A DNA stretch of 64,000 bases, from NCBI RefSeq assembly GCF_007752135.1, contig NZ_CP036298.1:8362501-8426500 (forward strand), in the 5' to 3' direction. Made by a program: the position numbers and the translations under genes. The notes under the pieces were generated by a model, which saw nothing but the letters and a program-made list of their open reading frames with translations, was not told the DNA's origin and did not search any database. How positions within the stretch are numbered: position 1 is the first letter of the stretch; every line of letters starts with the position of its first letter. Shown piece by piece: positions 1 to 64,000 of this stretch. This DNA comes from Aureliella helgolandensis. GTDB lineage: Bacteria > Planctomycetota > Planctomycetia > Pirellulales > Pirellulaceae.

Positions 1-2
1 TG

Positions 3-920
3 GGGTTGGGGAACCTCAAGGTCGCAGACCCCGACAAGAAAAAATTCCCGCTGTGGAACGATCGCTTGCGGGATGCAATGCGCAAGGAAACTCACCTCTT
101 CTGCCAGGAGCTCATCCAGGAAGACCTGCCGCTGACCACACTGCTCAACGGCAATTTCACCTTCGTCAATCCTCGCTTGGCGGAGCTGTACGGGATGCAA
201 TTCGATGGGCGGGCTCCGGCAGACCTGTATCAGGTGGGGGACGATCAAAAGTCTCGGCGCAAGAATGATCGCAGCGGCGTCTACGAGGACGAGGATCGCT
301 GGATTCGCGTGGAGCTGCCGAGTGCACGCCGTGGCGTGCTGACTCAGGCCTCGATCCTGACGCTGACCTCCCATCCGACCACGACGAGCCCAGTGAAGCG
401 GGGTACCTGGATCCTAGAGAATATTTTTGGGGACCCACCTCCCCCAGCTCCACCCAATGTGCCTGCTTTTGGTGATACACAAACGGAGCATGGCAATTTG
501 AGCCTGCGGGAACAGCTGGCCATTCACCGCGCCAACCCGAGCTGTGCAAGCTGCCACAACGTCATGGACCCCCTTGGGCTGGGGTTCGAGCACTACGACC
601 CCATCGGTAGCTGGCGGGACAAGGACAACGGGCACGAGATCGACGCCGCTGGAAAGCTGGCCGATGGCCGCACATTCAACGGTTCCAATGAATTGGTTGC
701 GCTGCTGGAAAGCAGCATTCCCCAGATTTCTCGACATTTTTCGAGCAAGTTGCTGACCTACGCGCTGGGGCGGGGTTTAGAACCCTACGACTACTGTGCC
801 ATCGACGACATTACCGCCAGTGCTGCAGAAAACGAGTACCGGCTGTCAAGTTTTGTTCAAGCTGTTGTAACGAGCGAGCCGTTCAGTAAACGGCGAATTT
901 TTAGGGAGAATCAAGAATGA
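3..920 (+). CDS. DUF1592/DUF1588/DUF1585 family protein, C-terminal part (cut by window edge)
   Basis: The reading frame is open at the left edge, so only the last ~305 residues are present; family members are usually several hundred residues longer. The visible part has a DUF1592-like end, then a DUF1588-like segment (RGVLTQASILTLTSH, then a KRGTWILENIFG block), then a DUF1585-like segment containing a CxxCH haem-c type motif (CASCH) followed by MDPLGLGFEHYDPIG. In planctomycetes these proteins are secreted, predicted cytochrome-like proteins of unknown substrate. The stop overlaps the start of the DUF1552 gene by four bases, the pairing normally seen in this phylum, so the two are probably co-translated and work together. 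Confidence 0.9.
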   Translation, partial: GLGNLKVADPDKKKFPLWNDRLRDAMRKETHLFCQELIQEDLPLTTLLNGNFTFVNPRLAELYGMQFDGRAPADLYQVGDDQKSRRKNDRSGVYEDEDRWIRVELPSARRGVLTQASILTLTSHPTTTSPVKRGTWILENIFGDPPPPAPPNVPAFGDTQTEHGNLSLREQLAIHRANPSCASCHNVMDPLGLGFEHYDPIGSWRDKDNGHEIDAAGKLADGRTFNGSNELVALLESSIPQISRHFSSKLLTYALGRGLEPYDYCAIDDITASAAENEYRLSSFVQAVVTSEPFSKRRIFRENQE

Positions 921-2266
921 CCTCACCAAGAATATCACGCCGTACGCTGTTGCGTGGAACGAGTGCCGCTCTCGGACTTCCCATGTTGAACTGCATGCTG
1001 CCCAAAACGCGTCTGCTAGGGGCAACTCCAGCGGCAGCCAAGCCGCCGGTACGCCTAGCCTGGGTCTTTTTTCCCAATGGTACCAACCCCGACAGCTGGG
1101 AACCGAAGAAGACGGGTGCGGACTGGGAGCTGACTCCCTCGTTAGCCTCGTTGAAGGAGCATAAGCAGGACGTCTCGATTCTCAGCGGCTTGGCTCAGGT
1201 CAACGCGCGTTCGCTGGGAGACGGTCCAGGCGACCATGCCCGCAGTGCCGCCGCCTTTTTGACCGGTGCACACCCCGTCAAGACCAGCGGAGCGGACATG
1301 CGAGCGGGCAAGAGTGCCGATCAATTCGCCGCCGAGCACTATGGCCGCGCCACCCGGCTCGCATCGATCGAACTGGGAACCGAAGCGGGTCGTGCCGCCG
1401 GTTCCTGCGACAGTGGCTACGCCTGTGCCTATTCCAACAACATTTCATGGCGAACCTCCACCCAGCCGATGGCCAAGGAGGTCAATCCGAAACTGGCGTT
1501 TGAACGCTTGTTTGGCAACGGGGCCGTTGGCACGCAAACCGGCAAAAAAGAACTACTTTTCCAGCGATCCATCCTGGATATCGTGGCTGAAGACGCGGCC
1601 GACCTGCAGCGTTCTTTGGGCTACCAGGATCGCCAGAAGCTGGATGAGTACTTTACGAGCGTGCGAGACGTGGAACAGCGCATCGACCGCATGACCGAAC
1701 CACTGCCATTCGACGTCTCTGCGCAGCGGCCCGATGAAAAGCCTGAGGATATCCAGGAGCACATTCGGTTGATGTACGACCTGATGGTGTTGGCGTTCAA
1801 GACCGACACCACGCGCATTAGCACCTTCATGCTCGGCAACGAGGGAAGTGGTAAGTCGTACCCCATGATTGGGGTCAAGGAAGGGCACCACCAACTCTCC
1901 CACCACCAAAACGATCCCGATAAAGTTTCGAAGATTGCAGCCATCGACAAGTTCTTTGCCGATCAGTTTGCCTACTTCCTGCAAAAGATGAAGGATACGC
2001 CAGAGGGCGATGGCAACCTGCTCGACAATAGCCTGATTCTCTATGGTGGAGCCATTCGCGATGGAAATCGCCACGACCATCACGACTTGCCGATCTTGCT
2101 GGCCGGTCGCGGTGGCGGACGAGTCACCCCGGGACTGCACCGCCGCTTTGACAGCGAGACTCCCCTGAATAACCTCTATCTTTCGATGCTGGATATGGTG
2201 GGGGTCGATATCAAGGAATTCGGGGATAGCACCGGGCGCCTCGATCTCAACAGCTCGGTTGCCTAG
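917..2266 (+). CDS. DUF1552 family protein with twin-arginine signal
   Basis: The 449-residue product begins with a Tat-type signal (SRRTLLRGTSAALGLPML), so it is probably exported folded. The body matches the DUF1552 family: an early LAWVFFPNGTNPDSW block, a GLAQVNARSLGDGPGDHAR block and a late LYGGAIRDGNRHDHHDLPILLAG block. The biochemical function of DUF1552 is not established; genomic association with DUF1592 cytochrome-like proteins suggests a periplasmic redox or polymer-degrading role, which is inference. ATGA overlap with the upstream gene supports translational coupling and the chosen start. Length is typical of the family. Confidence 0.9.
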   Translation: MTSPRISRRTLLRGTSAALGLPMLNCMLPKTRLLGATPAAAKPPVRLAWVFFPNGTNPDSWEPKKTGADWELTPSLASLKEHKQDVSILSGLAQVNARSLGDGPGDHARSAAAFLTGAHPVKTSGADMRAGKSADQFAAEHYGRATRLASIELGTEAGRAAGSCDSGYACAYSNNISWRTSTQPMAKEVNPKLAFERLFGNGAVGTQTGKKELLFQRSILDIVAEDAADLQRSLGYQDRQKLDEYFTSVRDVEQRIDRMTEPLPFDVSAQRPDEKPEDIQEHIRLMYDLMVLAFKTDTTRISTFMLGNEGSGKSYPMIGVKEGHHQLSHHQNDPDKVSKIAAIDKFFADQFAYFLQKMKDTPEGDGNLLDNSLILYGGAIRDGNRHDHHDLPILLAGRGGGRVTPGLHRRFDSETPLNNLYLSMLDMVGVDIKEFGDSTGRLDLNSSVA

Positions 2267-2523
2267 TCCGCTGTGGCCTGCGCGGGCTGATGTGCAGAGG
2301 TCGCCCAAGTGGTGGCAAGACGCTTGCCACCAGTCTTTGGGGGTACTCCATGCTCCACAAACCGCGCCGATGAGCAGTTCGGGTGGGCGGAAACTCCTTG
2401 CCGGTTCCGCCCCGGCGGCCTGCGGTGCCTTTGCGAGAATGGGCGATCACGATAAGATCGTCTGTTGGTGATCGTGAGCGCGACGATCAGGCACCCCCAA
2501 GGCAAGAACGATCCCGAGACTTC

Positions 2524-4149
2524 ATGACAAAGCATATTTTCGTAACCGGCGGCGTCGTCAGCTCGATCGGTAAGGGGTTGACGAGTGCCTCAATTGGCAT
2601 GTTGCTGGAAGCTCGCGGGCTCCGCGTACGGATGCAAAAACTCGATCCGTACATCAATGTCGATCCGGGCACGATGAGCCCATACCAGCACGGCGAAGTC
2701 TACGTGCTCGACGACGGCAGCGAAACGGACCTCGACCTCGGGCACTACGAACGATTTACCGAGGGGCCGCTGACTCGCGATTCCAACTACACCACCGGTC
2801 AAATCTACCTGTCGGTGATTGAGAAGGAGCGCAAGGGCCAATTCTTAGGGAAAACCGTCCAAGTCATTCCCCACATCACCGACGAGATCAAAAGCGTCAT
2901 TCGTAAAGTGGGCGAAAAAGATGTCGATGTCGTCATTACCGAAATCGGGGGAACGGTCGGCGATATCGAAAGTCTCCCGTTCCTGGAAGCCATACGGCAG
3001 TACCCCCTGATCGCTGGCAAAGAGAACTGCCTGTTCATTCACTTGACCCTCGTGCCCTACCTCAAAGCAGCCGGCGAGCTCAAGACCAAGCCGACTCAGC
3101 ACTCGGTCGGGCAACTGCGTCAAATTGGAATCCAGCCCGATATCCTGATCTGCCGCTGTGAGCAGTCCATTTCGCGTGACGAACGCGAGAAGATTGCCTT
3201 GTTCTGCAATTTGCCAACCCAAGCGGTCATCGAGGAGCGGGATAAAGATTTTTCGATCTATGAGGTACCACTGAGCCTCGTCTCCAACGGCCTGGACGAA
3301 CAGATTTGCCAGCGTCTCGGCCTGTCGACCCAGGCTCCGAACCTCGATCCCTACAACGACATTCTTCACCGCCTGCGGAATCCCAAGCATGAGATTAGCA
3401 TCGCTGTCGTTGGGAAATACGCCGAGCACAAAGATGCTTACAAGTCGATCTACGAATCGCTCGATCACGCCGGCATCCATCACCATGCCCAAATCCGTGT
3501 CGGTCGTATCCAAAGTGCAGATATAGAGGACGAGGGCCCTGAAAGTCTGCTCGCCGGATACGATGGCATCCTTGTTCCCGGTGGTTTTGGCGAACGCGGT
3601 ATTGAAGGCAAGGTCCAAGCGGTGCGCTACGCGCGGGAAAAGGGCATTCCCTTCTTTGGAATATGCTTGGGCATGCAGTGCGCTGTCATCGAGTACGGCC
3701 GCAATGTCTTAGGACTCGATCGCGCCCACTCGACCGAGTTCGACAAGGATACCCCGCACCCGGTCATTTGCCTGCTCAACGAACAACGCGAGATTACGCA
3801 CAAGGGTGGCACCATGCGTCTGGGAAGCCAACCCGCCGTACTCGCCAAACCGTCTCGCTCCCATACGTCCTATGGAAGCGATACCGTCGCCGAGCGCCAC
3901 CGCCATCGCTACGAATTCAACAACGTCTACCGTCAACAATTCATCGACCACGGGCTCCAATTCACAGGCACCAGCCCCGATGGCGAATTGGTGGAAATCG
4001 TGGAATTGGTCGATCACCCCTGGTTCTTGGCCGTACAATTTCACCCTGAGTTTAAATCCAAGCCCACGAAGGCTCATCCGCTCTTTGCAGGCTTCGTGGA
4101 AGCGACCACTCAACGGCGGGCAAGTCGCCAGCCCAAACCCAATCCGTAG
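2524..4149 (+). CDS. pyrG: CTP synthase
   Basis: CTP synthase converts UTP to CTP using ATP and glutamine, the last step of de novo pyrimidine nucleotide synthesis in the cytosol. The protein opens with the family signature [18 protein letters not shown] and has the N-terminal amidoligase domain (to about residue 270), followed by a class I glutamine amidotransferase domain with the nucleophile in FFGICLGMQ and the His-Glu pair in VQFHPEFKS. Its 541 residues match the usual length. An open frame extends upstream to 2383, but the start at 2524 is chosen because conserved sequence begins exactly there and the upstream extension has no family character. It stands alone between the DUF1552 gene and the DUF1844 gene. 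Confidence 0.97.
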
Positions 4150-4205
4150 ACTCCAGATCCAAAACGCGACAACTATTTTCAACGCGCCACAGTAGAGGGG
4201 ATGAA

Positions 4206-4643
4206 ATGCCGAACGACGATCAAGAACCAAAGATTATCATCGATGAAGACTGGAAGAGCCAAGTCGAACGCGAGCGATCGGAACTTGCTGCCAAAGATCA
4301 AGAATCGGAAACTTCATCCGACGATCAAGTGAAAACCAACGACGATGATGCGACTTCAACAGGTGGCTCCACTGAACAACTCCCACCTGCCTCGCTCCCA
4401 CTGCTGATCACGACGCTCGTCACCCAATCAATGGCCGCTATGGGACAGATCCCTGGAGACGACGGCAACCCCATGCCCGTCAATCTCAATTACGCAAAGC
4501 ACTTCATTGACCTGCTAGCGGTACTCGAGGAAAAGACGAAGGGTAACCTTAGCGAGGACGAAAAGGGCTATATCGACGAAGCCCTGCACCAAATGCGGCT
4601 ACTCTACGTCTCCGCAACCCAAGCGTCCTCCTCCCAAGAATAA
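4206..4643 (+). CDS. DUF1844 family protein
   Basis: This 145-residue protein has an acidic, low-complexity N-terminal half (Asp/Glu/Ser/Thr rich, residues ~1-60) and a C-terminal helical domain that begins LPLLITTLVTQSMAAMGQIP and includes an NYAKHFIDLLAVLEEKTKGN segment, the pattern of DUF1844. The family is widespread in planctomycetes and some other phyla and has no established function; a small cytosolic protein is expected, since there is no signal peptide or membrane segment. It begins 56 bases after pyrG in the same direction and may be co-transcribed. The purine-rich GAGGGG ahead of the ATG supports the start. Confidence 0.85.
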   Translation: MPNDDQEPKIIIDEDWKSQVERERSELAAKDQESETSSDDQVKTNDDDATSTGGSTEQLPPASLPLLITTLVTQSMAAMGQIPGDDGNPMPVNLNYAKHFIDLLAVLEEKTKGNLSEDEKGYIDEALHQMRLLYVSATQASSSQE

Positions 4644-4673
4644 CGTCCACTTTGGGCGAGCGCATCGCACCGC

Positions 4674-4743
4674 GTGTCCCCATCGCAACCTCCCGCGAAA
4701 CCAGGTCACCAGCAGTGAACGGGTTGCGCGGTGACCGGGACAC
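4674..4743. repeat. nested inverted repeats in intergenic spacer
   Basis: Between the DUF1844 gene and the protease gene, GTGTCCC (4674-4680) is complementary to GGGACAC (4737-4743) and CGCAACC (4684-4690) to GGTTGCG (4722-4728). A third pair, GGTCACC (4704-4710) and GGTGACC (4730-4736), would compete with or replace the outer pairing. No T-run follows, so a simple intrinsic terminator is not supported. It could be a processed spacer structure or a regulatory leader for the protease gene. Confidence 0.4.
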
Positions 4744-4893
4744 ACGTTGTCTTGGGTTGCAAGCGGCAAACTGAAACACAAGCCCCCCCGAACCAGGCAG
4801 TCTTCCCTCCTCAGAAGTTGCACTCCTGTGTGGGATGAAATAGACTTAGGAATCGGTTTCTGGGACAGATGCAATGGGGCGTGAGGGCTGGAG

Positions 4894-7023
4894 ATGGGCA
4901 AATTTCAAACTGTCACGTGCCCGAACTGTTCGGGCACGTTCAAGCTCCCATCCCAAAGTGAACCGTTGACTGCGGTTATCTGCCCAACCTGTCATCACCC
5001 GCTCCAGGCAGATGGCAAAGCAAACCGTCCTGACCTCCTGATTCGAGCAGAAATTGTAGAAGCGCCAGCCATGGCGACGGCGCTTCCTGGCTTGAACACG
5101 ATCGATTCCCCGGTGAGTGCAAATCCCTCGCCCCGTTTTCCCCAACCCTCAGCGCGGCGCGAGAATCGCCCTGTGCGCAAGTCCGTGTTATGGTTCATTC
5201 CGGTGGTGCTGCTGAGCCTGTTACTTGTCGGAATCATTGGCTGGGGAGAATTTCGATTTAGCCTGCCCGCTGAAATGTTCTCCGCGTTTTTCCCTCTGGA
5301 CCACTCGGATGATGCTCCACCTCCATCCCCCAAGATTTCCGGTGGAGTGCTGAGCTCTGGCTTGCAAGAGACGCCCCAGGCACCGCAATTAGCTTCTGCC
5401 ACTCCAGCCGCGTTGCCCCTCCACAGCCAGCCCTCGAATCAGCAAGCGCGTCCCAGTGCTGCTCCACCTGTCGCCAGTGCGATCGGTAAACAAGAAGACG
5501 CGGATACGAACACCCTGGTAGACTCAAACGTCACGGCCATCGCCACGCTCGCGGATGTGATTGAACTGGCGGAAAAGAGTGTCGTGCGACTGGAAGTCCG
5601 TGGTGTCGACGGCGAGAGTTTGGGCAGTGGGTTTGTGGTGGACACAGAGGGTACATTTATTACTAATTGCCACGTTCTGGCTGGGGCACACACGGCAGTC
5701 GCTCATTTCCCCAACGGTATATCATCCACGGTCACTGGCACACTACTGATCGATACATCCCGAGACATCGTGGTCGGACGTCTGTCGGGAAAAGATGCTC
5801 CCGCGATCTCGATTGCCAACGAACTCCCTCGCAAAGGCGAACGCGTTACCGCACTCGGCGCACCCCATGGCCTAGCCTTTACAGCGACCAATGGAATCAT
5901 CAGTGCCGTCCGCGCCGCAGAGGAAATCGGCCCGAAGCGGCAGGGGACTTGGATTCAAATCGACGCGGCCCTGTCACCTGGCAATAGCGGCGGCCCCTTG
6001 ATCAATTCCCGTGGCGAAGTCGTGGGCATGAGCACTTTGGCATCTCAGGGCACCTCCCAAAACTTAAACTTTGGCATTTCGGGGCGCGACATTGACGAAT
6101 CGCTAGGCCGCGCAATGACCGCCACACTCCAATCGCTCTCCGAGGGCGTCGCTAAGGTCCGCATGGAAGACGGACAGACTGGAGCTGGAGAGAATCCGGA
6201 CCAAATCCTAGGCTTAGCAGCCATCGCTCCCGCAGCGTTTGAAGCCTACATTCAGGCTGGCGAAAAGGAATTCAAAGATCTCCTACTGGGCCTCAGAAGC
6301 GAATCAGCGCGCTTGAACACGGCCCTGAAGGAGGCGCGTAGAGGGGCGACCTTCATTCCGCCCAATCTACAGCAGGAGGGAGGCGCCGTTGTCCGCATGG
6401 TCGGTCCCAATCGGCGTTCCCATCGCTGGTTCTTCCAGTCAGAGCAGGTCAAACAAACAGCCATCGAGCACTTGCAAAAAAGGATCAAAACCTACGCCCG
6501 CTTGAGAACAGAGATCGAGAGTCCCGAAGACTCCGAATCGCTTCACGCGCTATTGTGGAACTATGGACCGCCGCTGGAAGTCCGCGCCGACCACTCCATC
6601 GGTTACGTCAGCGACCTGCTGGTTCTGCACGCCTTCAACGCCCATGATGTGTTGGTCATGCTCAATGAAACTCCCTTCTTGTTGTGGGCCCCTTCGACCA
6701 CGGGCATGTCGTCCGGAGAGATCCTTTCGGGCCCCGTCTATGTCAATGGAACCGCCACCACAGAGCTGCGCAATGGGCTAACGACTTCAGTTACCGTCTT
6801 GCAATTGGTCTCGGAGCAGCAACTCCGGGAATCCGTAGAAAACCACCTCGGCGCGCGCGAGGAATTTCGGCTATGGAGTGACAAGACGGGTACCTTCACT
6901 GTTGAGGCTAAGATCCTAGGCCAGAACGTTTCGGAAGTGGTCCTACAGCGGCGTGACGGCTCAATCATCACCGTTCCCATCGCCTCTCTCTCGGAGGCAG
7001 ATCAAGCTCGCATAGAGCTTTAG
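4894..7023 (+). CDS. membrane-anchored trypsin-like (S1C) serine protease with zinc-ribbon and SHD1 domains
   Basis: The 709-residue protein has a modular layout. An N-terminal zinc-ribbon of the MJ0042 type carries Cys9, Cys12, Cys30 and Cys33. A single transmembrane segment lies around residues 91-113, followed by a Pro/Ser/Ala-rich linker. A trypsin-like domain (about 220-400) has an HtrA-like triad: His260 in TNCHVLAG, Asp291 in SRDIVVG and Ser365 in SPGNSGGPL. A ~150-residue region of unknown fold follows, and the last ~55 residues (YGMEW-like start LWSDKTGTFTVEA, ending EADQARIEL) resemble the SHD1 module common in planctomycete proteins. No PDZ domain is visible, unlike DegP/HtrA. The protease domain is probably extracytoplasmic and the zinc-ribbon cytosolic; the target is unknown. 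Confidence 0.85.
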   Translation: MGKFQTVTCPNCSGTFKLPSQSEPLTAVICPTCHHPLQADGKANRPDLLIRAEIVEAPAMATALPGLNTIDSPVSANPSPRFPQPSARRENRPVRKSVLWFIPVVLLSLLLVGIIGWGEFRFSLPAEMFSAFFPLDHSDDAPPPSPKISGGVLSSGLQETPQAPQLASATPAALPLHSQPSNQQARPSAAPPVASAIGKQEDADTNTLVDSNVTAIATLADVIELAEKSVVRLEVRGVDGESLGSGFVVDTEGTFITNCHVLAGAHTAVAHFPNGISSTVTGTLLIDTSRDIVVGRLSGKDAPAISIANELPRKGERVTALGAPHGLAFTATNGIISAVRAAEEIGPKRQGTWIQIDAALSPGNSGGPLINSRGEVVGMSTLASQGTSQNLNFGISGRDIDESLGRAMTATLQSLSEGVAKVRMEDGQTGAGENPDQILGLAAIAPAAFEAYIQAGEKEFKDLLLGLRSESARLNTALKEARRGATFIPPNLQQEGGAVVRMVGPNRRSHRWFFQSEQVKQTAIEHLQKRIKTYARLRTEIESPEDSESLHALLWNYGPPLEVRADHSIGYVSDLLVLHAFNAHDVLVMLNETPFLLWAPSTTGMSSGEILSGPVYVNGTATTELRNGLTTSVTVLQLVSEQQLRESVENHLGAREEFRLWSDKTGTFTVEAKILGQNVSEVVLQRRDGSIITVPIASLSEADQARIEL

Positions 7024-7444
7024 AAGCCTAGTGTTTGTGTTAGGGCTTCATCGCTTAAGCCAAGTTTCGGGATCCATGCTGCGCGCGATCCGGGCCGTAG
7101 GGCACAAGCGTTAGTAACTTGCAGTTTGGGTAACTTGCAAGTTGTGGAGAACTCCCTAGCCGGGTTTGGGTATCGGGAAAATACCAGCGTTGGCGAGCGT
7201 GCAAGCCGGCCAAGAAGAAAAACAGTGCCCTGGCAGCGCCACACCGTCCCTAAAGTGCGAAGCCTCCGCGGCGGCACTGCTCCATATTTGACCGGCCTCC
7301 TTGTTCCTACGCACTCGGGCAAGCCATGGCCAAAGATCCGGCGTAGGGAAGTTTTTGGGTTTATGCTAGAATGACTGCCTTAATCCCGCTTCCAGCATTC
7401 TGTGGTTCCCTGGCTTTCCCTACTCCCGAACGAAGGTTCACGCG
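7024..7444. other. intergenic region without a supported gene
   Basis: This 421-base spacer separates the protease gene from the antiporter gene. A short open frame at 7126-7374 has no recognisable motif and no ribosome binding site. A nine-base direct repeat (TAACTTGCA) occurs near 7110-7140. The promoter for the antiporter gene probably lies here, but no -35/-10 pair could be assigned with confidence. Confidence 0.5.
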
Positions 7445-9139
7445 ATGCCGGACGCTCTGCCTTTTGAGCTGCATTCCGCGGTTGCCTTTGGATTGCTCCT
7501 GCTGGCGGCACTGCTTGGGGGGATCGTCGCCGATCTCCTGCGGGTCCCGAAAGTCACCGCTTATCTTTTGGCGGGAGTGCTGGTTGGCCCCAGCATCGCA
7601 CACTGGATCACAACCGACCAACTCCACCACTTTGCCCCGCTTACCAAGCTTGCGATGGCCTTGGTGCTACTGGAACTCGGATATCAGTTTCCGTTGGCCC
7701 ACCTGCGGCCTATCCTGAGGCATGCGCTGTGGCTGAGCCTGGGAGAACTCGTGACGACCTTCGTACTCGTCACTTCAGCAGTACTCCTGTTTGATGGTGG
7801 CTGGGCCATGGCAGTACTGCTCGGTGCCCTAGCCCTAGCCACAGCCCCAGCGACCACCGTACTGGTCTTCAAGGAATCCAATTCGGAAGGCCCGGTCACC
7901 GAGCTTGCGGGTGTCTTGGTAGCTTTCAACAACATTGCTGCCATTATTGGCTTTGAAGTCTTATTCATTACGGCCCAGATGATGTCGGGCGATTTCGAGG
8001 GCCCTGCCCTGCCTGTCTTTGGGCGGCTTCTGGCCGACCTGGGCGGCGCGACACTCATGGGACTCCTCGCCGGATTGACCATCAGCTACGGTAGTGGACT
8101 GCTCAATCGTCGGCGATGGCTAGTGATGATTCTAGCTGTGGCAATCCTACTGCTAGGTCTGTGCGAAACATGGCACCTGCCCTACATGCTGACCTTCCTG
8201 GTGGCAGGGATGGTGATTGTGAATACGTCAGAATCAACCGGCCCACTCTTGCTGGAGCAAGAGAAGATTGCAGGTCTGCTGGTGGTCGTCTTCTTTACCG
8301 TGCACGGGGCCGAACTCGACTTGGCAGCATTCCTGAGCGCCGGACTACTGGGCGTCGTCTACATCGTCGCTCGCTCTGCGGGAAAGATTTTTGGGTTGAG
8401 GTGGGCGGCTCATTTGCGCGGCGAAGCGGCCACGGTGCGACGGTATTTGGGAAGTTGCATGTTGGCCCAAGCCGGCGCCGCCATTGCGCTAGCTCTGGTA
8501 GCCGCAGAGCGCTGGCCCGCCGTTGGCACTCAGATCCAAGTCATCATCTTGGGATCAGTCGTCTTCTTTGAAATTGTTGGCCCGATCTGTATTCGCTGGG
8601 CAGTCCTCAAGGCGGGCGAGGTACCCTTGGCACAGGCCATCTCCCACCGCACCGAATCCGCATCCAGCCAAGCTGGCAAGATGTGGCACCATGGCCGCGA
8701 AGCACTCGGTTTGAAGCAGAAGCAGCCCCCCAACGTACAGAACATGGTGGTTCGAGATCTGTTGCGAGCTGGCGTCACCGGTTTGAAGCAAACCGCCAAT
8801 TTCGATCAAGTCGTGAATTACATCCAACGCAGCCATGACAACACCTACATGGTCGTCAATTCACAGCAGCAGATGGTCGGCGTTATTCGCTATAACCAGC
8901 TGAGTGATACCTTCTTCGATTCTTCGATCGACAATCTAGTCCGCGCCGAAGATTTGACCAGTCCTATCGATCTGGCCGTATATCCCGACGAACCGCTGAG
9001 TCGCGCTGCCGAGGTTTTTCGCTCGAGTTCCGATGACGTTTTGCCGGTGATTTCCCGCGACGAGCCCTCACGATTGCTGGGCGTGATCCGCCGTGGCGAC
9101 CTGACCTCCCTGGCAGTCCGCTTCCGCCCGGCGAACTAA
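7445..9139 (+). CDS. Kef/CPA2-type cation:proton antiporter with CBS domains
   Basis: The N-terminal ~390 residues are a dense series of hydrophobic segments with the CPA2 (KefB/KefC-like) pattern: LLLAALLGGIVADLLRVPK at the start, then KVTAYLLAGVLVGPS, and an ALALATAPATTVLVFKE segment in the ion-path region. The C-terminal part (about 430-564) lacks a clear RCK/TrkA-N nucleotide-binding domain and instead has two CBS-like repeats (FDQVVNYIQRSHDNTYMVV and SRAAEVFRSSSDDVLPVIS). It probably exchanges K+ or Na+ for H+ across the inner membrane, with the CBS pair gating by an adenine nucleotide; ion specificity cannot be read from sequence. It is monocistronic on both sides. Confidence 0.85.
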   Translation: MPDALPFELHSAVAFGLLLLAALLGGIVADLLRVPKVTAYLLAGVLVGPSIAHWITTDQLHHFAPLTKLAMALVLLELGYQFPLAHLRPILRHALWLSLGELVTTFVLVTSAVLLFDGGWAMAVLLGALALATAPATTVLVFKESNSEGPVTELAGVLVAFNNIAAIIGFEVLFITAQMMSGDFEGPALPVFGRLLADLGGATLMGLLAGLTISYGSGLLNRRRWLVMILAVAILLLGLCETWHLPYMLTFLVAGMVIVNTSESTGPLLLEQEKIAGLLVVVFFTVHGAELDLAAFLSAGLLGVVYIVARSAGKIFGLRWAAHLRGEAATVRRYLGSCMLAQAGAAIALALVAAERWPAVGTQIQVIILGSVVFFEIVGPICIRWAVLKAGEVPLAQAISHRTESASSQAGKMWHHGREALGLKQKQPPNVQNMVVRDLLRAGVTGLKQTANFDQVVNYIQRSHDNTYMVVNSQQQMVGVIRYNQLSDTFFDSSIDNLVRAEDLTSPIDLAVYPDEPLSRAAEVFRSSSDDVLPVISRDEPSRLLGVIRRGDLTSLAVRFRPAN

Positions 9140-9497
9140 GTGGCTGAAACAGGCGGTGGGACAACTCCGCTTCCGCCGGGCTTGCCCCGGATCGGAGCGC
9201 ACAACTGATAGCTACCACTAAACCAATACCGAACGACGGCCTGCGTTGCGGGCTTATCCCGGCGGAGCCAACGACTTCATTGGATCCAAGTCCAATGCGC
9301 TGTCCCGAGATTTTTGCAACCCAGTATTGAGATCCGTGCTAAACCATGTATTACAGCCGCCCTATCGATGCAATACCCTGTTCGCATTCAGTCGCAGCTC
9401 CAGCGTCTCAGAGAAATCGATCCGTCAACTTCTATTGAAGTAAAAAATCCGTATCACCATTCTCCACCGGTGCAGAGGAATCCGAATCTTTGTCAAG
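9140..9497. other. intergenic region between convergent genes
   Basis: This 358-base spacer lies between the antiporter gene and the convergent orphan gene. Short open frames at 9246-9443 and 9314-9529 have no coding character. No hairpin with a T-run was found. Base composition drops towards A/T at its right end, in line with the accessory patch that follows. Confidence 0.45.
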
Positions 9498-10715
9498 CTA
9501 TAGGAGTTTTGCTGACAACTGCATTCTAATCACTTCATTCTCCAGTAAATCGATTTCAGTGCAAAGGTCGTTGAATGAACTGCTTTGTACTCTCAGGAAT
9601 GCAATAAAACTTTCAGCGCACCGGTCAGGCAAGCATTCGGATCGATCAAGGTAAGACCTAAGTTCCGGATTAATTCTCAGTGATAGTGCGCTCGCAATGA
9701 GTGCAGGTTCGCAGCGAGTATTCAGATCAACCTGCTTTAACAGTTGTTTGATATACTCAATGTCACGCGCAGCAGTAGCAAGAAACAGTACTTCGGGTTG
9801 CCAATTTCTCCGCGTTTGTTCTTGCCCCTGCATGATGGCATCAATCGCTCTGCGACTCTGATTTAGATCATCCACTCGAGAGTCTACGGCGGCTAAGGCA
9901 CCCCAGCAGAACCAGACACGTATCTTCTGACTAGGTGTATCAGCAGCTGTAAGTGCAGCATCTAGCAAGTCCCTTTCCGGCAATAGTAAGCTCGGACCAA
10001 GTCGATACAACAGCAAAAGCTCGTCCCAAGATCTCGATATTCCGAGTGTCTCTCTGCGCTCTACAATTTTCTCAATTTTTTCCCTCCGTGATTTAAGTTC
10101 TGCAATGAGGGCTGATTGTTCTTTTTCTTTTGCACCTAGTAAGTTGGAGATGTTCTCGAAAATTTCGTCCCTTCCGGACAGATAGGCAGTGATGGCCAAT
10201 TGAATCAACAAGCTTGAACGATTCGACTCCGGCTGCAATTGAATCAGTTGAATTGCTTCAGAAAAATGCGTTCCATTCGCCAACGCTGCGATTGAGATCT
10301 TAACTAGCTGCAGTTCACTAGTCTCCCTTTCAAATACTGCTAGCGCCTTTTGAAGAGTTTGTAGATCGCCACGATAAGAGATTTCGTTGAACAAACGTCT
10401 TAAATGATCGTCCCTGTTGCTTTGTGGAATCTGATGAAACCAACTCAATACCGGATCAGAGTGTCCATTTTTCAGTGCAACCCTCGCCATTTCCAGAGTG
10501 CAATCAGCGTTCAGAAACGCTGAGTTGTTCGCAAAATACCGTAACACCATTTCGACTCTTGCCTGGTACTCAGTACTTAACTTTTCTTGCGAGTAAACGA
10601 ACGTCAACGAAGCGAGCTGAAGGGTGCAAATTGCAATGAGCACGCTTAAAATATCAACAGGAATCGCAGTAGAGCTAAAGGGTTGACTCATACAATGCTT
10701 GCGACGACTTTTCAT
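9498..10715 (-). CDS. unrecognised secreted or membrane-anchored protein (orphan)
   Basis: No family is recognised in this 405-residue protein. The N-terminus (MKSRRKHCMSQ followed by IPVDILSVLIAICTLQLASLTFV) is basic then hydrophobic, so it is exported or signal-anchored. The rest is Leu/Ala/Glu-rich helical sequence with evenly spaced short helices (LEMARVALKNG, AIQLIQLQPES, LLDAALTAADTPSQKIR), suggestive of TPR-like or other alpha-solenoid repeats, which is inference. The ATG at 10715 is preferred over a GTG at 10721 because GAGG lies upstream at suitable distance. The gene is visibly more A/T rich than its neighbours and lies next to an IS3 element, so horizontal origin is plausible. Confidence 0.65.
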   Translation of the reverse strand: MKSRRKHCMSQPFSSTAIPVDILSVLIAICTLQLASLTFVYSQEKLSTEYQARVEMVLRYFANNSAFLNADCTLEMARVALKNGHSDPVLSWFHQIPQSNRDDHLRRLFNEISYRGDLQTLQKALAVFERETSELQLVKISIAALANGTHFSEAIQLIQLQPESNRSSLLIQLAITAYLSGRDEIFENISNLLGAKEKEQSALIAELKSRREKIEKIVERRETLGISRSWDELLLLYRLGPSLLLPERDLLDAALTAADTPSQKIRVWFCWGALAAVDSRVDDLNQSRRAIDAIMQGQEQTRRNWQPEVLFLATAARDIEYIKQLLKQVDLNTRCEPALIASALSLRINPELRSYLDRSECLPDRCAESFIAFLRVQSSSFNDLCTEIDLLENEVIRMQLSAKLL

Positions 10716-10838
10716 GATCACAATCCTCTGCAGGCTTTCTTAAGGTCTTCACATGTGTATTGGTTCAGCCTAAGATGTGAAAACGCGGATTGAGAATAGC
10801 ATAGTAAAGAAGTGAATTTTCGGTTATTTGGATGCAAA

Positions 10839-10852
10839 GGGGGCTAGCCCCC
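10839..10852. repeat. perfect 14-base palindrome beside IS3 element
   Basis: GGGGGCTAGCCCCC is self-complementary and is followed within 30 bases by a second G/C arm pair (CCCCCAGG ... CCTTGGGGG). It lies between the 5' end of the orphan gene and the 3' end of the IS3 transposase gene. It may be part of an insertion-sequence end or a transcription stop; neither is proven, because no long T-run follows. Confidence 0.4.
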
Positions 10853-10895
10853 AAACCCCCAGGATTTTGCGCCTTGGGGGCCATTAACAAGCTCG

Positions 10896-11987
10896 TCAAT
10901 GTGCTGGAACCCTAGTGACCAATGAGGGCTCATGTTGCCCTCCACGGATGTTTGTCAACGGCGATGATGCGGCGCTCGAGTTGCTTCCCAGCAGTGCTCT
11001 ATCCTCCGCAGCATTGCTGTTAGCATAGCTTATTCCTAGCGGAGCGTCCGAACATCCCGGCGTCGCTTTCTGACGTTTGGTTGCACGCGATTGTGCTCGT
11101 AACATGCGGGCTTCCTCGACCTTTCGGTCACGCTCCTCAAGGATCGCTTGCTGCCGTCCTTCGAGCATCGCTTGCGGAGTTACATAGCCTACAGCACTAT
11201 GTAGACGTACGGTGTTGTAATCTTCCACAAACTTGGCTACTCCGCGTTTAGCTTCTTCCAAGCTCAAGGGGCTCAGTGGCCGGATACACTGACTCTTGAT
11301 CGTGCGATGATATCGTTCGATCTTACCATTGCTTTGCGGGTAGTACGGGCTTGTACGCACATGCTTCATGCCACACAATCGCACGAAGTGTTTGAAGTCT
11401 TTGGCGATGAATTGCGGCCCGTTGTCAGAGATGATTCTTGGTCGCGCATCGGGATACCTTTCTCGTGCCTTTTGCAGCACGACCTCGATATCCATCTCTT
11501 CCATCTTCTCACGAATATCCCAGTGCACCACACTACGACTGAAGCCGTCGAGTACGGTCGCCATGAAGTAAAACGTTCCTGCGATGTTCAAGTAAGAGAT
11601 GTCGATATGCCAATGTTCGTGAGCCACAAGAGGTTGCTGAAAGCCAGTCCCCTTTTTTGACTTACGACTATTTCTACGCAATAGGCCCGCGCTGCTGAGT
11701 ACGCGATACACCGTCCCGGCACTGCACGCGACGATGTTTGCGTCAATCATCATGTAGGTCAGCCGCCGATAGCCCTCCAGTGGATGATCGAAATGGAACT
11801 TGAGGATGGCCTGCTTCTCCTCTTCGTTGAGCCAATGGTCACGCGGTACCCAGCCGTTGTGCTCGTAGGTCCGTCCGTAGCTCCGACTCCAGTTAGAGAA
11901 AGTCGATGACCATAATCCGACCCATGTAAGCAGTTGCTTGCTGGTAACATCCGTAGCCGCCGTCCATTTGCGTACGAAGTCGACCAC
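10896..11987 (-). CDS. IS3-family transposase OrfB (DDE integrase core)
   Basis: This is the catalytic half of the IS3 transposase. It has an HTH_21-like N-terminal part (HFDHPLEGYRRLTYMMIDAN) and an rve-type integrase core with the three acidic residues in HWHIDISYLN, IISDNGPQF and NGKIERYHRT. The annotated GTG start at 11987 is only the first start codon in the frame: the frame is open upstream to the A7 tract at 12041-12047, so the protein is most likely made as an OrfAB fusion by -1 frameshifting. The C-terminal tail (after about residue 290) is Arg/Lys and Ser rich and may bind DNA or be unstructured. Confidence 0.9.
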   Translation of the reverse strand: MVDFVRKWTAATDVTSKQLLTWVGLWSSTFSNWSRSYGRTYEHNGWVPRDHWLNEEEKQAILKFHFDHPLEGYRRLTYMMIDANIVACSAGTVYRVLSSAGLLRRNSRKSKKGTGFQQPLVAHEHWHIDISYLNIAGTFYFMATVLDGFSRSVVHWDIREKMEEMDIEVVLQKARERYPDARPRIISDNGPQFIAKDFKHFVRLCGMKHVRTSPYYPQSNGKIERYHRTIKSQCIRPLSPLSLEEAKRGVAKFVEDYNTVRLHSAVGYVTPQAMLEGRQQAILEERDRKVEEARMLRAQSRATKRQKATPGCSDAPLGISYANSNAAEDRALLGSNSSAASSPLTNIRGGQHEPSLVTRVPAH

Positions 11988-12022
11988 CGCATCACGTTGT
12001 TCGTGGGGAACCCAGGTGCGAT

Positions 12023-12343
12023 TTAAGATTCCCCAAGCTCTTTTTTTAGCTCGACGTGCTCCTGCAGTAGTTCGGCAATGACTTCGTTTTTCTGCTGCAG
12101 CTTCGCTTCGAGCTTCTCGATCTTGGCGGCATTGGCATCCTGCTGCATACGCACGTTGGCGGCGTTCTTTTTACGCTCGAATGCGCCTGCTCCGTTTTCA
12201 AACAGCAGCTTTTGCCAATTGTAGAAATTGACGACACTGATCCCGTGCTTGTCACAGACCTCTGAAACGGGCACCTTCTCAATCAAGTGCTCGCGTACAA
12301 TCGCTATCTTCTGTTCTGGCGTTAAAATCTTACGTGTTGACAT
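12023..12343 (-). CDS. IS3-family transposase OrfA (helix-turn-helix)
   Basis: The 106-residue protein has an HTH_Tnp_1 domain (residues ~5-50; LTPEQKIAIVREHLIEK, then VSEVCDKHGISVVNFYNWQK) and a C-terminal heptad-rich segment (AKIEKLEAKLQQKNEVIAEL) that forms the leucine-zipper-like coiled coil used for transposase multimerisation. It recognises the element's ends and, when made alone, usually limits transposition. It is the upstream partner of OrfB and feeds it through the frameshift site at its 3' end. Confidence 0.9.
   Translation of the reverse strand: MSTRKILTPEQKIAIVREHLIEKVPVSEVCDKHGISVVNFYNWQKLLFENGAGAFERKKNAANVRMQQDANAAKIEKLEAKLQQKNEVIAELLQEHVELKKELGES
12041..12047 (-). promoter_or_regulatory. 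programmed -1 ribosomal frameshift site (A7 tract on minus strand)
   Basis: On the minus strand orfA reads CTA AAA AAA GAG CTT GGG and stops 15 bases later. Slipping back one base at the seven-A tract gives AGA GCT TGG GGA ATC TTA and then runs in frame, with no stop, into OrfB (…HEQRDAVVDFVRKW). The A AAA AAG heptamer is the established slippery sequence of IS3-family elements. The fused product is the expected transposase; OrfA alone is usually a repressor. Confidence 0.85.
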
Positions 12344-12386
12344 TCTGCGATACCCTTTATGGAACCGCTATACTCTACCACGCGTT

Positions 12387-13118
12387 TCATGACACACTTG
12401 CAAAATGAGCAATACAACATGGTCGCCTGGGTACGAAAGGTGGTTTACCTATTATTGGACAATCTTTCTTCGCTTTTGGTCCACCGTTCTTGCAACAAGG
12501 TCCGTTGGTTGCCGAATCGCGGCATTTTTTTGTTAAAGCCCCAGCAACTTTGTCGCGCATGAATGGCTCTGCTACCAAACGACGTTTCGTTCCAATCTCT
12601 GCGACTTCGTCAAGGCAGTCATTGAAAGTACCGGTTCCATGGCCGGTCTGATAGAATCCTGCGCACTTGTTGCGATCGCACTTTGCGGTAGCACATGCGA
12701 TTCCGGTCAACATTTTCTTAAACCATTTATTGCATGCCCTATCTTCGACTCCTGCGTTGACAATAAAATCAATCAGTACATCAACGCCCGCTGATCCACC
12801 GCCTAGGATATCACCGGGCCCCCACGGCAATCCGACCGGGGCGGCATTGGCCCAGTCAGGCGGATTCATAACTGTTTTTATCCATTCTCTTAGCTCAACA
12901 AGTGAATCAATTTGCTCGTCTGGTTCTGGGATGACTGTCTGCAGCATTCCGCTCGGATCGACGAACCTGAGCGGAGCGTCGAGAGTCAAGCGATAGCAAT
13001 TCTCATAGACTTTGATAAACGTATTTAGCCGATACTGACTATACCGAAACTCTATCGGATCCCTGGAGCAAGAACCTCCCGTATCATACCTAAGTACCGA
13101 GTGGAGGGGATATCGGTC
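12387..13118 (-). pseudogene. RHS/YD-repeat core fragment with Cys-rich C-terminal domain (5'-truncated)
   Basis: Read on the minus strand, the frame is open from 13118 and starts with remnants of an RHS-associated core: LRYDTGGSCSRDPIEFRYSQY, then PLRFVDPSGM. An in-frame TAG at 13119-13121 closes the frame and no upstream RHS repeats were found, so the large N-terminal shell is missing. The ~190 residues after the core form a distinct tail with about 14 cysteines (ATAKCDRNKCAGF, CLDEVAEIG, GPCCKNGGPKAKKDCP, RPCCIAHF). In intact RHS proteins this position holds a variable effector or toxin domain. Without its shell and a start codon the fragment is probably not expressed. It abuts the IS3 element, which may have caused the truncation. 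Confidence 0.65.
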
Positions 13119-13699
13119 CTAGATTACCTCTGTGACGATGCCGGTGAAGCAACACAGGCGCAAGCTACCTAATCTCGATGCATAATTGTCTGACAGAGCA
13201 GTTGGAACTCCTGAATGGGAAAGAAGCAAAGTGAGCGAAAAAGAAGAGAAGTGACATTTTCGCGTCTTTCGAAGTTTTCGCGGTTGTCACTCTCGAGGAG
13301 AGGCCGGGGATTCCCCAACGCTACCGGTGTGTACCACTCCGACTCCGCTCAACGAGTGTTTGCGATTGCTTGGAATTGAGGAGCCTCCAGCGAGGACCAA
13401 GTCTACACGGTCCTTCAATACGGAACCTAAGGCCGGAATGCCCGCTCCCACCCCGGCGCCCTAAGTAGCTCACATTCTTCCACTACCTTACAATGCAGGG
13501 CGTTGCAATGCACGCCGCTGGCTTGCGATGGAGAGCTTCAGGAAGGAACTTGCCTGTCTGCCCTTTGGAGTCGAGTCACTGCTGTGACTTGCATCGGCGC
13601 CTTGAAAAAGGCAGCTTTGTGGCGGGTATCGATCCGATGCATGCGTATTACAAATAAAATTTAGTCAGCAGGGTCGCCCCCCAACTCCCGAGATTTCCC
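13119..13699. other. intergenic region, probably degraded sequence
   Basis: These 581 bases upstream of the RHS fragment contain no supported gene on either strand and many stops in all frames. No further RHS/YD repeat motif could be found, so the missing part of the RHS gene is deleted rather than merely frameshifted. No hairpin, IS end or tRNA was seen. Confidence 0.45.
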
Positions 13700-14209
13700 A
13701 TGGACGATGCATCTGAGCTAGAACCACAGAAGCTACCGCCGGTACTTCCGAGAGTCCCAGAGAATCCCTACGCGCCGACCTTAGCGTCCGATCCCATTCC
13801 TGGCTTCAATCGTGGCTACGTCAACCTTCCGCTCGAGTATTGGGGCACACTAGGCGTCTCCTTCCTAGTCCTCCTCGGCCTGACGTTTGCAACGAGCGGA
13901 ATTGCATTTCCTGGGCTTATTTCGATTGTGTTGGTGGCGATACGCGTTCCCCTGTGGCAACTCCGCCACTCGCGTCAACGACCCGCTCAGCCGCAAATCA
14001 ATCCCATTGCACTGATCTTCACCTCTTGGCTCGTGCTGCTAGCCGCCCAATTCTCGACACTCATCGCGTTTTTTGCGATCTGCCTCTCAACCCTGGTCGC
14101 TTCGGAATGGTTGGGCGGAGGCCAAGCCTTCATTTTTGGCTTAAGTGGCTTGGCAAGTTTGATAGTCTTTGTGCTGATCTTCCGACTCTCTTTGCGATTG
14201 CCCTGCTAA
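13700..14209 (+). CDS. small multi-pass membrane protein, unrecognised
   Basis: The 169-residue product has a Pro-rich N-terminal ~40 residues with no signal peptide and then about four hydrophobic segments (WGTLGVSFLVLLGLTF, GLISIVLVAIRVPLW, LIFTSWLVLLAAQFSTLIAF, FIFGLSGLASLIVFVLIF). The basic stretch RHSRQRPAQPQ between the second and third segment should face the cytoplasm. No family is recognised. It precedes the radical SAM gene by 85 bases in the same direction and could share its transcript; a role with those genes is only a guess. Confidence 0.65.
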   Translation: MDDASELEPQKLPPVLPRVPENPYAPTLASDPIPGFNRGYVNLPLEYWGTLGVSFLVLLGLTFATSGIAFPGLISIVLVAIRVPLWQLRHSRQRPAQPQINPIALIFTSWLVLLAAQFSTLIAFFAICLSTLVASEWLGGGQAFIFGLSGLASLIVFVLIFRLSLRLPC

Positions 14210-14294
14210 GAAAACTACGCTCCGCCCCCTGCTGGTTTCCAACGGTTGTCAGCGCCGTTCGATCGCCTCCTCCCTTTGCCTGGATTCCACCGCC

Positions 14295-15809
14295 TTGTCC
14301 ACCTCACCGCCACGCGCCGCTGCCCAACATCGGGATTACACATTTCTCGGATTAACGCAGAGCCTTTGTCCGGAGTGTCGGGGCGTCATTCCAGCCAAAA
14401 TCATCGCTCGAGGCGGCCGCGTCTATTTTCGCAAAACCTGTCCCACACACGGCGTGCGTGAAGATTTTGTTTGCAGCGACGTTAGCCGCTACGACCGAAT
14501 GGAAACCAGCCTTCCCGCCAAACTGCCACAGCAAACCTATGCAGACCCCAAACTGGGATGCCCACTCGATTGCGGCTTGTGCACCGAACACGAGCAACAC
14601 ACTTGCATCGCGGTGATCGAGATCAGCGATGGTTGCAATTTGACCTGCCCGATGTGTTACGCCGCCAGCGCACCTGGTAAACAACACAAATCCGTAGAAC
14701 AAGTAAAAGCGGCTATCGATCGGATTGTCGCAGCCGAAGGACATGTTGAAGTGGTGCAACTCTCCGGGGGTGAACCGACACTCCATCCCCATCTATTGGA
14801 GTTGGTCGAATATGCACTCACACAGCCGATCGACTATGTCATGATCAACACCAATGGCATTCGACTGGCGCATGATGCAGATCTGGTCGCCCAGTTGTCG
14901 CAATATCGGGAACGCGTCGAAATCTACTTTCAGTTCGATTCCATCCATGATGACCAAGTGGCTCAGTTGCGGGGGCAAGCTGGTCTACTGGAGATCAAAC
15001 TGAAGGCGCTCGACAGACTCGCTGGAGCGCAGTTGAACGTCACCCTGGTCGCCACTTTACAAGGAGGCGTAAACGATTCAGCCCCGGCAGATTTGCTGGA
15101 GTTCGCTCGCAATCGCCCCCACATTACTGGCCTCAGCTTTCAGCCCGCGACCTACAGTGGACGCCATGTGTTGCCGGAACATCTTGAGCAGAGAATCACT
15201 TTCCCCGATGTCGTGGACACCATCGCCGCCGATTCACGCAACGAATTTAGGGCTAACGACTTTGTTCCGCTGCCCTGTGCGCACCCCAACTGTCATTGGA
15301 TCGGCTTGGCCGTCCGCCACGCGGATGAGTTGCTACCGTTGACGCAATACGTTGACGCCGGAAAGAACCTGGACCTGTTGGCCAATGGCATTAGCTTCAC
15401 GCGAGAACAAACGCACTCCTTGGCCCAGCAACTATTGGCCCGCCTTGCCTGCGGACCTGGCGATTGCTGCAGCCCGAGTCAGGAACCGACTGGGTTGAGT
15501 TTACCTGTGGCAAATGCTTGTTCCACCAACACTCAGGCCTCGAGCTTAGAGCAGTTAAAACCTCAGCAGATTGAGGAATTCCTTCAAAAGCTGATTACCC
15601 GCTCGGCCGGAGCACGCGACTTGCTCCGCATTACCATCACGTCCTTCCTGGACGTCTACAATTTTGATGTGCGGCGCGTCATGAAGTGCTGCACGCATCA
15701 TGTTCTGCCTAGTGGTCACATCATTCCCTTCTGTGCGTACAACGTCTTGTATCGCGACGGCACTGCTCGCCTCCCCGAACTTCGTCAAGCAGACTCCGGC
15801 ACTGTTTAG
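14295..15809 (+). CDS. multi-cluster radical SAM protein resembling tetraether/membrane-spanning lipid synthases (MJ0619-like)
   Basis: The 504-residue protein has the canonical radical SAM motif CxxxCxxC in SDGCNLTCPMCYA (~residues 112-124), then an SGGEPTLHP block. Extra cysteine sites flank it: CPECRGVIPAKI with KTCPTHG near the N-terminus, CPLDCGLCTEHEQHTC just before the core, ACGPGDCC, and a C-terminal CCTHHVLPSGHIIPFCAYN. This arrangement of an N-terminal rubredoxin-like site plus auxiliary Fe-S sites is that of the MJ0619 family, first called a pterin methyltransferase and later shown in archaea to join lipid chains tail to tail (Tes). Assignment to lipid chemistry here is inference. 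The start is a TTG at 14295, chosen because conserved sequence begins shortly after; another start is possible. The Lgt-like gene begins 34 bases downstream. Confidence 0.8.
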   Translation: MSTSPPRAAAQHRDYTFLGLTQSLCPECRGVIPAKIIARGGRVYFRKTCPTHGVREDFVCSDVSRYDRMETSLPAKLPQQTYADPKLGCPLDCGLCTEHEQHTCIAVIEISDGCNLTCPMCYAASAPGKQHKSVEQVKAAIDRIVAAEGHVEVVQLSGGEPTLHPHLLELVEYALTQPIDYVMINTNGIRLAHDADLVAQLSQYRERVEIYFQFDSIHDDQVAQLRGQAGLLEIKLKALDRLAGAQLNVTLVATLQGGVNDSAPADLLEFARNRPHITGLSFQPATYSGRHVLPEHLEQRITFPDVVDTIAADSRNEFRANDFVPLPCAHPNCHWIGLAVRHADELLPLTQYVDAGKNLDLLANGISFTREQTHSLAQQLLARLACGPGDCCSPSQEPTGLSLPVANACSTNTQASSLEQLKPQQIEEFLQKLITRSAGARDLLRITITSFLDVYNFDVRRVMKCCTHHVLPSGHIIPFCAYNVLYRDGTARLPELRQADSGTV

Positions 15810-15843
15810 CGGAGTTCGTTCCTATTCCACAGAGTGTTTCACG

Positions 15844-16587
15844 ATGAGTCCCTGGCGAGCCCTTTACCCGGTGATCATGCTGGTCGGCTTAGGCCTCAGC
15901 TATTGGGCCCTTCGTCGGCGGTATGCGAAGAGCCCGTTGGACGAGGAGCAACGCACCGCGATTGGTTTGGCGGCATTCATGGGAGCCATGCTGGGAGCCA
16001 AAGCACCGTTCCTCCTCTCTGCAGGTACCTTGCTGACAACAAGCTGGACTTGGCTGGGCGACGGCAAAACAATCCTAGGTGGCATTTTTGGCGGTTACCT
16101 TGCCGTAGAGCTCACCAAGTGGTTCATGAAGATCCGCGTGCGAACCGGAGACCACTTTGCCGTACCGGTGGCTATGGCCGTAGCAACGGGACGGTTGGGA
16201 TGCTTCGTTAGCGGTTGTTGTTTCGGCGTGGCGACGCAGTTGCCCTGGGGCATTTCCTTTCCCACTTCCGGCGACCTCCTACCCAGACACCCAACCCAGC
16301 TGTATGAATTCGCCTTCCACGCTACGGCCGTCGCAATACTTTTGGTACTGGAAGGGCGCAACCTGTGGGTGGGCTATCGCCTATCGCTCTATTTGTCGAG
16401 CTATTTGGTTTATCGCTTCCTGACCGAATGGATTCGTCCCGAACCGCATGGCTGGTGGGGTCTAACCGCATACCAGTGGGCCTGCCTGGGATTGCTCGTC
16501 CTACTCCTATATGCCAACTTGCGGCAGCCGTCCTCACAGAGTGCCGGATCGCCAGCGCCGCCTCTCAACGATCCCGACTCCCCTTAG
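15844..16587 (+). CDS. Lgt-like membrane acyltransferase paralogue
   Basis: This 247-residue membrane protein has about seven hydrophobic segments and the fold pattern of prolipoprotein diacylglyceryl transferase (Lgt), which moves diacylglyceryl from phosphatidylglycerol to lipoprotein cysteine. The Lgt signature is altered: the segment normally reading GRxGNFxNxE is here GRLGCFVSGCCFG, followed by LPWGISFP and RHPTQLYEF. That Cys-containing variant marks a separate subgroup of Lgt-like proteins whose substrate is not established. The start ATG at 15844 is preferred over the frame's opening at 15700, which would overlap the radical SAM gene by 110 bases with non-conserved sequence. Tight spacing to the radical SAM gene suggests one operon. 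Confidence 0.8.
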   Translation: MSPWRALYPVIMLVGLGLSYWALRRRYAKSPLDEEQRTAIGLAAFMGAMLGAKAPFLLSAGTLLTTSWTWLGDGKTILGGIFGGYLAVELTKWFMKIRVRTGDHFAVPVAMAVATGRLGCFVSGCCFGVATQLPWGISFPTSGDLLPRHPTQLYEFAFHATAVAILLVLEGRNLWVGYRLSLYLSSYLVYRFLTEWIRPEPHGWWGLTAYQWACLGLLVLLLYANLRQPSSQSAGSPAPPLNDPDSP

Positions 16588-16779
16588 GGATGGAACGCTG
16601 GTTATTCCCCCGCAGGCGGCAAGCCAGACGGAATTTATCGGCGATACCGCTTTACCAGCCTGTCGATGATGTTCCGCGAAACCACCGGGAGGTTTCGAGC
16701 AGAACGGCGGCGTCCCCAAAGCCAGTGAGTTTCGGGGCTAAGCCTGGAACGAGAAGCCCAATGTTGCCGGCGGCACGCT

Positions 16780-19041
16780 CTACAACATGCGAGCAGTGCG
16801 GCGGAGCCACCATTCGCTAGCCAAGATTGTGACAAAGAGCAAAGCCACCCAAGCATGATTCCAAATCGGCTTAGGAGGCAAACTCCCTAAGCGCATTGTC
16901 CGTCCAGGCGGGAGCTCCTCAAACAGCTGCTCTGCTTGCCGCTCCAAATAAAATTTCCCTCGCGATTGCGCGGCGAGCTCCTTCAGAGCGGGCAAATCAA
17001 CCCGTAGATTTGCTTGCTCGCTGGGGGGAGCGGACACGACAAACTCTTCACTTGCCAGCGGTTCGATCCCCGATCCAAGATAGGTCGCGCGATAGTTGCC
17101 GGGCGGTAGTTCTGCTTCGATGATGCGGTAGACTTTGGACGCCGGCTTGATCGCATTCAGCTTCAGGGTCGACTGCTGGCGGTCGGTTGTCTCCAACACC
17201 AGTTCCACCGAATCCGCTTGCTGGGTCTCTCCAGACAATGTCAATTGAAAGCGGATGGGCTGCCCCAGTCGGGCCTGTGTTGGTTCGACCAACAGCTCGG
17301 CATCTGTTCCATCACGCCTCAGTTTTCCACGACTGAGCCAACGCAACATTTGCCCCCAATAGCGTTGATGTACCGCATCACTCCCCTCGAAGCTGGCCCA
17401 CAGGTAGGTTTCATCGGTAGCCTGTAGCGCCGCTCGACCAGCACCTGCAAACTGACTGAGTAACAATGGCTGTGCCGCACCGCTAGAGAGCTCAATCGCC
17501 TCTGCCAAGACTTGCACCCCCGGCTTCAGTCCTCCCACCTGACCAATGGAATGGAGGGGCGGCAAGCGATCCCACAGCTCGAGCGATTGTCGAGGAGATT
17601 CCTCCAGTTGCAGCGGAAGCGATCCCTGGCCGATGGACGTGGGGCTCCAACGGTAGGTGCCCGTTTGCGGAGAGGGATTCAGTCCCGTGCCACCACCTTC
17701 GACCGGCAACAGGCCCGCCAGAGGCCAACCGGCCCATTCCAATGCGGGTGCGCCCTGGCCTTGGATGAAGATGCAACCTGCACCATCGTTGGTTACCGCC
17801 TCATAGATCGCCTGCTGAGAGCTGCGAGAAATCAAGCTCGGATCACACGGTCCAAAGATGAACACATCGTAGTTGTCCAGAGTTGCTTGGTCGCTCGGAA
17901 CCAATCGAATGGCAGATGCATCTTGCTGCACATAACTCGCATCCGCTTCTTGCAGCACAGAGCTCAACTCAAAACTAGCGGACTGTTGGTCACTCTGTTC
18001 CGTCGAGCGCTCCAGTAGGTTTTTCAGGAATCGAAATTCGTAGCTGGGTGTCTGAAATACCAGCAAAGCTCGAATCACTTTATCTTGAACATTGACTTCA
18101 AAACTTTGGACATTGTTGTCAAGCTCGCTTTCATCTTCCAGCGCCGAAGCCTCAACCATGAGACTCATGATTCCCGGTTGCTGAGGTACGAAGCTGAGGC
18201 GAACACTCTGTTGATTGCGCGTAGCAGACCATTCGACTTGCGACTCATCCAGTACGCGACCATTACCCTTATCACGCAATCGCAGAGTCGTGACCGCCTG
18301 CTGAATATCGGTCGCTATTACAGACAATTCGACAACGACTTGATCTCCCAGGTAGACATCCCGTTCCACCAAGACGTCTGCCACGCGAAGATCGGGGCGG
18401 GCTACATCGCGTCCGATGGCCACTACGAAAACGGGCAGGGCTGCATGCCGCGCCAGTTGTGCCGCATCTGCCAACGATCGTCCACTAGTGTTGATGCCAT
18501 CGGACAGAAAGACGATCGCGGCGGTTCCCGTACCTACCTGCCGTTCAATCACTTCACCGAGCGCATCTCCCAGATGGCTGTGCGCGCCGTCTGCAGCCAC
18601 TTGCTCCCGCAAGCCCTGCGGGTCCGTCCAGCTCGCCGTGATCGGTTTGCTGTGTTCAGCCGCAACGATCCAGCGTGTCTGATACTGGCTCGACAACTCG
18701 CGCCGTTGTCGTCCGCTCACTCCACTCAAAATATCGAGTCCGCGGTCCAGCCGAGAAATGGCCTCTCGCCCCTGCTCTACATCCTGGGTCCCCATACTCG
18801 TTGAGTGGTCAAGCACGACGATCAGTTCAGGACGCTCGCTCGTAAATCGCAGCCAATTCCATCCGCCTAGCATCCATACAACGAGAGCCAGCAGGCTGAG
18901 ACGCAGGGTGGCCAGAACGACACGCTTCGTCCGACTTGCCCTGCCGCGTTCGCTGCTGTAAATCCAGCCAACGAAGGCCAGGCCGAGCAGGAGCAAAACA
19001 ATGGCGGCCCACAAGGGCAACGGTCGGGTCGCCTGCAGCAT
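16780..19041 (-). CDS. VWA-domain membrane protein with glutamine-amidotransferase-like region
   Basis: This is the last gene of the MoxR-DUF58-VWA operon. Two N-terminal transmembrane segments (LWAAIVLLLLGLAFVGWI and VVLATLRLSLLALVVWMLGGW) precede a von Willebrand A domain with a MIDAS motif (VVLDHSTSMG, DxSxS), Ig-like segments, and a region (around residues 380-560) with the layout of a class I glutamine amidotransferase-like fold (DNYDVFIFGPCDPS, EWAGWPLAGLLPVEGG). A final hydrophobic segment (IWNHAWVALLFVTILASEWWL) anchors the C-terminus. The start is uncertain: ATG 19041 leaves a 32-base gap to the preceding stop, while a GTG at 19098 overlaps it by 25 bases; neither has a strong ribosome binding site. 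It probably acts in a metal-dependent envelope complex with the other operon products. Confidence 0.8.
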   Translation of the reverse strand: MLQATRPLPLWAAIVLLLLGLAFVGWIYSSERGRASRTKRVVLATLRLSLLALVVWMLGGWNWLRFTSERPELIVVLDHSTSMGTQDVEQGREAISRLDRGLDILSGVSGRQRRELSSQYQTRWIVAAEHSKPITASWTDPQGLREQVAADGAHSHLGDALGEVIERQVGTGTAAIVFLSDGINTSGRSLADAAQLARHAALPVFVVAIGRDVARPDLRVADVLVERDVYLGDQVVVELSVIATDIQQAVTTLRLRDKGNGRVLDESQVEWSATRNQQSVRLSFVPQQPGIMSLMVEASALEDESELDNNVQSFEVNVQDKVIRALLVFQTPSYEFRFLKNLLERSTEQSDQQSASFELSSVLQEADASYVQQDASAIRLVPSDQATLDNYDVFIFGPCDPSLISRSSQQAIYEAVTNDGAGCIFIQGQGAPALEWAGWPLAGLLPVEGGGTGLNPSPQTGTYRWSPTSIGQGSLPLQLEESPRQSLELWDRLPPLHSIGQVGGLKPGVQVLAEAIELSSGAAQPLLLSQFAGAGRAALQATDETYLWASFEGSDAVHQRYWGQMLRWLSRGKLRRDGTDAELLVEPTQARLGQPIRFQLTLSGETQQADSVELVLETTDRQQSTLKLNAIKPASKVYRIIEAELPPGNYRATYLGSGIEPLASEEFVVSAPPSEQANLRVDLPALKELAAQSRGKFYLERQAEQLFEELPPGRTMRLGSLPPKPIWNHAWVALLFVTILASEWWLRRTARML

Positions 19042-19073
19042 CGTGTCGATATGATTGTCTGCTGATAATTCGT

Positions 19074-21401
19074 TCAAGCCACGCGTCTCCCGAACCACCA
19101 GGCAAGGGTCGATTCAGCAATCAACAGTGCCACCAGCCCATACAGCAAAACTTGGGAGATTCGATCTGCTTGAGCCGCTGATACGAGAGGTCGTGCTGAT
19201 TCAACCGCTAATTTTCGAGCCAGGGTATCCGGTGCATCACCAGCGAGCTTTCGAGCGGACTGCGGTAGCTGGCTGGGATTCAGCGATTGTAGTGCGCTCT
19301 CTGCCGGATCGATATTGACTGCATAGGGTTGCTCCTGCCCTGCCCCACTGCGCACCAGATAGACACCGCGGTGCTGCGTTCGAGGAAACCGCCACTTCAG
19401 CTCACCCTGCGCGTCGGCTTGCCCAACAGCCAAGGTCTCCTGCGTGCCATCGGGGCGCTGCACGCTAACCTGCGGAGCCTCTGCGGTGCGTCGCGTTGTC
19501 CCGCGGATCGCCTGACCCGCGAAAATATTTTTATCCTCAAAATCATGCTCTAGCGATGCAATGACCATCTGCTGCATCAAAGGAACAAAACTAGGCCAGG
19601 TTGCCATGGCATTCCAGGTAGCATTCGCGCTGGTCGAGTTATCCGTCGAGGCAAAGAGACCTCTCGCGGCACCCGACTGCGGAGCTGACAACAGACTCAC
19701 GACCCATCCCGCGCCAACTCGGCGGCGCGTGATCAGAGGCTGCCCACTGGTGGTTGCTAAGTCGACGGCCAGTGGAGCTCTTTCGATTGCGTTTTCTAGG
19801 TTTGTCGTCCCCTCGCTATCGCGATTAGCAGCTTCGTTGCCTGTTTGCAAAGAGCGATCTATTTTCCAAAAGCGAAAAATGGGAGTACTCAACAACCCGG
19901 CGTCGGGAAATGCTTGAAAGGGTTGCAGGATAGGGCTCTGGTAGTCCAGGGGGTCAAGCTCCCAAAGCTCTTCGGTCGAGGGTTCTATCAACTGGAAACC
20001 CGACAATGGCAGTCCATCTGCGCTACTCACATTCCAGGCCGAGGGATTTGCATTGCGCCCCATCAGCAAGACGACTCCCCCCCCTGCCGCAGCAAACGAA
20101 TCCAATCGCAATTGTTCGGAGCGTGTTAGGCCGGGAAGGTCAACTAGCACGACTGCATTCCAATTGGTGAGATCTGCAGTGCGTAGTTCGAGCTGCGACA
20201 TTACCGCTAATGTCTGCCTGGGCCCTCCTCTTTCATCGGAACGCGTCTGTGGCGGTCGAAGTGCCAATGGTACCGTCCGCGCGTCGGCGTCGCGTCCCTG
20301 GCTAGCTGATGGCACGACGACCAGAATCCGCTCCTGTTCAACCACCTCCAGCACACAGGAGCGCGTGTCGTCCGACACCAGTCGGTCGGCTGGAATGGAT
20401 GCCTCAATCACTGCTGGGCCTGCGATGGACAGTGTGGTGGAAAGATGTACCGCATACCGCTGAAAGGGCTGCAGGTCGATATAGGTGGAGGCCATTGTTT
20501 GGCCGTTTGCCTTCAGTTGCACCGGGAGCTGACTGACGGGCGCGTCTGCGAAGTTCTCCAGCTCGATGACCATATCGACTTGGCTTCCTACGACCACATG
20601 GGATTGAGAGGGCTGCAGAGAGGTCACCGCAACATTGGCAACTGGCCCTTCGGCGACCGAATGGATGCTGAGGCTGGCTGCCTCCTGCAGGCGTTTCAGG
20701 GGAACCGCCGCATCGCCATCCACGGCAGCCAACCAGCTATTGCGGCCCAGATCAGAATAGATCGCTACGTGAATGTCTTGAGGTAGCGTCGATGACAGCT
20801 CGACCTCCGCTGCAATGCTTTCAATCCACTGCAGACCACTGCTGAGATTCAAGGCGGTATCGAATAACTCTAACCGCCGCAGTTCGGACAGCATGCTGGA
20901 TTTATCAAAGGTTGGCCGAGAGATGATCGCACGTGACGGGTTCGCCAATTGCACCAGCGCGTAAGCGTCGCCAGTATTCGTACTGGCAATTAAATCAAGG
21001 GCCTGTTGTTTGGCCAGCTCAAACCGGGAAACATCCTGGGGTTGATAGCCCATGGAGGCGGAGGCATCGATGGCAACGATCCACAATCGTGGTAACTCTG
21101 ACTCGGGAATTCCTTGAGCATCGGTGACATTGAAAAACGGGCGTGCCAAGGCGATCGCTAATACGATTGGGATTAGAGTGCGCAGCAGCAACAACAGCAG
21201 CTGTTCGATGCGTAGGCGGCGTGACTCCTGTTCGATGACCTGCCGCAGCAACTGCATGGCTGCCCAGGGCGCGACTCTCTGCTGCTTGCGGTTGAGCAAA
21301 TGCAGGATAATCGGAATGGCTGCCGCCGCCGTCCACAGGAGCATCCAACCGCTGGCGAAGCCGGAAACCGCTAGAGGTCCCAAGGTAAAAGACAACGGCA
21401 C
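19074..21401 (-). CDS. BatA-like aerotolerance protein with VWA domain
   Basis: The N-terminus carries the BatA/aerotolerance membrane domain (SGWMLLWTAAAAIPIILHLL, then NRKQQRVAPWAAMQLL and a second hydrophobic segment LLLLLLRTLIPIVLAIALA). A VWA domain follows with the MIDAS motif VAIDASASMGYQ, then long Ig-like/amidotransferase-like stretches and a C-terminal transmembrane segment (VLLYGLVALLIAESTLAWWFG). Start GTG 21401 is chosen because GGAGGAG (21408-21414) sits six bases upstream; the frame extends to a TTG at 21449 without support. It begins two bases after the DUF58 stop. Such proteins are thought to present VWA surfaces to substrates remodelled by the MoxR ATPase. Confidence 0.85.
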   Translation of the reverse strand: MPLSFTLGPLAVSGFASGWMLLWTAAAAIPIILHLLNRKQQRVAPWAAMQLLRQVIEQESRRLRIEQLLLLLLRTLIPIVLAIALARPFFNVTDAQGIPESELPRLWIVAIDASASMGYQPQDVSRFELAKQQALDLIASTNTGDAYALVQLANPSRAIISRPTFDKSSMLSELRRLELFDTALNLSSGLQWIESIAAEVELSSTLPQDIHVAIYSDLGRNSWLAAVDGDAAVPLKRLQEAASLSIHSVAEGPVANVAVTSLQPSQSHVVVGSQVDMVIELENFADAPVSQLPVQLKANGQTMASTYIDLQPFQRYAVHLSTTLSIAGPAVIEASIPADRLVSDDTRSCVLEVVEQERILVVVPSASQGRDADARTVPLALRPPQTRSDERGGPRQTLAVMSQLELRTADLTNWNAVVLVDLPGLTRSEQLRLDSFAAAGGGVVLLMGRNANPSAWNVSSADGLPLSGFQLIEPSTEELWELDPLDYQSPILQPFQAFPDAGLLSTPIFRFWKIDRSLQTGNEAANRDSEGTTNLENAIERAPLAVDLATTSGQPLITRRRVGAGWVVSLLSAPQSGAARGLFASTDNSTSANATWNAMATWPSFVPLMQQMVIASLEHDFEDKNIFAGQAIRGTTRRTAEAPQVSVQRPDGTQETLAVGQADAQGELKWRFPRTQHRGVYLVRSGAGQEQPYAVNIDPAESALQSLNPSQLPQSARKLAGDAPDTLARKLAVESARPLVSAAQADRISQVLLYGLVALLIAESTLAWWFGRRVA

Positions 21402-21403
21402 GC

Positions 21404-22315
21404 TCAGCTCCTCCGCAATTGTCGACTGGACAAGATATTCGGCAAGCAAACCGCCAAAGACTCATCGGTCTGCACGCGGAAGTAGTCGATATCCAGTTGT
21501 CGGCAGCCGCTTTCCAATGCTTGGCAGTAAGCGGCGATTGCCTTGCGATAGGCTCCTCCAATGAGGAGAGGATCGGTTACCACCTGAGACGCATCTTCCA
21601 TTCCTTCGAAACGCGAGAGTTGGTCAAAGGGAAATTGCAGTTCGTCCGCATCGAGGATTTGGATCACCAAAACATCATGCCGAGCGTAGCGTGCCAGCCG
21701 CAGCGCACTGAGCAGTGCCTCGCGATCGTCGAGTAGATCGCTAAGCAGGATCATCAATCCAGGTTTAGTCGCTCGCTGAACAGTCTGTTGAATCGTCTCG
21801 GAGATTTCTGTGCGTCGATTGTGCTTCCCAGACTCCAACACTCGGACGATATCGTCGAACTGCACCGGACTGCTGCTCGGTGGCAACCAGTTGTCGATGC
21901 CATCCGAGAAGGTAATGAGACCTGCACTATCTTGTTGCGACACCACCAAATAGGCTAAGACACACGCGATCAACTGGGCAGTCTCAACCTTACTCAGGCT
22001 ACTTTGCTGACCGCGATAGAGCATGCTCTCGCTTTGGTCCAACATTAAGTAGCAGGTTAGATTCGTCTCATCTTCGTACTGCTTCAGGTAATGTTTGTCG
22101 CTGCGCGCGTAGACTTTCCAATCGACTTGCCGCAAGTCATCTCCAGGAACGTACTCGCGATGCTGGGCGAATTCGATCGAGTGCCCGCGCAGCGGACTGC
22201 GATGCATCCCGGCGACCAGCCCTTCGATTAAAGTGCGAGCCCGGAGTCCCAGCGGTCGAACGGCTGCTAAAACTTTAGGATCGAAGTACTTTTGCGATGC
22301 GTTCAAGACTCTCAC
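21404..22315 (-). CDS. DUF58 protein (VWA-like MoxR partner)
   Basis: The 303-residue protein shows the DUF58 core: GRSIEFAQHREYVPGDDLRQ-like block (SIEFAQHREYVPGDDLRQVD), WKVYARSDKHYLKQYEDE and a VWA-like segment LMLDQSESMLYRG. DUF58 proteins occur with MoxR AAA+ ATPases and are thought to be their substrate adaptors. There is no membrane segment, so it is cytosolic. The GTG start at 22315 overlaps the MoxR gene by 41 bases; a TTG three codons later is an alternative. The stop lies two bases before the BatA-like start. Confidence 0.9.
   Translation of the reverse strand: MRVLNASQKYFDPKVLAAVRPLGLRARTLIEGLVAGMHRSPLRGHSIEFAQHREYVPGDDLRQVDWKVYARSDKHYLKQYEDETNLTCYLMLDQSESMLYRGQQSSLSKVETAQLIACVLAYLVVSQQDSAGLITFSDGIDNWLPPSSSPVQFDDIVRVLESGKHNRRTEISETIQQTVQRATKPGLMILLSDLLDDREALLSALRLARYARHDVLVIQILDADELQFPFDQLSRFEGMEDASQVVTDPLLIGGAYRKAIAAYCQALESGCRQLDIDYFRVQTDESLAVCLPNILSSRQLRRS
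21408..21414 (-). promoter_or_regulatory. Shine-Dalgarno sequence deciding the BatA-like start
   Basis: GGAGGAG on the minus strand lies six bases before GTG 21401 and inside the last codons of the DUF58 gene. It favours that GTG over the TTG at 21449 and implies translational coupling between the two genes. Confidence 0.65.
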
Positions 22316-23363
22316 TATTGCTCAAAGTACGATCCGCGTATTGGATAACATCACTGATAATCTGCTCCACGGTGACGCCTTCGGCTTCAGCTTGAAAATT
22401 CAATTTCATCCGGTGTCGAAGGACAGAAGGTGCCACCGATTCGATATCTTCGCGACGCACGATGGGACTTCCGTGCATCGCCGCCCGCGCCTTGGCTCCC
22501 AAGACGATGTATTGGCTAGCCCGCGGCCCTGCCCCCCAACGCACGCAACGTCGCACCAATTCGTTCGCTTGATCATCGGAGGGACGGGTCAAGCGTGCAA
22601 TCTGAGTCGCCACCAAAGCCAACTCGGGAGTGATCGCGATCCGTCGGACCAAGTGGGTCAGCTCCAGCAATCTCTCTCCGGTAAGACGCACTTGCGGCTC
22701 AGCGGTAGAATCGCTCGTCGTACGCAACACCACTTCCAGTTCGTCCGCCTGGCTGGGGTAGTCGACTAGCACGTTGAACATAAATCGATCGAGCTGTGCT
22801 TCGGGTAACGGATAGGTTCCCTCTTGCTCAATGGGGTTCTGGGTAGCTAGCACGAAGAAGGGAGAGGGCAACGCATGGCGACGACCGCCGGCAGTGACCT
22901 GCCGTTCCTGCATGGCTTCGAGGAGGGCGGCTTGGGTTTTGGGAGGAGTACGATTGACTTCGTCCGCCAGCACCACATTGGCGAAGATCGGTCCGGGGAT
23001 GAAGCGAAATTCGCGCGTCCCGGTGGAGCGATCCTCTTGAATCACCTCGGTGCCAGTGATATCCGCTGGCATCAAATCGGGCGTAAACTGGATGCGGTTG
23101 AAGACGAGGTCGATCGACTTGGCCAAGCTGGAGATCATTAATGTCTTGGCCAGTCCTGGCACGCCCACCAACAGGCAGTGCCCCCCCGCCAGCATGGCAA
23201 TTAGCAGTTGTTCAATCACCGCTTGCTGCCCCACGATGATCTCGGAGAGTTCGTCGCGAACCTCCTGCAACGTCTGGCTAAGCCGTGCGAGCGCCAACAG
23301 CTCATCCTCCGCCGCTGGCGCATCCCCGCCTCCACTCACTGAATTTTTGGCTGTGCTGGCCAC
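22275..23363 (-). CDS. MoxR-family AAA+ ATPase
   Basis: This 362-residue ATPase leads the operon. Walker A is the MoxR variant GVPGLAKT, Walker B is VVLADEVNRTPPKTQAALLEAM-like (VVLADEVNR), sensor 1 lies in FFVLATQNPIEQEGTYPLPE, and the C-terminal helical lid ends near RHRMKLNFQAEAEG. MoxR ATPases act as chaperones that mature metal-containing or envelope protein complexes together with VWA partners. The start is a GTG preceded by GGGAGGG. It is divergent from the phosphoesterase gene, with a 227-base spacer that should hold both promoters. Confidence 0.93.
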   Translation of the reverse strand: MASTAKNSVSGGGDAPAAEDELLALARLSQTLQEVRDELSEIIVGQQAVIEQLLIAMLAGGHCLLVGVPGLAKTLMISSLAKSIDLVFNRIQFTPDLMPADITGTEVIQEDRSTGTREFRFIPGPIFANVVLADEVNRTPPKTQAALLEAMQERQVTAGGRRHALPSPFFVLATQNPIEQEGTYPLPEAQLDRFMFNVLVDYPSQADELEVVLRTTSDSTAEPQVRLTGERLLELTHLVRRIAITPELALVATQIARLTRPSDDQANELVRRCVRWGAGPRASQYIVLGAKARAAMHGSPIVRREDIESVAPSVLRHRMKLNFQAEAEGVTVEQIISDVIQYADRTLSNSESLERIAKVLRS

Positions 23364-23590
23364 AAGCCCTCCCGGGTTCTAGATCGAATGCACTGCGATT
23401 CTCTTATTCTCTATTTTTTCAATAAGAGTGCGTAAACGGTTCTCTTCCTTTGACGTCCGGTATTATAGCAGCCAGGGGGCAAGACAACCCAGTCCCAGTA
23501 TGCCCTCGCTAAACAGCCTCCAAATTGCTGGTCCAGCGTCCCTGCTACCATGCGATGTCCGCTCGAGTTTTCCCTGTAAGTGATTGAACC

Positions 23591-24415
23591 TTGAACGCAC
23601 AATTGCCCCCGCCAACTCCCTCCTCGCCAGAACCGGCAGACCTCGTGCACGGACTGTTCGTTTCAGACCTGCATCTGTTGAGCCCCAGAAGTGCTTGTCC
23701 TCACATCGAGACGGAATTGGCAGATTACGCTGGCGCACACAAGTGCATCGTGCTGGGAGGGGACATCTTTGATTTTCGCTGGAGCGATCGTGGCGGGCAC
23801 GACCAAACGTTGGAAGCGACCTCACGCTGGTTGCAAGATTTACAACTGGCCACGGAAAACACCGATATTATCTACCTCCCTGGGAATCACGACTGCCACC
23901 CCGACTTTTTGGAACAACTCGAAAAACTCTCTCAACAATCCAAGAATTTCTCGTGGCAGCCGCACCACCTTCAATTGGGGAACAATCTGTTCTTTCATGG
24001 CGACATTCTCGATGCCGGCAATAGCCTCGAGGACTTACAGCGTTATCGCCGGCAATTCCATCATGTAAAACCCCAGTCGCAATGGGCTCATCGGAGCTAC
24101 GATACGGCAGTTGGTCTGCGCGTCCACAAACTGGTGCCCAGAATCTTGCATCAACCGATGCGCACTTGCCAACGACTGCAGAATGCCATTGATCGCTTGA
24201 ATCTCGATGACGCAAAGGCGGTTCGCAACGTGTTTTTCGGCCATACCCATGTTCCCATCGAAGGTTTGAAGCTGAACGGCCGAAGTTTTTACAATCCAGG
24301 TGCAGGCATGAAGCACATGCAATTGCAGCCACATGAATTCACTTTTGAACGAGCGATTCCTGCGTCGGAGATTCCACTGGCTTCCGATACCAGCACCAAA
24401 CCTCCGTCGAAGTAG
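23591..24415 (+). CDS. LpxH-like calcineurin-type phosphoesterase
   Basis: The protein (274 residues from a TTG start; a GTG at 23645 is the alternative) has all metallophosphoesterase motifs in order: FVSDLHLL, LGGDIFDFRW, LPGNHDCHP, FFHGDILDAG and FFGHTHVPIEG. The spacing and the GNHD/FHGD pattern resemble UDP-2,3-diacylglucosamine hydrolase (LpxH), which makes lipid X in lipid A synthesis, but planctomycete homologues are not all proven LpxH. No signal peptide is present, so it is cytosolic. It starts a cluster of four same-strand genes for lipid and glycan work. Confidence 0.8.
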   Translation: MNAQLPPPTPSSPEPADLVHGLFVSDLHLLSPRSACPHIETELADYAGAHKCIVLGGDIFDFRWSDRGGHDQTLEATSRWLQDLQLATENTDIIYLPGNHDCHPDFLEQLEKLSQQSKNFSWQPHHLQLGNNLFFHGDILDAGNSLEDLQRYRRQFHHVKPQSQWAHRSYDTAVGLRVHKLVPRILHQPMRTCQRLQNAIDRLNLDDAKAVRNVFFGHTHVPIEGLKLNGRSFYNPGAGMKHMQLQPHEFTFERAIPASEIPLASDTSTKPPSK

Positions 24416-24441
24416 AGCTCTCAATCTAAGGGAATCAGACG

Positions 24442-25098
24442 ATGCGATCGGACTGTTACTCGAGCGGTGAACGGGGCTGGATGCTTTTCGGCCAACAACT
24501 AAGAGCCAGATGGCTGGCGCCACTCTTGCTCCAACTAACGCAACGCCGCGTCACTGCGGACGGAATCACCTTGCTCGCCGGCGTCATCGGCTTGTGCTTT
24601 GTCCCGTTATGGCTCATGCATTATCGCTCAGCAGCGCTCGTCTGCTTGGCCATCCATACCCTTCTCGACGGCCTCGACGGCCCGCTGGCTCGCTTTCAGC
24701 ACGCCGCTGGTCCGCGTGGAAGCTTCACCGACACTCTTACCGACCAGCTGGTGATCAGCGCCGTAACCATGGCCTGGATGATCGGCTCCCCGACGCCACT
24801 CAACATCTCAATGGGGGCCCTCTACATTTTTGTCTATGCGCTGGTGGTGTTCATGGCCATGGTCCGCAACGCGTTGGACATTCCCTACTCGTGGCTGCTT
24901 CGTCCCAGGTTCTTCGTCTATACCGCGCTGGCTCTCGATTGCTGCCTGGCGGGGCCAGCCACCGGTTACCTCACGACCTGGGTGATGCTGCTCTGCAATC
25001 TCGTGCTAGCATTGAAGGCCGCCACCGGCTTCCTTCGACTTCGCAGCCGACTCCCCGATTCCCACCTTTCCAACGCTACGCTCCGCGATTGGCCTTGA
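24442..25098 (+). CDS. CDP-alcohol phosphatidyltransferase family protein
   Basis: The 218-residue membrane protein has the CDP-alcohol phosphotransferase signature: DGLDGPLARFQ, then GSFTDTLTDQ, giving the DGxxAR-x8-G-x3-D-x3-D pattern that holds two metal ions. About six transmembrane segments follow the usual layout. The enzyme would join a CDP-activated diacylglycerol to an alcohol (for example glycerol phosphate or inositol phosphate); the alcohol cannot be told from sequence. It starts 26 bases after the phosphoesterase gene, so the two are probably co-transcribed. An internal ATG at 24481 is a possible alternative start. Confidence 0.85.
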   Translation: MRSDCYSSGERGWMLFGQQLRARWLAPLLLQLTQRRVTADGITLLAGVIGLCFVPLWLMHYRSAALVCLAIHTLLDGLDGPLARFQHAAGPRGSFTDTLTDQLVISAVTMAWMIGSPTPLNISMGALYIFVYALVVFMAMVRNALDIPYSWLLRPRFFVYTALALDCCLAGPATGYLTTWVMLLCNLVLALKAATGFLRLRSRLPDSHLSNATLRDWP

Positions 25099-25170
25099 TC
25101 GCAATCCCCGTTTGCCGCTATGTACGAAACGCTTTAGACGCTTCGCCCATCCCGCCAGACGACATGCACT

Positions 25171-26064
25171 ATGATTATCGCCCGTATTGAAGGTGGCCTT
25201 GGAAACCAGATGTTTCAGTACGCCTATGGCCAGTACTTGGCACAGCGTCACCAAACGGAACTTCGACTTGACCTAAGAAGCTACGCGGCCGCTCCGCAGC
25301 ATGGTTTTTTGCTCGATCGGTACTCCATTGAGGCCCAAGTTGCCGACAGCAGTCTATTGGCCCAGATACCGAGAAAATACCGTTCTACGGAAAGCATGCA
25401 GACGTCCAAGCTAGCCTGGCTGCGACCCACGAAATTCCCCCGCCACAAGGAATCACCATTTGGATTCCAAGCCAAACACTTGCGAGCCTCCGACAATCGC
25501 TACTTGGTAGGGTACTGGCAGAGCGAGCAGTTTTTTCCTGGTTTGGAGCAGCGGCTCTGCGAGGAATTTACCCTGGCCGCTCCCCTGTCGCTGCGCAGTC
25601 AGAAAGTGGCTGACAAAATCGCTGCGACCAACAGCATCGCAATCCATCTGCGCCGCGGAGACTACCTTTCCAACACCAGCGCCGCCCAGCTCTTTCATCA
25701 CGTACAACTCGACTATTATCTGAACGCCATTACCGATTGGGCCCAGACCCAGCAACGGCCGGAAGTGTTCGTGTTCTCCAATGATATTCCATGGTGCAAA
25801 GAGAACGTTCAACTACCGTGGCCCGTGCACTTCGTTGATCACAATGGCGTCGAGACGGCCTATGAAGACATGGCCCTCATGCAGCAGGCAGCCTGCAATG
25901 TCATTGCCAACAGCACTTTCAGCTGGTGGGCAGCCTGGTTGAATCGGCGGCCGGGAAAAAACCGTTTACGCCCCCGAGACATGGTTTCGCCCCGGAACGC
26001 TCGACGGCTCAGCCATCCTACCCACCACATGGCGCACTGCCCCCGCCACATCCCCACTTTGTAA
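25171..26064 (+). CDS. GT11 alpha-1,2-fucosyltransferase-like protein with a 3' frameshift
   Basis: The protein has the GT11 signatures: GGLGNQMFQYAYGQYLA near the N-terminus, IAIHLRRGDYLS in the donor-binding region and NSTFSWWAAWLNRRPGK near the end. These enzymes add fucose from GDP-fucose, in bacteria to surface glycans. From the six-A tract at 25956-25961 onward the frame is wrong. Removing one A gives the expected tail (TVYAPETWFRPGTLDGSAIL) with a stop at 26072-26074, whereas the sequence as given ends in unrelated Arg/His/Pro-rich residues at 26064. The indel is either real or a sequencing error. It precedes a GT2 gene by five bases in the corrected reading. Confidence 0.85.
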   Translation: MIIARIEGGLGNQMFQYAYGQYLAQRHQTELRLDLRSYAAAPQHGFLLDRYSIEAQVADSSLLAQIPRKYRSTESMQTSKLAWLRPTKFPRHKESPFGFQAKHLRASDNRYLVGYWQSEQFFPGLEQRLCEEFTLAAPLSLRSQKVADKIAATNSIAIHLRRGDYLSNTSAAQLFHHVQLDYYLNAITDWAQTQQRPEVFVFSNDIPWCKENVQLPWPVHFVDHNGVETAYEDMALMQQAACNVIANSTFSWWAAWLNRRPGKNRLRPRDMVSPRNARRLSHPTHHMAHCPRHIPTL

Positions 26065-26078
26065 GGCGGCCTGACGTC

Positions 26079-27104
26079 ATGGAAAGTCCCTCGGTCTCGG
26101 TTGTGATGACCATCTACAATGGCGAACGGTACTTGATCGATTCGCTCGCCAGCATTGTTGAACAGAGTTTTCAAGACTGGGAGCTCCTCTGCGTCAACGA
26201 TGGCTCGCAAGATCGCAGCGGCGAAATCTTGCGTTGGTTTGCGGAATGCGACCCGCGGATCCGCATCCTTGAGCAAGAAAATGCTGGGATTGTCCAGGCA
26301 GCGAATCGTGGCTGCTACGCCGCGAACGCACCGTTGATTTGCCGCATGGATTGTGATGACATCGCTTACCCGCACCGCCTCCAGGTGCAATACGACTTTA
26401 TGCGGGACCATCCACAGCACGTGGCAGTCGGTGGCGCAATCCTCGAGATTGACAATGACAGTGACCCTCTGGGACTGGCAAGTCTACCTACAAACCACCC
26501 AAACATTGTCGATAACCTACTCACGCGGCGAACCGGCTTGTTCAACCCGGCCTCGATGCTTCGCAAATCTGCTTTTGATGCCGTGGGCGGCTATCGCCCT
26601 GAATTTCTTTGGGTCGAGGACCACGATCTCTGGCTTCGACTCTCCGGCGAGGGCTTGCTGCATAACCTGACGGACCTAGTCCTGTGTTACCGGCAACACG
26701 CGTCCAGCACCTGTTGGCAACGCGCTTCCCTCCAACGTGAACTCATGAACCAACTACTCACCGAGGCGTACCAACAGCGTGGAAAGAGCGTTCCACCAGA
26801 ATTGCTCTTGGCTGAAAAGAGCTACCTCAAAACTTCCGCTGGACCTGGGAAGTGGGCGCGAAAGGCAGCCAAGGGTGGTCATGTCCATTCGACGTTCAAG
26901 CATCTACACCACCTGCTCCGCTCCGATTCTAAATGGAGTTACAAGTCGAGAATGACTTTCGAATCGCTACTCCGTTTGATCGGTGGCTCCCCCCGTCGCT
27001 TGATCGCAGGCAGTCCTACCGTTAGGATCCCAAGCTTCCCACACTGGCACGCGCAACATGCCCAGCGAACAGTTCCACGATCGACACCCTCCAAGGCTGC
27101 TTGA
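26079..27104 (+). CDS. GT2 (GT-A fold) glycosyltransferase
   Basis: The 341-residue cytosolic enzyme has a GT2 nucleotide-sugar domain in residues 1-225: SVSVVMTIYNGERYLIDSL, WELLCVNDGSQDRSGEIL, LICRMDCDDIAYPHRL (DxD-type metal site) and LWVEDHDLWLRLS. The ~120-residue C-terminal part is basic and of unknown fold. The start at 26079 is chosen over the longer frame from 25926, because that extension overlaps the fucosyltransferase gene in another frame and has no conserved content. It probably builds the same surface glycan as the fucosyltransferase. Its own frame is intact although it lies in the stretch where neighbours are frameshifted. Confidence 0.88.
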   Translation: MESPSVSVVMTIYNGERYLIDSLASIVEQSFQDWELLCVNDGSQDRSGEILRWFAECDPRIRILEQENAGIVQAANRGCYAANAPLICRMDCDDIAYPHRLQVQYDFMRDHPQHVAVGGAILEIDNDSDPLGLASLPTNHPNIVDNLLTRRTGLFNPASMLRKSAFDAVGGYRPEFLWVEDHDLWLRLSGEGLLHNLTDLVLCYRQHASSTCWQRASLQRELMNQLLTEAYQQRGKSVPPELLLAEKSYLKTSAGPGKWARKAAKGGHVHSTFKHLHHLLRSDSKWSYKSRMTFESLLRLIGGSPRRLIAGSPTVRIPSFPHWHAQHAQRTVPRSTPSKAA

Positions 27105-27113
27105 GAAGCATTT

Positions 27114-28467
27114 TCAAGGCATATAGCGGAGCTGGTCGAGTCGCTCTCGCAAGGCTTTCACTGCTCGGTGCGCAACCTGCACAAACTCTGGATTGCCCAA
27201 GTCCTGGAGTTCTAGGCGATCGGGGGTACCAGAGTTCAATCGCCTCAGTCAGCGCGTTTTCCAACGCACGATCAACTCGGCAACCTGGGTTGAGTTGTGA
27301 GAGCTGATCAACCTCAACAGGCAGGCGCAACCGCAAGCAGGCAGGTCCGCCTCCGCCAGACATGCTTTCCGCCAGTGAAACGTAGCAGACCTCTTCGAGA
27401 GGAATGGCAGGATCGTTGAGCAAACGCTCAATCAGCTGACTAGCTTGCCCGCTCATGCGACACTGCTCTGGGCAGATCAACACCATGCGTGGTTGTTCCG
27501 CACTCCCACTTTGAGGAGTGATAATCTGGCTGTTAAAAAAAATAGCATGCAACGGCCTCCGACAACGAAAGTTCCGCCTCTCCCACTTCGATACGCACTA
27601 ATGGGGCGCCGGTCTTCCGTTCAAATTGGTCCGCCACGCGATCGATTTCAGACTCACCGTCCACAAACGCGAACTGGTGGTAAATCAATAGGTTTTCGTG
27701 ACTGGTAGCAATAACGTCGTTGTGGAAGACGCCCGCTGCGATCGCCGCCGGGTGCTGTTGCAAGAAGAACGTGCATTGCGGATCGAGTTGATGGAGTCGA
27801 GCAATGGCTTGGGATGCTGCAAGCGTATGGCGCGGCATGAAGCGAACATCGCATTCCGGGGTAAATTCCCCATGGACGAAAACATTCAGCCCAGTCTTCC
27901 CAAGCGGATCGCTCAATCGCATGTGGTTCGCTGCTCCCTCATCACGCAATGGAAAGACCGCAGGCAAAGGCGAGTGCGTTCGCAAGCCGTGCGGGTATAG
28001 CTGCTGCATCTCGATGGCTCGCTCACCAGCCTCGGAACCGCGGTGCCAACTACTCAGCAGATTTGCGGGAGTGAAGTGGGCTTGGGTATCGCGGCAGTCC
28101 CGTGCGGGCGAAAATGTCGCGGCATTCGCGGCCCACATGAAAGCGCTGCTGTAGGCAGCAGACAAGCCAGCAGAGGAGGATTGGTAGGCGGCTGAAACCT
28201 GCTCCGAGGGTGCCCCGTTAAAACCCATTTGCGAAAGAAATTCGAGCTGCGGCCGAATGGTGGCAACCAGAGGTATTGGGGAACTCCGAAGCTCGCGACC
28301 AAGGCCGCTTTGCGAAGCCCTTCCAGTGCGGCCAATTTCGGATTGCTCGGCTGGTCACGGTGGGCTTGAGACGCCACATTACCGACGCCCAGACCACTGA
28401 AATGATGAGTCGGCCCCACCAGGGAGTCTACGTTTGCTTCTACGATCATAAGTTTGCGATGCTTCAT
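27114..28467 (-). pseudogene. astB: N-succinylarginine dihydrolase (AstB), broken by three frameshifts
   Basis: AstB hydrolyses N2-succinylarginine to succinylornithine, CO2 and ammonia in the AST arginine degradation pathway. Three segments together give the whole protein: the N-terminus (VEANVDSLVGPTHHFSGL), the middle (VFVHGEFTPECDVRFMPRHT; FFLQQHPAAIAAGVFHNDVI) and the C-terminus with the nucleophile cysteine in GGGGPACLRLRLP, ending LRERLDQLRYMP. Frame changes fall near 28257-28262, at the A8 tract 27535-27542 and at the G5 tract 27222-27226. No in-frame nonsense substitution is present, so the breaks are either recent or sequencing errors. The IS element begins four bases before the ATG, removing the native ribosome binding site. 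Confidence 0.85.
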
Positions 28468-28470
28468 CGG

Positions 28471-28474
28471 CTAG
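28471..28474. repeat. CTAG target-site duplication, left copy
   Basis: CTAG here and at 30158-30161 flank the IS4-type element. The left copy lies four bases from the astB start codon. Confidence 0.7.
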
Positions 28475-28514
28475 TGCTTTGTCAAAGCTTAATTTTCGGG
28501 TTGCCCGGAAAAAG

Positions 28515-28575
28515 GTGTCCGACAACAAAAGCCGGAACGGCCCTTCGGGTGCTGTGCACTTTTGGTGTCGGACAC
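28515..28575. repeat. long hairpin in the left end of the IS4-type element
   Basis: Arms 28515-28531 (GTGTCCGACAACAAAAG) and 28559-28575 (CTTTTGGTGTCGGACAC) are complementary at 16 of 17 positions, with a 27-base loop. The right end of the element has only one copy of the GTGTCCGAC motif, so the left end seems to carry an inserted, inverted extra copy. Confidence 0.7.
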
Positions 28576-28593
28576 GAATGGCACTTAATCGGC
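28564..28593. repeat. subterminal inverted repeat of the IS4-type element, left copy
   Basis: This 30-base stretch starts GGTGTCGGACACGAATGG and matches the reverse complement of 30081-30110 at 29 of 30 positions. It is likely part of the transposase binding site. Confidence 0.8.
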
Positions 28594-28651
28594 CTAAGGT
28601 ACTGGTGCTTCTAGAGTTAAGTTCGATTGACAGCAGGGGGCTTCACTTGCG

Positions 28652-30073
28652 ATGAGTTTGGGTAATCTTACCCTCCCGAACACACCAAGCAAGGAAGCCC
28701 CCGTGTGCCATCATCCGTTTGATTCGTTCCGCTGTCGAGTCCAACATGCGCGCCAACACGGCGATCTTTACTTCGCCGCCTTGATCTCCAAAGAGACTAT
28801 CGCGTCAGTCTTTGGCAATGCAAGTGCCATTCTCGATTCGGCCAGAGTTTACAACACATCGGTCACGCTGTGGGTCTTCCTCTCGCAAGTCATGAGCATC
28901 CACCACGGCTGCGTCTCTGCGGTCGCCAAGCTGATCACCCATCGAGTCGCCAACAACCAAACTGCTTGCTCTGCCGAAACCGGTGCTTACTGCATTGCTC
29001 GAGACAAAATCGACGAGCAATCCATGCAACGTCTTGTGACGGCCAGCGGACTTGCGATTGAAGACAGCAGTCCCGACCATTGGCGATGGCTGGGGCACCG
29101 CGTGATCACCGCCGATGGTGCCACCGTCACGATGGCAGACACGTCGGAGAATCAAGCCGCCTACCCGCAACTTAGTAGTCAAGCACCCGGTTGTGGATTT
29201 CCGATCTTGCGAGTCGTTGTACTGTTCGCGTTGTCGACTGGCGTTGTGCTCGACATGGCGATGGGCCGATACAAAGGTAAGTTCACTCACGAAGTAAGTT
29301 TGTTTCGTCAGATCGACGCAATCATCGAAGAAACCGATGTTTTCCTAGCTGATCGCGCCTATGCGGGTTGGTTCGAGATGGCGAGGATGATTCAACGTGG
29401 TGCACACGTCGTTGTTCGCAAACACCAGTTGCGCAAGTCAGATTTTCGGACTGGAATTCGTTACGGCAAAGACGATCACTCCATCCAAATCGACAAGCCA
29501 GCTCGTCCCGACTGGATGAGCATTGAAGAGTACGAGACGTACCCGGACTTCATCACCATTCGCGAGATCCGTATCCGAGTTGAGAACAACGGATTTCGCA
29601 CTCGCGAGATTATCGTTCACACATCGCTGTCGGACGATACGGAGTACACGAGGAGACATCGCGGCCCTGTTCCGTAGAAGGTGGCAAGCAGAACTTCATT
29701 TACGGAGCTTGAAAACGGTCATGCAGATGGAACACTTGCGCTGTAAAAAGCCGCATCGAGTGCGGAACGAAATTCGGACGCACATGTTGGCTTACAATTT
29801 GATTCGCGGGGTGATGTCTGAAGCGGCCGTCGAAGGCGACGTTCAATGGCATATCAGTTCAAGTCAACACTGACAACGGTGACGGATATGCTTCCGGTTC
29901 TAGGCCTAATCAGCAACGCCGATGAATTATGCACTGTGTTGTACCGCTGCTGCTTGCAACACGCAGTTGGCAATCGACCGGACCGCTACGAGCCCAGGGT
30001 GCTCAAGCGAAGACCGAAGAAATACAAGCTGATGCAAAAGCCAAGAAGCGAATACAAACCCGGGGAGGCATAG
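28652..30073 (+). pseudogene. IS4-family transposase with two frameshifts
   Basis: The frame from 28652 encodes an IS4-type DDE transposase: VITADGATVTMADTSENQ (first Asp) and DVFLADRAYAGWFEMA (second Asp). The frame then breaks near 29655, and the Y1-type signature with the catalytic Glu (RRRWQAELHLRSLK) continues in another frame. A second break near 29850 moves to a third frame that reads YQFKSTLTTVTDMLPVLG and ends EYKPGEA at 30073. As given the gene cannot make a full transposase without frameshifting. Both breaks are single-base-class shifts without accompanying stop mutations, like those of the flanking ast genes. The ATG at 28652 is the first in frame; the true start may be slightly later. 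Confidence 0.8.
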
Positions 30074-30080
30074 GACTTAC

Positions 30081-30110
30081 GCCGATTAAGTGCCATTCGT
30101 GTCGGACACC
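30081..30110. repeat. subterminal inverted repeat of the IS4-type element, right copy
   Basis: This is the partner of 28564-28593 (29 of 30 positions complementary). It is followed outward by CTTTTTCCG, the complement of CGGAAAAAG at 28506-28514 on the left. Confidence 0.8.
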
Positions 30111-30157
30111 TTTTTCCGAACGCTCGCTAAACCCTAATTCTTAGTGTTGACAATGCA

Positions 30158-30161
30158 CTAG
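30158..30161. repeat. CTAG target-site duplication, right copy
   Basis: The last codon of astD (TAG on the minus strand, 30158-30160) lies inside this copy, so the insertion kept the astD stop codon. Confidence 0.7.
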
Positions 30162-31673
30162 AGTCGTTCGAGGCCCGGCACGGCTTGGCCGGTTTCGTTT
30201 AAGGTGTGACTCTCCAAGGATGCCATGGGGTAGGAGCAGTAATCGGCAGCAAAATACCCACTGGGACGATGATTGCCACTTCCGCCAACGCCACCAAATG
30301 GAAGCTTGCCACTGGCTCCCGTGGTCTGCCGATTCCAATTGACAACGCCAGCCCGAATGCGATGAAGGAAGTAGTGGAAATCCTCCACGCGGTCGCCCAC
30401 AAACCCGGCCGACAAGCCGAATTGCGTTTGGTTCGCCAGAGCAATAGCTTCTTCAAAGTCGTGAGCTGTTTGCAAGGTGAGCAACGGACCAAAATGCTCA
30501 CAGTCGTCAACTTGCGCTCCCGATTTCAATTCCAGCAAACCAGGGTCACCAGGGCATTGCAGGATTCGCGGCGTTGCATTGGTACCACAGGCTCAGCCCC
30601 TCGCTCTAGGAGTACCGCTTGGGCATTCAGCATCTGCTCAGCCGCCCGCTCGTTAATGAGGGTTCCCATAAAGGGTTGAGGTTCTTCCATCGGTAAACCA
30701 ACCGCTATTTTGGGAATCAATTCTCGCAGTTGTTCGCTCAGTTGAGCGCTCAAGGATTCTCCAACGACGATCAATCGCCGTGCGCACGTACAGCGTTGCC
30801 CTGAGGTGATGTAGGCCGATTGAATGGTAGTGATCGCAGCGCCGCGCAGATCGCTGGCCCCCGTGAACCACCAAGGGATTGTTCCCTCCCAGTTCTAGAG
30901 CCAAGATTTTGTGAGGTTTTCCGGCGAGCATCTGATGCAATTTGACTCCCACTCGGTGGCTTCCGGTGAAGAGCACTCCGTCCACCTCGACATGCTCTAC
31001 CGCTGCAGTCGCCACTTCGGCAGCGCCGTGGAGCAGGTTCAGCACCCCCGCCGGCAGTCCGGCGGAGTGCCATGCTTCGGCCAGCCACTGTCCGGTAGCT
31101 GCGCCAACTCACTCGTTTGAAAACGATCGTATTGCCCGCCAGGAGCGCTGGCACAATGTGAGCTCCCGGTAAATGCGCCGGCAGATTGAACGGTCCAAGA
31201 ACCAGCATCACCCCATGGGGACGATAGCGTGTAACCGCCAGCAGATCTCCCATCTCTTCGGTTGTGGTCCAGCGTCGTTTGAGGATCGCATCGAAGGAAT
31301 TGGCTACCTTCGTGGCAGCTGCTCCCACCTCTGTGCGAGCTTCCCACAGGGGCTTCCCCGTCTCTCGCGCGACGATCGAGGCTAGCTCCTCCTGCCTGGC
31401 CTTGAGTGTTTCGGCAAACTTCCGACACACGCTCATGCGTTCATCGAGTGATTTCTCAGACCAAGTGGGGAAGGCTTGGCGCGCGGCCCCCACGGCGCGA
31501 TCGACCTGGCTGGAAGATGCCCAATTCCCCTCCCACATCACTTCCGCATTCGCGGGAGACACCCGCTGCCAAGCAACTCCCTCACCCGAGAGCCACGCCC
31601 CATCGATAAGGAGTCTCCCCAACTCCGGGGTGAATGGCACGCTGTCGGAGGCGGGCTTGATTGAACGATCCAT
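30158..31673 (-). pseudogene. astD: succinylglutamate-semialdehyde dehydrogenase (AstD), broken by four frameshifts
   Basis: AstD oxidises N-succinylglutamate semialdehyde to succinylglutamate with NAD+. Pieces in three frames assemble into a full aldehyde dehydrogenase: RRWTTTEEMGDLLAVTRYRP and GVMLVLGPFNLPAHLPGAHI, then a VLFTGSHRVG block, ALELGGNNPLVV, the catalytic cysteine in SGQRCTCARR, and the C-terminal LPFGGVGGSGNHRPSG. Frame changes are near 31113-31118, 31091-31100, at the C5 tract 30858-30862 and near 30565-30572. Every missing part is recoverable in another frame. It starts 27 bases after the astA stop and its own stop lies at the IS insertion point. Confidence 0.85.
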
Positions 31674-31700
31674 GACTCGGCTTCCTAAGAGGAACGTGTT

Positions 31701-32718
31701 TCAGTTGGATAAAAGAGCCATCGCGCGAATCTCCTGCCCCACATTGAGCTCCAATGCGGCTGCGGTGGACTCACTCACGATCACTCCGCCGTTATCCGTG
31801 TGAGCGATGTCGGATAACGCAGCACAAAATCCCGTCGTTGCTGATGCGACAATACTTGCCGTTCCGGTAACCTGCGCCGCAATCTGCTCTACCAATTGTA
31901 CTTGCGTTCGACGGACAGCAGAAATTTCATCGCGGCGGCAACGCACCACGGGACCTCCATCGAAGATATCGATTAGGTCAATCTTCTCAAACCCTCGGCT
32001 TCCAGCATGGCCAGTGCGGGGCGTGTTTGTGGATGCACTGCCCCCATGACCTTTCGAGCCGCCTCGGGCAGGGCTCGTGTAGATCGGATAGCGCGGCATC
32101 AAGTCTTCGATAAAGCGTTTGTTGATCGTCGAAAGACTATCTGCCTGCGGAAAATCAATGGCGAAAAAATGCTTGCCAATCGCATCCCAGAAGGGGCAAT
32201 CCCCGGCGTCGGTCATCACGCCTCGCATCTCGGCAATCACCGAGTCTGCAAAGCGATTGGGGTGCGCGGCCATAAACGCGAAGCGAGCCAAGCTCAGGAG
32301 GGCGGCCCCTCCCCTGCCCGCGATATTCCGGCAATAAAAATAGGCTACCAATTTCGGTAGGACCATCGTGAATCTTTTCTAGGTGAAGCGATTCGACCCG
32401 TTGCGTCCGCTTGAGCAGCTCACTATGCGCCGATTCCACTACGCGTCGGTAACTGTAGAAGGGCTCGTAGCCACCGGTCTTACTAAAGATGCAGGACAGG
32501 CCAACTAGCTTTGCCTGAGTGGTATCTTCCATAACAAACACATAGGGTTCCCCCGATGGTTTTTCGGTCTGACGATTGAAGGCAAAATGCGACAGTTCTA
32601 CACGTTCGACAAGCTGCTTGCGATCGATCTGCAGTGTGGTCATTCCATAAGTAGCCTGCTCGATCAAGGCCCACAGCTCGTCCAAGTCTTCTAACCGCAC
32701 GGAGCGTACAATCACCAA
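31701..32718 (-). pseudogene. astA: arginine N-succinyltransferase (AstA), broken by three frameshifts
   Basis: AstA transfers succinyl from succinyl-CoA to arginine, the first AST step. The N-terminal part (VRSVRLEDLDELWALIEQ, SCIFSKTGGYEPFYSYR, IGSLFLLPEYRGQG) and the later part (GDCPFWDAIGKHFFAIDFPQ, NKRFIEDLMPRYPIYT, FEKIDLIDIFDGGPVVRC) lie in different frames. Between 32071 and 31989 the expected segment LPEAARKVMGAVHPQTRPAL is found only after a further shift that is reversed near 31989. Shifts are placed near 32306, 32071 and 31989. The start overlaps the astC stop by seven bases, supporting an operon. Confidence 0.85.
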
Positions 32719-34113
32719 CTCACCGTTCCTTCTGCAAGAACTTGATCCATGATTTGGATGGCCCCATCAATATCTGCAAGCGTCGTACAACCCGGAGGAG
32801 GCAAGAAACGCACGCGTGTCGGATTTCCACCTGCCACAAAGCCCATGAGGCCAGCATCAAACAGGGCGTGCACGAATTCCGTTGCAACTTCCGGCGAACC
32901 GTCCCCTGGGGTTAAGGCAAACATCATGCCGCACCCATGCGGGCCGGCGATTTTGCCGGGTACTTGGCGATCAATCGCCCCAACTGCTCTTCGAAGTATT
33001 GGTGCCGCTGCGCGTTCTGCCCGTGAGCCCCAAAGCATCCCGTTTGCTGTAGTTCGTCGAGCACTACCAAGGCCGCTGCGATGGAACTGCTGGCTGCCGT
33101 AAACGTCTGCTCAACAGCGGCCCCTTGGGCTGGAGCTCGTCGCGATAGAGCGTCGCACACAACTGCGTAATTTTCCCGATCGTGACGAGATCGGCCAGGG
33201 CATCCAATTCAAAGTGCTGAAAGGCAAAGGGCTGGCTCAGGCGGCCGAAGGTTTGAACCTCGTCAAAGATGATCAACACATTGTCTTGCTTAGCTCGCTC
33301 AATCAACTTGGTGAAGTACTCGGTCGATCCAGGATAGTATCCACCTTCGCCAGCGACCAACTCCAACCACAGCGCCGCATACTTCCCTGGGTGACGTTTC
33401 AAGTGCTTGTCTAGGGCTGCCAGGGAACGTTCCTGAGATGCAAGGGAATGATCGGGATCACTGGAGGGGATATAGTCCACGGCCAGAGCGGTAGGCAATC
33501 CGGTGCGGTATTGCGGTCGATCAGTGAGCTGCGCCATAGCGATCGTTCGACCAGCAAAGCAATTGTCCAGCGCAATCACTCGGTCTGCGGGTGCGCGATT
33601 GTGGAATGCAATTTTGAGCGCATTCTCATTGGCCATCGCCCCACTGGTCGAAAGCAGGCAGTGCTGCAACGCGGCTCCCTGCTGCCCTGCAAGTTCGAGC
33701 AACCGTTCGCAGATTTCGAGAGAGGGTCGATGTTGCTGCAGGTTTCCTTGCATGACCGTATCTTCCAAGGCAGCCATCAGCCCCGCCTGCAGTAGACGCG
33801 GGTGGCTGTGCCCCAAACCATGCACGCCAATCCCCGAGATGAAATCAAGCTTGATACTGCCGTCGGCCAGTTCAACCCACGGCCCTCGCCCCACTCCACT
33901 CGCTAGATAGCGAAAGTAGGGCTTTCCGCCACGTGCTTCCGCCAAACGATCGAGCTGAGATTGGTAAGTGGTTTCAAGTTCAGTTGTGGCGGAGCGCGGC
34001 CCCGCAACCTTGGCTTGAATGTCTGCTAGCGCCGCTAACAATAACTCCTCGGCTTGTTTCACCCGAGGATCATCGCGCAATTGATCTGCCAGGAGTTGTT
34101 TCGAATCAGGCAT
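32712..34113 (-). pseudogene. astC: acetylornithine/succinylornithine aminotransferase-like (AstC), two frameshifts
   Basis: This is a class III, PLP-dependent aminotransferase, expected in this operon to convert succinylornithine to succinylglutamate semialdehyde. It has SGIGVHGLGHSHPRLLQAG, STSGAMANENALKIAFHN, IIFDEVQTFGR and the PLP lysine in VTIGKITQ. The frame breaks near 33110-33114 (recovered as QTFTAASSSIAAALVVLDEL) and at 32958-32960 (recovered as GKIAGPHGCGMMFAL), and ends LAEGTVSW. Start ATG 34113 is chosen over a TTG at 34134. It is longer at the N-terminus than Escherichia coli AstC, so another ornithine-type aminotransferase role is possible. Confidence 0.8.
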
Positions 34114-34143
34114 GGTTGAGCCATCTTTCCGCAACGAGCTGCT

Positions 34144-35346
34144 CTACAACAATTGTCCAGCTGAAAATCGCTGCAATAGATTTACTAAAAGTTTAGATTT
34201 ATCGACTAACGACGAGGTCTCTACCCACTCTTCCTTGCTATGCAATCCACCACCAATGGGGCCTAGCGTATCGACGTTCGGCAGGCCGGCGGCGGCCAAT
34301 TTGTTCCCATCACAAACTCCGCCCGTGGATACCCACTGCACTTCCTCCAATCCCAGCTGGAGCGACTCTTGGCCAATGGCCTCCATGAGCGCCTCGATGG
34401 CGGGTGTTCTCAACTTGGGCGGCGAAGTGATGTTCCCGCTGACATGACAAGTAAACCCCTCGGTTTGTTCTACCGCTGCCACGCGATTCTGCAACTCGGA
34501 TTCGAACCAAGCAATGCTTTCCTGATCGGACAAACGCACATTCCAGCGGCCCACCGCGCGATCCGGCACAACGTTCAACGGGCCTCCCCCACCGATCCAA
34601 GCCACATTCAGGGTCAGCCCCGGTCGTTGACCGTTCAGCCCATGCAATCCGTACAGAAACTCGCACAGCTTGGCTACTGCGCTGCGGCCCTCTTCAAAAC
34701 TCCGACCAGCGTGCGCTGAACGCCCACCGATCACCACCGTAAAATTTCCCGAACCCTTGCGCTGCGCAACCATCTCGCCCGTCGGTAAAGCAGGCTCAAA
34801 CAAAAACCCGACGTCGAATTCCGAGGCCAATCGCGCCAACAAGGAACTGGAATGTGGCGAACCAAGCTCTTCATCGGGATTGAGCAATACCGTCCACCCA
34901 CAGTCGGGAGCGAGTCCAAATTGCTCTACGGCTCGCAACGCGTTGCGGATAACGACGATTCCCCCCTTGGCATCTGCCACTCCCGGCCCCTGCAGGCGAT
35001 CGGAGTCCAGTATGCGGCAGCGCTGAAAGGGATGCCCGGCTGGAAAAACGGTATCGTAGTGGATAGCCAATAGCAGGCGCCGCGCCGCTTGCGGCCTACA
35101 ATCCCAGCGCAATGCCGGACCGGTCTGCAGTTCAATCTCCTGCCCCAAATCGTCGATTTCGCAACGCGGTGGTAGGGCGATGCGACGCGCGGTCGCATCG
35201 GGGAAATCCATCCACGCCTCCAACCACTGGGCGACCTGCTCGAGCCCTGCCAAATTGTTCGAACCAGAATTCTGATTCGCCAGCTCAACGAGATCAGATC
35301 GCATCGCCTCTTGTTGGGCATCGAGCCAATGGTGAGCTGCGTTCAT
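34144..35346 (-). CDS. M20-family metallopeptidase/desuccinylase-like hydrolase
   Basis: The 400-residue enzyme has M20 metal ligands and catalytic acids in order: LLAIHYDTVFPAG, GPGVADAKGGIVV, LNPDEELGSPHSS, a later FEPALPTG, and a C-terminal GGLHSKEEWVE. A dimerisation insert (NFTVVIGGRSAHAG) is present. M20 enzymes remove acyl or amino-acid groups from an amide nitrogen. In an AST operon lacking a recognisable AstE (M14-type) gene, the simplest reading is that it hydrolyses succinylglutamate to glutamate and succinate; this is inference. The start ATG at 35346 is four bases after the galM stop, and the gene is 30 bases before astC. Its frame is intact. Confidence 0.85.
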   Translation of the reverse strand: MNAAHHWLDAQQEAMRSDLVELANQNSGSNNLAGLEQVAQWLEAWMDFPDATARRIALPPRCEIDDLGQEIELQTGPALRWDCRPQAARRLLLAIHYDTVFPAGHPFQRCRILDSDRLQGPGVADAKGGIVVIRNALRAVEQFGLAPDCGWTVLLNPDEELGSPHSSSLLARLASEFDVGFLFEPALPTGEMVAQRKGSGNFTVVIGGRSAHAGRSFEEGRSAVAKLCEFLYGLHGLNGQRPGLTLNVAWIGGGGPLNVVPDRAVGRWNVRLSDQESIAWFESELQNRVAAVEQTEGFTCHVSGNITSPPKLRTPAIEALMEAIGQESLQLGLEEVQWVSTGGVCDGNKLAAAGLPNVDTLGPIGGGLHSKEEWVETSSLVDKSKLLVNLLQRFSAGQLL

Positions 35347-35350
35347 GGAG

Positions 35351-36379
35351 TTACTCTGATTTGGTGCTAAATCGATGAATGGTTGTTTGTTCGAACACCA
35401 TCCCCGGATCGAGCCGCGTTGTGGGAAAGTGGGGTTGGTTCGGAGAGTCAGGATAGTGCTGTGTCTCCAGGCAGAAACCACCGTGAGGTTCATGCACGCC
35501 GTCCAAGTGATTCCCAGTGTACAACTGCACTCCGGGCTGCGTGGTCAAGACTTCCATCATGCGTCCTGAGGCGGGGTCGACTGCGTTTCCTACCGAGCGC
35601 ATTGTGCCCGGGGCTCCATCGACTACAAAGCAGTGGTCATAGCCTTTCGTATCGGGCAATTGAGCAATGCGTTCGCCCAGAGCGCGCGGGCTACGAAAGT
35701 CTAGCACGCTTTCGGCCACCGGTAGGATCTGGCCAGTCGGTATCAACGTCTCATCCACGTCCAGATATTTTTCACAGTTCAATTGCAAGACATGCGCGAG
35801 CACGTCTCCCGTGCCAGCGCCCGCCAGATTCCAATAGGAATGATTGGTAAGATTGAGGACGGTTGATCGATCGGTCGTCGCTCGGAAGGCAAATGACAAT
35901 TCATCGGCGTCGGACCAAGTGTATTCCACCGTTACCGTCAGCGTGCCTGGGTAGCCTTCATCTCCATCGGTGCTCACATGAGTCAAGCGCACGCTACTCC
36001 GATCACTCGCCTCGATCACTTCTGCCCCCCAAACCATCCGGTCAAACCCCTCAAGTCCACCATGCAAGTGGTTGGGACCGTTGTTGACCGCCAAGGAGTA
36101 CTCCTGGCCATCCAGCGAAAAACGTCCGCTGGCAATGCGGTTGCAAAATCGCCCCACGGTCGATCCCAAGTAGGGATGCCGCTCGAGATAGCCCGCTAAG
36201 GTCGAATACCCAAGATTGACATTTTGGAGCTGACCGCACCGATCTGGAACCTCCACGGAGACTAGAATGGCACCATAGTTGGTGAGCTTAATGATATTTC
36301 CACGGCTATTCGTGAGCGTAAATAACTCAACCGCCGTTCCATCAGGAGTTGAACCAAAGCTTGTGCGTGCTACTGCCAT
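35351..36379 (-). CDS. galM: aldose 1-epimerase (mutarotase)
   Basis: The 342-residue cytosolic enzyme interconverts alpha and beta anomers of hexoses. It shows the GalM pattern: TLTNSRGNIIKLTNYGAILV near the N-terminus, GPNHLHGGLEGFDR with the first catalytic His, LNLTNHSYWNLAG with the second, and a C-terminal Glu in GGFCLETQHYPDSPNQP. The ATG at 36379 is used; an in-frame TTG at 36391 has no support. The gene is the first of the minus-strand run that continues with the M20 hydrolase and the ast genes, four bases apart. A sugar enzyme heading an arginine operon is unexpected, and the link may be accidental. Confidence 0.93.
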   Translation of the reverse strand: MAVARTSFGSTPDGTAVELFTLTNSRGNIIKLTNYGAILVSVEVPDRCGQLQNVNLGYSTLAGYLERHPYLGSTVGRFCNRIASGRFSLDGQEYSLAVNNGPNHLHGGLEGFDRMVWGAEVIEASDRSSVRLTHVSTDGDEGYPGTLTVTVEYTWSDADELSFAFRATTDRSTVLNLTNHSYWNLAGAGTGDVLAHVLQLNCEKYLDVDETLIPTGQILPVAESVLDFRSPRALGERIAQLPDTKGYDHCFVVDGAPGTMRSVGNAVDPASGRMMEVLTTQPGVQLYTGNHLDGVHEPHGGFCLETQHYPDSPNQPHFPTTRLDPGMVFEQTTIHRFSTKSE

Positions 36380-36854
36380 TCTCAAAACCAACTAAATCGG
36401 GTGGGAAACGTAAACAATTATGCTAATCGGTAACGGGGTTTCTCCACAGGGCCCAAGCCCGTGTCGTTTTCTTCATTTTTCAGTTCATTTAAAGCATCAA
36501 TGGCCGCCCGGCGCGGGAGCCAGTGTAAGTTCCAAGGAGCCCTGCTCTACGGCTTGTTGATATCCATTCCCCACCGCGCGAGCTAGGCCGAAATAGCATT
36601 TTGAGTTTCAAGTTGGAGACAGTGCCCAAATTGGAGATAGTGCCCAAAATTGCCCCGTAGCAAAAAACACCTATTCTTGCTCATGCGGCGAGTTACGATT
36701 GAGACGATTCTGCAAGCGGGTTCCACGGTGGGGACCGGACGATTCTCGCCACCCAGGAAGAAATTTTTCGAAATCCTCGCAACAGTCTACATCAACGGGC
36801 AACCATACTACTGAAGTAGGTTAAAGCACTTCTCACCTATTCTAGCCTTTCACG
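36380..36854. other. divergent promoter region with an 18-base tandem repeat
   Basis: This 475-base spacer lies between galM (minus) and the sigma factor gene (plus) and should hold both promoters. At 36613-36648 an 18-base unit (TTGGAGACAGTGCCCAAA) is repeated twice with one mismatch. No gene or clear -35/-10 pair is seen. Confidence 0.5.
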
Positions 36855-37388
36855 ATGACATCTTCGACGATCAGCGACCCGCTTGCCGCTTTCCATGACC
36901 ACGAAACGTGGTTGAGGACGACGTTGCATGCGCGGTTGGGGAATCGTGACGAGGTCGATGAGGTGATGCAAGAGGTCGCGGTAGCGGCGGCCAATCAGTC
37001 CGCCAAGGCTGTCCCCGTTGAACGGGTCGGACCGTGGTTGTATCAGGTTGCCCTTCGGCAGGTCATGCTCTTTCGACGCAAGGCGGGCCGTAGACGAAAA
37101 CTGATGAACAACGTCGCCGAGAAATTGGCGCCAACCGAAGTCGATGTGCGTTCCAAGCCAGCGGTAGAGTTCCTGATCGGCGAAGAGCGGGGAGAAGCAG
37201 TTCGCGCCGCCATGGCGCGAATCGACGAACGCGATAGGCAACTCCTACTCTTGAAATACGTGGAGGGACTGTCCTACGGAGAGATCGCCAATCGAATCGG
37301 CGTCACGGCCAGTGCGGTTCAATCTCGACTGCACCGCGCCCGAGCAACGTTACGACAACAATTGAGAAGTGATGAATCATGGGCCTGA
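36855..37388 (+). CDS. ECF-type RNA polymerase sigma factor
   Basis: The 177-residue protein has a sigma-70 region 2 (residues ~15-75; GNRDEVDEVMQEVAVAAANQ, VGPWLYQVALRQVMLFRR) and a region 4 helix-turn-helix (about 120-170; RDRQLLLLKYVEGLSYGEIANRIGVTASAVQSRLHRARATL). There is no region 3 or region 1.1, as is normal for ECF sigma factors. It would direct RNA polymerase to a small set of promoters in response to an envelope signal. It overlaps the next gene, a membrane protein with a cytosolic N-terminus, by 10 bases, the usual sigma/anti-sigma arrangement. Confidence 0.88.
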   Translation: MTSSTISDPLAAFHDHETWLRTTLHARLGNRDEVDEVMQEVAVAAANQSAKAVPVERVGPWLYQVALRQVMLFRRKAGRRRKLMNNVAEKLAPTEVDVRSKPAVEFLIGEERGEAVRAAMARIDERDRQLLLLKYVEGLSYGEIANRIGVTASAVQSRLHRARATLRQQLRSDESWA

Positions 37389-38221
37389 AGGTGAAAATCG
37401 ATCAATCCGTGCTTGATGAATTAGTGGCTGGTTCCATTCCCCGGGAACGCTACCGCCACATTATGACCGCGCTCGATTCGGACCCAACTCAATGGCGCGA
37501 CTGCGCCATGACCTTTCTCGAAGAACAGGCCATTCAGGAAGAATTGAGCGCGCTGGTTCAGCGCGACGTCGACTGGGATACGATTCGCATTCCCTCAGCT
37601 ACCGATCCATGGCTAGGCAGCGCTGGTGGGGAATCAACGCGTTCCGATAGTTCCAAGTCGAGTTCCACTGCGGTACCTTCGCATGCCGCAGGCAACACCG
37701 CCGAGCAATCGAAGACGCAACCACTCTCCCGCACTCCCCCGGTCAGCGCCGCGGCGGTGCTTCGAGAATCAGAAAATCATCCGGTGCAGGTCAGCGAGAG
37801 TCCCATCCCTCCACGCTTGCTCCAGCTGCAAAAATTCACTTCCCTAGCCGCGCTATTGCTCATCAGTTTCACAATCGGCTGGTTCGGATCTGGAATGAGC
37901 GGCGAGTCTGGTGCCTCAGGCGGGCCATTGGGAAATCCGCTAGTGGGCCATCAGTCCGCTTCACCATCCCCCTCACTGAAAACCACCATCGTCGGCGATA
38001 GTCCGAAATCTTCGCCTCCACCACCCTCCAGGCAGTCGCGCAAGAATCAAGTTTTTCGCATCGATCGTGAAATTCCAGCTTCGCTGCGAGAGCTCGAGCG
38101 GCAGGGGCTTATCCGCATTGAAACCATTGATGGATTAATGCCGGTAGAGCTCGACAATGGTACGTCTGCCATCGTTCCCGTTCAGCAATTCCGAATCGTT
38201 CCCACCAGCCAATCGTACTAA
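37379..38221 (+). CDS. probable anti-sigma factor (single-pass membrane protein)
   Basis: The 280-residue protein begins with a ~75-residue helical segment (KVKIDQSVLDELVAGSIPRERY; LDSDPTQWRDCAMTFLEEQA) of the planctomycete anti-sigma type, then a Ser/Thr/Pro-rich linker, one transmembrane segment (FTSLAALLLISFTIGWFG, about residues 152-169), another low-complexity stretch, and a short C-terminal domain. No HxxxCxxC zinc motif is visible. A role in holding the preceding sigma factor at the membrane is inferred from the 10-base overlap and topology, not from a diagnostic motif. Confidence 0.7.
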   Translation: MGLKVKIDQSVLDELVAGSIPRERYRHIMTALDSDPTQWRDCAMTFLEEQAIQEELSALVQRDVDWDTIRIPSATDPWLGSAGGESTRSDSSKSSSTAVPSHAAGNTAEQSKTQPLSRTPPVSAAAVLRESENHPVQVSESPIPPRLLQLQKFTSLAALLLISFTIGWFGSGMSGESGASGGPLGNPLVGHQSASPSPSLKTTIVGDSPKSSPPPPSRQSRKNQVFRIDREIPASLRELERQGLIRIETIDGLMPVELDNGTSAIVPVQQFRIVPTSQSY

Positions 38222-38639
38222 CGCGCATTGGGGAAGCACCCATTGGGGACGCTGCAAAACCAACACTGGTCGCCTCCCGCCGCCACTGCCGCGCGAAACG
38301 TGCGCGCACTGCTGTCCTGAGGAAGCGGCAATCGCGCCCCCGTACCCGGAGCGATGCGGGCTGTTGAAATAGTAACCCGCTGCGTGAGCAAGGAAAGATA
38401 GTTGCCGCTACAAGGCAATTTGGGACGCTACCTCCGTGTCAAAACACAAATTGCTATTAAATCAACAGCCCGGATGGTGTAGGGCTAGTAACCCGCTTGC
38501 TCCGTTTCCTGTTGGACAGCCTAGCGATCCCCAAGTTTTCCTGCAGGACCGCCCGTTTCCTCCAGTACGCGGTGATGGGCAATTTTCTGTTCACGTATAC
38601 CACCGCTCTATGATCTATTCTGCTGCAAGGAGCTCTCGA
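38222..38639. other. intergenic region with a ribosome binding site at its end
   Basis: This 418-base spacer lies between the anti-sigma gene and the PDZ protein gene. It ends in AAGGAG (38627-38632), seven bases before the ATG at 38640, which decides that start. The open frame running through it from 38436 has no conserved content and is not accepted as coding. A short near-repeat, CATTGGGGA, occurs twice near 38226-38247. Confidence 0.6.
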
Positions 38640-39797
38640 ATGATTGGCTCAATACTTCAGTGTCGGCTGTTCGGCCCAACCTGCATCGCCGCACTAACCT
38701 CCGTCTTCGCCTTTCCGATGCCGGCCAACGCAGACGAGCCAACCGTGGAATCGGCGCCAGCAGTAGCCGCTGCACCAGAGCACCGTGATGGACCAGAGGA
38801 TCCAAGTTTGGCGCGCCCCGGAGTATGGTTGGGGATTCAGCTCAAGGAGGTCACGGGTGATCTAGCCAAACACCTTGACCGAAGCGATGGTGTTTTTGTC
38901 GAATGGATCGTTCCAGAGAGTCCAGCCGCACAAGCGCAATTGGCCATCGGGGACGTGTTGCTGGCCGTCGATGATCAGCCTCTCGATTCTCCTTCCATGC
39001 TGTTGGAAATCATGGCGCAGCAATCGGTCGCCGAACCTCAAGCATTGGCCTTCCGACTCCTGCGTCGCGGCCACGAGCTAACGATTCGCGTTACCCCCGC
39101 TCCACGCCCTAGGATCAATGATTCAGCCAATCAGACCATTGAATCCACGCTTTCCGAGCTGCTCGAACAGAATGGTGCACCTGCAGAAATCCGGGAGAGA
39201 AAGGAGTTCCTCAAGAGCCTGCGAAACCAGGGCGTGCGAGTCCTGCGTTTCGGCAATCCCTCAATGGTCTTGGGCGACGCTGACCAGTCGCCCAACGAAG
39301 AAACTAAGACTCGTTTCGAACAAGAAGTCGAGGGTGGCAAGGTTGTGGTGACGATTGATGCAGACGCCGGTCCACCAGCGCAGATCACGGTTCAACAAGC
39401 AGACAACGTCCAAACTCTGGAAGCTACGGACGACGCCATCGCCAAACTTCCTAAGGAATTGCAGGACTGCGTCCAGACCGTCCTGAAGGAATTTGCCACC
39501 CACAGGGAGGCAAGGGGTGCCATGCAGCAGATGCTCGAACGTCGCATTGCGATTATCGGAGACGATGGACAGCCCTTCGCCCTGCCTGAGGGGTTGCAGA
39601 TGGATTTGCTAAAAGCAGACCTACGCGCTCATGCTAAGCAACGACTGGAGCAATTGAAGAGCCCGCACGACGCCCCGATCGCCCCTCCAACGGAACAGAC
39701 CGAGGAATTTCAAGCGGAGATCGCTCGGCTTAAGGCTTTGGTTGAGGAACTCAAGGCGGAAATTGGTGAGTTGCGGAACACACCCCAGCAGAAGTGA
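38640..39797 (+). CDS. secreted PDZ-domain protein with C-terminal coiled coil
   Basis: Starting at the ATG after AAGGAG, the 385-residue product has a signal peptide (MIGSILQCRLFGPTCIAALT, cleavage likely after ANA-D near residue 33), a PDZ domain (about 60-155; GVWLGIQLKEVTGDLAKHL, GVFVEWIVPESPAAQAQL, IGDVLLAVDDQPL), a middle region of unknown fold, and a Glu/Lys-rich coiled coil at the end (FQAEIARLKALVEELKAEIG). The protein is probably periplasmic and binds C-terminal peptides. Its place after the sigma/anti-sigma pair suggests that it senses envelope stress or is a target of the sigma factor; both are inference. Confidence 0.78.
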   Translation: MIGSILQCRLFGPTCIAALTSVFAFPMPANADEPTVESAPAVAAAPEHRDGPEDPSLARPGVWLGIQLKEVTGDLAKHLDRSDGVFVEWIVPESPAAQAQLAIGDVLLAVDDQPLDSPSMLLEIMAQQSVAEPQALAFRLLRRGHELTIRVTPAPRPRINDSANQTIESTLSELLEQNGAPAEIRERKEFLKSLRNQGVRVLRFGNPSMVLGDADQSPNEETKTRFEQEVEGGKVVVTIDADAGPPAQITVQQADNVQTLEATDDAIAKLPKELQDCVQTVLKEFATHREARGAMQQMLERRIAIIGDDGQPFALPEGLQMDLLKADLRAHAKQRLEQLKSPHDAPIAPPTEQTEEFQAEIARLKALVEELKAEIGELRNTPQQK

Positions 39798-39962
39798 GTG
39801 TCGTCAGCCGAATGCCAATGCTAGCGAAAGGTCGATATCTTACCCAGCTTCACTGGCACTCGCTCTCTTGTTCTGGGATTATCTGGGCTCTCCGGTCCCC
39901 ATGAACGTCCATCGCTGTAGCACATTCATCGCTACAAACACTCGAGCCCGCGCAAGCCTTGC

Positions 39963-40985
39963 ATGTCCCGACGCCCCGACCTACTGTCAGTCGCATCACT
40001 GCTAAGTTCTGGCAAACACTACTCGAAGGTCGTGGGCCGCTCGGCTTTCCTGGCTGCTCGCCGCTGGCAAATGGATGACGCCAGTTCCATGGCTGCCGCT
40101 GTCGCCTATTACTTGGCCCTATCGATCTTCCCACTGTGGATGGTGTTAACGGCCGGGATTGGGTTCGCCCTGAAATTTACGAGGCTGGGAAAGGATGCAG
40201 AAGGCCAGATTTTTGCGGTCATCGCCGAGCACTGCTCCCCGTCACTCGAAGCACAGATCCGTGGATTGTTCCTACAACTGGAGAATGACTCCATGGTGGG
40301 CGGTCCGATTGGGCTGCTGACTGCAATTCTGGCCGCTATCGGAGTCTTCTACCAGTTTGAACGCGCGTTTGACAAGATTTGGCGGATTCCCAACCCTTCG
40401 GCCAACGGCCTGCTGAGTGGCATTGTCCGTGTGCTCACCCAACGCTTGGTCGCGTTTACCATGTTGGCTGGCGTCGGCCTGACGATCATCACCATTCTGG
40501 CGTCCAATGTCGCTCTGGGTGCTTTTCAGCAATGGATGCTCTCCCTAAAGATACCGGGAGCATCGCTGATCACTGTGTTTGAGGCGGCCGCCACTATGAT
40601 CCTGAATGCTATCGCATTTGGCATGCTCTATCGCTGGCTCCCCAAACGCCCCGTGTTATGGCGCGATGCGTTTCGCAGTGGCGCATTAGTGGCGGCCATC
40701 TGGGAAGTCGGCCGACAATTCCTAAGCGCCTTCCTCATCCGCGCTTCCTACACCACGACCTACGGTGCCGTCGGCTCCTTCATTGCCCTGCTGCTTTGGT
40801 TCTACTGGGGAGTCAACATCTTGTTGTTTGGCGCCGAGTACGTGCAAGTGCTTTCCCGACGCCATGCCCAGCCCTTGAAGATGTTTCGCCCAGAGGGCTA
40901 CGAGGAACACAACCGTAAGCCGATCGCGATACCACGCCGAACACAGCACCAAACACAGCGCCAAACACAGCGCCGTGCATCTTAG
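39963..40985 (+). CDS. YihY/virulence factor BrkB family membrane protein
   Basis: The 340-residue protein has a short N-terminal cytosolic part and about six transmembrane segments with the YihY pattern: MAAAVAYYLALSIFPLWMVL, GPIGLLTAILAAIGVFYQF, AFGMLYRWLPKRPVLWRDAF, SGALVAAIWEVGRQFLSAF and GAVGSFIALLLWFYWGVNIL. The family was once called RNase BN, but that activity is not accepted; its transport role is unknown. The C-terminus ends in a short, Gln/Arg/Thr-rich tail made of a repeated unit (HQTQRQTQR), encoded by a 12-base near-repeat around 40940-40975. The gene is alone, with the minisatellite downstream. Confidence 0.88.
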   Translation: MSRRPDLLSVASLLSSGKHYSKVVGRSAFLAARRWQMDDASSMAAAVAYYLALSIFPLWMVLTAGIGFALKFTRLGKDAEGQIFAVIAEHCSPSLEAQIRGLFLQLENDSMVGGPIGLLTAILAAIGVFYQFERAFDKIWRIPNPSANGLLSGIVRVLTQRLVAFTMLAGVGLTIITILASNVALGAFQQWMLSLKIPGASLITVFEAAATMILNAIAFGMLYRWLPKRPVLWRDAFRSGALVAAIWEVGRQFLSAFLIRASYTTTYGAVGSFIALLLWFYWGVNILLFGAEYVQVLSRRHAQPLKMFRPEGYEEHNRKPIAIPRRTQHQTQRQTQRRAS

Positions 40986-41257
40986 TAGTTGATCCATCGA
41001 CGCATTGCGGAACAGGCCGTCGATGCAGCAAACCGATGATCCAGGAGCTGCTGCTCCGGTCTTTGCCACGGTCCTGGGGTGCACGCCCCAATCCCATCGT
41101 TCTGCACATGCCCCTGCCGAAACAGGCTAGTCCCGGACCTCACAGTTCTTGAGCGGCGGTCGGCGGTCCTGTCCTTTCCGTCGGGTCACGATTCCTAACC
41201 CGGTTATTGGGCGATGCTTACGTGGGGCGATTTTTGGGAGGCCACGGAACGGGCGGC

Positions 41258-41381
41258 CATGCTACGTTTTCGTGGGGTCACGGACCGGGGGTCCATGCTA
41301 CGCTTGTGCTGGATCACGGACTGGGGGTCCATGCTACGCTTGCGCTGGTCACGGACCGGGGGTCCATGCTACGCTTGCGCT
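41258..41381. repeat. 36-base tandem repeat (minisatellite)
   Basis: Units starting with CATGCTACG begin at 41258, 41294, 41330 and 41365 (periods 36, 36 and 35), the last one incomplete. Each unit contains a CACGGACCGGGGGTC-like end. A more degenerate copy may precede at about 41213. Open frames across the block are repeat translations, not genes. The region lies between the YihY gene and the convergent gene at 41429. Confidence 0.85.
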
Positions 41382-41411
41382 GGGACGGGGACGGGGACGG
41401 GGACGGGGACG
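41382..41411. repeat. GGGACG hexanucleotide tandem repeat, five copies
   Basis: Five exact GGGACG copies follow the 36-base repeat directly. The G-rich runs (GGGACGGGGACGGGG) could form a quadruplex-like structure in single-stranded DNA or RNA. Confidence 0.85.
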
Positions 41412-41428
41412 GTATACTAGGCTTGTAC

Positions 41429-41968
41429 TTACTCGGCTCCAGCGGGCTCATCTTTGGCTTCAGCCGGCTCAACCTTCTTTGGCGGCCCGTCTTGCAGTCT
41501 CAGACCGCTCGCCAAATCAGCGCCAGCGACCTCCAATATCGCCCGCGCTCCTGAGGGGATTTGCGCATAGATCGTTAGCAACTTCAGCTCCTGGCTCTCT
41601 GGTGGATAGAACTGATTCCCCTTGGTATGAAAGAACTTGAGAGGCACGAAGATCTCCTCTCCACCGCCAATTTCGGAGGGGTGCGCGAAGTGAAACTGCT
41701 CGTTAACGGACATGTTCACGTTGCGCCACACATCCGCGGTCGGGTTCTTGAGGATGAGACACGGCACGATGCGCGCGTCCTCTGCCGAATCATTGGGCCA
41801 AGCTCTCGGGCCCACGCTCACTGCAGCCTCCAACACCGGATCCTCAAAATCTGGCAGTGTCGTGTACAGCACGACCACCAGAGCAAACGGAATCAACGTC
41901 ACTAGGATAAGTGCGGCGGTGAGCTGCTTGCGAGTCAGAGTCCGCCCGGGCGGTTGGGGATTAGTCAC
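41429..41968 (-). CDS. membrane-anchored protein of unknown function
   Basis: The 179-residue protein has one N-terminal transmembrane segment (LTAALILVTLIPFALVVVLY, residues ~18-37) and a periplasmic domain of about 110 residues with beta-strand-like sequence (IVPCLILKNPTADVWRNVNM, GEEIFVPLKFFHTKGNQFYP, LKLLTIYAQIPSGARAILEV). The Glu/Pro/Ala/Lys-rich tail (KKVEPAEAKDEPAGAE) ends close to the minisatellite. No family is recognised. It is 167 bases from the GspF-like gene on the same strand and may be the last gene of that transcript. Confidence 0.65.
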   Translation of the reverse strand: MTNPQPPGRTLTRKQLTAALILVTLIPFALVVVLYTTLPDFEDPVLEAAVSVGPRAWPNDSAEDARIVPCLILKNPTADVWRNVNMSVNEQFHFAHPSEIGGGEEIFVPLKFFHTKGNQFYPPESQELKLLTIYAQIPSGARAILEVAGADLASGLRLQDGPPKKVEPAEAKDEPAGAE

Positions 41969-42135
41969 AGGATATTTCTGCTGTCACGACCATCGAAAGT
42001 AAAACCTTCTGCCCATTGTATTCTGCCCTGCTAAGGTCGCTAGCCGCCAAAGGCATTCCGCACCATGTCCGCAGGCCTCCTCCCTCCAGGAGGGTGATGT
42101 TCCGCATAGCGTGAGGCTGCGGGAGGGCCCCATTT

Positions 42136-43203
42136 TCAAAGTTGGTACTCCTGTGGGGCGACGATGCGGATCAGTAGTAGGACCCACGGTAGGTAGATGA
42201 GAAACACATAAGTGCTGAGGACTAGTCCGCCAACGACCAGGGCAACCAGCATCGGTACCCATCGCGCCTGCTGCAACGATTTTAGGTAAGCCTCATCCCG
42301 CAAGTACTCCGCCACCACTGCCAAGTGCCCGATCGCCTCACTGCTCTCCACCACTCCCACCCGCAGTGAAGCTAGCACGATATTGGTCTCGCTCGAGAGG
42401 AGTGGAAGTTGTTGCTGCTGCTGCAATTGCTTGAATGCGTTTAATGCCACCTCAGTATTTCCGCCAGTCGCTCGTGAACTCAAGCAAGCAACCTCCGACA
42501 GTGGTCGCCCCGCAGCTAATAAGCTTCTAGCCACCTCCGCTGCCAAACTCTGCATGCGCATTCGCCTGACTGGCTCGCGAGGCAACCCCTCTTGGTCATA
42601 CTGCTGCCGACGCCGATACCAAACCCACAGTGGTAGAAAACTGCACAGCAACATGCCTAGCAATAGCCAAGCAACATGCTCGCGAACCACAGCAATCAGC
42701 TGTAGCCAACTGGGGAGTTGCTGATCAAACTGCGCATAGGTGGACTGATACTCGGGAATGATCCGCCAAACGACGCTCCCGACTGAGACCAACGTTACCA
42801 CGATTAAGAGTGTCGGATAAAGCATGGCGTTGCGAAGTGCTAGGGTAGATCGCTGATTGGCAAGATGCAGACTACTCCAAGACTCCAAGAGTCGATCCAT
42901 GCCCTGCCCCAGCTCCCCAGCGGTGATGCAAGCGGATAGACTTCTCGAATTGCGTGACTCGTCGCCAGCCAGCGCGCTGTCGAGCGTTGCACCGGCCGCG
43001 ATGCGTTCATCGACGATCTTGGCTGCCTGCCGAATCTCACTTGAGCTGTTGGCGGCCATGCGTGGCAGTTCGTTGACGATCGGACGCTTCGCGCGCACGA
43101 GCTGTGCTATCTGCTGAGAAACCGCCAACTGCTGAGCTAACGAAAGCGGCTTAGATTCTGGGAGGAAATCCCTAGCGCTGGTACTCGGTTGTTGGCTACT
43201 CAC
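42136..43203 (-). CDS. type II secretion/type IV pilus platform protein, GspF-like
   Basis: The 355-residue protein has the GspF layout: an N-terminal cytosolic helical bundle (LAQQLAVSQQIAQLVRAKRP; ACITAGELGQGMDRLLESWS), a transmembrane segment (LYPTLLIVVTLVSVGSVVW), a further helical bundle and C-terminal hydrophobic segments. GspF is the inner-membrane platform that couples the ATPase to pseudopilus assembly. The GTG start overlaps the GspE stop by four bases (GTGA), so the two are translationally coupled. It is divergent in sequence from the two GspF-like proteins encoded on the other strand. Confidence 0.82.
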   Translation of the reverse strand: MSSQQPSTSARDFLPESKPLSLAQQLAVSQQIAQLVRAKRPIVNELPRMAANSSSEIRQAAKIVDERIAAGATLDSALAGDESRNSRSLSACITAGELGQGMDRLLESWSSLHLANQRSTLALRNAMLYPTLLIVVTLVSVGSVVWRIIPEYQSTYAQFDQQLPSWLQLIAVVREHVAWLLLGMLLCSFLPLWVWYRRRQQYDQEGLPREPVRRMRMQSLAAEVARSLLAAGRPLSEVACLSSRATGGNTEVALNAFKQLQQQQQLPLLSSETNIVLASLRVGVVESSEAIGHLAVVAEYLRDEAYLKSLQQARWVPMLVALVVGGLVLSTYVFLIYLPWVLLLIRIVAPQEYQL

Positions 43204-44348
43204 CCCAGATGCCTCGCAAGCTCAAGTGACTCAACTTCACCGCGGGAAATGCATTCCGCGCCACGTTCGGCGAGGGTCCGCATGCCTTGTTCCTGACCGA
43301 GTTTTTCAATCGTGGAGGTATCGGCGTCCTGCACCAGGGCCTTAGCAAGCTCCCCATCGATTGTGGGCAGCATCTCCACCAACAGGCTCCGTCCATGATA
43401 GCCAGATCCGTGACAGACCACACAGGTTTCAGGCGTCTTCTCGGCTAGGTTCTCCGGGCTGCCGCCCGCGCGACGGCAGGGACAAGTGCGGCTAATCAAC
43501 CGCTGGCAAACCAGCAACTCTAGCACGCTGCGTAAATGGTGCGGTGAAACCTGCATATCAAGTAACCGGCGGAGTGCATCCGCAGCGGTCCTGGCATGCA
43601 TGGTAGTGATTACCAATTGCCCGGTCATGGCGGCTTGAAAAACGACTGCCGCAGTGGCGGGATCGCGAATTTCCCCCACCAACATTACTTCGGGGTCTTG
43701 CCGTAGCAGCGCCTTTAAACCATCCGCCCAATCGTAACCCGTCGACGGATTGATTTGCGACTGCGAGACACCAGCAACTTCCGATTCGATGGGGTCTTCG
43801 AGCGTCACGAGACTTCTGGGGTAGCGAGCATGCTGCTGCAGATATCTCAGTCCAGAGTAGGCCGTCGTGGTCTTGCCGGCACCAGCCGGGCCAGCTACTA
43901 AAATGACTCCGCTGGGACGGGCAAGTGACGACACCAAACGCGATTCAATTTCGGAGGGCAAACCCAGCTGCGCAGGCAGCCAATTTTCCGCCGTGCGATT
44001 GACCAAACGAATCACCGCCCGTTCACCATGCAGCGTCGGCAGAGTTCCCACGCGAGCTTCCAACGGGGGGTGGGCGAGCACGAACCGGCCCTCCTGTGGA
44101 ATGTCACTTCGATAGGTGATCAACCGCGCCAGCGCCTTGATTCTTGCCAAAATTTTGGTCGTATGACCATCGGGGCAATCTCCATATTCAACCAATCGAC
44201 CTGAGATGCGCAATCGGATCTGCACGAGGCCGGGCAGAGTTTCAAAATGAATGTCACTGGCCCCAGCGGACTGAGCGGCAGCAATCACCCGTTCGACGAC
44301 TTGAGTGGCGTAGCTCTCGACTTGGGGATTCAGATCGCGCAGCGTCAT
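43200..44348 (-). CDS. GspE/PilB-type secretion ATPase
   Basis: The 382-residue protein is the core of a type II secretion/type IV pilus ATPase. It starts directly in the N2 domain (SAGASDIHFETLPGLVQIRL) and has Walker A GPAGAGKTTTAYSGL, an Asp box (RSLVTLEDPIESEVAGVSQSQ), Walker B (DPEVMLVGEIRDPATA) and a His box (TGQLVITTMHARTAADALRR). A C-terminal zinc motif is present (CPCR and CVVCHGSG). The usual N1 domain that binds GspL is missing, which makes it shorter than typical GspE (about 500 residues or more). The ATG overlaps the stop of the HD gene (ATGA) and its stop overlaps the GspF start. Confidence 0.9.
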   Translation of the reverse strand: MTLRDLNPQVESYATQVVERVIAAAQSAGASDIHFETLPGLVQIRLRISGRLVEYGDCPDGHTTKILARIKALARLITYRSDIPQEGRFVLAHPPLEARVGTLPTLHGERAVIRLVNRTAENWLPAQLGLPSEIESRLVSSLARPSGVILVAGPAGAGKTTTAYSGLRYLQQHARYPRSLVTLEDPIESEVAGVSQSQINPSTGYDWADGLKALLRQDPEVMLVGEIRDPATAAVVFQAAMTGQLVITTMHARTAADALRRLLDMQVSPHHLRSVLELLVCQRLISRTCPCRRAGGSPENLAEKTPETCVVCHGSGYHGRSLLVEMLPTIDGELAKALVQDADTSTIEKLGQEQGMRTLAERGAECISRGEVESLELARHLG

Positions 44349-44845
44349 GAGGCCGAGACGTCCTCGACACGGGCCATGTTTCGACGGTAGCTGGTCTCGT
44401 CGAGCCGATCGCTGAGGTACTGGTAACTTAAGACGTAGCGCTGCATGCGCAGCAAGTCGCGTTCTCGAACTGGCTCGCGGTATAACACTCGGTTGATCGA
44501 GAAATTGTCTCGCAAATCCGAAAGCTTTGCTTCCCGGGCAAGCGGATTGGATTTGATGCTCACGACATACTCTGCGTAGCTATCGCCAGACTTGTGGGTT
44601 ACCAAGTCGACGGCTGCCACCACCTCGTCGGTGAACCCTTGGCTCCTGAGATCCGCGAGCGTCACAGAGGTATCCTCCACCAAGTCATGCATCAAGCCAA
44701 CCAATTGTGCATCGGATTCGCGGCATCCCATCATGACCCGCAAGCAGTGCATGACGTAGGGCTCCCCATCCTTGTCGGTCATCCCTCGAAAATGTTTGGC
44801 GACCAGCGCCAACGCCTCGTCAATACCTGCGTATTCCATTTCCAT
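44345..44845 (-). CDS. HD-domain protein, RelA/SpoT hydrolase-like
   Basis: The 166-residue protein has an HD phosphohydrolase domain: YVMHCLRVMMG, LVGLMHDLVEDTSVTLADL and LREAKLSDLRDNFS-like spacing (AREAKLSDLRDNF). The H...HD...D pattern resembles the pyrophosphohydrolase part of (p)ppGpp enzymes such as the small alarmone hydrolases, which is plausible but not proven. It lacks a synthetase domain. Its stop overlaps the GspE start by four bases, so its expression is tied to the secretion locus. It is divergent from the plus-strand GspF-like gene with a 119-base spacer. Confidence 0.75.
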   Translation of the reverse strand: MEMEYAGIDEALALVAKHFRGMTDKDGEPYVMHCLRVMMGCRESDAQLVGLMHDLVEDTSVTLADLRSQGFTDEVVAAVDLVTHKSGDSYAEYVVSIKSNPLAREAKLSDLRDNFSINRVLYREPVRERDLLRMQRYVLSYQYLSDRLDETSYRRNMARVEDVSAS

Positions 44846-44964
44846 CCCACAAATTTTTGTTGGCTACATCCCTTGGTGATTCTAGACATCGTAGAATAAG
44901 CGCCTCTGGGAGTCACCTAGCAGAGCACTGAATTCATGGTTTCCATCTAGAACTTGTTCACACT

Positions 44965-46017
44965 ATGCCTCAAGATCCACTCTCGTCCCAACCGATTGCG
45001 GCAGCTGTTCTCAGCACTGGGACGAGCCCACTTGATGCACTCAAACTAAGACTGGCCGCACAAGTCGCACCTCGACGCTGGCAAACCAGTTTGAATCGCT
45101 TAGCCAAGTCTACCGAAGATGGCGAACCGTTAGAGGAAGCGATCCGAAAAACACTGGGCACGATGCCCAACGAACTGCGTTCGATTTGCAGCGAAGCCTT
45201 GCGATTGCCTGCACCGTCAGATTTTTTGATGGCTGTTGCGCGAGAGCGACTGCGAACGGGACGCTATTGGCGGGAAGTTCGCATTCTGTTGGCGTACCCG
45301 ACCGTCTTGCTGTTTTGCGCATTAGGCGTGGGTTGCCTGTTCAGTTATGCCATGCTGCAAGTCTTCGACATGTCGTTCTTCAGTTTCTCCTACTTCTTTT
45401 CTTCAGCAAGCTCAATTGCTGCTAAGCAGGATTCCGTGAATCGATTGGATCAACATTACGCCATCGTCGGGTTGTCCATATCCTGCGTTTGGTTGCTGTT
45501 GGTTGCACTTACCCTACGATGGATCGGCCCAGCCTGGACCAGGTTAGCCGTCTTAGGTGGAACCATGGTCATTGGCCGTCCCCTGCGGTGGCTAGCTCTA
45601 CGAGAATTATTATCGCGCTATGATAGCGTCCTGTCGCAAGGGATTTCTGGCATGCCTGCTACTGAGGTATTAGCACGTAGCTTCGCAGGAAGTTCGCTTT
45701 CCATGACCTCCCGAGTCCTACAAGAACGGCTCGAGGCGGGTGCACCGCTTGGCCGTGCGCTGTCGACCTCCCAACTGAGTGATGGGCTGTGTCGACCTGC
45801 CCTACTGATGATTGATGAGCATCCCGGGGACCCACGGCACGCGATTGGTGATGTGTCGAATTTATTGGAGCAATTGGCGCAAGAGCGATGCCGTACTCTC
45901 AGCGTAGTGCTTCCCGTTTTCGTGCTTTTAATCGTGGGTACCATCCTGTGGGCAACCTTCAGCTCCTATCTTTCCGCTCTCGAAAGCCTGATGCACTACA
46001 TTTCAGCTCTGGTTTGA
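44965..46017 (+). CDS. GspF-like protein (second copy)
   Basis: The 350-residue protein follows the GspF pattern: an N-terminal helical part (LEEAIRKTLGTMPNELRSIC), transmembrane segment (LLAYPTVLLFCALGVGCLFSYAML), middle helical bundle (SLSMTSRVLQERLEAGAPLG) and C-terminal hydrophobic segment (LSVVLPVFVLLIVGTILWATF). It starts the plus-strand half of the locus, 13 bases before another GspF-like gene. Two adjacent GspF-like genes suggest a heteromeric platform or a split function. Confidence 0.75.
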   Translation: MPQDPLSSQPIAAAVLSTGTSPLDALKLRLAAQVAPRRWQTSLNRLAKSTEDGEPLEEAIRKTLGTMPNELRSICSEALRLPAPSDFLMAVARERLRTGRYWREVRILLAYPTVLLFCALGVGCLFSYAMLQVFDMSFFSFSYFFSSASSIAAKQDSVNRLDQHYAIVGLSISCVWLLLVALTLRWIGPAWTRLAVLGGTMVIGRPLRWLALRELLSRYDSVLSQGISGMPATEVLARSFAGSSLSMTSRVLQERLEAGAPLGRALSTSQLSDGLCRPALLMIDEHPGDPRHAIGDVSNLLEQLAQERCRTLSVVLPVFVLLIVGTILWATFSSYLSALESLMHYISALV

Positions 46018-46030
46018 AGCGGGCGCTCTT

Positions 46031-47299
46031 ATGACTTACCTCCTCTCCAATTGGCTCATTCTGGTCCCACTAGCGATCAGTCTATTTATCGCGATCCAAG
46101 TAGCACAAGCGCATCGAGATACCTCGGATGATTCGCTGCTGATGCTGCTCCTCCGCTGTATCATGTCGCTCATGTTGCTCGCGGGCTTTCTGTCGCTGGG
46201 AACGCGCATCAGCATCTTAAGCATCCTGTGGTTGTTGATGCTATCGGGGCTGAGTGTGGTCTTGGTCGTCAAGCTGCGGAGGCTGGCGCGATCCGCGTTG
46301 TTCCACAGCTGCTTGAACGCTGCGGCCACTAGACAAATGCCTCAACTGCTCTTTCATTTTGCTGCGGAGAATCGTGGTTGGCTACGACGAAGATCCGTTT
46401 GCCTTCAGCGACTACTGGCACAGGGAAGAGAATGGGACGATGCCTTGCAGCAGCAAGAAGTTGCGAAGGGCATGTACGACTGCTTAGCTGTGCGTCTCCA
46501 GAAAAGATATGGTCCATCCACCCAGATTCGACTCGGCGAACAGCCCCGCTCAGGTCCCCAGCCCAAACGGATTGAATCTCAAATTGAAGCTTTGCTGGGA
46601 CGTTTGATGCTCGGGAGCTGGTTTGTTCTCACGATTCCGCTGAGTCTGTTCATTATCTTGGCTATTGTTCCGACGCTGGCCCAAATGTTTGAAGAGTTTG
46701 GCTTGCAGCTACCTTCCATCTTTCGCAATTTGCTGGCCTGCTACGACCTAGTCACGGAACCTCCCTGGGTGTTCCTGGCGATTCTGGTCGTCCTGTTGTT
46801 GATGGCCTGTTACTGCCTGGGGATCCTGCTGTGGATTTTCCCACGTCTCCTGCAATCGCAGCCCTTCCGCTATCTGTGCGCCGATTACTTCCGTAGCGTT
46901 AGCTTGACCGCCCTGATGCACGCTGCAGATCGCGAGCCCACCTTGCTGGAAGCCTGCCGGGCTGCTGAACAACTTGTTCCAGCACCCTTCCTGCAATGGC
47001 CCTTCCAACGCGCCGTATCCGCCTTAGAAAATGGCTGCCAACTATCCGAAGCATTCCATCTATCCGGGCTGGTTACTTCTGCGGAACAGAAACAGCTACC
47101 AATCAGCCTCGATGAGGGAGATCCGACGTGGAGTCTGCAACAGTTCTCCATCGAACGCATCGATCGCATGGTGCGTCGCTACTCGTTCTGGTTTCAGTGG
47201 TTAGTCGTCCTCCAAACCCTCCTGTTCGCCGTGCTGGTGGGCTGGTTGGCCGTGGGCACCATTCAAGTCCTCTCCGAGCTGATTTCCTTTCAAGCCTGA
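46031..47299 (+). CDS. divergent GspF-like membrane protein (third copy)
   Basis: The 422-residue protein has extra N-terminal transmembrane segments (WLILVPLAISLFIAIQVA; IMSLMLLAGFLSLG; LSILWLLMLSGLSVVLVV), then a GspF-like part with a platform-type segment (VLTIPLSLFIILAIVPTLAQMF) and a C-terminal transmembrane segment (WLVVLQTLLFAVLVGWLAVG). Sequence similarity to GspF is weak and rests on topology, helix pattern and position. It directly follows the second GspF-like gene and precedes the pseudopilin genes by 58 bases. Confidence 0.65.
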   Translation: MTYLLSNWLILVPLAISLFIAIQVAQAHRDTSDDSLLMLLLRCIMSLMLLAGFLSLGTRISILSILWLLMLSGLSVVLVVKLRRLARSALFHSCLNAAATRQMPQLLFHFAAENRGWLRRRSVCLQRLLAQGREWDDALQQQEVAKGMYDCLAVRLQKRYGPSTQIRLGEQPRSGPQPKRIESQIEALLGRLMLGSWFVLTIPLSLFIILAIVPTLAQMFEEFGLQLPSIFRNLLACYDLVTEPPWVFLAILVVLLLMACYCLGILLWIFPRLLQSQPFRYLCADYFRSVSLTALMHAADREPTLLEACRAAEQLVPAPFLQWPFQRAVSALENGCQLSEAFHLSGLVTSAEQKQLPISLDEGDPTWSLQQFSIERIDRMVRRYSFWFQWLVVLQTLLFAVLVGWLAVGTIQVLSELISFQA

Positions 47300-47357
47300 A
47301 GTGTCCCTGGAAGATCCCTAGCAGCGTACTGAGTTTTAAAACGATCGGTTTAGAGCT

Positions 47358-47846
47358 ATGAATTTCAGATTTGCGGCCGTTCGAACGACTGGTAAGGAGG
47401 AACGCGCGCAGCCTAGCGAGTTCAGGCCGCTGCAGGTACCTCGGTTTCGCCCTCGACAAGGGGTTACTACCCTAGAAGTCGTGGTGGCTACCATCCTATT
47501 GGCCGTAGCAATTTCGGGACTCGGCACCTTTTCTGCCAGCATGCATGACGGCCTACAGAATCGTGAGCTGAGCGCTAGAATTGCCTGGGAAGTTGCCAAT
47601 GCCCGGGAACAAATCGGCTGCTGGAATTTTGAGGAGGTTCGTAAAACAAAGATCGAAGCTCTACCGGTCTCAGCAGCTTTGGCAAAGAGGATGGAACAGA
47701 CGCGTTGGGTCGCTTCAGTCGACTCGGTCGCAACTCCCATCGAAGGTCTCCGCATACACCTGGCCCTCCACGGAGTACTCGATTTGCAACCCGTAGTGCC
47801 TCGCGAGCTGACCTTTTGGATTCCTCGTCCTGAGGAGGAAGACTGA
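47358..47846 (+). CDS. pseudopilin-like protein with prepilin cleavage site
   Basis: The 162-residue protein has a long leader (about 40 residues) ending RQG, then VTTLEVVVATILLAVAISGL, which fits a prepilin peptidase site with Gly at -1 and Glu at +5. The mature part would be about 120 residues. It is likely a minor pseudopilin of the type II/type IV system in this locus; the length of the leader and small globular domain fit GspI or GspH type proteins. Confidence 0.78.
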   Translation: MNFRFAAVRTTGKEERAQPSEFRPLQVPRFRPRQGVTTLEVVVATILLAVAISGLGTFSASMHDGLQNRELSARIAWEVANAREQIGCWNFEEVRKTKIEALPVSAALAKRMEQTRWVASVDSVATPIEGLRIHLALHGVLDLQPVVPRELTFWIPRPEEED

Positions 47847-47847
47847 C

Positions 47848-48381
47848 ATGCGACATCGCGCTCGAAAGGGGTTTTCGCTGATTGAGATGGTCGCGTTGCT
47901 GTTCTCGATCAGCGCCATACTGTCGCTATCGGCCGTCATACTCCAGAAAGCCTTTGAGGTGCATCGTGCAGGGCTGGTGCACTTGCAAAAATACCAAGCA
48001 CTGCAAATGCTGGAACAACGTTTTCGTTCCGACTGCCACGCCGCTCAAGCGTGTCAAGTGATCGAAGATGCTGAGAAGAGCCCATCGCTAGAGCTTACCC
48101 TGCCGGATCAGCGCACCGTTCGATACTCCGTCGCGCCCGGTCTGGCGCGCAGGCAAGTCGTGATGGGTGATGTTGAGTCCGCCAGCGAACAGTGGCAACT
48201 GCCGCGCAACTCGTCGGGCACTTGGCTAATCGAATCGCATCCGCAGTGCGAACTCGTCCATTTCATCATCCGCTTTGAGGGGAATGAATCTACCTCGGAA
48301 CTGGAAATGGAAGAGATCCGTTGGCAATCCCGCAGCAATCCGTTTCCCAGTGGACGCTCAACGAGGGGGAGTGCTCTGTGA
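47848..48381 (+). CDS. minor pseudopilin (GspJ/PilW-like)
   Basis: The 177-residue protein begins with a short basic leader and KGFSLIEMVALLFSISAILS, a clear prepilin peptidase site (Gly-1, Phe+1, Glu+5). The mature domain would be about 165 residues. It is one base after the preceding pseudopilin stop and overlaps the next gene by four bases (GTGA). It probably sits at the tip of the pseudopilus. Confidence 0.8.
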   Translation: MRHRARKGFSLIEMVALLFSISAILSLSAVILQKAFEVHRAGLVHLQKYQALQMLEQRFRSDCHAAQACQVIEDAEKSPSLELTLPDQRTVRYSVAPGLARRQVVMGDVESASEQWQLPRNSSGTWLIESHPQCELVHFIIRFEGNESTSELEMEEIRWQSRSNPFPSGRSTRGSAL

Positions 48382-48851
48382 CCCTCAAAGCTCAGAAGAC
48401 GAAAAACCTGCTTCCCAAGCCTCTGAGGAGTAGTAACTCAACTACCTCCAGGTGTATCCTTGCGTTATCCACCAAGAATCGCTGGCGATTGGGCGGTCGA
48501 CGGCGGTTGGGTTCGGTGTTGATGTGTGCCATGGTGGTAATGATCATCGCTGGGCTGCTCACCACTCAAGCAATTCAAACGCTGATTTTGAATCGCCGCA
48601 ACGATGACCTCCAATGCAATTTGTATCAAGCCCGCGAGTTAATTGAATTAGGGCGAACCATGATCCATCAAGAGAAAGCACTTGGACAAAAAGTCAAGAT
48701 CATGGTGGATTCGAACAGAAACTACTACGGGACAATCCATATTTCTCAGACACCTGTGGCTGAGGGAAACACTGGAAAGACCCGAATTGTCGTCCATTAT
48801 CCAGCCGATCAACCGGGGCAAGTCACCGCCTCATGGGAAGGACCATCATGA
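48378..48851 (+). CDS. PilX/GspK-like membrane protein
   Basis: The 157-residue protein starts at a GTG that overlaps the preceding stop (GTGA), with AGGGGGA upstream; the longer frame from 48321 lies inside the preceding gene. After a basic N-terminal ~45 residues, RRLGSVLMCAMVVMIIAGLL forms a pilin-like hydrophobic segment, but it lacks the Glu at +5. This is the pattern of PilX/GspK-type minor pilins. Its stop overlaps the following ATG (ATGA), so the whole run is translationally coupled. Confidence 0.7.
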   Translation: MTLKAQKTKNLLPKPLRSSNSTTSRCILALSTKNRWRLGGRRRLGSVLMCAMVVMIIAGLLTTQAIQTLILNRRNDDLQCNLYQARELIELGRTMIHQEKALGQKVKIMVDSNRNYYGTIHISQTPVAEGNTGKTRIVVHYPADQPGQVTASWEGPS

Positions 48852-50047
48852 ACATTCCATTTAGATCCCCCTACCAATCCCGGCGTGTGCGAGCGGGTGG
48901 CTTTACTTTGGTGGAGCTGCTTGTGGTGATCGCTATTATTGGAATTTTGGTCGGCCTGCTATTGCCGGCGGTTCAGGCTGCCCGAGAGGCAGCGCGACGT
49001 TTACAGTGCACCAACAATCTTCTGCAATTCGGCATGGCCCTGCACAACTACGAACTGGCGCATCGCGTTTTGCCCTCAGGTACGGTCGACGCGCAGGGTC
49101 CCATCGTGCACCTGCCCATTGGCTATCATCACAACTGGATCGTGCAGATTCTACCAATGCTCGATCAACGGGTAGCCTACAATGTCATCGACCACGGCCA
49201 ATCAATTTATGCGAAAGTGAATCTGCCCCTTCGTCAGTACAGCATGAGCCTACTGCATTGTCCCTCCTCCTCTGGCAGTGGTCCGTTTTCGAACTATGCC
49301 GGTGTGCATGATAGCCGTGAAGTGCCCATTGATATCGATAACAATGGAGTGCTCTTTCTGAATAGCGCCGTCACCTTTGATGACATTGTCGACGGACTTA
49401 GCCAAACGGTGTTTGCCAGTGAAAAATCCTTCGACGAAACCGACCTAGGCTGGAGCAGCGGAACGCGGGCCACACTCCGCAATTTCGGCTCCCAGTTCAA
49501 TAAAGATAATCAAAGGATAGGTGGTTGGAATACGTACTTCCCTCCTGGAGTTGGCGGAGGCTATGGGGGCGGGTCCTATGGGGGCGGAGGCTACGGCATG
49601 GGCACCTACGGTGGCGGCACTTATGGAGGAGAGGGATATGGCTCGGAAGCGTACGGCGAAGCTGTCGTCGATGCGACCGGCGTCGACTCGCGAACCTTGG
49701 AACAAGAGGTAGAACCACCGAATTCGGACACCGCTGAGTCAACCGGCGACTCGACTGCAGAGATGGAACCCAAGGCGGAGAATCTGGCTAGCGCTGGCGT
49801 TCCCAAACCGTACGATGAACTCGATCCCACCACCTGGCTCTCTGTCGCTGATTTACCAGCGGTCATCGATGGCCAACCGAACAGTGGAAGCGATGTTGGT
49901 GGATTCTCCTCCTCCCATGCGGGAGGCGTGAACGTCTTGGTGGGTGATGGATCGATTCGCTTTTTGAGCCAAACCATTAGCGATCCCACCCGCCAACAAT
50001 TGGGAAATCGGCACGATGGAAAACTCTTCCTGGACAATCCACTGTGA
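48848..50047 (+). CDS. DUF1559 prepilin-like protein with Gly/Tyr-rich insert
   Basis: The 399-residue protein has the DUF1559 N-terminus: prepilin site GGFTLVELLVVIAIIGIL, then VGLLLPAVQAAREAARRLQC. It ends with the family's C-terminal HAGGVNVLVGDGSIRFLS block. Between them is an unusual Gly/Tyr-rich stretch (around residues 230-270) of the form GGYGGGSYGGGGYG, followed by an acidic segment. ATG 48848 (AAGG six bases upstream, ATGA overlap) is chosen over ATG 48833. DUF1559 proteins are abundant in planctomycetes as pilin-like exported proteins of unknown role; this one is tied to the pseudopilin operon. Confidence 0.9.
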   Translation: MNIPFRSPYQSRRVRAGGFTLVELLVVIAIIGILVGLLLPAVQAAREAARRLQCTNNLLQFGMALHNYELAHRVLPSGTVDAQGPIVHLPIGYHHNWIVQILPMLDQRVAYNVIDHGQSIYAKVNLPLRQYSMSLLHCPSSSGSGPFSNYAGVHDSREVPIDIDNNGVLFLNSAVTFDDIVDGLSQTVFASEKSFDETDLGWSSGTRATLRNFGSQFNKDNQRIGGWNTYFPPGVGGGYGGGSYGGGGYGMGTYGGGTYGGEGYGSEAYGEAVVDATGVDSRTLEQEVEPPNSDTAESTGDSTAEMEPKAENLASAGVPKPYDELDPTTWLSVADLPAVIDGQPNSGSDVGGFSSSHAGGVNVLVGDGSIRFLSQTISDPTRQQLGNRHDGKLFLDNPL

Positions 50048-50460
50048 GCTCACCGCAACCGTACGATACCATGGACGATCGCCAAACTGCGCCGCGATCC
50101 GGGCGAAGCTCGATAAGCATCGCCTTCCTGTTCTACATCATTACTCTGTGCGCCATCCTGGTAGCCGCATTGCAACGAATCTCGGTCAACGAAGCGGTGA
50201 CCGGCTGGGTGGTCGCGGCGGTCCTGGCCGTCGGAATTGGTGTCGGACTCCTGATCGGCTTGCTGTTCGGTGTGGTGCGTGTCAAAGGACCGAGCGGAGC
50301 CTTGGTGGGGTGTTGTGCTGGTGCAGTGGTGGGTGCCATCGCTGGACCAATATCCTTGATTGGTAGCGACCAATTCTATTCCGTCCTTGCATTAACACTT
50401 TTCGGTTGTTGGATTCTGATCGCCTTGATGCTCCTTGCTACCCGCCTGGGCGACTCTTAG
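50044..50460 (+). CDS. small membrane protein, unrecognised
   Basis: The 138-residue protein has a charged N-terminal ~20 residues and three or four hydrophobic segments (SIAFLFYIITLCAILVAAL, VVAAVLAVGIGVGLLIGLLFG, GALVGCCAGAVVGAIAGP, VLALTLFGCWILIALMLL) containing Gly-rich packing motifs. No family is recognised. The GTG start overlaps the stop of the DUF1559 gene by four bases (GTGA), which makes it the last coupled gene of the pilin operon. Confidence 0.7.
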   Translation: MSSPQPYDTMDDRQTAPRSGRSSISIAFLFYIITLCAILVAALQRISVNEAVTGWVVAAVLAVGIGVGLLIGLLFGVVRVKGPSGALVGCCAGAVVGAIAGPISLIGSDQFYSVLALTLFGCWILIALMLLATRLGDS

Positions 50461-51037
50461 AACTTTCTCAAGCTCCAGTTTGAAGCGATGCGACGAAACA
50501 CCCAGCTCCAACCGTCGATTGCAGTGAGCCCCCTCACAACCGATGCGTAGGGGCAAGCATCGTTTCAAGTCTTTCTCGCTAAACATTTCTCCTGGCAGAA
50601 TCTTGCGTTTAAGAGCGATTCCCGTAGGAAGTCTCCATCACTCATCGTGCAAATCCCCATTGAATCAGAGTCTGCCTCAATTCTGCACACCCACCGGGAG
50701 GGTGCCGTACTTGAGAGCTACGGAAATCGATGTTGCGCAGCCCGGTAAACACGGATTTCACTAGCTTTATTGAATTGAGCGTGGTAGGTTGAACCGTGGT
50801 GTTCGACACCGCTCAATTCAAAATCTGATTCACCTCTCCTTTTCGCACTTGGCGATCAGCCGCGGTCACTCTCACTAAGAGTTGAATTCCCGGCACGGCA
50901 ATCTTGTTTGCCATTCTTTAACCCAGCTGTCGCTGCTCGATGAGCCGCGGCTTCCGCTTGGTCGTTCACCTTACCACTTTGGTGCATTCCTATGTTCTTA
51001 GGCAATGCCGAAGATTCGTCGATTCAGGGAGAAATGT
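50461..51037. other. intergenic region with a structured element and a short hairpin
   Basis: These 577 bases separate the pilin operon from the BON protein gene. They contain a short hairpin (CGATGC 50541-50546, GCATCG 50557-50562, then TTTC) that might act as a weak terminator, and the larger inverted repeat at 50770-50821. No gene is supported. Confidence 0.5.
50770..50821. repeat. 12-base perfect inverted repeat with internal hairpins
   Basis: TTGAATTGAGCG (50770-50781) is the exact complement of CGCTCAATTCAA (50810-50821). Inside the 28-base loop, GGTT/AACC and GGTGT/ACACC pairs form two more small stems. The result is a cloverleaf-like, three-way-junction shape. It lacks a T-run. It could be a small structured RNA, a protein-binding palindrome or a miniature mobile element. 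Confidence 0.6.
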
Positions 51038-51286
51038 ATGGTACTCGGAAAACCTGTCCCAGATAAAACGCTGCTGAGAAGCGTCACTCAGAAGATTTCG
51101 CAACGCAGCGGAGGTTCCGGCAGCAAAGTTGTTGCGAGTGTAAACGGAGGGGTCGTTACCTTGACTGGTGTGCTCGGGCAAGAGTATCAGCGACGTCCGT
51201 TGTTGTCGTCGATGAGTGGGATTTCAGGCGTCCGCCGCACCGTTGATCAAATGACGGTCGCGCCTCCCAAAAAGCGAGAGCAGTAG
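51038..51286 (+). CDS. BON-domain protein
   Basis: The 82-residue protein (from ATG 51038, with GGGAGA upstream; an ATG at 51005 would add 11 residues) is essentially one BON domain: DKTLLRSVTQKISQRSG, KVVASVNGGVVTLTGVLGQE and ISGVRRTVDQMTV. BON domains usually bind phospholipids or carbohydrates. There is no signal peptide, so it is either cytosolic or the true start differs. Whether it binds membrane or a partner is unknown. Confidence 0.75.
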   Translation: MVLGKPVPDKTLLRSVTQKISQRSGGSGSKVVASVNGGVVTLTGVLGQEYQRRPLLSSMSGISGVRRTVDQMTVAPPKKREQ

Positions 51287-51321
51287 TCAACGGCAACTCG
51301 CACGACTGCACAATGGCTGGC

Positions 51322-52434
51322 CTAAGTTGGTGTGTCTTCTTGGAGAAGTTGGCTCACCAGATCCTCGATCGTCTTATCGCCAGTCGCACCCTGCCAATTC
51401 AACTCGCCCTGCCACCAATGGCGCAGATAACCTTGTTTGTCGATGACATAGACGGTCGGCCACATGGTGTTGGACCACTTTTTCCAATTTTCTGACTCCA
51501 GGTCGATTAGGATTGGAAACTGGAGTCCACTCTCCGCCGCTGCCTCGCGGACCGCCTGTGGGTCGCGTTCACGAGACGTTTCGGGCGATTGTATCCCAAT
51601 CACGACTACTTCATCCGAATTGTACTTCTCACTCCAATTCTTGTAGTGGTCGAAATTGGCGTGACAATTATGGCACTGGAATGCGTAGAAGTGAACCAAC
51701 ACCACTTTGCCGCGGAGTTGCTGCAGGGTTAGAGGTTCCGAATTGATCCAGTGCTCTACGGAAACCAGTTCGGGAGCCAGCGGATAAATGCGTTTCAGCT
51801 GCGCGGTGTCAAAGGGATCGCCCAACAGGGGTTTCAGCTGCTGCAGTTGTTCGGGACGCAAAATCGTTGCCACACTCTTCTGTTCCGCCTGGATTGCTGC
51901 GGAAACCTCTTGAGTGAGTTCGTCGGTAACGGCGTTCTTCATAGTCGCCGAATGTAGTTTTTGAGTCGCAGCGTTGGCCGCTCTGGCCAGCTCAGCCAAC
52001 GCCTCTTGCTGGCTCGATTCCAGCTTCAACTTGCCCTTCACATCTTGGCGTAGCAACATGCGGACACCCTGTGCTCGACACTCCAGCTGGTCCAACCGCG
52101 TCTGTTGCGCCGCCGATGTATTCTCCTGAAACCAATTTCTTACCCGCTGCTCGAGCTTGACGATCAGCTCGCGTTGCTTCTCGGCAGGCAGAATCCGCAA
52201 TTGAAACCAGGGTGTATCAATCTCCGCGAACAAAGCCCCCAATTGCTGAACTTGGCCATCGGTCAACTGGAGTTCTTGTTGCGATTGCGGTGCGTGGACC
52301 AACCCCAGCAAATGCTGCGGTATCAGCTCTGCATACTTCGATACCGATTCATGGGTCTGGGCGGCGATAACGCTGACTAGTTGCGCGAAAACCAGCCCTG
52401 CGCAGCAAACACGCATGCAAAGGGGGTGCAACAT
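51322..52434 (-). CDS. TlpA-like thioredoxin-fold protein with N-terminal helical region
   Basis: The 370-residue product has a signal peptide (HPLCMRVCCAGLVFAQLVSV), a long helical region (about 30-220; LEQRVRNWFQENTSAAQQTR, RPEQLQQLKPLLGD) and a C-terminal redoxin/AhpC-TSA domain. The latter contains LRGKVVLVHFYAFQCHNCHA, a CxxC-type CHNC active site, and IQSPETSRERDPQAVREAA. The protein is probably periplasmic and reduces or isomerises disulphides, or serves haem/copper assembly; the helical part may bind a partner. It is convergent with the BON gene. Confidence 0.85.
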   Translation of the reverse strand: MLHPLCMRVCCAGLVFAQLVSVIAAQTHESVSKYAELIPQHLLGLVHAPQSQQELQLTDGQVQQLGALFAEIDTPWFQLRILPAEKQRELIVKLEQRVRNWFQENTSAAQQTRLDQLECRAQGVRMLLRQDVKGKLKLESSQQEALAELARAANAATQKLHSATMKNAVTDELTQEVSAAIQAEQKSVATILRPEQLQQLKPLLGDPFDTAQLKRIYPLAPELVSVEHWINSEPLTLQQLRGKVVLVHFYAFQCHNCHANFDHYKNWSEKYNSDEVVVIGIQSPETSRERDPQAVREAAAESGLQFPILIDLESENWKKWSNTMWPTVYVIDKQGYLRHWWQGELNWQGATGDKTIEDLVSQLLQEDTPT

Positions 52435-52666
52435 CGACTTTCTCCGAAGAATTTGAAAGTTTGGGACTTGTCTTGTAATTCATTCCGTTTCAGAAAATTC
52501 CATTTCTGGCAGTTGAAACGTTATTTACGACGAGTTTACCCCTGTTTCCAACACTTTTCCGTGGCCTATTTCACTTGCGAGGGAAACTTCACCGATGAAT
52601 TCCCGATTGGCACGGCATTCGCATTTGAAAAGTCTCTCGTAACACACCCTTATTCAGGAGACCTCC

Positions 52667-52999
52667 ATGCTCGTGCTCACTCGCAAACCTAATCAAAGCA
52701 TCAAGATCGGTGATAACATTACCATCAACGTTGTACGAGTCAGGGGCAATACCATTCAGCTGGGTATTGAGGCGCCTCAAGATGTATCGATTCTCAGAAG
52801 CGAACTATTGCTGAAGACCGTGCTCAAGCCGAATTCCGCGGCAGCCCCCTCGGACCACGCGACGCGGTCGGACGGAACACGCTCCCCCCAAGATTCGACA
52901 GGCAGCAGCTCGAGCGATAGCGAAGAGAAGACGCCTGCGAACCTCTCGCTGGCTTGTTCTGCAGAGCCGATCGTCTTACAGTTGTTAGCTGCTAGCTAG
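52667..52999 (+). CDS. csrA: carbon storage regulator CsrA with long C-terminal tail
   Basis: The first ~50 residues are a CsrA core: MLVLTRKPNQSIKIGDNITI, then VRGNTIQLGIEAPQDVSIL, with the RNA-contact residues Leu4, Arg6 and Arg44 kept (R44 in SILRSELLL). CsrA dimers bind GGA motifs in mRNA leaders and change translation or stability. The last ~55 residues are a Ser/Pro/Thr-rich tail not found in typical 60-75-residue CsrA. AGGAG (52656-52660) precedes the ATG, and the GGA of this site can pair with the nearby TCC, a layout that would allow autoregulation (inference). Confidence 0.93.
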   Translation: MLVLTRKPNQSIKIGDNITINVVRVRGNTIQLGIEAPQDVSILRSELLLKTVLKPNSAAAPSDHATRSDGTRSPQDSTGSSSSDSEEKTPANLSLACSAEPIVLQLLAAS

Positions 53000-53166
53000 T
53001 GCATCGTCGGAGCTCGGTTTGCCGAATTGACTCGCTCCCAGGCTGAGCTTGGGGCCCCGTTGAATTTCACAACCATCCCACCCTTTGCAGGGAATTCCAG
53101 CGAATTCCACTACGCGAACCTCAGGGAAACCAAGTTCAGGCAATTGGTGGCAGGATACAGACAGCC

Positions 53167-53679
53167 ATGCATCACGATCTGCCCACCTCCAATTCCCAAC
53201 GGGATGTGCTCTACGGCCAAGCCTTGAACTGGGTGAGTTGGGATCCCAATGGAGTTGTCACGGCCAGCGTTAGCTCGATGCTGGAAGGATTGGATTGGAG
53301 CCGCCTGTGCGGGCCAACTCCAGTCCTACCACGACTGCTCCCGCTTGAGGAACTCGGGGATCTACCGGAGGTGGTGTCCGGCCAACAGGTGGGCCTGGCG
53401 CTGTGGGTCCATCGCGACCCAAACGAGCTCAGCCCGTTGATCCATTCCATTTCCCTGCTCCGAGCGCGTGCTGCCGAGGTCTATCGGGTGGCCTATCTGC
53501 AACCAGAACTGGCGGGGCAAGCCTCGATCTTTGTGGAGGCGGGTGCACAAGTGGTGGTTACCCGGCTACCATCTCTACAGAGAGTCCTGCCACGCATCAT
53601 CGCGTTAGCGCCCCGCTCTGCCTCGGGCTTTCATCCGCTCGTCGCTGGGTTGTTGGAACGGCTTCCGTGGAGCGATTGA
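53167..53679 (+). CDS. unrecognised 170-residue protein
   Basis: No family could be assigned. The sequence has a mixed helical/strand pattern with conserved-looking blocks (LPLEELGDLPEVVSGQQVGL, SLLRARAAEVYRVAYLQPEL, AGAQVVVTRLPSLQRVLPRI) and no signal peptide or membrane segment. Composition and codon use look like the neighbours, which favours a real gene. It lies 89 bases ahead of the Mrp-type ATPase gene on the same strand. Confidence 0.6.
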   Translation: MHHDLPTSNSQRDVLYGQALNWVSWDPNGVVTASVSSMLEGLDWSRLCGPTPVLPRLLPLEELGDLPEVVSGQQVGLALWVHRDPNELSPLIHSISLLRARAAEVYRVAYLQPELAGQASIFVEAGAQVVVTRLPSLQRVLPRIIALAPRSASGFHPLVAGLLERLPWSD

Positions 53680-53768
53680 GCTAGTATCGAGTGGGCGATT
53701 GGACAAATTCCGGTTGGGCAAAAGTTGCCGTACGATCACCAAGTAAGAGAAATATAGCTGGTTTGAGC

Positions 53769-54848
53769 ATGAGTCAAGCAGATTCGCCTGAAACAACCCT
53801 TCGGTCCGCCCTATCCCGCCTGAAAGACCCCGAAACGGGCCGCGAGCTTGGGAAAACCAACCAAATCGTCGATTTTACGCTGCAGGGCTCCCTGGTCACG
53901 TGCACCATTGGCCTAACCACCCACAGCTGGCCGATTCGCGACGAGTTCATTGAGAAGGTTCAAGACTGCGTTGGCGCTCAGGGGATCGAAGTCTCTCAAG
54001 TGGACGTCAATATCACCGAGTTCGATCGGCCTCCAGTCCCCATCGGGCAAATCGGCCTGCAAGCTCGCAGCGTGATTGCCGTCGGCTCGGGTAAGGGGGG
54101 AGTCGGCAAGAGCACCATGGCAGCCTCGATCGCGCTCAGCCTGTCCAAAGCAGGAGCCAAAGTCGGACTCATGGATGCGGATGTTTACGGACCCAGCATT
54201 CCCCACCTACTGGGACTCTCGGGACGCCCCGAAGTCATCAACGGGAAAATTCAGCCCATCTACTACGAACAACTCCCCGTCATGTCGATGGGTTTCCTGG
54301 TTGAACCCGACCAAGCGGTCATTTGGCGGGGCCCCATGCTCCACGGGTCGATTTCTCAGTTCCTGAGAGACACCTATTGGGGGCCGCTCGACTATTTGGT
54401 GATCGACATGCCACCCGGCACTGGGGACGTGGCATTGACCCTATCTCAAATGATTCCGTTGGCAGGTGCCGTAGTGGTTTGCACACCGCAGCAGGTTGCT
54501 CTCTTGGACGCCATCAAGGCCGTATCCATGTTTCGCAAGACGAAGATTCCTGTGCTGGGAATGGTCGAAAATATGAGCGGATTTGTTTGCCCCGACTGCG
54601 GAAAGCAGTACGATATCTTTGGTAAGGGTGGCGCGCGGGAAAAGGCGGAGGAGATTAAGATCCCGTTCCTGGGTGAGCTCCCAATTAACATGCAAATACG
54701 CCAAGAATCTGACCAAGGACATTTGGCAGCGGCCTTCGAAGATCCGATCTGCAAGGCCGCCTTAGACAAGATCACCCGCGCCATCGTGAGAGAAATCAAC
54801 GCGCGCGCCGCGAGTGCACCTACCGGTGCGAGCTTGCCAGTGCTCTAG
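53769..54848 (+). CDS. mrp: Mrp/ApbC-type iron-sulphur carrier P-loop ATPase
   Basis: The 359-residue protein has an N-terminal DUF59/MIP18-type domain (ALSRLKDPETGRELGKTNQI, about residues 10-85) and a ParA-like P-loop ATPase with the deviant Walker A GSGKGGVGKSTMAASIALSL. Other motifs are LMDADVYGPSIPHLLGL, VIDMPPGTGDVALTLSQ and a C-terminal CxxC site (GFVCPDCGKQYDIFGKGG). Mrp/ApbC proteins bind a [4Fe-4S] cluster between subunits and pass it to target enzymes. ATG 53769 is preferred; the frame's upstream extension to 53691 is not conserved. The next gene starts 57 bases later. Confidence 0.93.
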   Translation: MSQADSPETTLRSALSRLKDPETGRELGKTNQIVDFTLQGSLVTCTIGLTTHSWPIRDEFIEKVQDCVGAQGIEVSQVDVNITEFDRPPVPIGQIGLQARSVIAVGSGKGGVGKSTMAASIALSLSKAGAKVGLMDADVYGPSIPHLLGLSGRPEVINGKIQPIYYEQLPVMSMGFLVEPDQAVIWRGPMLHGSISQFLRDTYWGPLDYLVIDMPPGTGDVALTLSQMIPLAGAVVVCTPQQVALLDAIKAVSMFRKTKIPVLGMVENMSGFVCPDCGKQYDIFGKGGAREKAEEIKIPFLGELPINMQIRQESDQGHLAAAFEDPICKAALDKITRAIVREINARAASAPTGASLPVL

Positions 54849-54905
54849 GGTACCCAGCATGCAATCGCGGAGTGACAAGCTCGTGGCGCAGCAGGAAGCC
54901 GTGCC

Positions 54906-56600
54906 ATGCGCCAACCGAATGATCCGGTGCAAACGGGCGAGCCAATCGGCTCCAGCGAGTCCGTGGAAGCTCTAAGAGCTCTCCTGAGTGCCTCGTTGCA
55001 TGCCGCTTGTCACCAGCTCCAATGGACCACAGCGTCCGCTGAACAGTTTGCGGCGGCCAGCACTGGCAGGGGATCCGCCTGCCTGTTGAAGAGACTCTGC
55101 GATGCGGTCCTCCCACCAGACTCAGCCTCCCGTCCGGTGCTGAACCCCGTGCTGAACCCCGTGGGGCTGAGCCACGTGAAGGATCTGGTCGAGCATGGCT
55201 ACAGTCTGCAAGACTCCTGGCGCCCGTGGCAAACTGCTATTGAGCACTGGTTGGGGCGCCGCTTGTATTTTGGACACGCTAGCCTGTTCGCCCGCACAAC
55301 CAATTTTGTCACCATCGCCAGCTCGCGGATGGGACGATTTGGGCGTCTGCTACCTCAATGGCCGCAGCGCTTGGAAGCCATCTTTCGCGAATGCGCCCGT
55401 CGCCGACAACGCTTGCTCGTCGCCCCTGGAACCGCTGCCAGCCAACTCACGCTGGACTTGGCGCAATTGTCTCACGTACCGCGCTGCTCGATTGGCTGGC
55501 CCAACCCTTCGACTCAGAGCCTGGTTGATTGGCTGGTGCTGACTTTGACGCAGACACCCGCAGAATCTGCTGACCGCTACCAAGTCCACCTGTCTCCTCC
55601 GGTGCATGCCGCCACGAAAAAGTTCGATCGGCTACCGATTCAAGATCGCGCTGCTATTGCTTTGGCAGACACGGTATTTGCAATTTCCGTTCGCCCGCGT
55701 GGCGTGATTGGACAATTGCTCTTGCAGCGTCTACAAAACACCGCCTTTCCCACCGCTTCGGTTTTTGTGGCACTCGAAAGCAATACGCTGTCCCATCCGC
55801 AACGATCCGCGAGTTGCCATTGGCTGAAGCTCGGAGCAGTGGGTTGGTACAGCTTCAATCCTCCCGCTACCGTTGCGTCGCGCATCGAGTATTGCAAGCG
55901 AATCGTAGCCCAGGAGTGCTCGCTCGATGGTTCAACCGATTCTCCCGCAGCCAAGCGGCGCCCCTCCACTCCGATGCAACTCTGTGCTGCAATGCCAAAG
56001 CAGTGGCGAACACGCACCGCACAAGACTGGACCTTCCTGTCGCATTGCACGCGAGGCCAAGAGGGGCCAGGCCCGATGGAGGAGCTCCAACAATACCATT
56101 GGCGGAGTTGGCTAGGAGGTCGCCAGCCGAGCCACCCGCTGCTGACACTCTATCAAATACTCCAGTCCCGGCGATTGGTAGGAACCTCTGCCATAACGCG
56201 AACGATGGAGCGGTGTGTCTGTTTTTCCGCCTGCCCACTGCCGCAACTCTTGGATCGGCGAACGTACCAATCACACTTGGGACGCTGGGACTGGGAACCC
56301 TATGGACTGATGATTCGCGCCAGTGCTCTATCGGCTCTGGGTGCGCGACCCGTCGTGTATGGTACCGAAGCCGACTATCGGAAGCTCTCAGATGATCAAC
56401 GGCCCTACTTTCAGCCCCACGGCAAGCATCGCGCGAACGCTCCCAGGGGATGGCGGGAGGAACAAGAATGGCGCATCGTGGGGGATGTGTTGCTGGAGAA
56501 ACTCCCGCGAGAAGACGTGCAACTCTTTGTGCGAACACGCTGCGAAGCCCTGCAGATTGCCCGACGGTTCCCATGGTCCGTGTTTTGGTTCGCAAACTGA
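54906..56600 (+). CDS. unrecognised two-part protein (possible Rossmann-like and Abi-like regions)
   Basis: This 564-residue soluble protein has no confident family. The first half contains TNFVTIASSRMGRFGRLLPQ, a PGTAASQLTLDLAQLSHVP block and ADTVFAISVRPRGVIGQLLL, a pattern that recalls nucleotide-binding Rossmann/SLOG or DprA-like folds. The second half has SRRLVGTSAITRTMERCVCF, then DWEPYGLMIRASALSALGAR, a PVVYGTEADYRKL block and WREEQEWRIVGDVLLEKLPR, which loosely recalls abortive-infection-type C-terminal domains. Both likenesses are weak. A 12-base repeat (GTGCTGAACCCC, twice) encodes PVLNPVLNPV near residue 80. AGGA lies about ten bases upstream of the ATG. A long minus-strand frame overlaps it but is judged a shadow. 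Confidence 0.7.
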   Translation: MRQPNDPVQTGEPIGSSESVEALRALLSASLHAACHQLQWTTASAEQFAAASTGRGSACLLKRLCDAVLPPDSASRPVLNPVLNPVGLSHVKDLVEHGYSLQDSWRPWQTAIEHWLGRRLYFGHASLFARTTNFVTIASSRMGRFGRLLPQWPQRLEAIFRECARRRQRLLVAPGTAASQLTLDLAQLSHVPRCSIGWPNPSTQSLVDWLVLTLTQTPAESADRYQVHLSPPVHAATKKFDRLPIQDRAAIALADTVFAISVRPRGVIGQLLLQRLQNTAFPTASVFVALESNTLSHPQRSASCHWLKLGAVGWYSFNPPATVASRIEYCKRIVAQECSLDGSTDSPAAKRRPSTPMQLCAAMPKQWRTRTAQDWTFLSHCTRGQEGPGPMEELQQYHWRSWLGGRQPSHPLLTLYQILQSRRLVGTSAITRTMERCVCFSACPLPQLLDRRTYQSHLGRWDWEPYGLMIRASALSALGARPVVYGTEADYRKLSDDQRPYFQPHGKHRANAPRGWREEQEWRIVGDVLLEKLPREDVQLFVRTRCEALQIARRFPWSVFWFAN

Positions 56601-57115
56601 CGACGAACTTGTCGCCACGAATCCAGGAAGACCCAACTGCACCTTGGAGCCCCGCGAGGCGTGAGGCAGCGAGGCAATCGCTTTTTGAAGGGTAACGCGA
56701 AAAACACGGCCCGCATCGCACTCTAGCAGCAACTACTCCAGCCTTGCAGACGCAGCGAATTGCGAATTCGATCAGCCACTGAGCCATGGGTTTCTCACTC
56801 CCCAAGCCATCGTCGCCTTTTCGCTCACCAGCATCTAGTCCGACAGGCTACCCATTGCAAACCAAGACGCGGAGGGACACGCTGCCACAGGCCCGCATCC
56901 AACCTGCGTCACTTTCGCCTCGGGATCTAACTCTATTTGTAGAATTCCCTGGACGGTTGGTTGCATCGAGCCCCGGAGTCTGCGTATCCTGGAGATTCCC
57001 GCAGTCTACCATTCTCGGTCGCGGTGGTGAGTTGAGCTTACTTTAACCACCATCGTCCTAGGTCGCTCTCGACCAGGCTGCGAACCTCGATACCCACCTA
57101 CAGGAAGAATGACCC
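56601..57115. other. intergenic region without a supported gene
   Basis: These 515 bases lie between the unrecognised gene and the DUF1080 gene. A short plus-strand frame (56786-57046) lacks a ribosome binding site and any motif. AGGAAG at 57101-57106 is the likely ribosome binding site of the DUF1080 gene. Confidence 0.5.
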
Positions 57116-58471
57116 ATGAAGCCCTTTTGTTTCGCTTCAATTCCATTTCGCCAGGCGCGAACCGCAGTGGCTGGCTGCACGATCGCTGCACTAGCTGGTG
57201 TGCTGTCCCTACCACTTAGCAACCTGGCCATGGCAGAGAGCCCCGCAGTTCCCGAGGGCTTCACAGCCCTGTTCAATGGTAAAGACCTTACCGGCTGGCA
57301 CGGGCAACCCCATCTCGATCCACGCAAGTGGGATGCGACGCCTGCAGAAAAGCGGAGTGAATGGAATCAAGACATGTCCGAGCATTGGACGGTCAAAGAG
57401 GGTGCGTTGGTAAATGACGGTCATGGCGTCTACCTGACGACTGACAAGCAGTACGGCGACATCGAGCTGCTGATTGACTACAAGACCGTTGCCTTGGCGG
57501 ACAGTGGCATCTACCTCCGCGGGAGTCCTCAGGTCCAAATTTGGGACAGCACCAACGAAGCTCAATTTGGCATCGGTGCCGATAAGGGAAGTGGCGGATT
57601 GTGGAACAACAGTCCCGGGAAGGCTGGTAAAGATCCATTGGTTCTAGCCGATAAAGCGTTTGGTGAATGGAATTCGTTCCGCATCAAACAAGTGGGGGCA
57701 CGAACCAGCGTTTGGCTCAATGATCAATTGGTCGTCGACGGAGCCAACATGGAGAATTACTGGGACCGCGAACTGCCCTTGTTCGCCAAAGGTGTGATTC
57801 AACTACAGACTCACGGTGGCGAGATTCAATGGCGCAATCTGTTCATCCGCGAATTGAGTGCCGAGGAATCCAACCAATGGTTGCAGGAACAAGACCAGAA
57901 ATTGGGGGAGTTCCAATCTTTATTCAATGGATCGGATCTTAGCAATTGGAAGGGAGCCGTGGAAAATTACGAAGTGTTGGAGGGAGCCATTCAGTGCAAG
58001 ACGGGTCACGGAGGTGTCCTGCACACCGCTGACAAATACTCCGACTTCGAAACCACTCTCGAGTTCCAACTTCCACCGGGCGGCAACAATGGTCTCGCGC
58101 TACGCTATCCGGGAAGTGGTGACACTGCCTATCTAGGGATGTGTGAGCTGCAAGTACTGGACAACACTGCAGACAAATACAGTGGGCTCGACCAGCGACA
58201 ATACCATGGCTCCGCCTATGGCATGTTGGCTGCAAAGCGGGGCTTCCTGCGCGAGGTGGGGGAATGGAATTACCAACGCGTCACCGTGAAGGGTTCGACC
58301 ATTCGTGTCGAACTCAACGGCACCGTCATCCTCGATGGCGACCTCAGCCAAGTAACTGAGTATCTGGCCGACAAAGAGCATCCAGGCAAAGACAATGCTG
58401 ATGGCTACTTTGGTTTCGCTGGTCACAACGATCCCGTGCGATTCAAGAACGTCCATATCCGCGGCTTGTAG
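57116..58471 (+). CDS. secreted protein with two DUF1080 (3-keto-disaccharide hydrolase-like) domains
   Basis: A signal peptide (ARTAVAGCTIAALAGVLSLP, cleavage probably after MA-E near residue 40) is followed by two concanavalin-like DUF1080 domains. The first starts GFTALFNGKDLTGWHGQPHL and the second FQSLFNGSDLSNWKGAVENY; each contains the LNG/W core and a late strand block (VRFKNVHIRGL at the end). DUF1080 proteins are abundant in planctomycetes and are linked to polysaccharide or 3-keto-glycoside breakdown in the periplasm. Substrate is unknown. It is convergent with the secretin gene, with a 10-base gap. Confidence 0.9.
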   Translation: MKPFCFASIPFRQARTAVAGCTIAALAGVLSLPLSNLAMAESPAVPEGFTALFNGKDLTGWHGQPHLDPRKWDATPAEKRSEWNQDMSEHWTVKEGALVNDGHGVYLTTDKQYGDIELLIDYKTVALADSGIYLRGSPQVQIWDSTNEAQFGIGADKGSGGLWNNSPGKAGKDPLVLADKAFGEWNSFRIKQVGARTSVWLNDQLVVDGANMENYWDRELPLFAKGVIQLQTHGGEIQWRNLFIRELSAEESNQWLQEQDQKLGEFQSLFNGSDLSNWKGAVENYEVLEGAIQCKTGHGGVLHTADKYSDFETTLEFQLPPGGNNGLALRYPGSGDTAYLGMCELQVLDNTADKYSGLDQRQYHGSAYGMLAAKRGFLREVGEWNYQRVTVKGSTIRVELNGTVILDGDLSQVTEYLADKEHPGKDNADGYFGFAGHNDPVRFKNVHIRGL

Positions 58472-58481
58472 TATTGGCTAC

Positions 58482-60269
58482 CTACGGAAAGAAATAGGAA
58501 TCGGGCACCGTAGCTACGTCTGAGGGTAGCTGCGGTGTTCGCGAAGATCCCTGCATCGGGAGTTGCTCAGTCTGAACACTGGGCAAATTGTGCTGCGAGT
58601 CGAATTGTTGAATCGTTTCGAACTCCTCCGGCGGCAGGGCAAGATGGTATCCGCCTGCGTAGTCGCCGCCCGCGTAGTCACTGGGGCCCGGCAGGTGCCC
58701 GTTGATGATGCCTTGAGGAGTCACAGCCGAGTTAAAATCAGCGAGCTCCCGACTTTCGAGCAGTGGGCTGTAAGGTACGATATGCGGCGTCAGGGCAATG
58801 ATGACTTCGACCCGCTGCGATGTGTCGCTCTTGCGGGAGAAGAACCTCCCAATCAGCGGCAGTTTGCCAAACCAAGGTACGGTACTGTTTTTCCGATCGT
58901 CTGACTCTTTGATCAACCCACCAATGATCATCCCCTTACCATCCGGCAAGATCACTGTCGTGCTGGCTTCGGTGGTTTCCTCTTCCGGTAAACCTGAATC
59001 GGCGTTGATTCGCCCCCCAGATACCTTGGGCTCAACGAACAACATGACCTGCCCATCGCGGGTAATGGTTGGGGTTACCTGAAGGACGACCCCAATATCT
59101 AAGAAGTCGACGCTCTGCAGGGTGCTCGTCTGAGTTGTGGTCGTCACGAAGTAGCCGAACTTCGAACCGATTTGAATCCTGGCTTCCTGTCCATTTACGA
59201 TCAGGACCTTGGGAGATGCCAACGTGCGGACGTTGCTCTGGGTTTGCAGCGCTTCAATGACGCCCCCTAAATCGTGCCCCTCCTCTAACCCAACTTTGAA
59301 ACCTGGCGCTACTTCCGGATCGGCAAACCCCTGGGCTTGCACATTGAAATGAGAACCAGCCATGCGGACCAACCCCTTCATGTTGACCCCATGCCGTTGG
59401 GACTCATCCAAGGTTACTTGCAGAATACTGGCTTCGATCAAGACCTGCTGAGGTGGATTGTCGACGCTAGCAATGTAGGTTGATACCGCATGAATCCGCT
59501 CCGGATAGTCTTCAACCACGATTCGCTCTCGCGTTTGGCGAACGCTCGTTTTGTCTACGACATGTTCGAATGCTTTGCCCGCTGGTGAAAGCAAGCCGGA
59601 CACAACCGCTAAGACTTCTTTCGATGAAGTATAGTGCAAATCGAAGACCTGCAACTGTTGGCCTGGCAGCGATTGATTCTTCCCTTTTACTTCCCCTTCA
59701 TTGCCTGGAGAGGTCACAAAAATGATGTCGCCCTGATTGACCCACACCAATCCGTTGATCTTGAGAATGGCGTCGAGTGCATCCCACAAGGGGACGCGTT
59801 TGAGAGTTGTCGTAACAGTACCGGCGACATCCTTGCCTACGATGATGTTAATCCCGCTCTGTTTGGCGAGATCTGCCAGGACAACTCGTACGTCCACTTG
59901 CCTGGCAAATATGGTTGCGGTTCGGCCATCGCAAGTGACCTCGAGGGCTGTATCGGGTTGATTGCCCATTTGCAACGGAATGGTCAGCAATTCTTTCCGG
60001 GGAGGCGAACCCACACTTGGGAGCCCCACATCGACGGCCTCTGCGGCCGGCGGTACGTACTCCCCGTCACCGAAGGAGACTGGCGAGTCCAACTCGCGCG
60101 GATTGCGAACCGTTGGGAGAGTCGAAGGTGCATCGCGCTCTTCCGCAACAACGCTTCCGACTTGTGGTAAGGCAACTTGGCAGACTGCTATGCTAGCAAA
60201 GTAGCTGAAGAGACACATTGTCCCGGCTATAAGGCAACAGTATTTAGCTGTAGACCGACCAGGATGCAT
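58482..60269 (-). CDS. type II secretion/type IV pilus secretin (GspD/PilQ-like)
   Basis: The protein has a signal peptide (KYCCLIAGTMCLFSYFASI), a secretin/TonB short N-terminal domain (VRVVLADLAKQSGINIIVGK), an N1-like domain (LQVFDLHYTSSKEVLAVVSG) and a C-terminal secretin core. The core contains VRTLASPKVLIVNGQEARIQ, IGVVLQVTPTITRDGQVMLF, MIIGGLIKESDDRKNSTVPW and LPLIGRFFSRKSDTSQRVEV. It forms the outer-membrane channel. ATG 60269 is used because the signal peptide follows it; ATG 60314 would add 15 residues. It is the last gene of the PilM-N-O-P-Q-like run. Confidence 0.92.
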   Translation of the reverse strand: MHPGRSTAKYCCLIAGTMCLFSYFASIAVCQVALPQVGSVVAEERDAPSTLPTVRNPRELDSPVSFGDGEYVPPAAEAVDVGLPSVGSPPRKELLTIPLQMGNQPDTALEVTCDGRTATIFARQVDVRVVLADLAKQSGINIIVGKDVAGTVTTTLKRVPLWDALDAILKINGLVWVNQGDIIFVTSPGNEGEVKGKNQSLPGQQLQVFDLHYTSSKEVLAVVSGLLSPAGKAFEHVVDKTSVRQTRERIVVEDYPERIHAVSTYIASVDNPPQQVLIEASILQVTLDESQRHGVNMKGLVRMAGSHFNVQAQGFADPEVAPGFKVGLEEGHDLGGVIEALQTQSNVRTLASPKVLIVNGQEARIQIGSKFGYFVTTTTQTSTLQSVDFLDIGVVLQVTPTITRDGQVMLFVEPKVSGGRINADSGLPEEETTEASTTVILPDGKGMIIGGLIKESDDRKNSTVPWFGKLPLIGRFFSRKSDTSQRVEVIIALTPHIVPYSPLLESRELADFNSAVTPQGIINGHLPGPSDYAGGDYAGGYHLALPPEEFETIQQFDSQHNLPSVQTEQLPMQGSSRTPQLPSDVATVPDSYFFP

Positions 60270-60404
60270 TTGGAGCCGCCAAAGGACAAAAGTTGGGTAC
60301 GTGGAGTACTCCATCTATCGGACAGATCGGCAAGCAAATTTCACCCAAACCGAATATTTAACAAAGGCCGCTAAAACTACCCAGTCTACCAATCGAGCAA
60401 TCGA

Positions 60405-61007
60405 TCAATCGATCTGGTTGCGTCGCGCTTCGTCGAACCCTTCACCACGCTCCACGGACAGGATGAGCTTCCCATGCTGGATATCTTCGACCTTCACTGA
60501 GGGACTCAACATTTGGCCCTTTTCCAGTAGTTGATCTCCCAGCATTACGACCTTTCGATCCCCCGATTCGAAGACGTAGGAGACAGGCGTTTCTAACAAT
60601 GCATTTCTCCACCTCTGCGCTGAATCTCCCTCTGCGGAATCTCCCTCCAGGGGATTATCCCGAGTCGCTGCACCAGTCTGAGCACCGGTCGTTACGAGTT
60701 GCTGGTCATCACGAATGACGGTGTAGTTTACCAGGGGGCTTTCGCCAATCAGCGTTGCAAGGTCCACTTCCGGCCAGCCCTTTCGATCGGCAACCGCGGT
60801 GGCAGATTCTGAACCAGTAGCCTGCTCCACTGCCACCTTACGCTGAGATGTTGGCGGTATGTAAGCAGTCTCCGTATTGTCGTCGTCGCCCGACATCCCA
60901 AACAATACGTAGGCAAGGCCGCACAGTAGGATCGGGATAGCCAACAGCTTTTGTCGCGCAAACCGATCTTTCTTCTCGGCTGTCTTTTTTGACTTTCTTG
61001 CTCTCAT
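60405..61007 (-). CDS. PilP/GspC-like inner-membrane protein
   Basis: The 200-residue protein has a very basic N-terminus (MRARKSKKTAEKKDRFARQK), one transmembrane segment (LLAIPILLCGLAYVLFGMS) and a periplasmic part ending in a short domain (VSYVFESGDRKVVMLGDQLL; MLSPSVKVEDIQHGKLILSV). By topology and place between PilO-like and secretin genes it fits PilP or GspC, the link between inner-membrane complex and secretin; sequence similarity alone is weak. It starts two bases after the PilO-like stop. Confidence 0.7.
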   Translation of the reverse strand: MRARKSKKTAEKKDRFARQKLLAIPILLCGLAYVLFGMSGDDDNTETAYIPPTSQRKVAVEQATGSESATAVADRKGWPEVDLATLIGESPLVNYTVIRDDQQLVTTGAQTGAATRDNPLEGDSAEGDSAQRWRNALLETPVSYVFESGDRKVVMLGDQLLEKGQMLSPSVKVEDIQHGKLILSVERGEGFDEARRNQID

Positions 61008-61009
61008 CT

Positions 61010-61573
61010 TTAGGTTCCACTCACTGTGGCCGAGGTTGCAAGCAATTGCATGCGTGGGAAGAATTCTACTTTCAAACGCATGCTACAGCGTAATGGTCCA
61101 TCCCCGCTAAGGGCGTTCATTTGCATCGCTCGAATACAGGCGGGGCGATCTAGTTTGCGAATATCGTCGATCAAACTCAGCGCCTGTGCATACTCGCCAC
61201 TCACTTGAATGTCGATTTTCTGTAAGCTCGCACTGCGGCTTGGTTCCTCTCGAAAGTTCATGAGCTCCAACTCGTGCAGCTCCAGTAGCTGGGACATTGT
61301 CTCCAAGACTGGCTGCCCTGGCTTGGTTTTCAAAGTCAAGCGTTGTTCGAGTCGATCGGCTATCTCTGCTAGTTGGGCTTGAGTCTCCCCATTCTGCGCA
61401 TCCAGCTCATGGACTGCATCCTGCAACGCAACAGACTCCGCATAGGCCGCGTCTCGTGCTTCTTGGGAACGCAGCAGTGGACGAATGCAAAACAGGTGCG
61501 TCATGAGAAGCAATCCTAGAATTGCCGCTATCCCCATCCCATGCACAGGAATCGTGTTGAGTCGGCCATTCAT
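61010..61573 (-). CDS. PilO/GspM-like inner-membrane protein
   Basis: The 187-residue protein has one N-terminal transmembrane segment (MGIAAILGLLLMTHLFCI), a coiled coil (ALQDAVHELDAQNGETQAQL) and a ferredoxin-like periplasmic domain (EPSRSASLQKIDIQVSGEYA, SLIDDIRKLDRPACIRAMQM). This is the PilO/GspM plan; it would pair with the PilN-like protein. It follows that gene by 33 bases and precedes the PilP-like gene by two. Confidence 0.8.
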   Translation of the reverse strand: MNGRLNTIPVHGMGIAAILGLLLMTHLFCIRPLLRSQEARDAAYAESVALQDAVHELDAQNGETQAQLAEIADRLEQRLTLKTKPGQPVLETMSQLLELHELELMNFREEPSRSASLQKIDIQVSGEYAQALSLIDDIRKLDRPACIRAMQMNALSGDGPLRCSMRLKVEFFPRMQLLATSATVSGT

Positions 61574-61606
61574 TGGGTGAAATCCTGATTCAAATTCTCT
61601 GAGGGC

Positions 61607-62230
61607 CTAGAAGCGGCATTGCACAGTAAATCGAAGGTCTGCCGAGGTCGTATTGAGTTTTTCCAAGGAGCTACTGAGCTGCACATCTTCAAAATATCCC
61701 GATTGTTCCAGTAGTTGTAAAAATTGTGAAGAGTTGGAGGTAGTACTAGTAACCACCTGCAGAATGACGCGGCCTTGATTGGCACTCGAGGACTTACTCG
61801 CATCGGCTGTAGAGACTTGAGCAGTTGGCTGTCCGCCACTGTTGGGTGATGGATCGGTGAGCGAAAAGTCGACCGACTCTACATATAGTTCTGAATCGAG
61901 GTGTTGTTTGATTTCGGTTAACAGTGAGAAGATGGCCAAGGGTGAATATCTGGATCGCATATCCAAATGCCGTGTCTCATAGTTCACTAAACGCTGCATC
62001 TCCACTCGCAACTGTTGGTTTTCCCGCTGAATCTGCCTTGGGTAAGTGGCTGCGGAGACTTCGGCGTCAATTTCTGCTTGATGGCGGGCAATGGTCCATT
62101 GACCGACGAATATCACCGCTCCTGCTAGCAGACCCGCAATCGCAATAGTCCGGTACCAAACTTGTTTCACTCGCTTCTGCTGAAAGCGAAGACGCGTTTC
62201 TATGGGGAGCAAATTATTGAACTGGCGCAT
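61607..62230 (-). CDS. PilN/GspL-like inner-membrane protein
   Basis: The 207-residue protein has a short cytosolic N-terminus with the PilN-type motif FNNLLPIETRLRFQQKR (contact to PilM), one transmembrane segment (TIAIAGLLAGAVIFVGQW), a coiled coil (IQRENQQLRVEMQRLVNY) and a periplasmic domain. ATG 62230 is used: it overlaps the PilM-like stop by 17 bases, and the frame upstream has no conserved residues. It bridges the cytosolic PilM ring and the PilO-like partner. Confidence 0.82.
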   Translation of the reverse strand: MRQFNNLLPIETRLRFQQKRVKQVWYRTIAIAGLLAGAVIFVGQWTIARHQAEIDAEVSAATYPRQIQRENQQLRVEMQRLVNYETRHLDMRSRYSPLAIFSLLTEIKQHLDSELYVESVDFSLTDPSPNSGGQPTAQVSTADASKSSSANQGRVILQVVTSTTSNSSQFLQLLEQSGYFEDVQLSSSLEKLNTTSADLRFTVQCRF

Positions 62231-63434
62231 GATGCATCCCCTTAACTGCCATAGCGTAGGCGATTGCATACTCTGCACTTAGCTGGTGATTTCCAACACT
62301 CCGGCTCCATACACGGGAGGGATGGGCTAGCATTCCTTGAAAATGGTCGGTCGCTATCGACAGATGAGCGCCACCCCCAAGCAAGCAGATATCCCCTAAA
62401 GACTTGCCGGGATGCCGCCAACGCATGAAGTCGATCGTCGAATTGACTTCTTTAGCCATGTTCAAACAATTGCTTTTGACCCAATCTTGGGTCTGTCTCT
62501 GCGCACCGATTCGTTCTGGGGTTACAGAGTCTTTCTGGCTACATAGATTCAGCCAACGCACTGCTTCACCAGGGGTCAGTCCCAAGTCTTGAACGGCTTG
62601 GGCAGCAAGAGCACTTACACCTCCGCTAGTCAGCTTTCGGATGTAGTCGATCTGATTGTCGACTAAGCACACCAAGGTGGGGTCGCCGTATGACCAATCG
62701 ATTGCAATATTGATCGCCGATGTAGAGTCCTGCAATTGAAGCATGGCTTCGGCCACTCCCCAGGGCGTGCCTTCGATCGACAGAGGCGTCATGCTGCAGT
62801 GGTCCAGCGATTCCGCCAAACCGTTTGACAACTCTTGTGGTAGGCTCAGTGCCCGAATCTTGGGGCGTGGACCTTCGGTCGCTAAGATGGCGATCGTTCT
62901 TGGTCGAGGATCCCCGAGAGCTTCCTGAATATTCTGCTGGATCGAAGCCAGAGAAATCGGTTCCCCCGGCTGCACATGCACGTTGCGAAAGTCGCAAGCA
63001 ACCATACTCATGGCAATGCGAACTTCAGCGCGGGTTACAGATCGGTCTCCCACGGCACTGGCGATTCGGCTAGCCAGGGATTTGAATTGGTGGCTGCTCC
63101 AACGGGAAAAGTCAAATTGCTCGTTGGTACTGAGCAGCCCGTCTGCGACTGAATTCGACGTGTTTGCAGGCATCCTACGAGCGGCTTCCGCCGGTCGTGG
63201 TTCCGTCCCCAGTAGGCCATCGTTGGAATCGGTCAAACCATGGTTGTAGGTACCAGTGCTCCCTGCCTGTGTAGGTAGTGAGACGCAAGCGACCTCGGAA
63301 AATCGCCTTCCCTGGGAGCGACACCACACAACCTTGGTCGAATACCATCCAACGTCAATGCCCAGTCCACACTGCTTAAACCCAGCGCGGAAGGAGAATC
63401 GTCTCGGACTTTTCCTGGTTGCGTTCTTCAACAT
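62214..63434 (-). CDS. PilM-like type IV pilus assembly protein
   Basis: The 406-residue protein has an actin-like fold: GLGIDVGWYSTKVVWCRSQG, the phosphate-binding start, EVRIAMSMVACDFRNV, an IDWSYGDPTLVCLVDNQ block and SLGDICLLGGGAHLSIATDH near the end. PilM forms a cytosolic ring that binds ATP and the PilN N-terminus. It begins 93 bases after the GspF-like stop and overlaps the PilN-like start. Extra low-complexity sequence (residues ~45-105) is inserted compared with classical PilM. Confidence 0.88.
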   Translation of the reverse strand: MLKNATRKSPRRFSFRAGFKQCGLGIDVGWYSTKVVWCRSQGRRFSEVACVSLPTQAGSTGTYNHGLTDSNDGLLGTEPRPAEAARRMPANTSNSVADGLLSTNEQFDFSRWSSHQFKSLASRIASAVGDRSVTRAEVRIAMSMVACDFRNVHVQPGEPISLASIQQNIQEALGDPRPRTIAILATEGPRPKIRALSLPQELSNGLAESLDHCSMTPLSIEGTPWGVAEAMLQLQDSTSAINIAIDWSYGDPTLVCLVDNQIDYIRKLTSGGVSALAAQAVQDLGLTPGEAVRWLNLCSQKDSVTPERIGAQRQTQDWVKSNCLNMAKEVNSTIDFMRWRHPGKSLGDICLLGGGAHLSIATDHFQGMLAHPSRVWSRSVGNHQLSAEYAIAYAMAVKGMHHAPVQ

Positions 63435-63527
63435 TTTTTCTGCAATCGCACGCTATTTCTGACGTAGTTGGCGTTGTAAGGGAACACCGATTAGTCGGTT
63501 GAACACTAGCTTTAGAAACAAGAATTC

Positions 63528-64000
63528 TTAGTTGGCAGCACCGGCTTGCACGTCGAGCATTGGGAGCAACACCGAGGCCACGACCACACCCACGAACACA
63601 CCCAACACGATAATGATCAGTGGTTCGCTGAGCTTGAGGATTTGACGCAATTGCGCGCTACCTTCATCGTGGTAGTGGCTGCCAGCTGTAGCCATTACCG
63701 TCTCCAATTTTCCTGTCTTCTCTGCCATGATGATCATGGCCCCCGCACCGTCTGGCAAAAAGTCAAACTCGGCCAAACTATGCGTCAATCCGCGCCCTTC
63801 CATAACGTCATTCTCCCAGGCTTCCATCAATCGAGTGGTCGTTCCATTGGAAGTGGAATTACGCAACAACTGAATTGCTTCAAGCAAGGATATTCCATTG
63901 CGCAGGAGATGACTCATACTCATGAAGAGCTTGCCGATGACCAGATTCCGGAGTGCCGGTCCCAGGACGGGGCTGAAGAAGCATAGGTTGCCAAGTAGTG
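63528..64000 (-). CDS. GspF/PilC-like platform protein, C-terminal part (cut by window edge)
   Basis: The frame is open to the right edge, so the N-terminal part is missing. The visible ~157 residues match the C-terminal half of a GspF/PilC protein: PVLGPALRNLVIGKLFMSMS, HLLRNGISLLEAIQLLRNST, MIIMAEKTGKLETVMATAGS and a last transmembrane segment (PLIIIVLGVFVGVVVASVLL). It is a closer match to classical GspF than the three copies in the other locus. It leads into the PilM-like gene. Confidence 0.88.
   Translation of the reverse strand, partial: LLGNLCFFSPVLGPALRNLVIGKLFMSMSHLLRNGISLLEAIQLLRNSTSNGTTTRLMEAWENDVMEGRGLTHSLAEFDFLPDGAGAMIIMAEKTGKLETVMATAGSHYHDEGSAQLRQILKLSEPLIIIVLGVFVGVVVASVLLPMLDVQAGAAN

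Follow-up and report, generated by a model that had tools for sequence, protein, structure and literature searches.

Two neighbouring genes in the window, which is the whole 64,000-nucleotide stretch analysed here, encode a radical SAM protein (P0001), a relative of the enzyme that couples archaeal lipids end to end, and a paralogue of Lgt (P0002), which links lipid to protein. They may form a dedicated module of two enzymes for the remodelling of a membrane glycerolipid, a reading whose chances we consider evenly balanced. The window belongs to a genome of 8.44 Mb on a single contig. The two ORFs lie on the + strand with a gap of 34 bases, confirming the adjacency given in the preliminary description; the reading frame of P0002 is open from 15700, and the ATG at 15844 was taken as the start of the protein. 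The pair is not a chance association but acts like a single functional unit, and it speaks for the modification of a lipid, not for the making of tetraethers as such. A lipid target is likely because of the folds of both proteins, which bind phospholipid in the best-studied relatives. The features of the pair are as follows.

14295..15809, + strand: P0001, radical SAM protein of the MJ0619/Tes/TrsS superfamily, Lgt-linked subfamily; 504 aa, TTG start at 14295
14367..14450, + strand: rubredoxin-type site of P0001, C25-x2-C28-x20-C49-x2-H52; from the MJ0619 alignment, with the spacing given in a section of PMC9433317
14559..14600, + strand: N-terminal auxiliary cluster site of P0001, C89-x3-C93-x2-C96 with H99 (and H102); from the MJ0619 alignment
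14634..14657, + strand: radical SAM cluster motif of P0001, C114-x3-C118-x2-C121; from Pfam and the MJ0619 alignment
15291..15293, + strand: C333 of P0001, one of three cysteines lost together and a predicted C-terminal cluster ligand; from the alignment
15450..15470, + strand: cysteine-rich linker CGPGDCC, residues 386-392 of P0001; low model confidence
15687..15734, + strand: C465, C466, H468, H469 and C480 of P0001, the C-terminal auxiliary cluster region; from the alignment (Thr449 lies 5' of this stretch)
15844..16587, + strand: P0002, Lgt paralogue of the radical-SAM-linked clade; 247 aa, ATG start at 15844
16066..16077, + strand: K75-T-I-L78 of P0002, with the diagnostic Lys and with Leu at the place of the catalytic His103; from the alignment
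16189..16227, + strand: Lgt signature motif GRLGCFVSGCCFG, residues 116-128 of P0002, in which R117 corresponds to E. coli R143; from the alignment
16402..16428, + strand: Y187, R191 and E195 of P0002, corresponding to E. coli Y235, R239 and E243; from the alignment

P0001 belongs to the MJ0619/Tes superfamily, as had been proposed from its cysteine sites. It matches the structure 7tol with E 3.7e-65, and its model (mean pLDDT 85.3, from a 45-sequence alignment) retrieves the same entry, GDGT-MAS, as the best PDB match in Foldseek (E 5.7e-40, TM 0.76/0.78). A one-to-one comparison with the partial MJ0619 sequence gives 31% identity (BLASTP E 2e-72). P0001 shares with Tes/GDGT-MAS (MJ0619, PDB 7tol, NF045702) the domain order, the rubredoxin site, the N-terminal cluster and the radical SAM motif, and the MJ0619 alignment places these three metal sites at the Tes spacing, as set out in part of PMC9433317. 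The SAM-site residues Arg210, Gln268 and Arg275 are kept in this alignment, with Thr at Ser271. Pfam matches are Radical_SAM (88 bits) and Zn_ribbon_HMPTM (67 bits), and a PHROGs search gave weak general radical SAM matches only.

In NCBIfam, the first match of P0001 is the radical SAM (seleno)protein TrsS (NF045646), a family named in a table within PMC13188914 and compared here by profile score only; the match is nearly full length, with 336 bits against a cut-off of 490. Tes (NF045702) comes second, its 286 bits falling short of the cut-off, which is 450, and a match to the intein-containing Tes family NF045703 was set aside as homology only. Nine of ten further relatives (eight Lgt-linked, two unlinked) likewise match the TrsS and Tes families below the cut-offs, the best TrsS score among the ten being 381.5; the divergent, Lgt-linked L083 has no match to these families at the limit used. 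Of ten more relatives (nine unlinked, one linked), only L096 scores above the cut-off for Tes, with 577 bits; its genome belongs to the same phylum as the window's. Among the best 80 of 560 matches in named genomes, the closest to P0001 (72% identity) comes from a Planctomycetales MAG and the next ones from further planctomycetes, a Pirellula MAG among them, so that the host is probably a member of the Pirellulaceae.

An Lgt-like gene accompanies the radical SAM gene at 106 of 141 loci, on the same strand in 106 of 106 cases and within 300 bases in 96, the named loci being the best 80 of 560 matches and the neighbours having been sought with P0002 or a profile of linked Lgts, which favours that type. 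The first set, in which 60 planctomycete regions were fetched and added to the window, contributes 61 loci, 41 with an Lgt-like gene (39 within 300 bases), and covers all but one of the 69 matches in the P0001 scan, unlinked relatives included. The best 80 of 560 matches in named genomes, obtained with a query (A1, 16 sequences) drawn from linked loci only and therefore favouring linked sequences, comprise 37 planctomycete loci, 25 with an Lgt-like gene (23 within 300 bases), and 43 loci from other phyla, 40 with an Lgt-like gene (34 within 300 bases). No Lgt-like gene was found in the fetched stretch at 12 of these 37 planctomycete loci and 3 of the 43 others; as more than 2 kb lies downstream in 10 of 11 measured unlinked named planctomycete loci, the gene is truly not adjacent there.

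The linked loci fall in five phyla (Planctomycetota, Bacteroidota, Bacillota, Chloroflexota and Pseudomonadota), and beyond the 141 loci the pair also occurs in a Nonomuraea (Actinomycetota) record and on a Persicobacter (Bacteroidota) plasmid. The radical SAM gene precedes the Lgt gene at 37 of 37 window-type loci, and the order is reversed at 59 of the 69 others. The preliminary description had set random association across genomes as one of two results that would speak against its proposal; the pairing proves to be conserved, with an adjacency far beyond chance.

The two proteins share evolutionary history. Distances in the radical SAM and Lgt trees are correlated across 64 loci (Mantel r 0.69, with 0 of 2000 permutations as high), a correlation to which species history contributes; one group of four linked loci (L060, L073, L080 and L088) occupies discordant places in the two trees. 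The radical SAM gene is patchy: within the window's phylum, 56 of 392 genomes have it (E <= 1e-40, in a phylum scan with P0001 alone as the query), and within Flavobacterium's phylum, 20 of 247 (E <= 1e-90). Forty of the 45 genomes with a P0002 match (E <= 1e-18) have a radical SAM match, against the 56 of 392 overall, for a hypergeometric value of 5e-36 that is not corrected for relatedness.

Placement outside the Tes/MSS clade had been named beforehand as the other refuting result, and P0001 lies outside the Tes branch. In a tree of 95 rows (quick method, SH-aLRT support only, midpoint root, without Mss sequences), MJ0619, L096 and L103 form a separate branch with support 99*. All 64 Lgt-linked rows and six unlinked rows make up a 70-row group without these three (support 91, unstarred), a clustering of labels that is flattered, because the tree took 24 of the 80 named loci and the 12 unlinked named planctomycete loci left out would, by identity, fall inside the linked group. 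Also omitted were L091, a fragment, and one L093 ORF that is truncated. When the 22 rows of the window clade were constrained to group with the three rows of the Tes clade, an AU test did not reject that topology (p 0.323), so a sister position to Tes is possible. Mss, the bacterial membrane-spanning lipid synthase, which according to a portion of PMC11868695 couples fatty acids into bacterial membrane-spanning lipids, was compared by description only. With P0001 outside the Tes clade and below both the Tes and the TrsS cut-offs, the tetraether label is not retained, while the broader idea of lipid modification is kept.

P0001 also differs from Tes at two positions of the MJ0619 alignment, where Thr449 and His469 replace Met439 and Tyr459; these two residues are reported, in a section of PMC9433317, as completely conserved across 1000 archaeal Tes homologues. 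L096 has Phe in place of Tyr459. The Tes variants M439A, Y459F and Y459L remain active according to the same section of PMC9433317, so Thr449 and His469 do not exclude Tes chemistry.

The C-terminal cysteines vary within the family. C333, C465 and C480 (P0001 numbering) are all Cys in the window copy, MJ0619, L096 and L103, and all three are present in 25 of 31 distant unlinked rows, MJ0619, L096 and L103 included. The full set is kept by 31 of the 46 near relatives, of which 12 have none and three only C480; of the 70 distant linked rows, eight have the full set, 20 have C333 alone and 42 have none. When these two groups are taken together, 77 of 116 radical SAM proteins lack two or three of the predicted ligands (62 distant linked rows and 15 near relatives), counts that leave out L091, L093, L141, L136 and L054 and that come from related rows, not from independent events. 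An Lgt partner is kept in 62 of those 62 and 13 of those 15. Because they are lost jointly, the three cysteines probably constitute one cluster ligand set; and since the Lgt partner persists in lineages that have lost them, a step common to the linked family cannot depend on the predicted C-terminal Fe-S cluster. The window copy keeps all three, which makes a sulfur-dependent or C-C coupling step possible there.

This pattern bears directly on Tes-like coupling, in which the ends of two acyl or alkyl chains would be joined so that the lipid spans the membrane, with the glycerolipid supplied or trimmed by the Lgt paralogue. The match of fold and cofactor spacing to MJ0619, the three conserved C-terminal cysteines that the window copy shares with Tes, the permitted sister position (AU p 0.32) and the activity of the Tes variants at Met439 and Tyr459 are all consistent with such chemistry. 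We nevertheless consider it unlikely, since the Tes score of P0001 is below the cut-off, most linked members examined are without at least two C-terminal cysteines and stay paired with Lgt, and, unlike the linked family with its Lgt partner, two Tes-clade loci (L096 and L103) have no Lgt-like gene around them in the fetched stretches.

The genes around the pair were also compared. No third gene of comparable conservation, which might have pointed to the acceptor, was found among ORFs of at least 90 aa, a size limit at which a short precursor could be missed. At the 43 loci from other phyla the two genes of the pair cluster across 40 and 37 loci, whereas the next largest cluster reaches eight; at 47 window-type loci the next same-strand clusters after the pair reach nine. 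The small membrane protein noted upstream at the outset is present, as a 169-aa ORF at 13700-14209 with no family match in Pfam and NCBIfam searches. It has only three weak relatives in the window and the 60 fetched planctomycete regions (E 5e-5 to 5e-4), and because of this it is not counted as part of the module; its role as a third component was rejected for lack of conservation.

Lgt, like many radical SAM proteins, has peptide substrates. A lipoprotein or peptide maturation system, in which the Lgt paralogue would lipidate a Cys of a dedicated peptide that is also modified by the radical SAM protein, could draw on the LspA encoded in the window genome. It is a distinctly unlikely reading, given that no recurring precursor-like gene appears among ORFs of at least 90 aa and that the best fold match of P0001 is a lipid enzyme, the maturase SkfB coming third (E 3.9e-11). 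We hold it still less likely that the auxiliary cluster inserts sulfur into a lipid or thiolates it while the Lgt paralogue moves a diacylglyceryl unit to a thiol: the C-terminal cluster of Tes forms a lipid-sulfur bond en route to coupling, as described in a section of PMC9433317, and the window copy has both the cluster cysteines and the cysteine-rich linker (residues 386-392, which a pattern search detects in 16 of the 22 rows of the window clade), but two or three cluster cysteines are absent in most linked members examined.

P0002 scores 108 bits against the Pfam LGT model (PF01790, cut-off 24.9), and falls below both of the best NCBIfam Lgt models (94.8 against 334 bits and 54.9 against 118.9 bits). 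Its model (mean pLDDT 91, 46 sequences) has E. coli Lgt, 5azb, as the sole PDB match at E <= 0.001. P0002 resembles the E. coli enzyme (5azb, PF01790) in its fold, in the position of the signature motif and in the equivalents of Arg143, Tyr235, Arg239 and Glu243, whereas the linked Lgts as a group differ from it in forming a separate clade, in lacking His103, in carrying Lys or Arg three residues before that position and in being an extra gene copy. In a tree of 102 rows (quick method, SH-aLRT only, midpoint root), a branch with support 99* holds all 65 linked rows together with L195, L197 and L205, and 34 other Lgts, including that of E. coli, lie apart. L205 comes from a genome (G233) whose radical SAM gene is on another contig, of 3.3 kb. 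The tree used 22 named loci with an Lgt-like gene; L091 and L231-L243 (repeats of linked copies) were omitted, the first 150 residues of L192 were cut, and L199, with a radical SAM fragment at a contig end, was labelled linked.

The catalytic role of Lgt His103 (H103-G-G-L) is treated in parts of PMC8048626 and PMC8689077. His stands at this position in 0 of 65 linked rows, where the residue is aliphatic or Thr (Leu78 in P0002), and His or Tyr stands there in 31 of 37 others. Three residues earlier, 63 of 65 linked rows have Lys or Arg (Lys in 54, Arg in nine), and Lys occurs in 3 of 37 others. The other planctomycete Lgts examined (n=7) also lack His103, with Tyr in six and Ile in one, so its loss alone is no proof of altered chemistry. 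The linked rows keep the equivalents of Arg143 (65 of 65), Tyr235 (65 of 65) and Arg239 (64 of 65), and there is accordingly only a slim chance that the Lgt paralogue does no more than anchor the radical SAM enzyme to the membrane or, as a scaffold, present lipid to it, even though the missing His would suit such a role.

The Cys variant of the GRxGN signature, which the preliminary description had read as a sign of changed function, occurs in non-linked planctomycete Lgts as well. Asn146 of the signature is Cys120 in P0002, and since Cys is found there in 24 of 37 other Lgts, it does not discriminate. The second Lgt of the window genome carries the Cys-variant motif GRVGCLLHGCCFGG, and the other Lgt copy reads GRxGC...GCC in four planctomycete genomes as well as in the window genome; GRLGC...GCC was therefore rejected as a functional marker. 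In further named genomes with the pair, the other copy reads GRWGN in four Bacillota genomes, GRIAN in Asticcacaulis and GRIGC in Niabella; Ktedonosporobacter has GRIGN in one copy and a second without the motif by pattern, and the signature pattern was not found in five Lgts of the remaining Bacteroidota genomes. Two or more LGT genes are present in each of 15 named genomes that contain the pair, the linked Lgt being an extra copy. The PF01790 search gave no match in the B. subtilis control and may miss Lgt copies, the number of Lgts in the window genome thus being at least two. Because LspA is present, the other Lgt of the window genome is probably the lipoprotein enzyme.

For the glycerolipid-remodelling module, the following course may be proposed. 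The Lgt paralogue would bind a phosphatidylglycerol-type lipid of the inner membrane through Arg117, Tyr187, Arg191 and Glu195. Lacking the catalytic His and carrying a Lys three residues earlier, it would pass a diacylglyceryl unit to an acceptor other than a lipobox cysteine. The cytosolic radical SAM enzyme would take hydrogen from that glycerolipid, before or after the transfer, with modification of the chain or the head. A more specific version is put forward tentatively, namely that the pair makes a widespread bacterial lipid class of unknown structure by transfer of diacylglyceryl to a non-protein acceptor and radical chemistry on that lipid, and that part of the "bacterial Tes homologues" act in this pathway and not in tetraether synthesis.

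No report of an Lgt and radical SAM pair was found in searches of an open-access library. The earlier suggestion of a system not described for this group goes too far, as Tes homologues of Planctomycetota are already published: a section of PMC11868695 counts them in 110 of 684 planctomycete MAGs. In a passage of PMC8941075, 456 bacterial Tes homologues were gathered by BLASTP with E < 1e-50 and identity > 20%. Given its identity and E value to partial MJ0619, P0001 would probably pass such thresholds. In surveys, bacteria with Tes homologues count as potential sources of branched tetraethers, which are the basis of climate proxies, and the survey counts could be sorted by two simple checks, for an Lgt neighbour and for the cysteine pattern. 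If the module makes a new lipid, that lipid would be common to the culturable genera Flavobacterium, Paenibacillus and Hymenobacter, and would thus be directly testable.

In the window, the radical SAM/Lgt pair has a minus-strand insertion element upstream and three minus-strand genes immediately downstream:

10896-12343, minus strand, IS3-like insertion element of two ORFs, with an integrase core and a transposase HTH
16780-22315, minus strand, three genes with VWA, BatA and DUF58 domains

Among the loci collected around relatives of the pair (L-numbers), L060, L073, L080 and L088 have radical SAM and Lgt proteins that fall in differing branches of the radical SAM and Lgt trees, as if one partner had been swapped. 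A protein exceeding the Tes cut-off, at 577 bits, is encoded at L096:8732-10360; its genome, 2.0 Mb in size, belongs to the window's own phylum.

In Paenibacillus and Brevibacillus loci, the radical SAM gene is followed by a gene for a small membrane protein. Its LLNAAC motif is present in five loci, and the small membrane protein cluster accounts for 6 of the 43 named loci of other phyla:

L151:9388-9726, small membrane protein with LLNAAC motif (also in L159, L167, L172 and L179)

A similar-looking ORF, L057:10187-10567, belongs to a cluster of four planctomycete loci.

Some radical SAM relatives lack an Lgt neighbour. Divergent MJ0619-family radical SAM genes occur in tandem, with no adjoining Lgt-like gene, in L062, L064 and L072, all from genomes of the planctomycete phylum. 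The unlinked relatives in L189 and L191, carried by a Mycolicibacterium and a haloarchaeal plasmid, are each followed immediately by a methyltransferase gene, and have no Lgt gene nearby.

Finally, the radical SAM gene of L136 (genome G115, on a contig shared with L054) is broken by an in-frame TGA at 9141-9143. This codon occupies the position of a cysteine of the Cys-rich linker in relatives, and the C-terminal motifs continue in frame beyond it. A tRNA-Sec was found in the same genome (71.9 bits, above the cut-off), and it is possible that the TGA is a selenocysteine codon.
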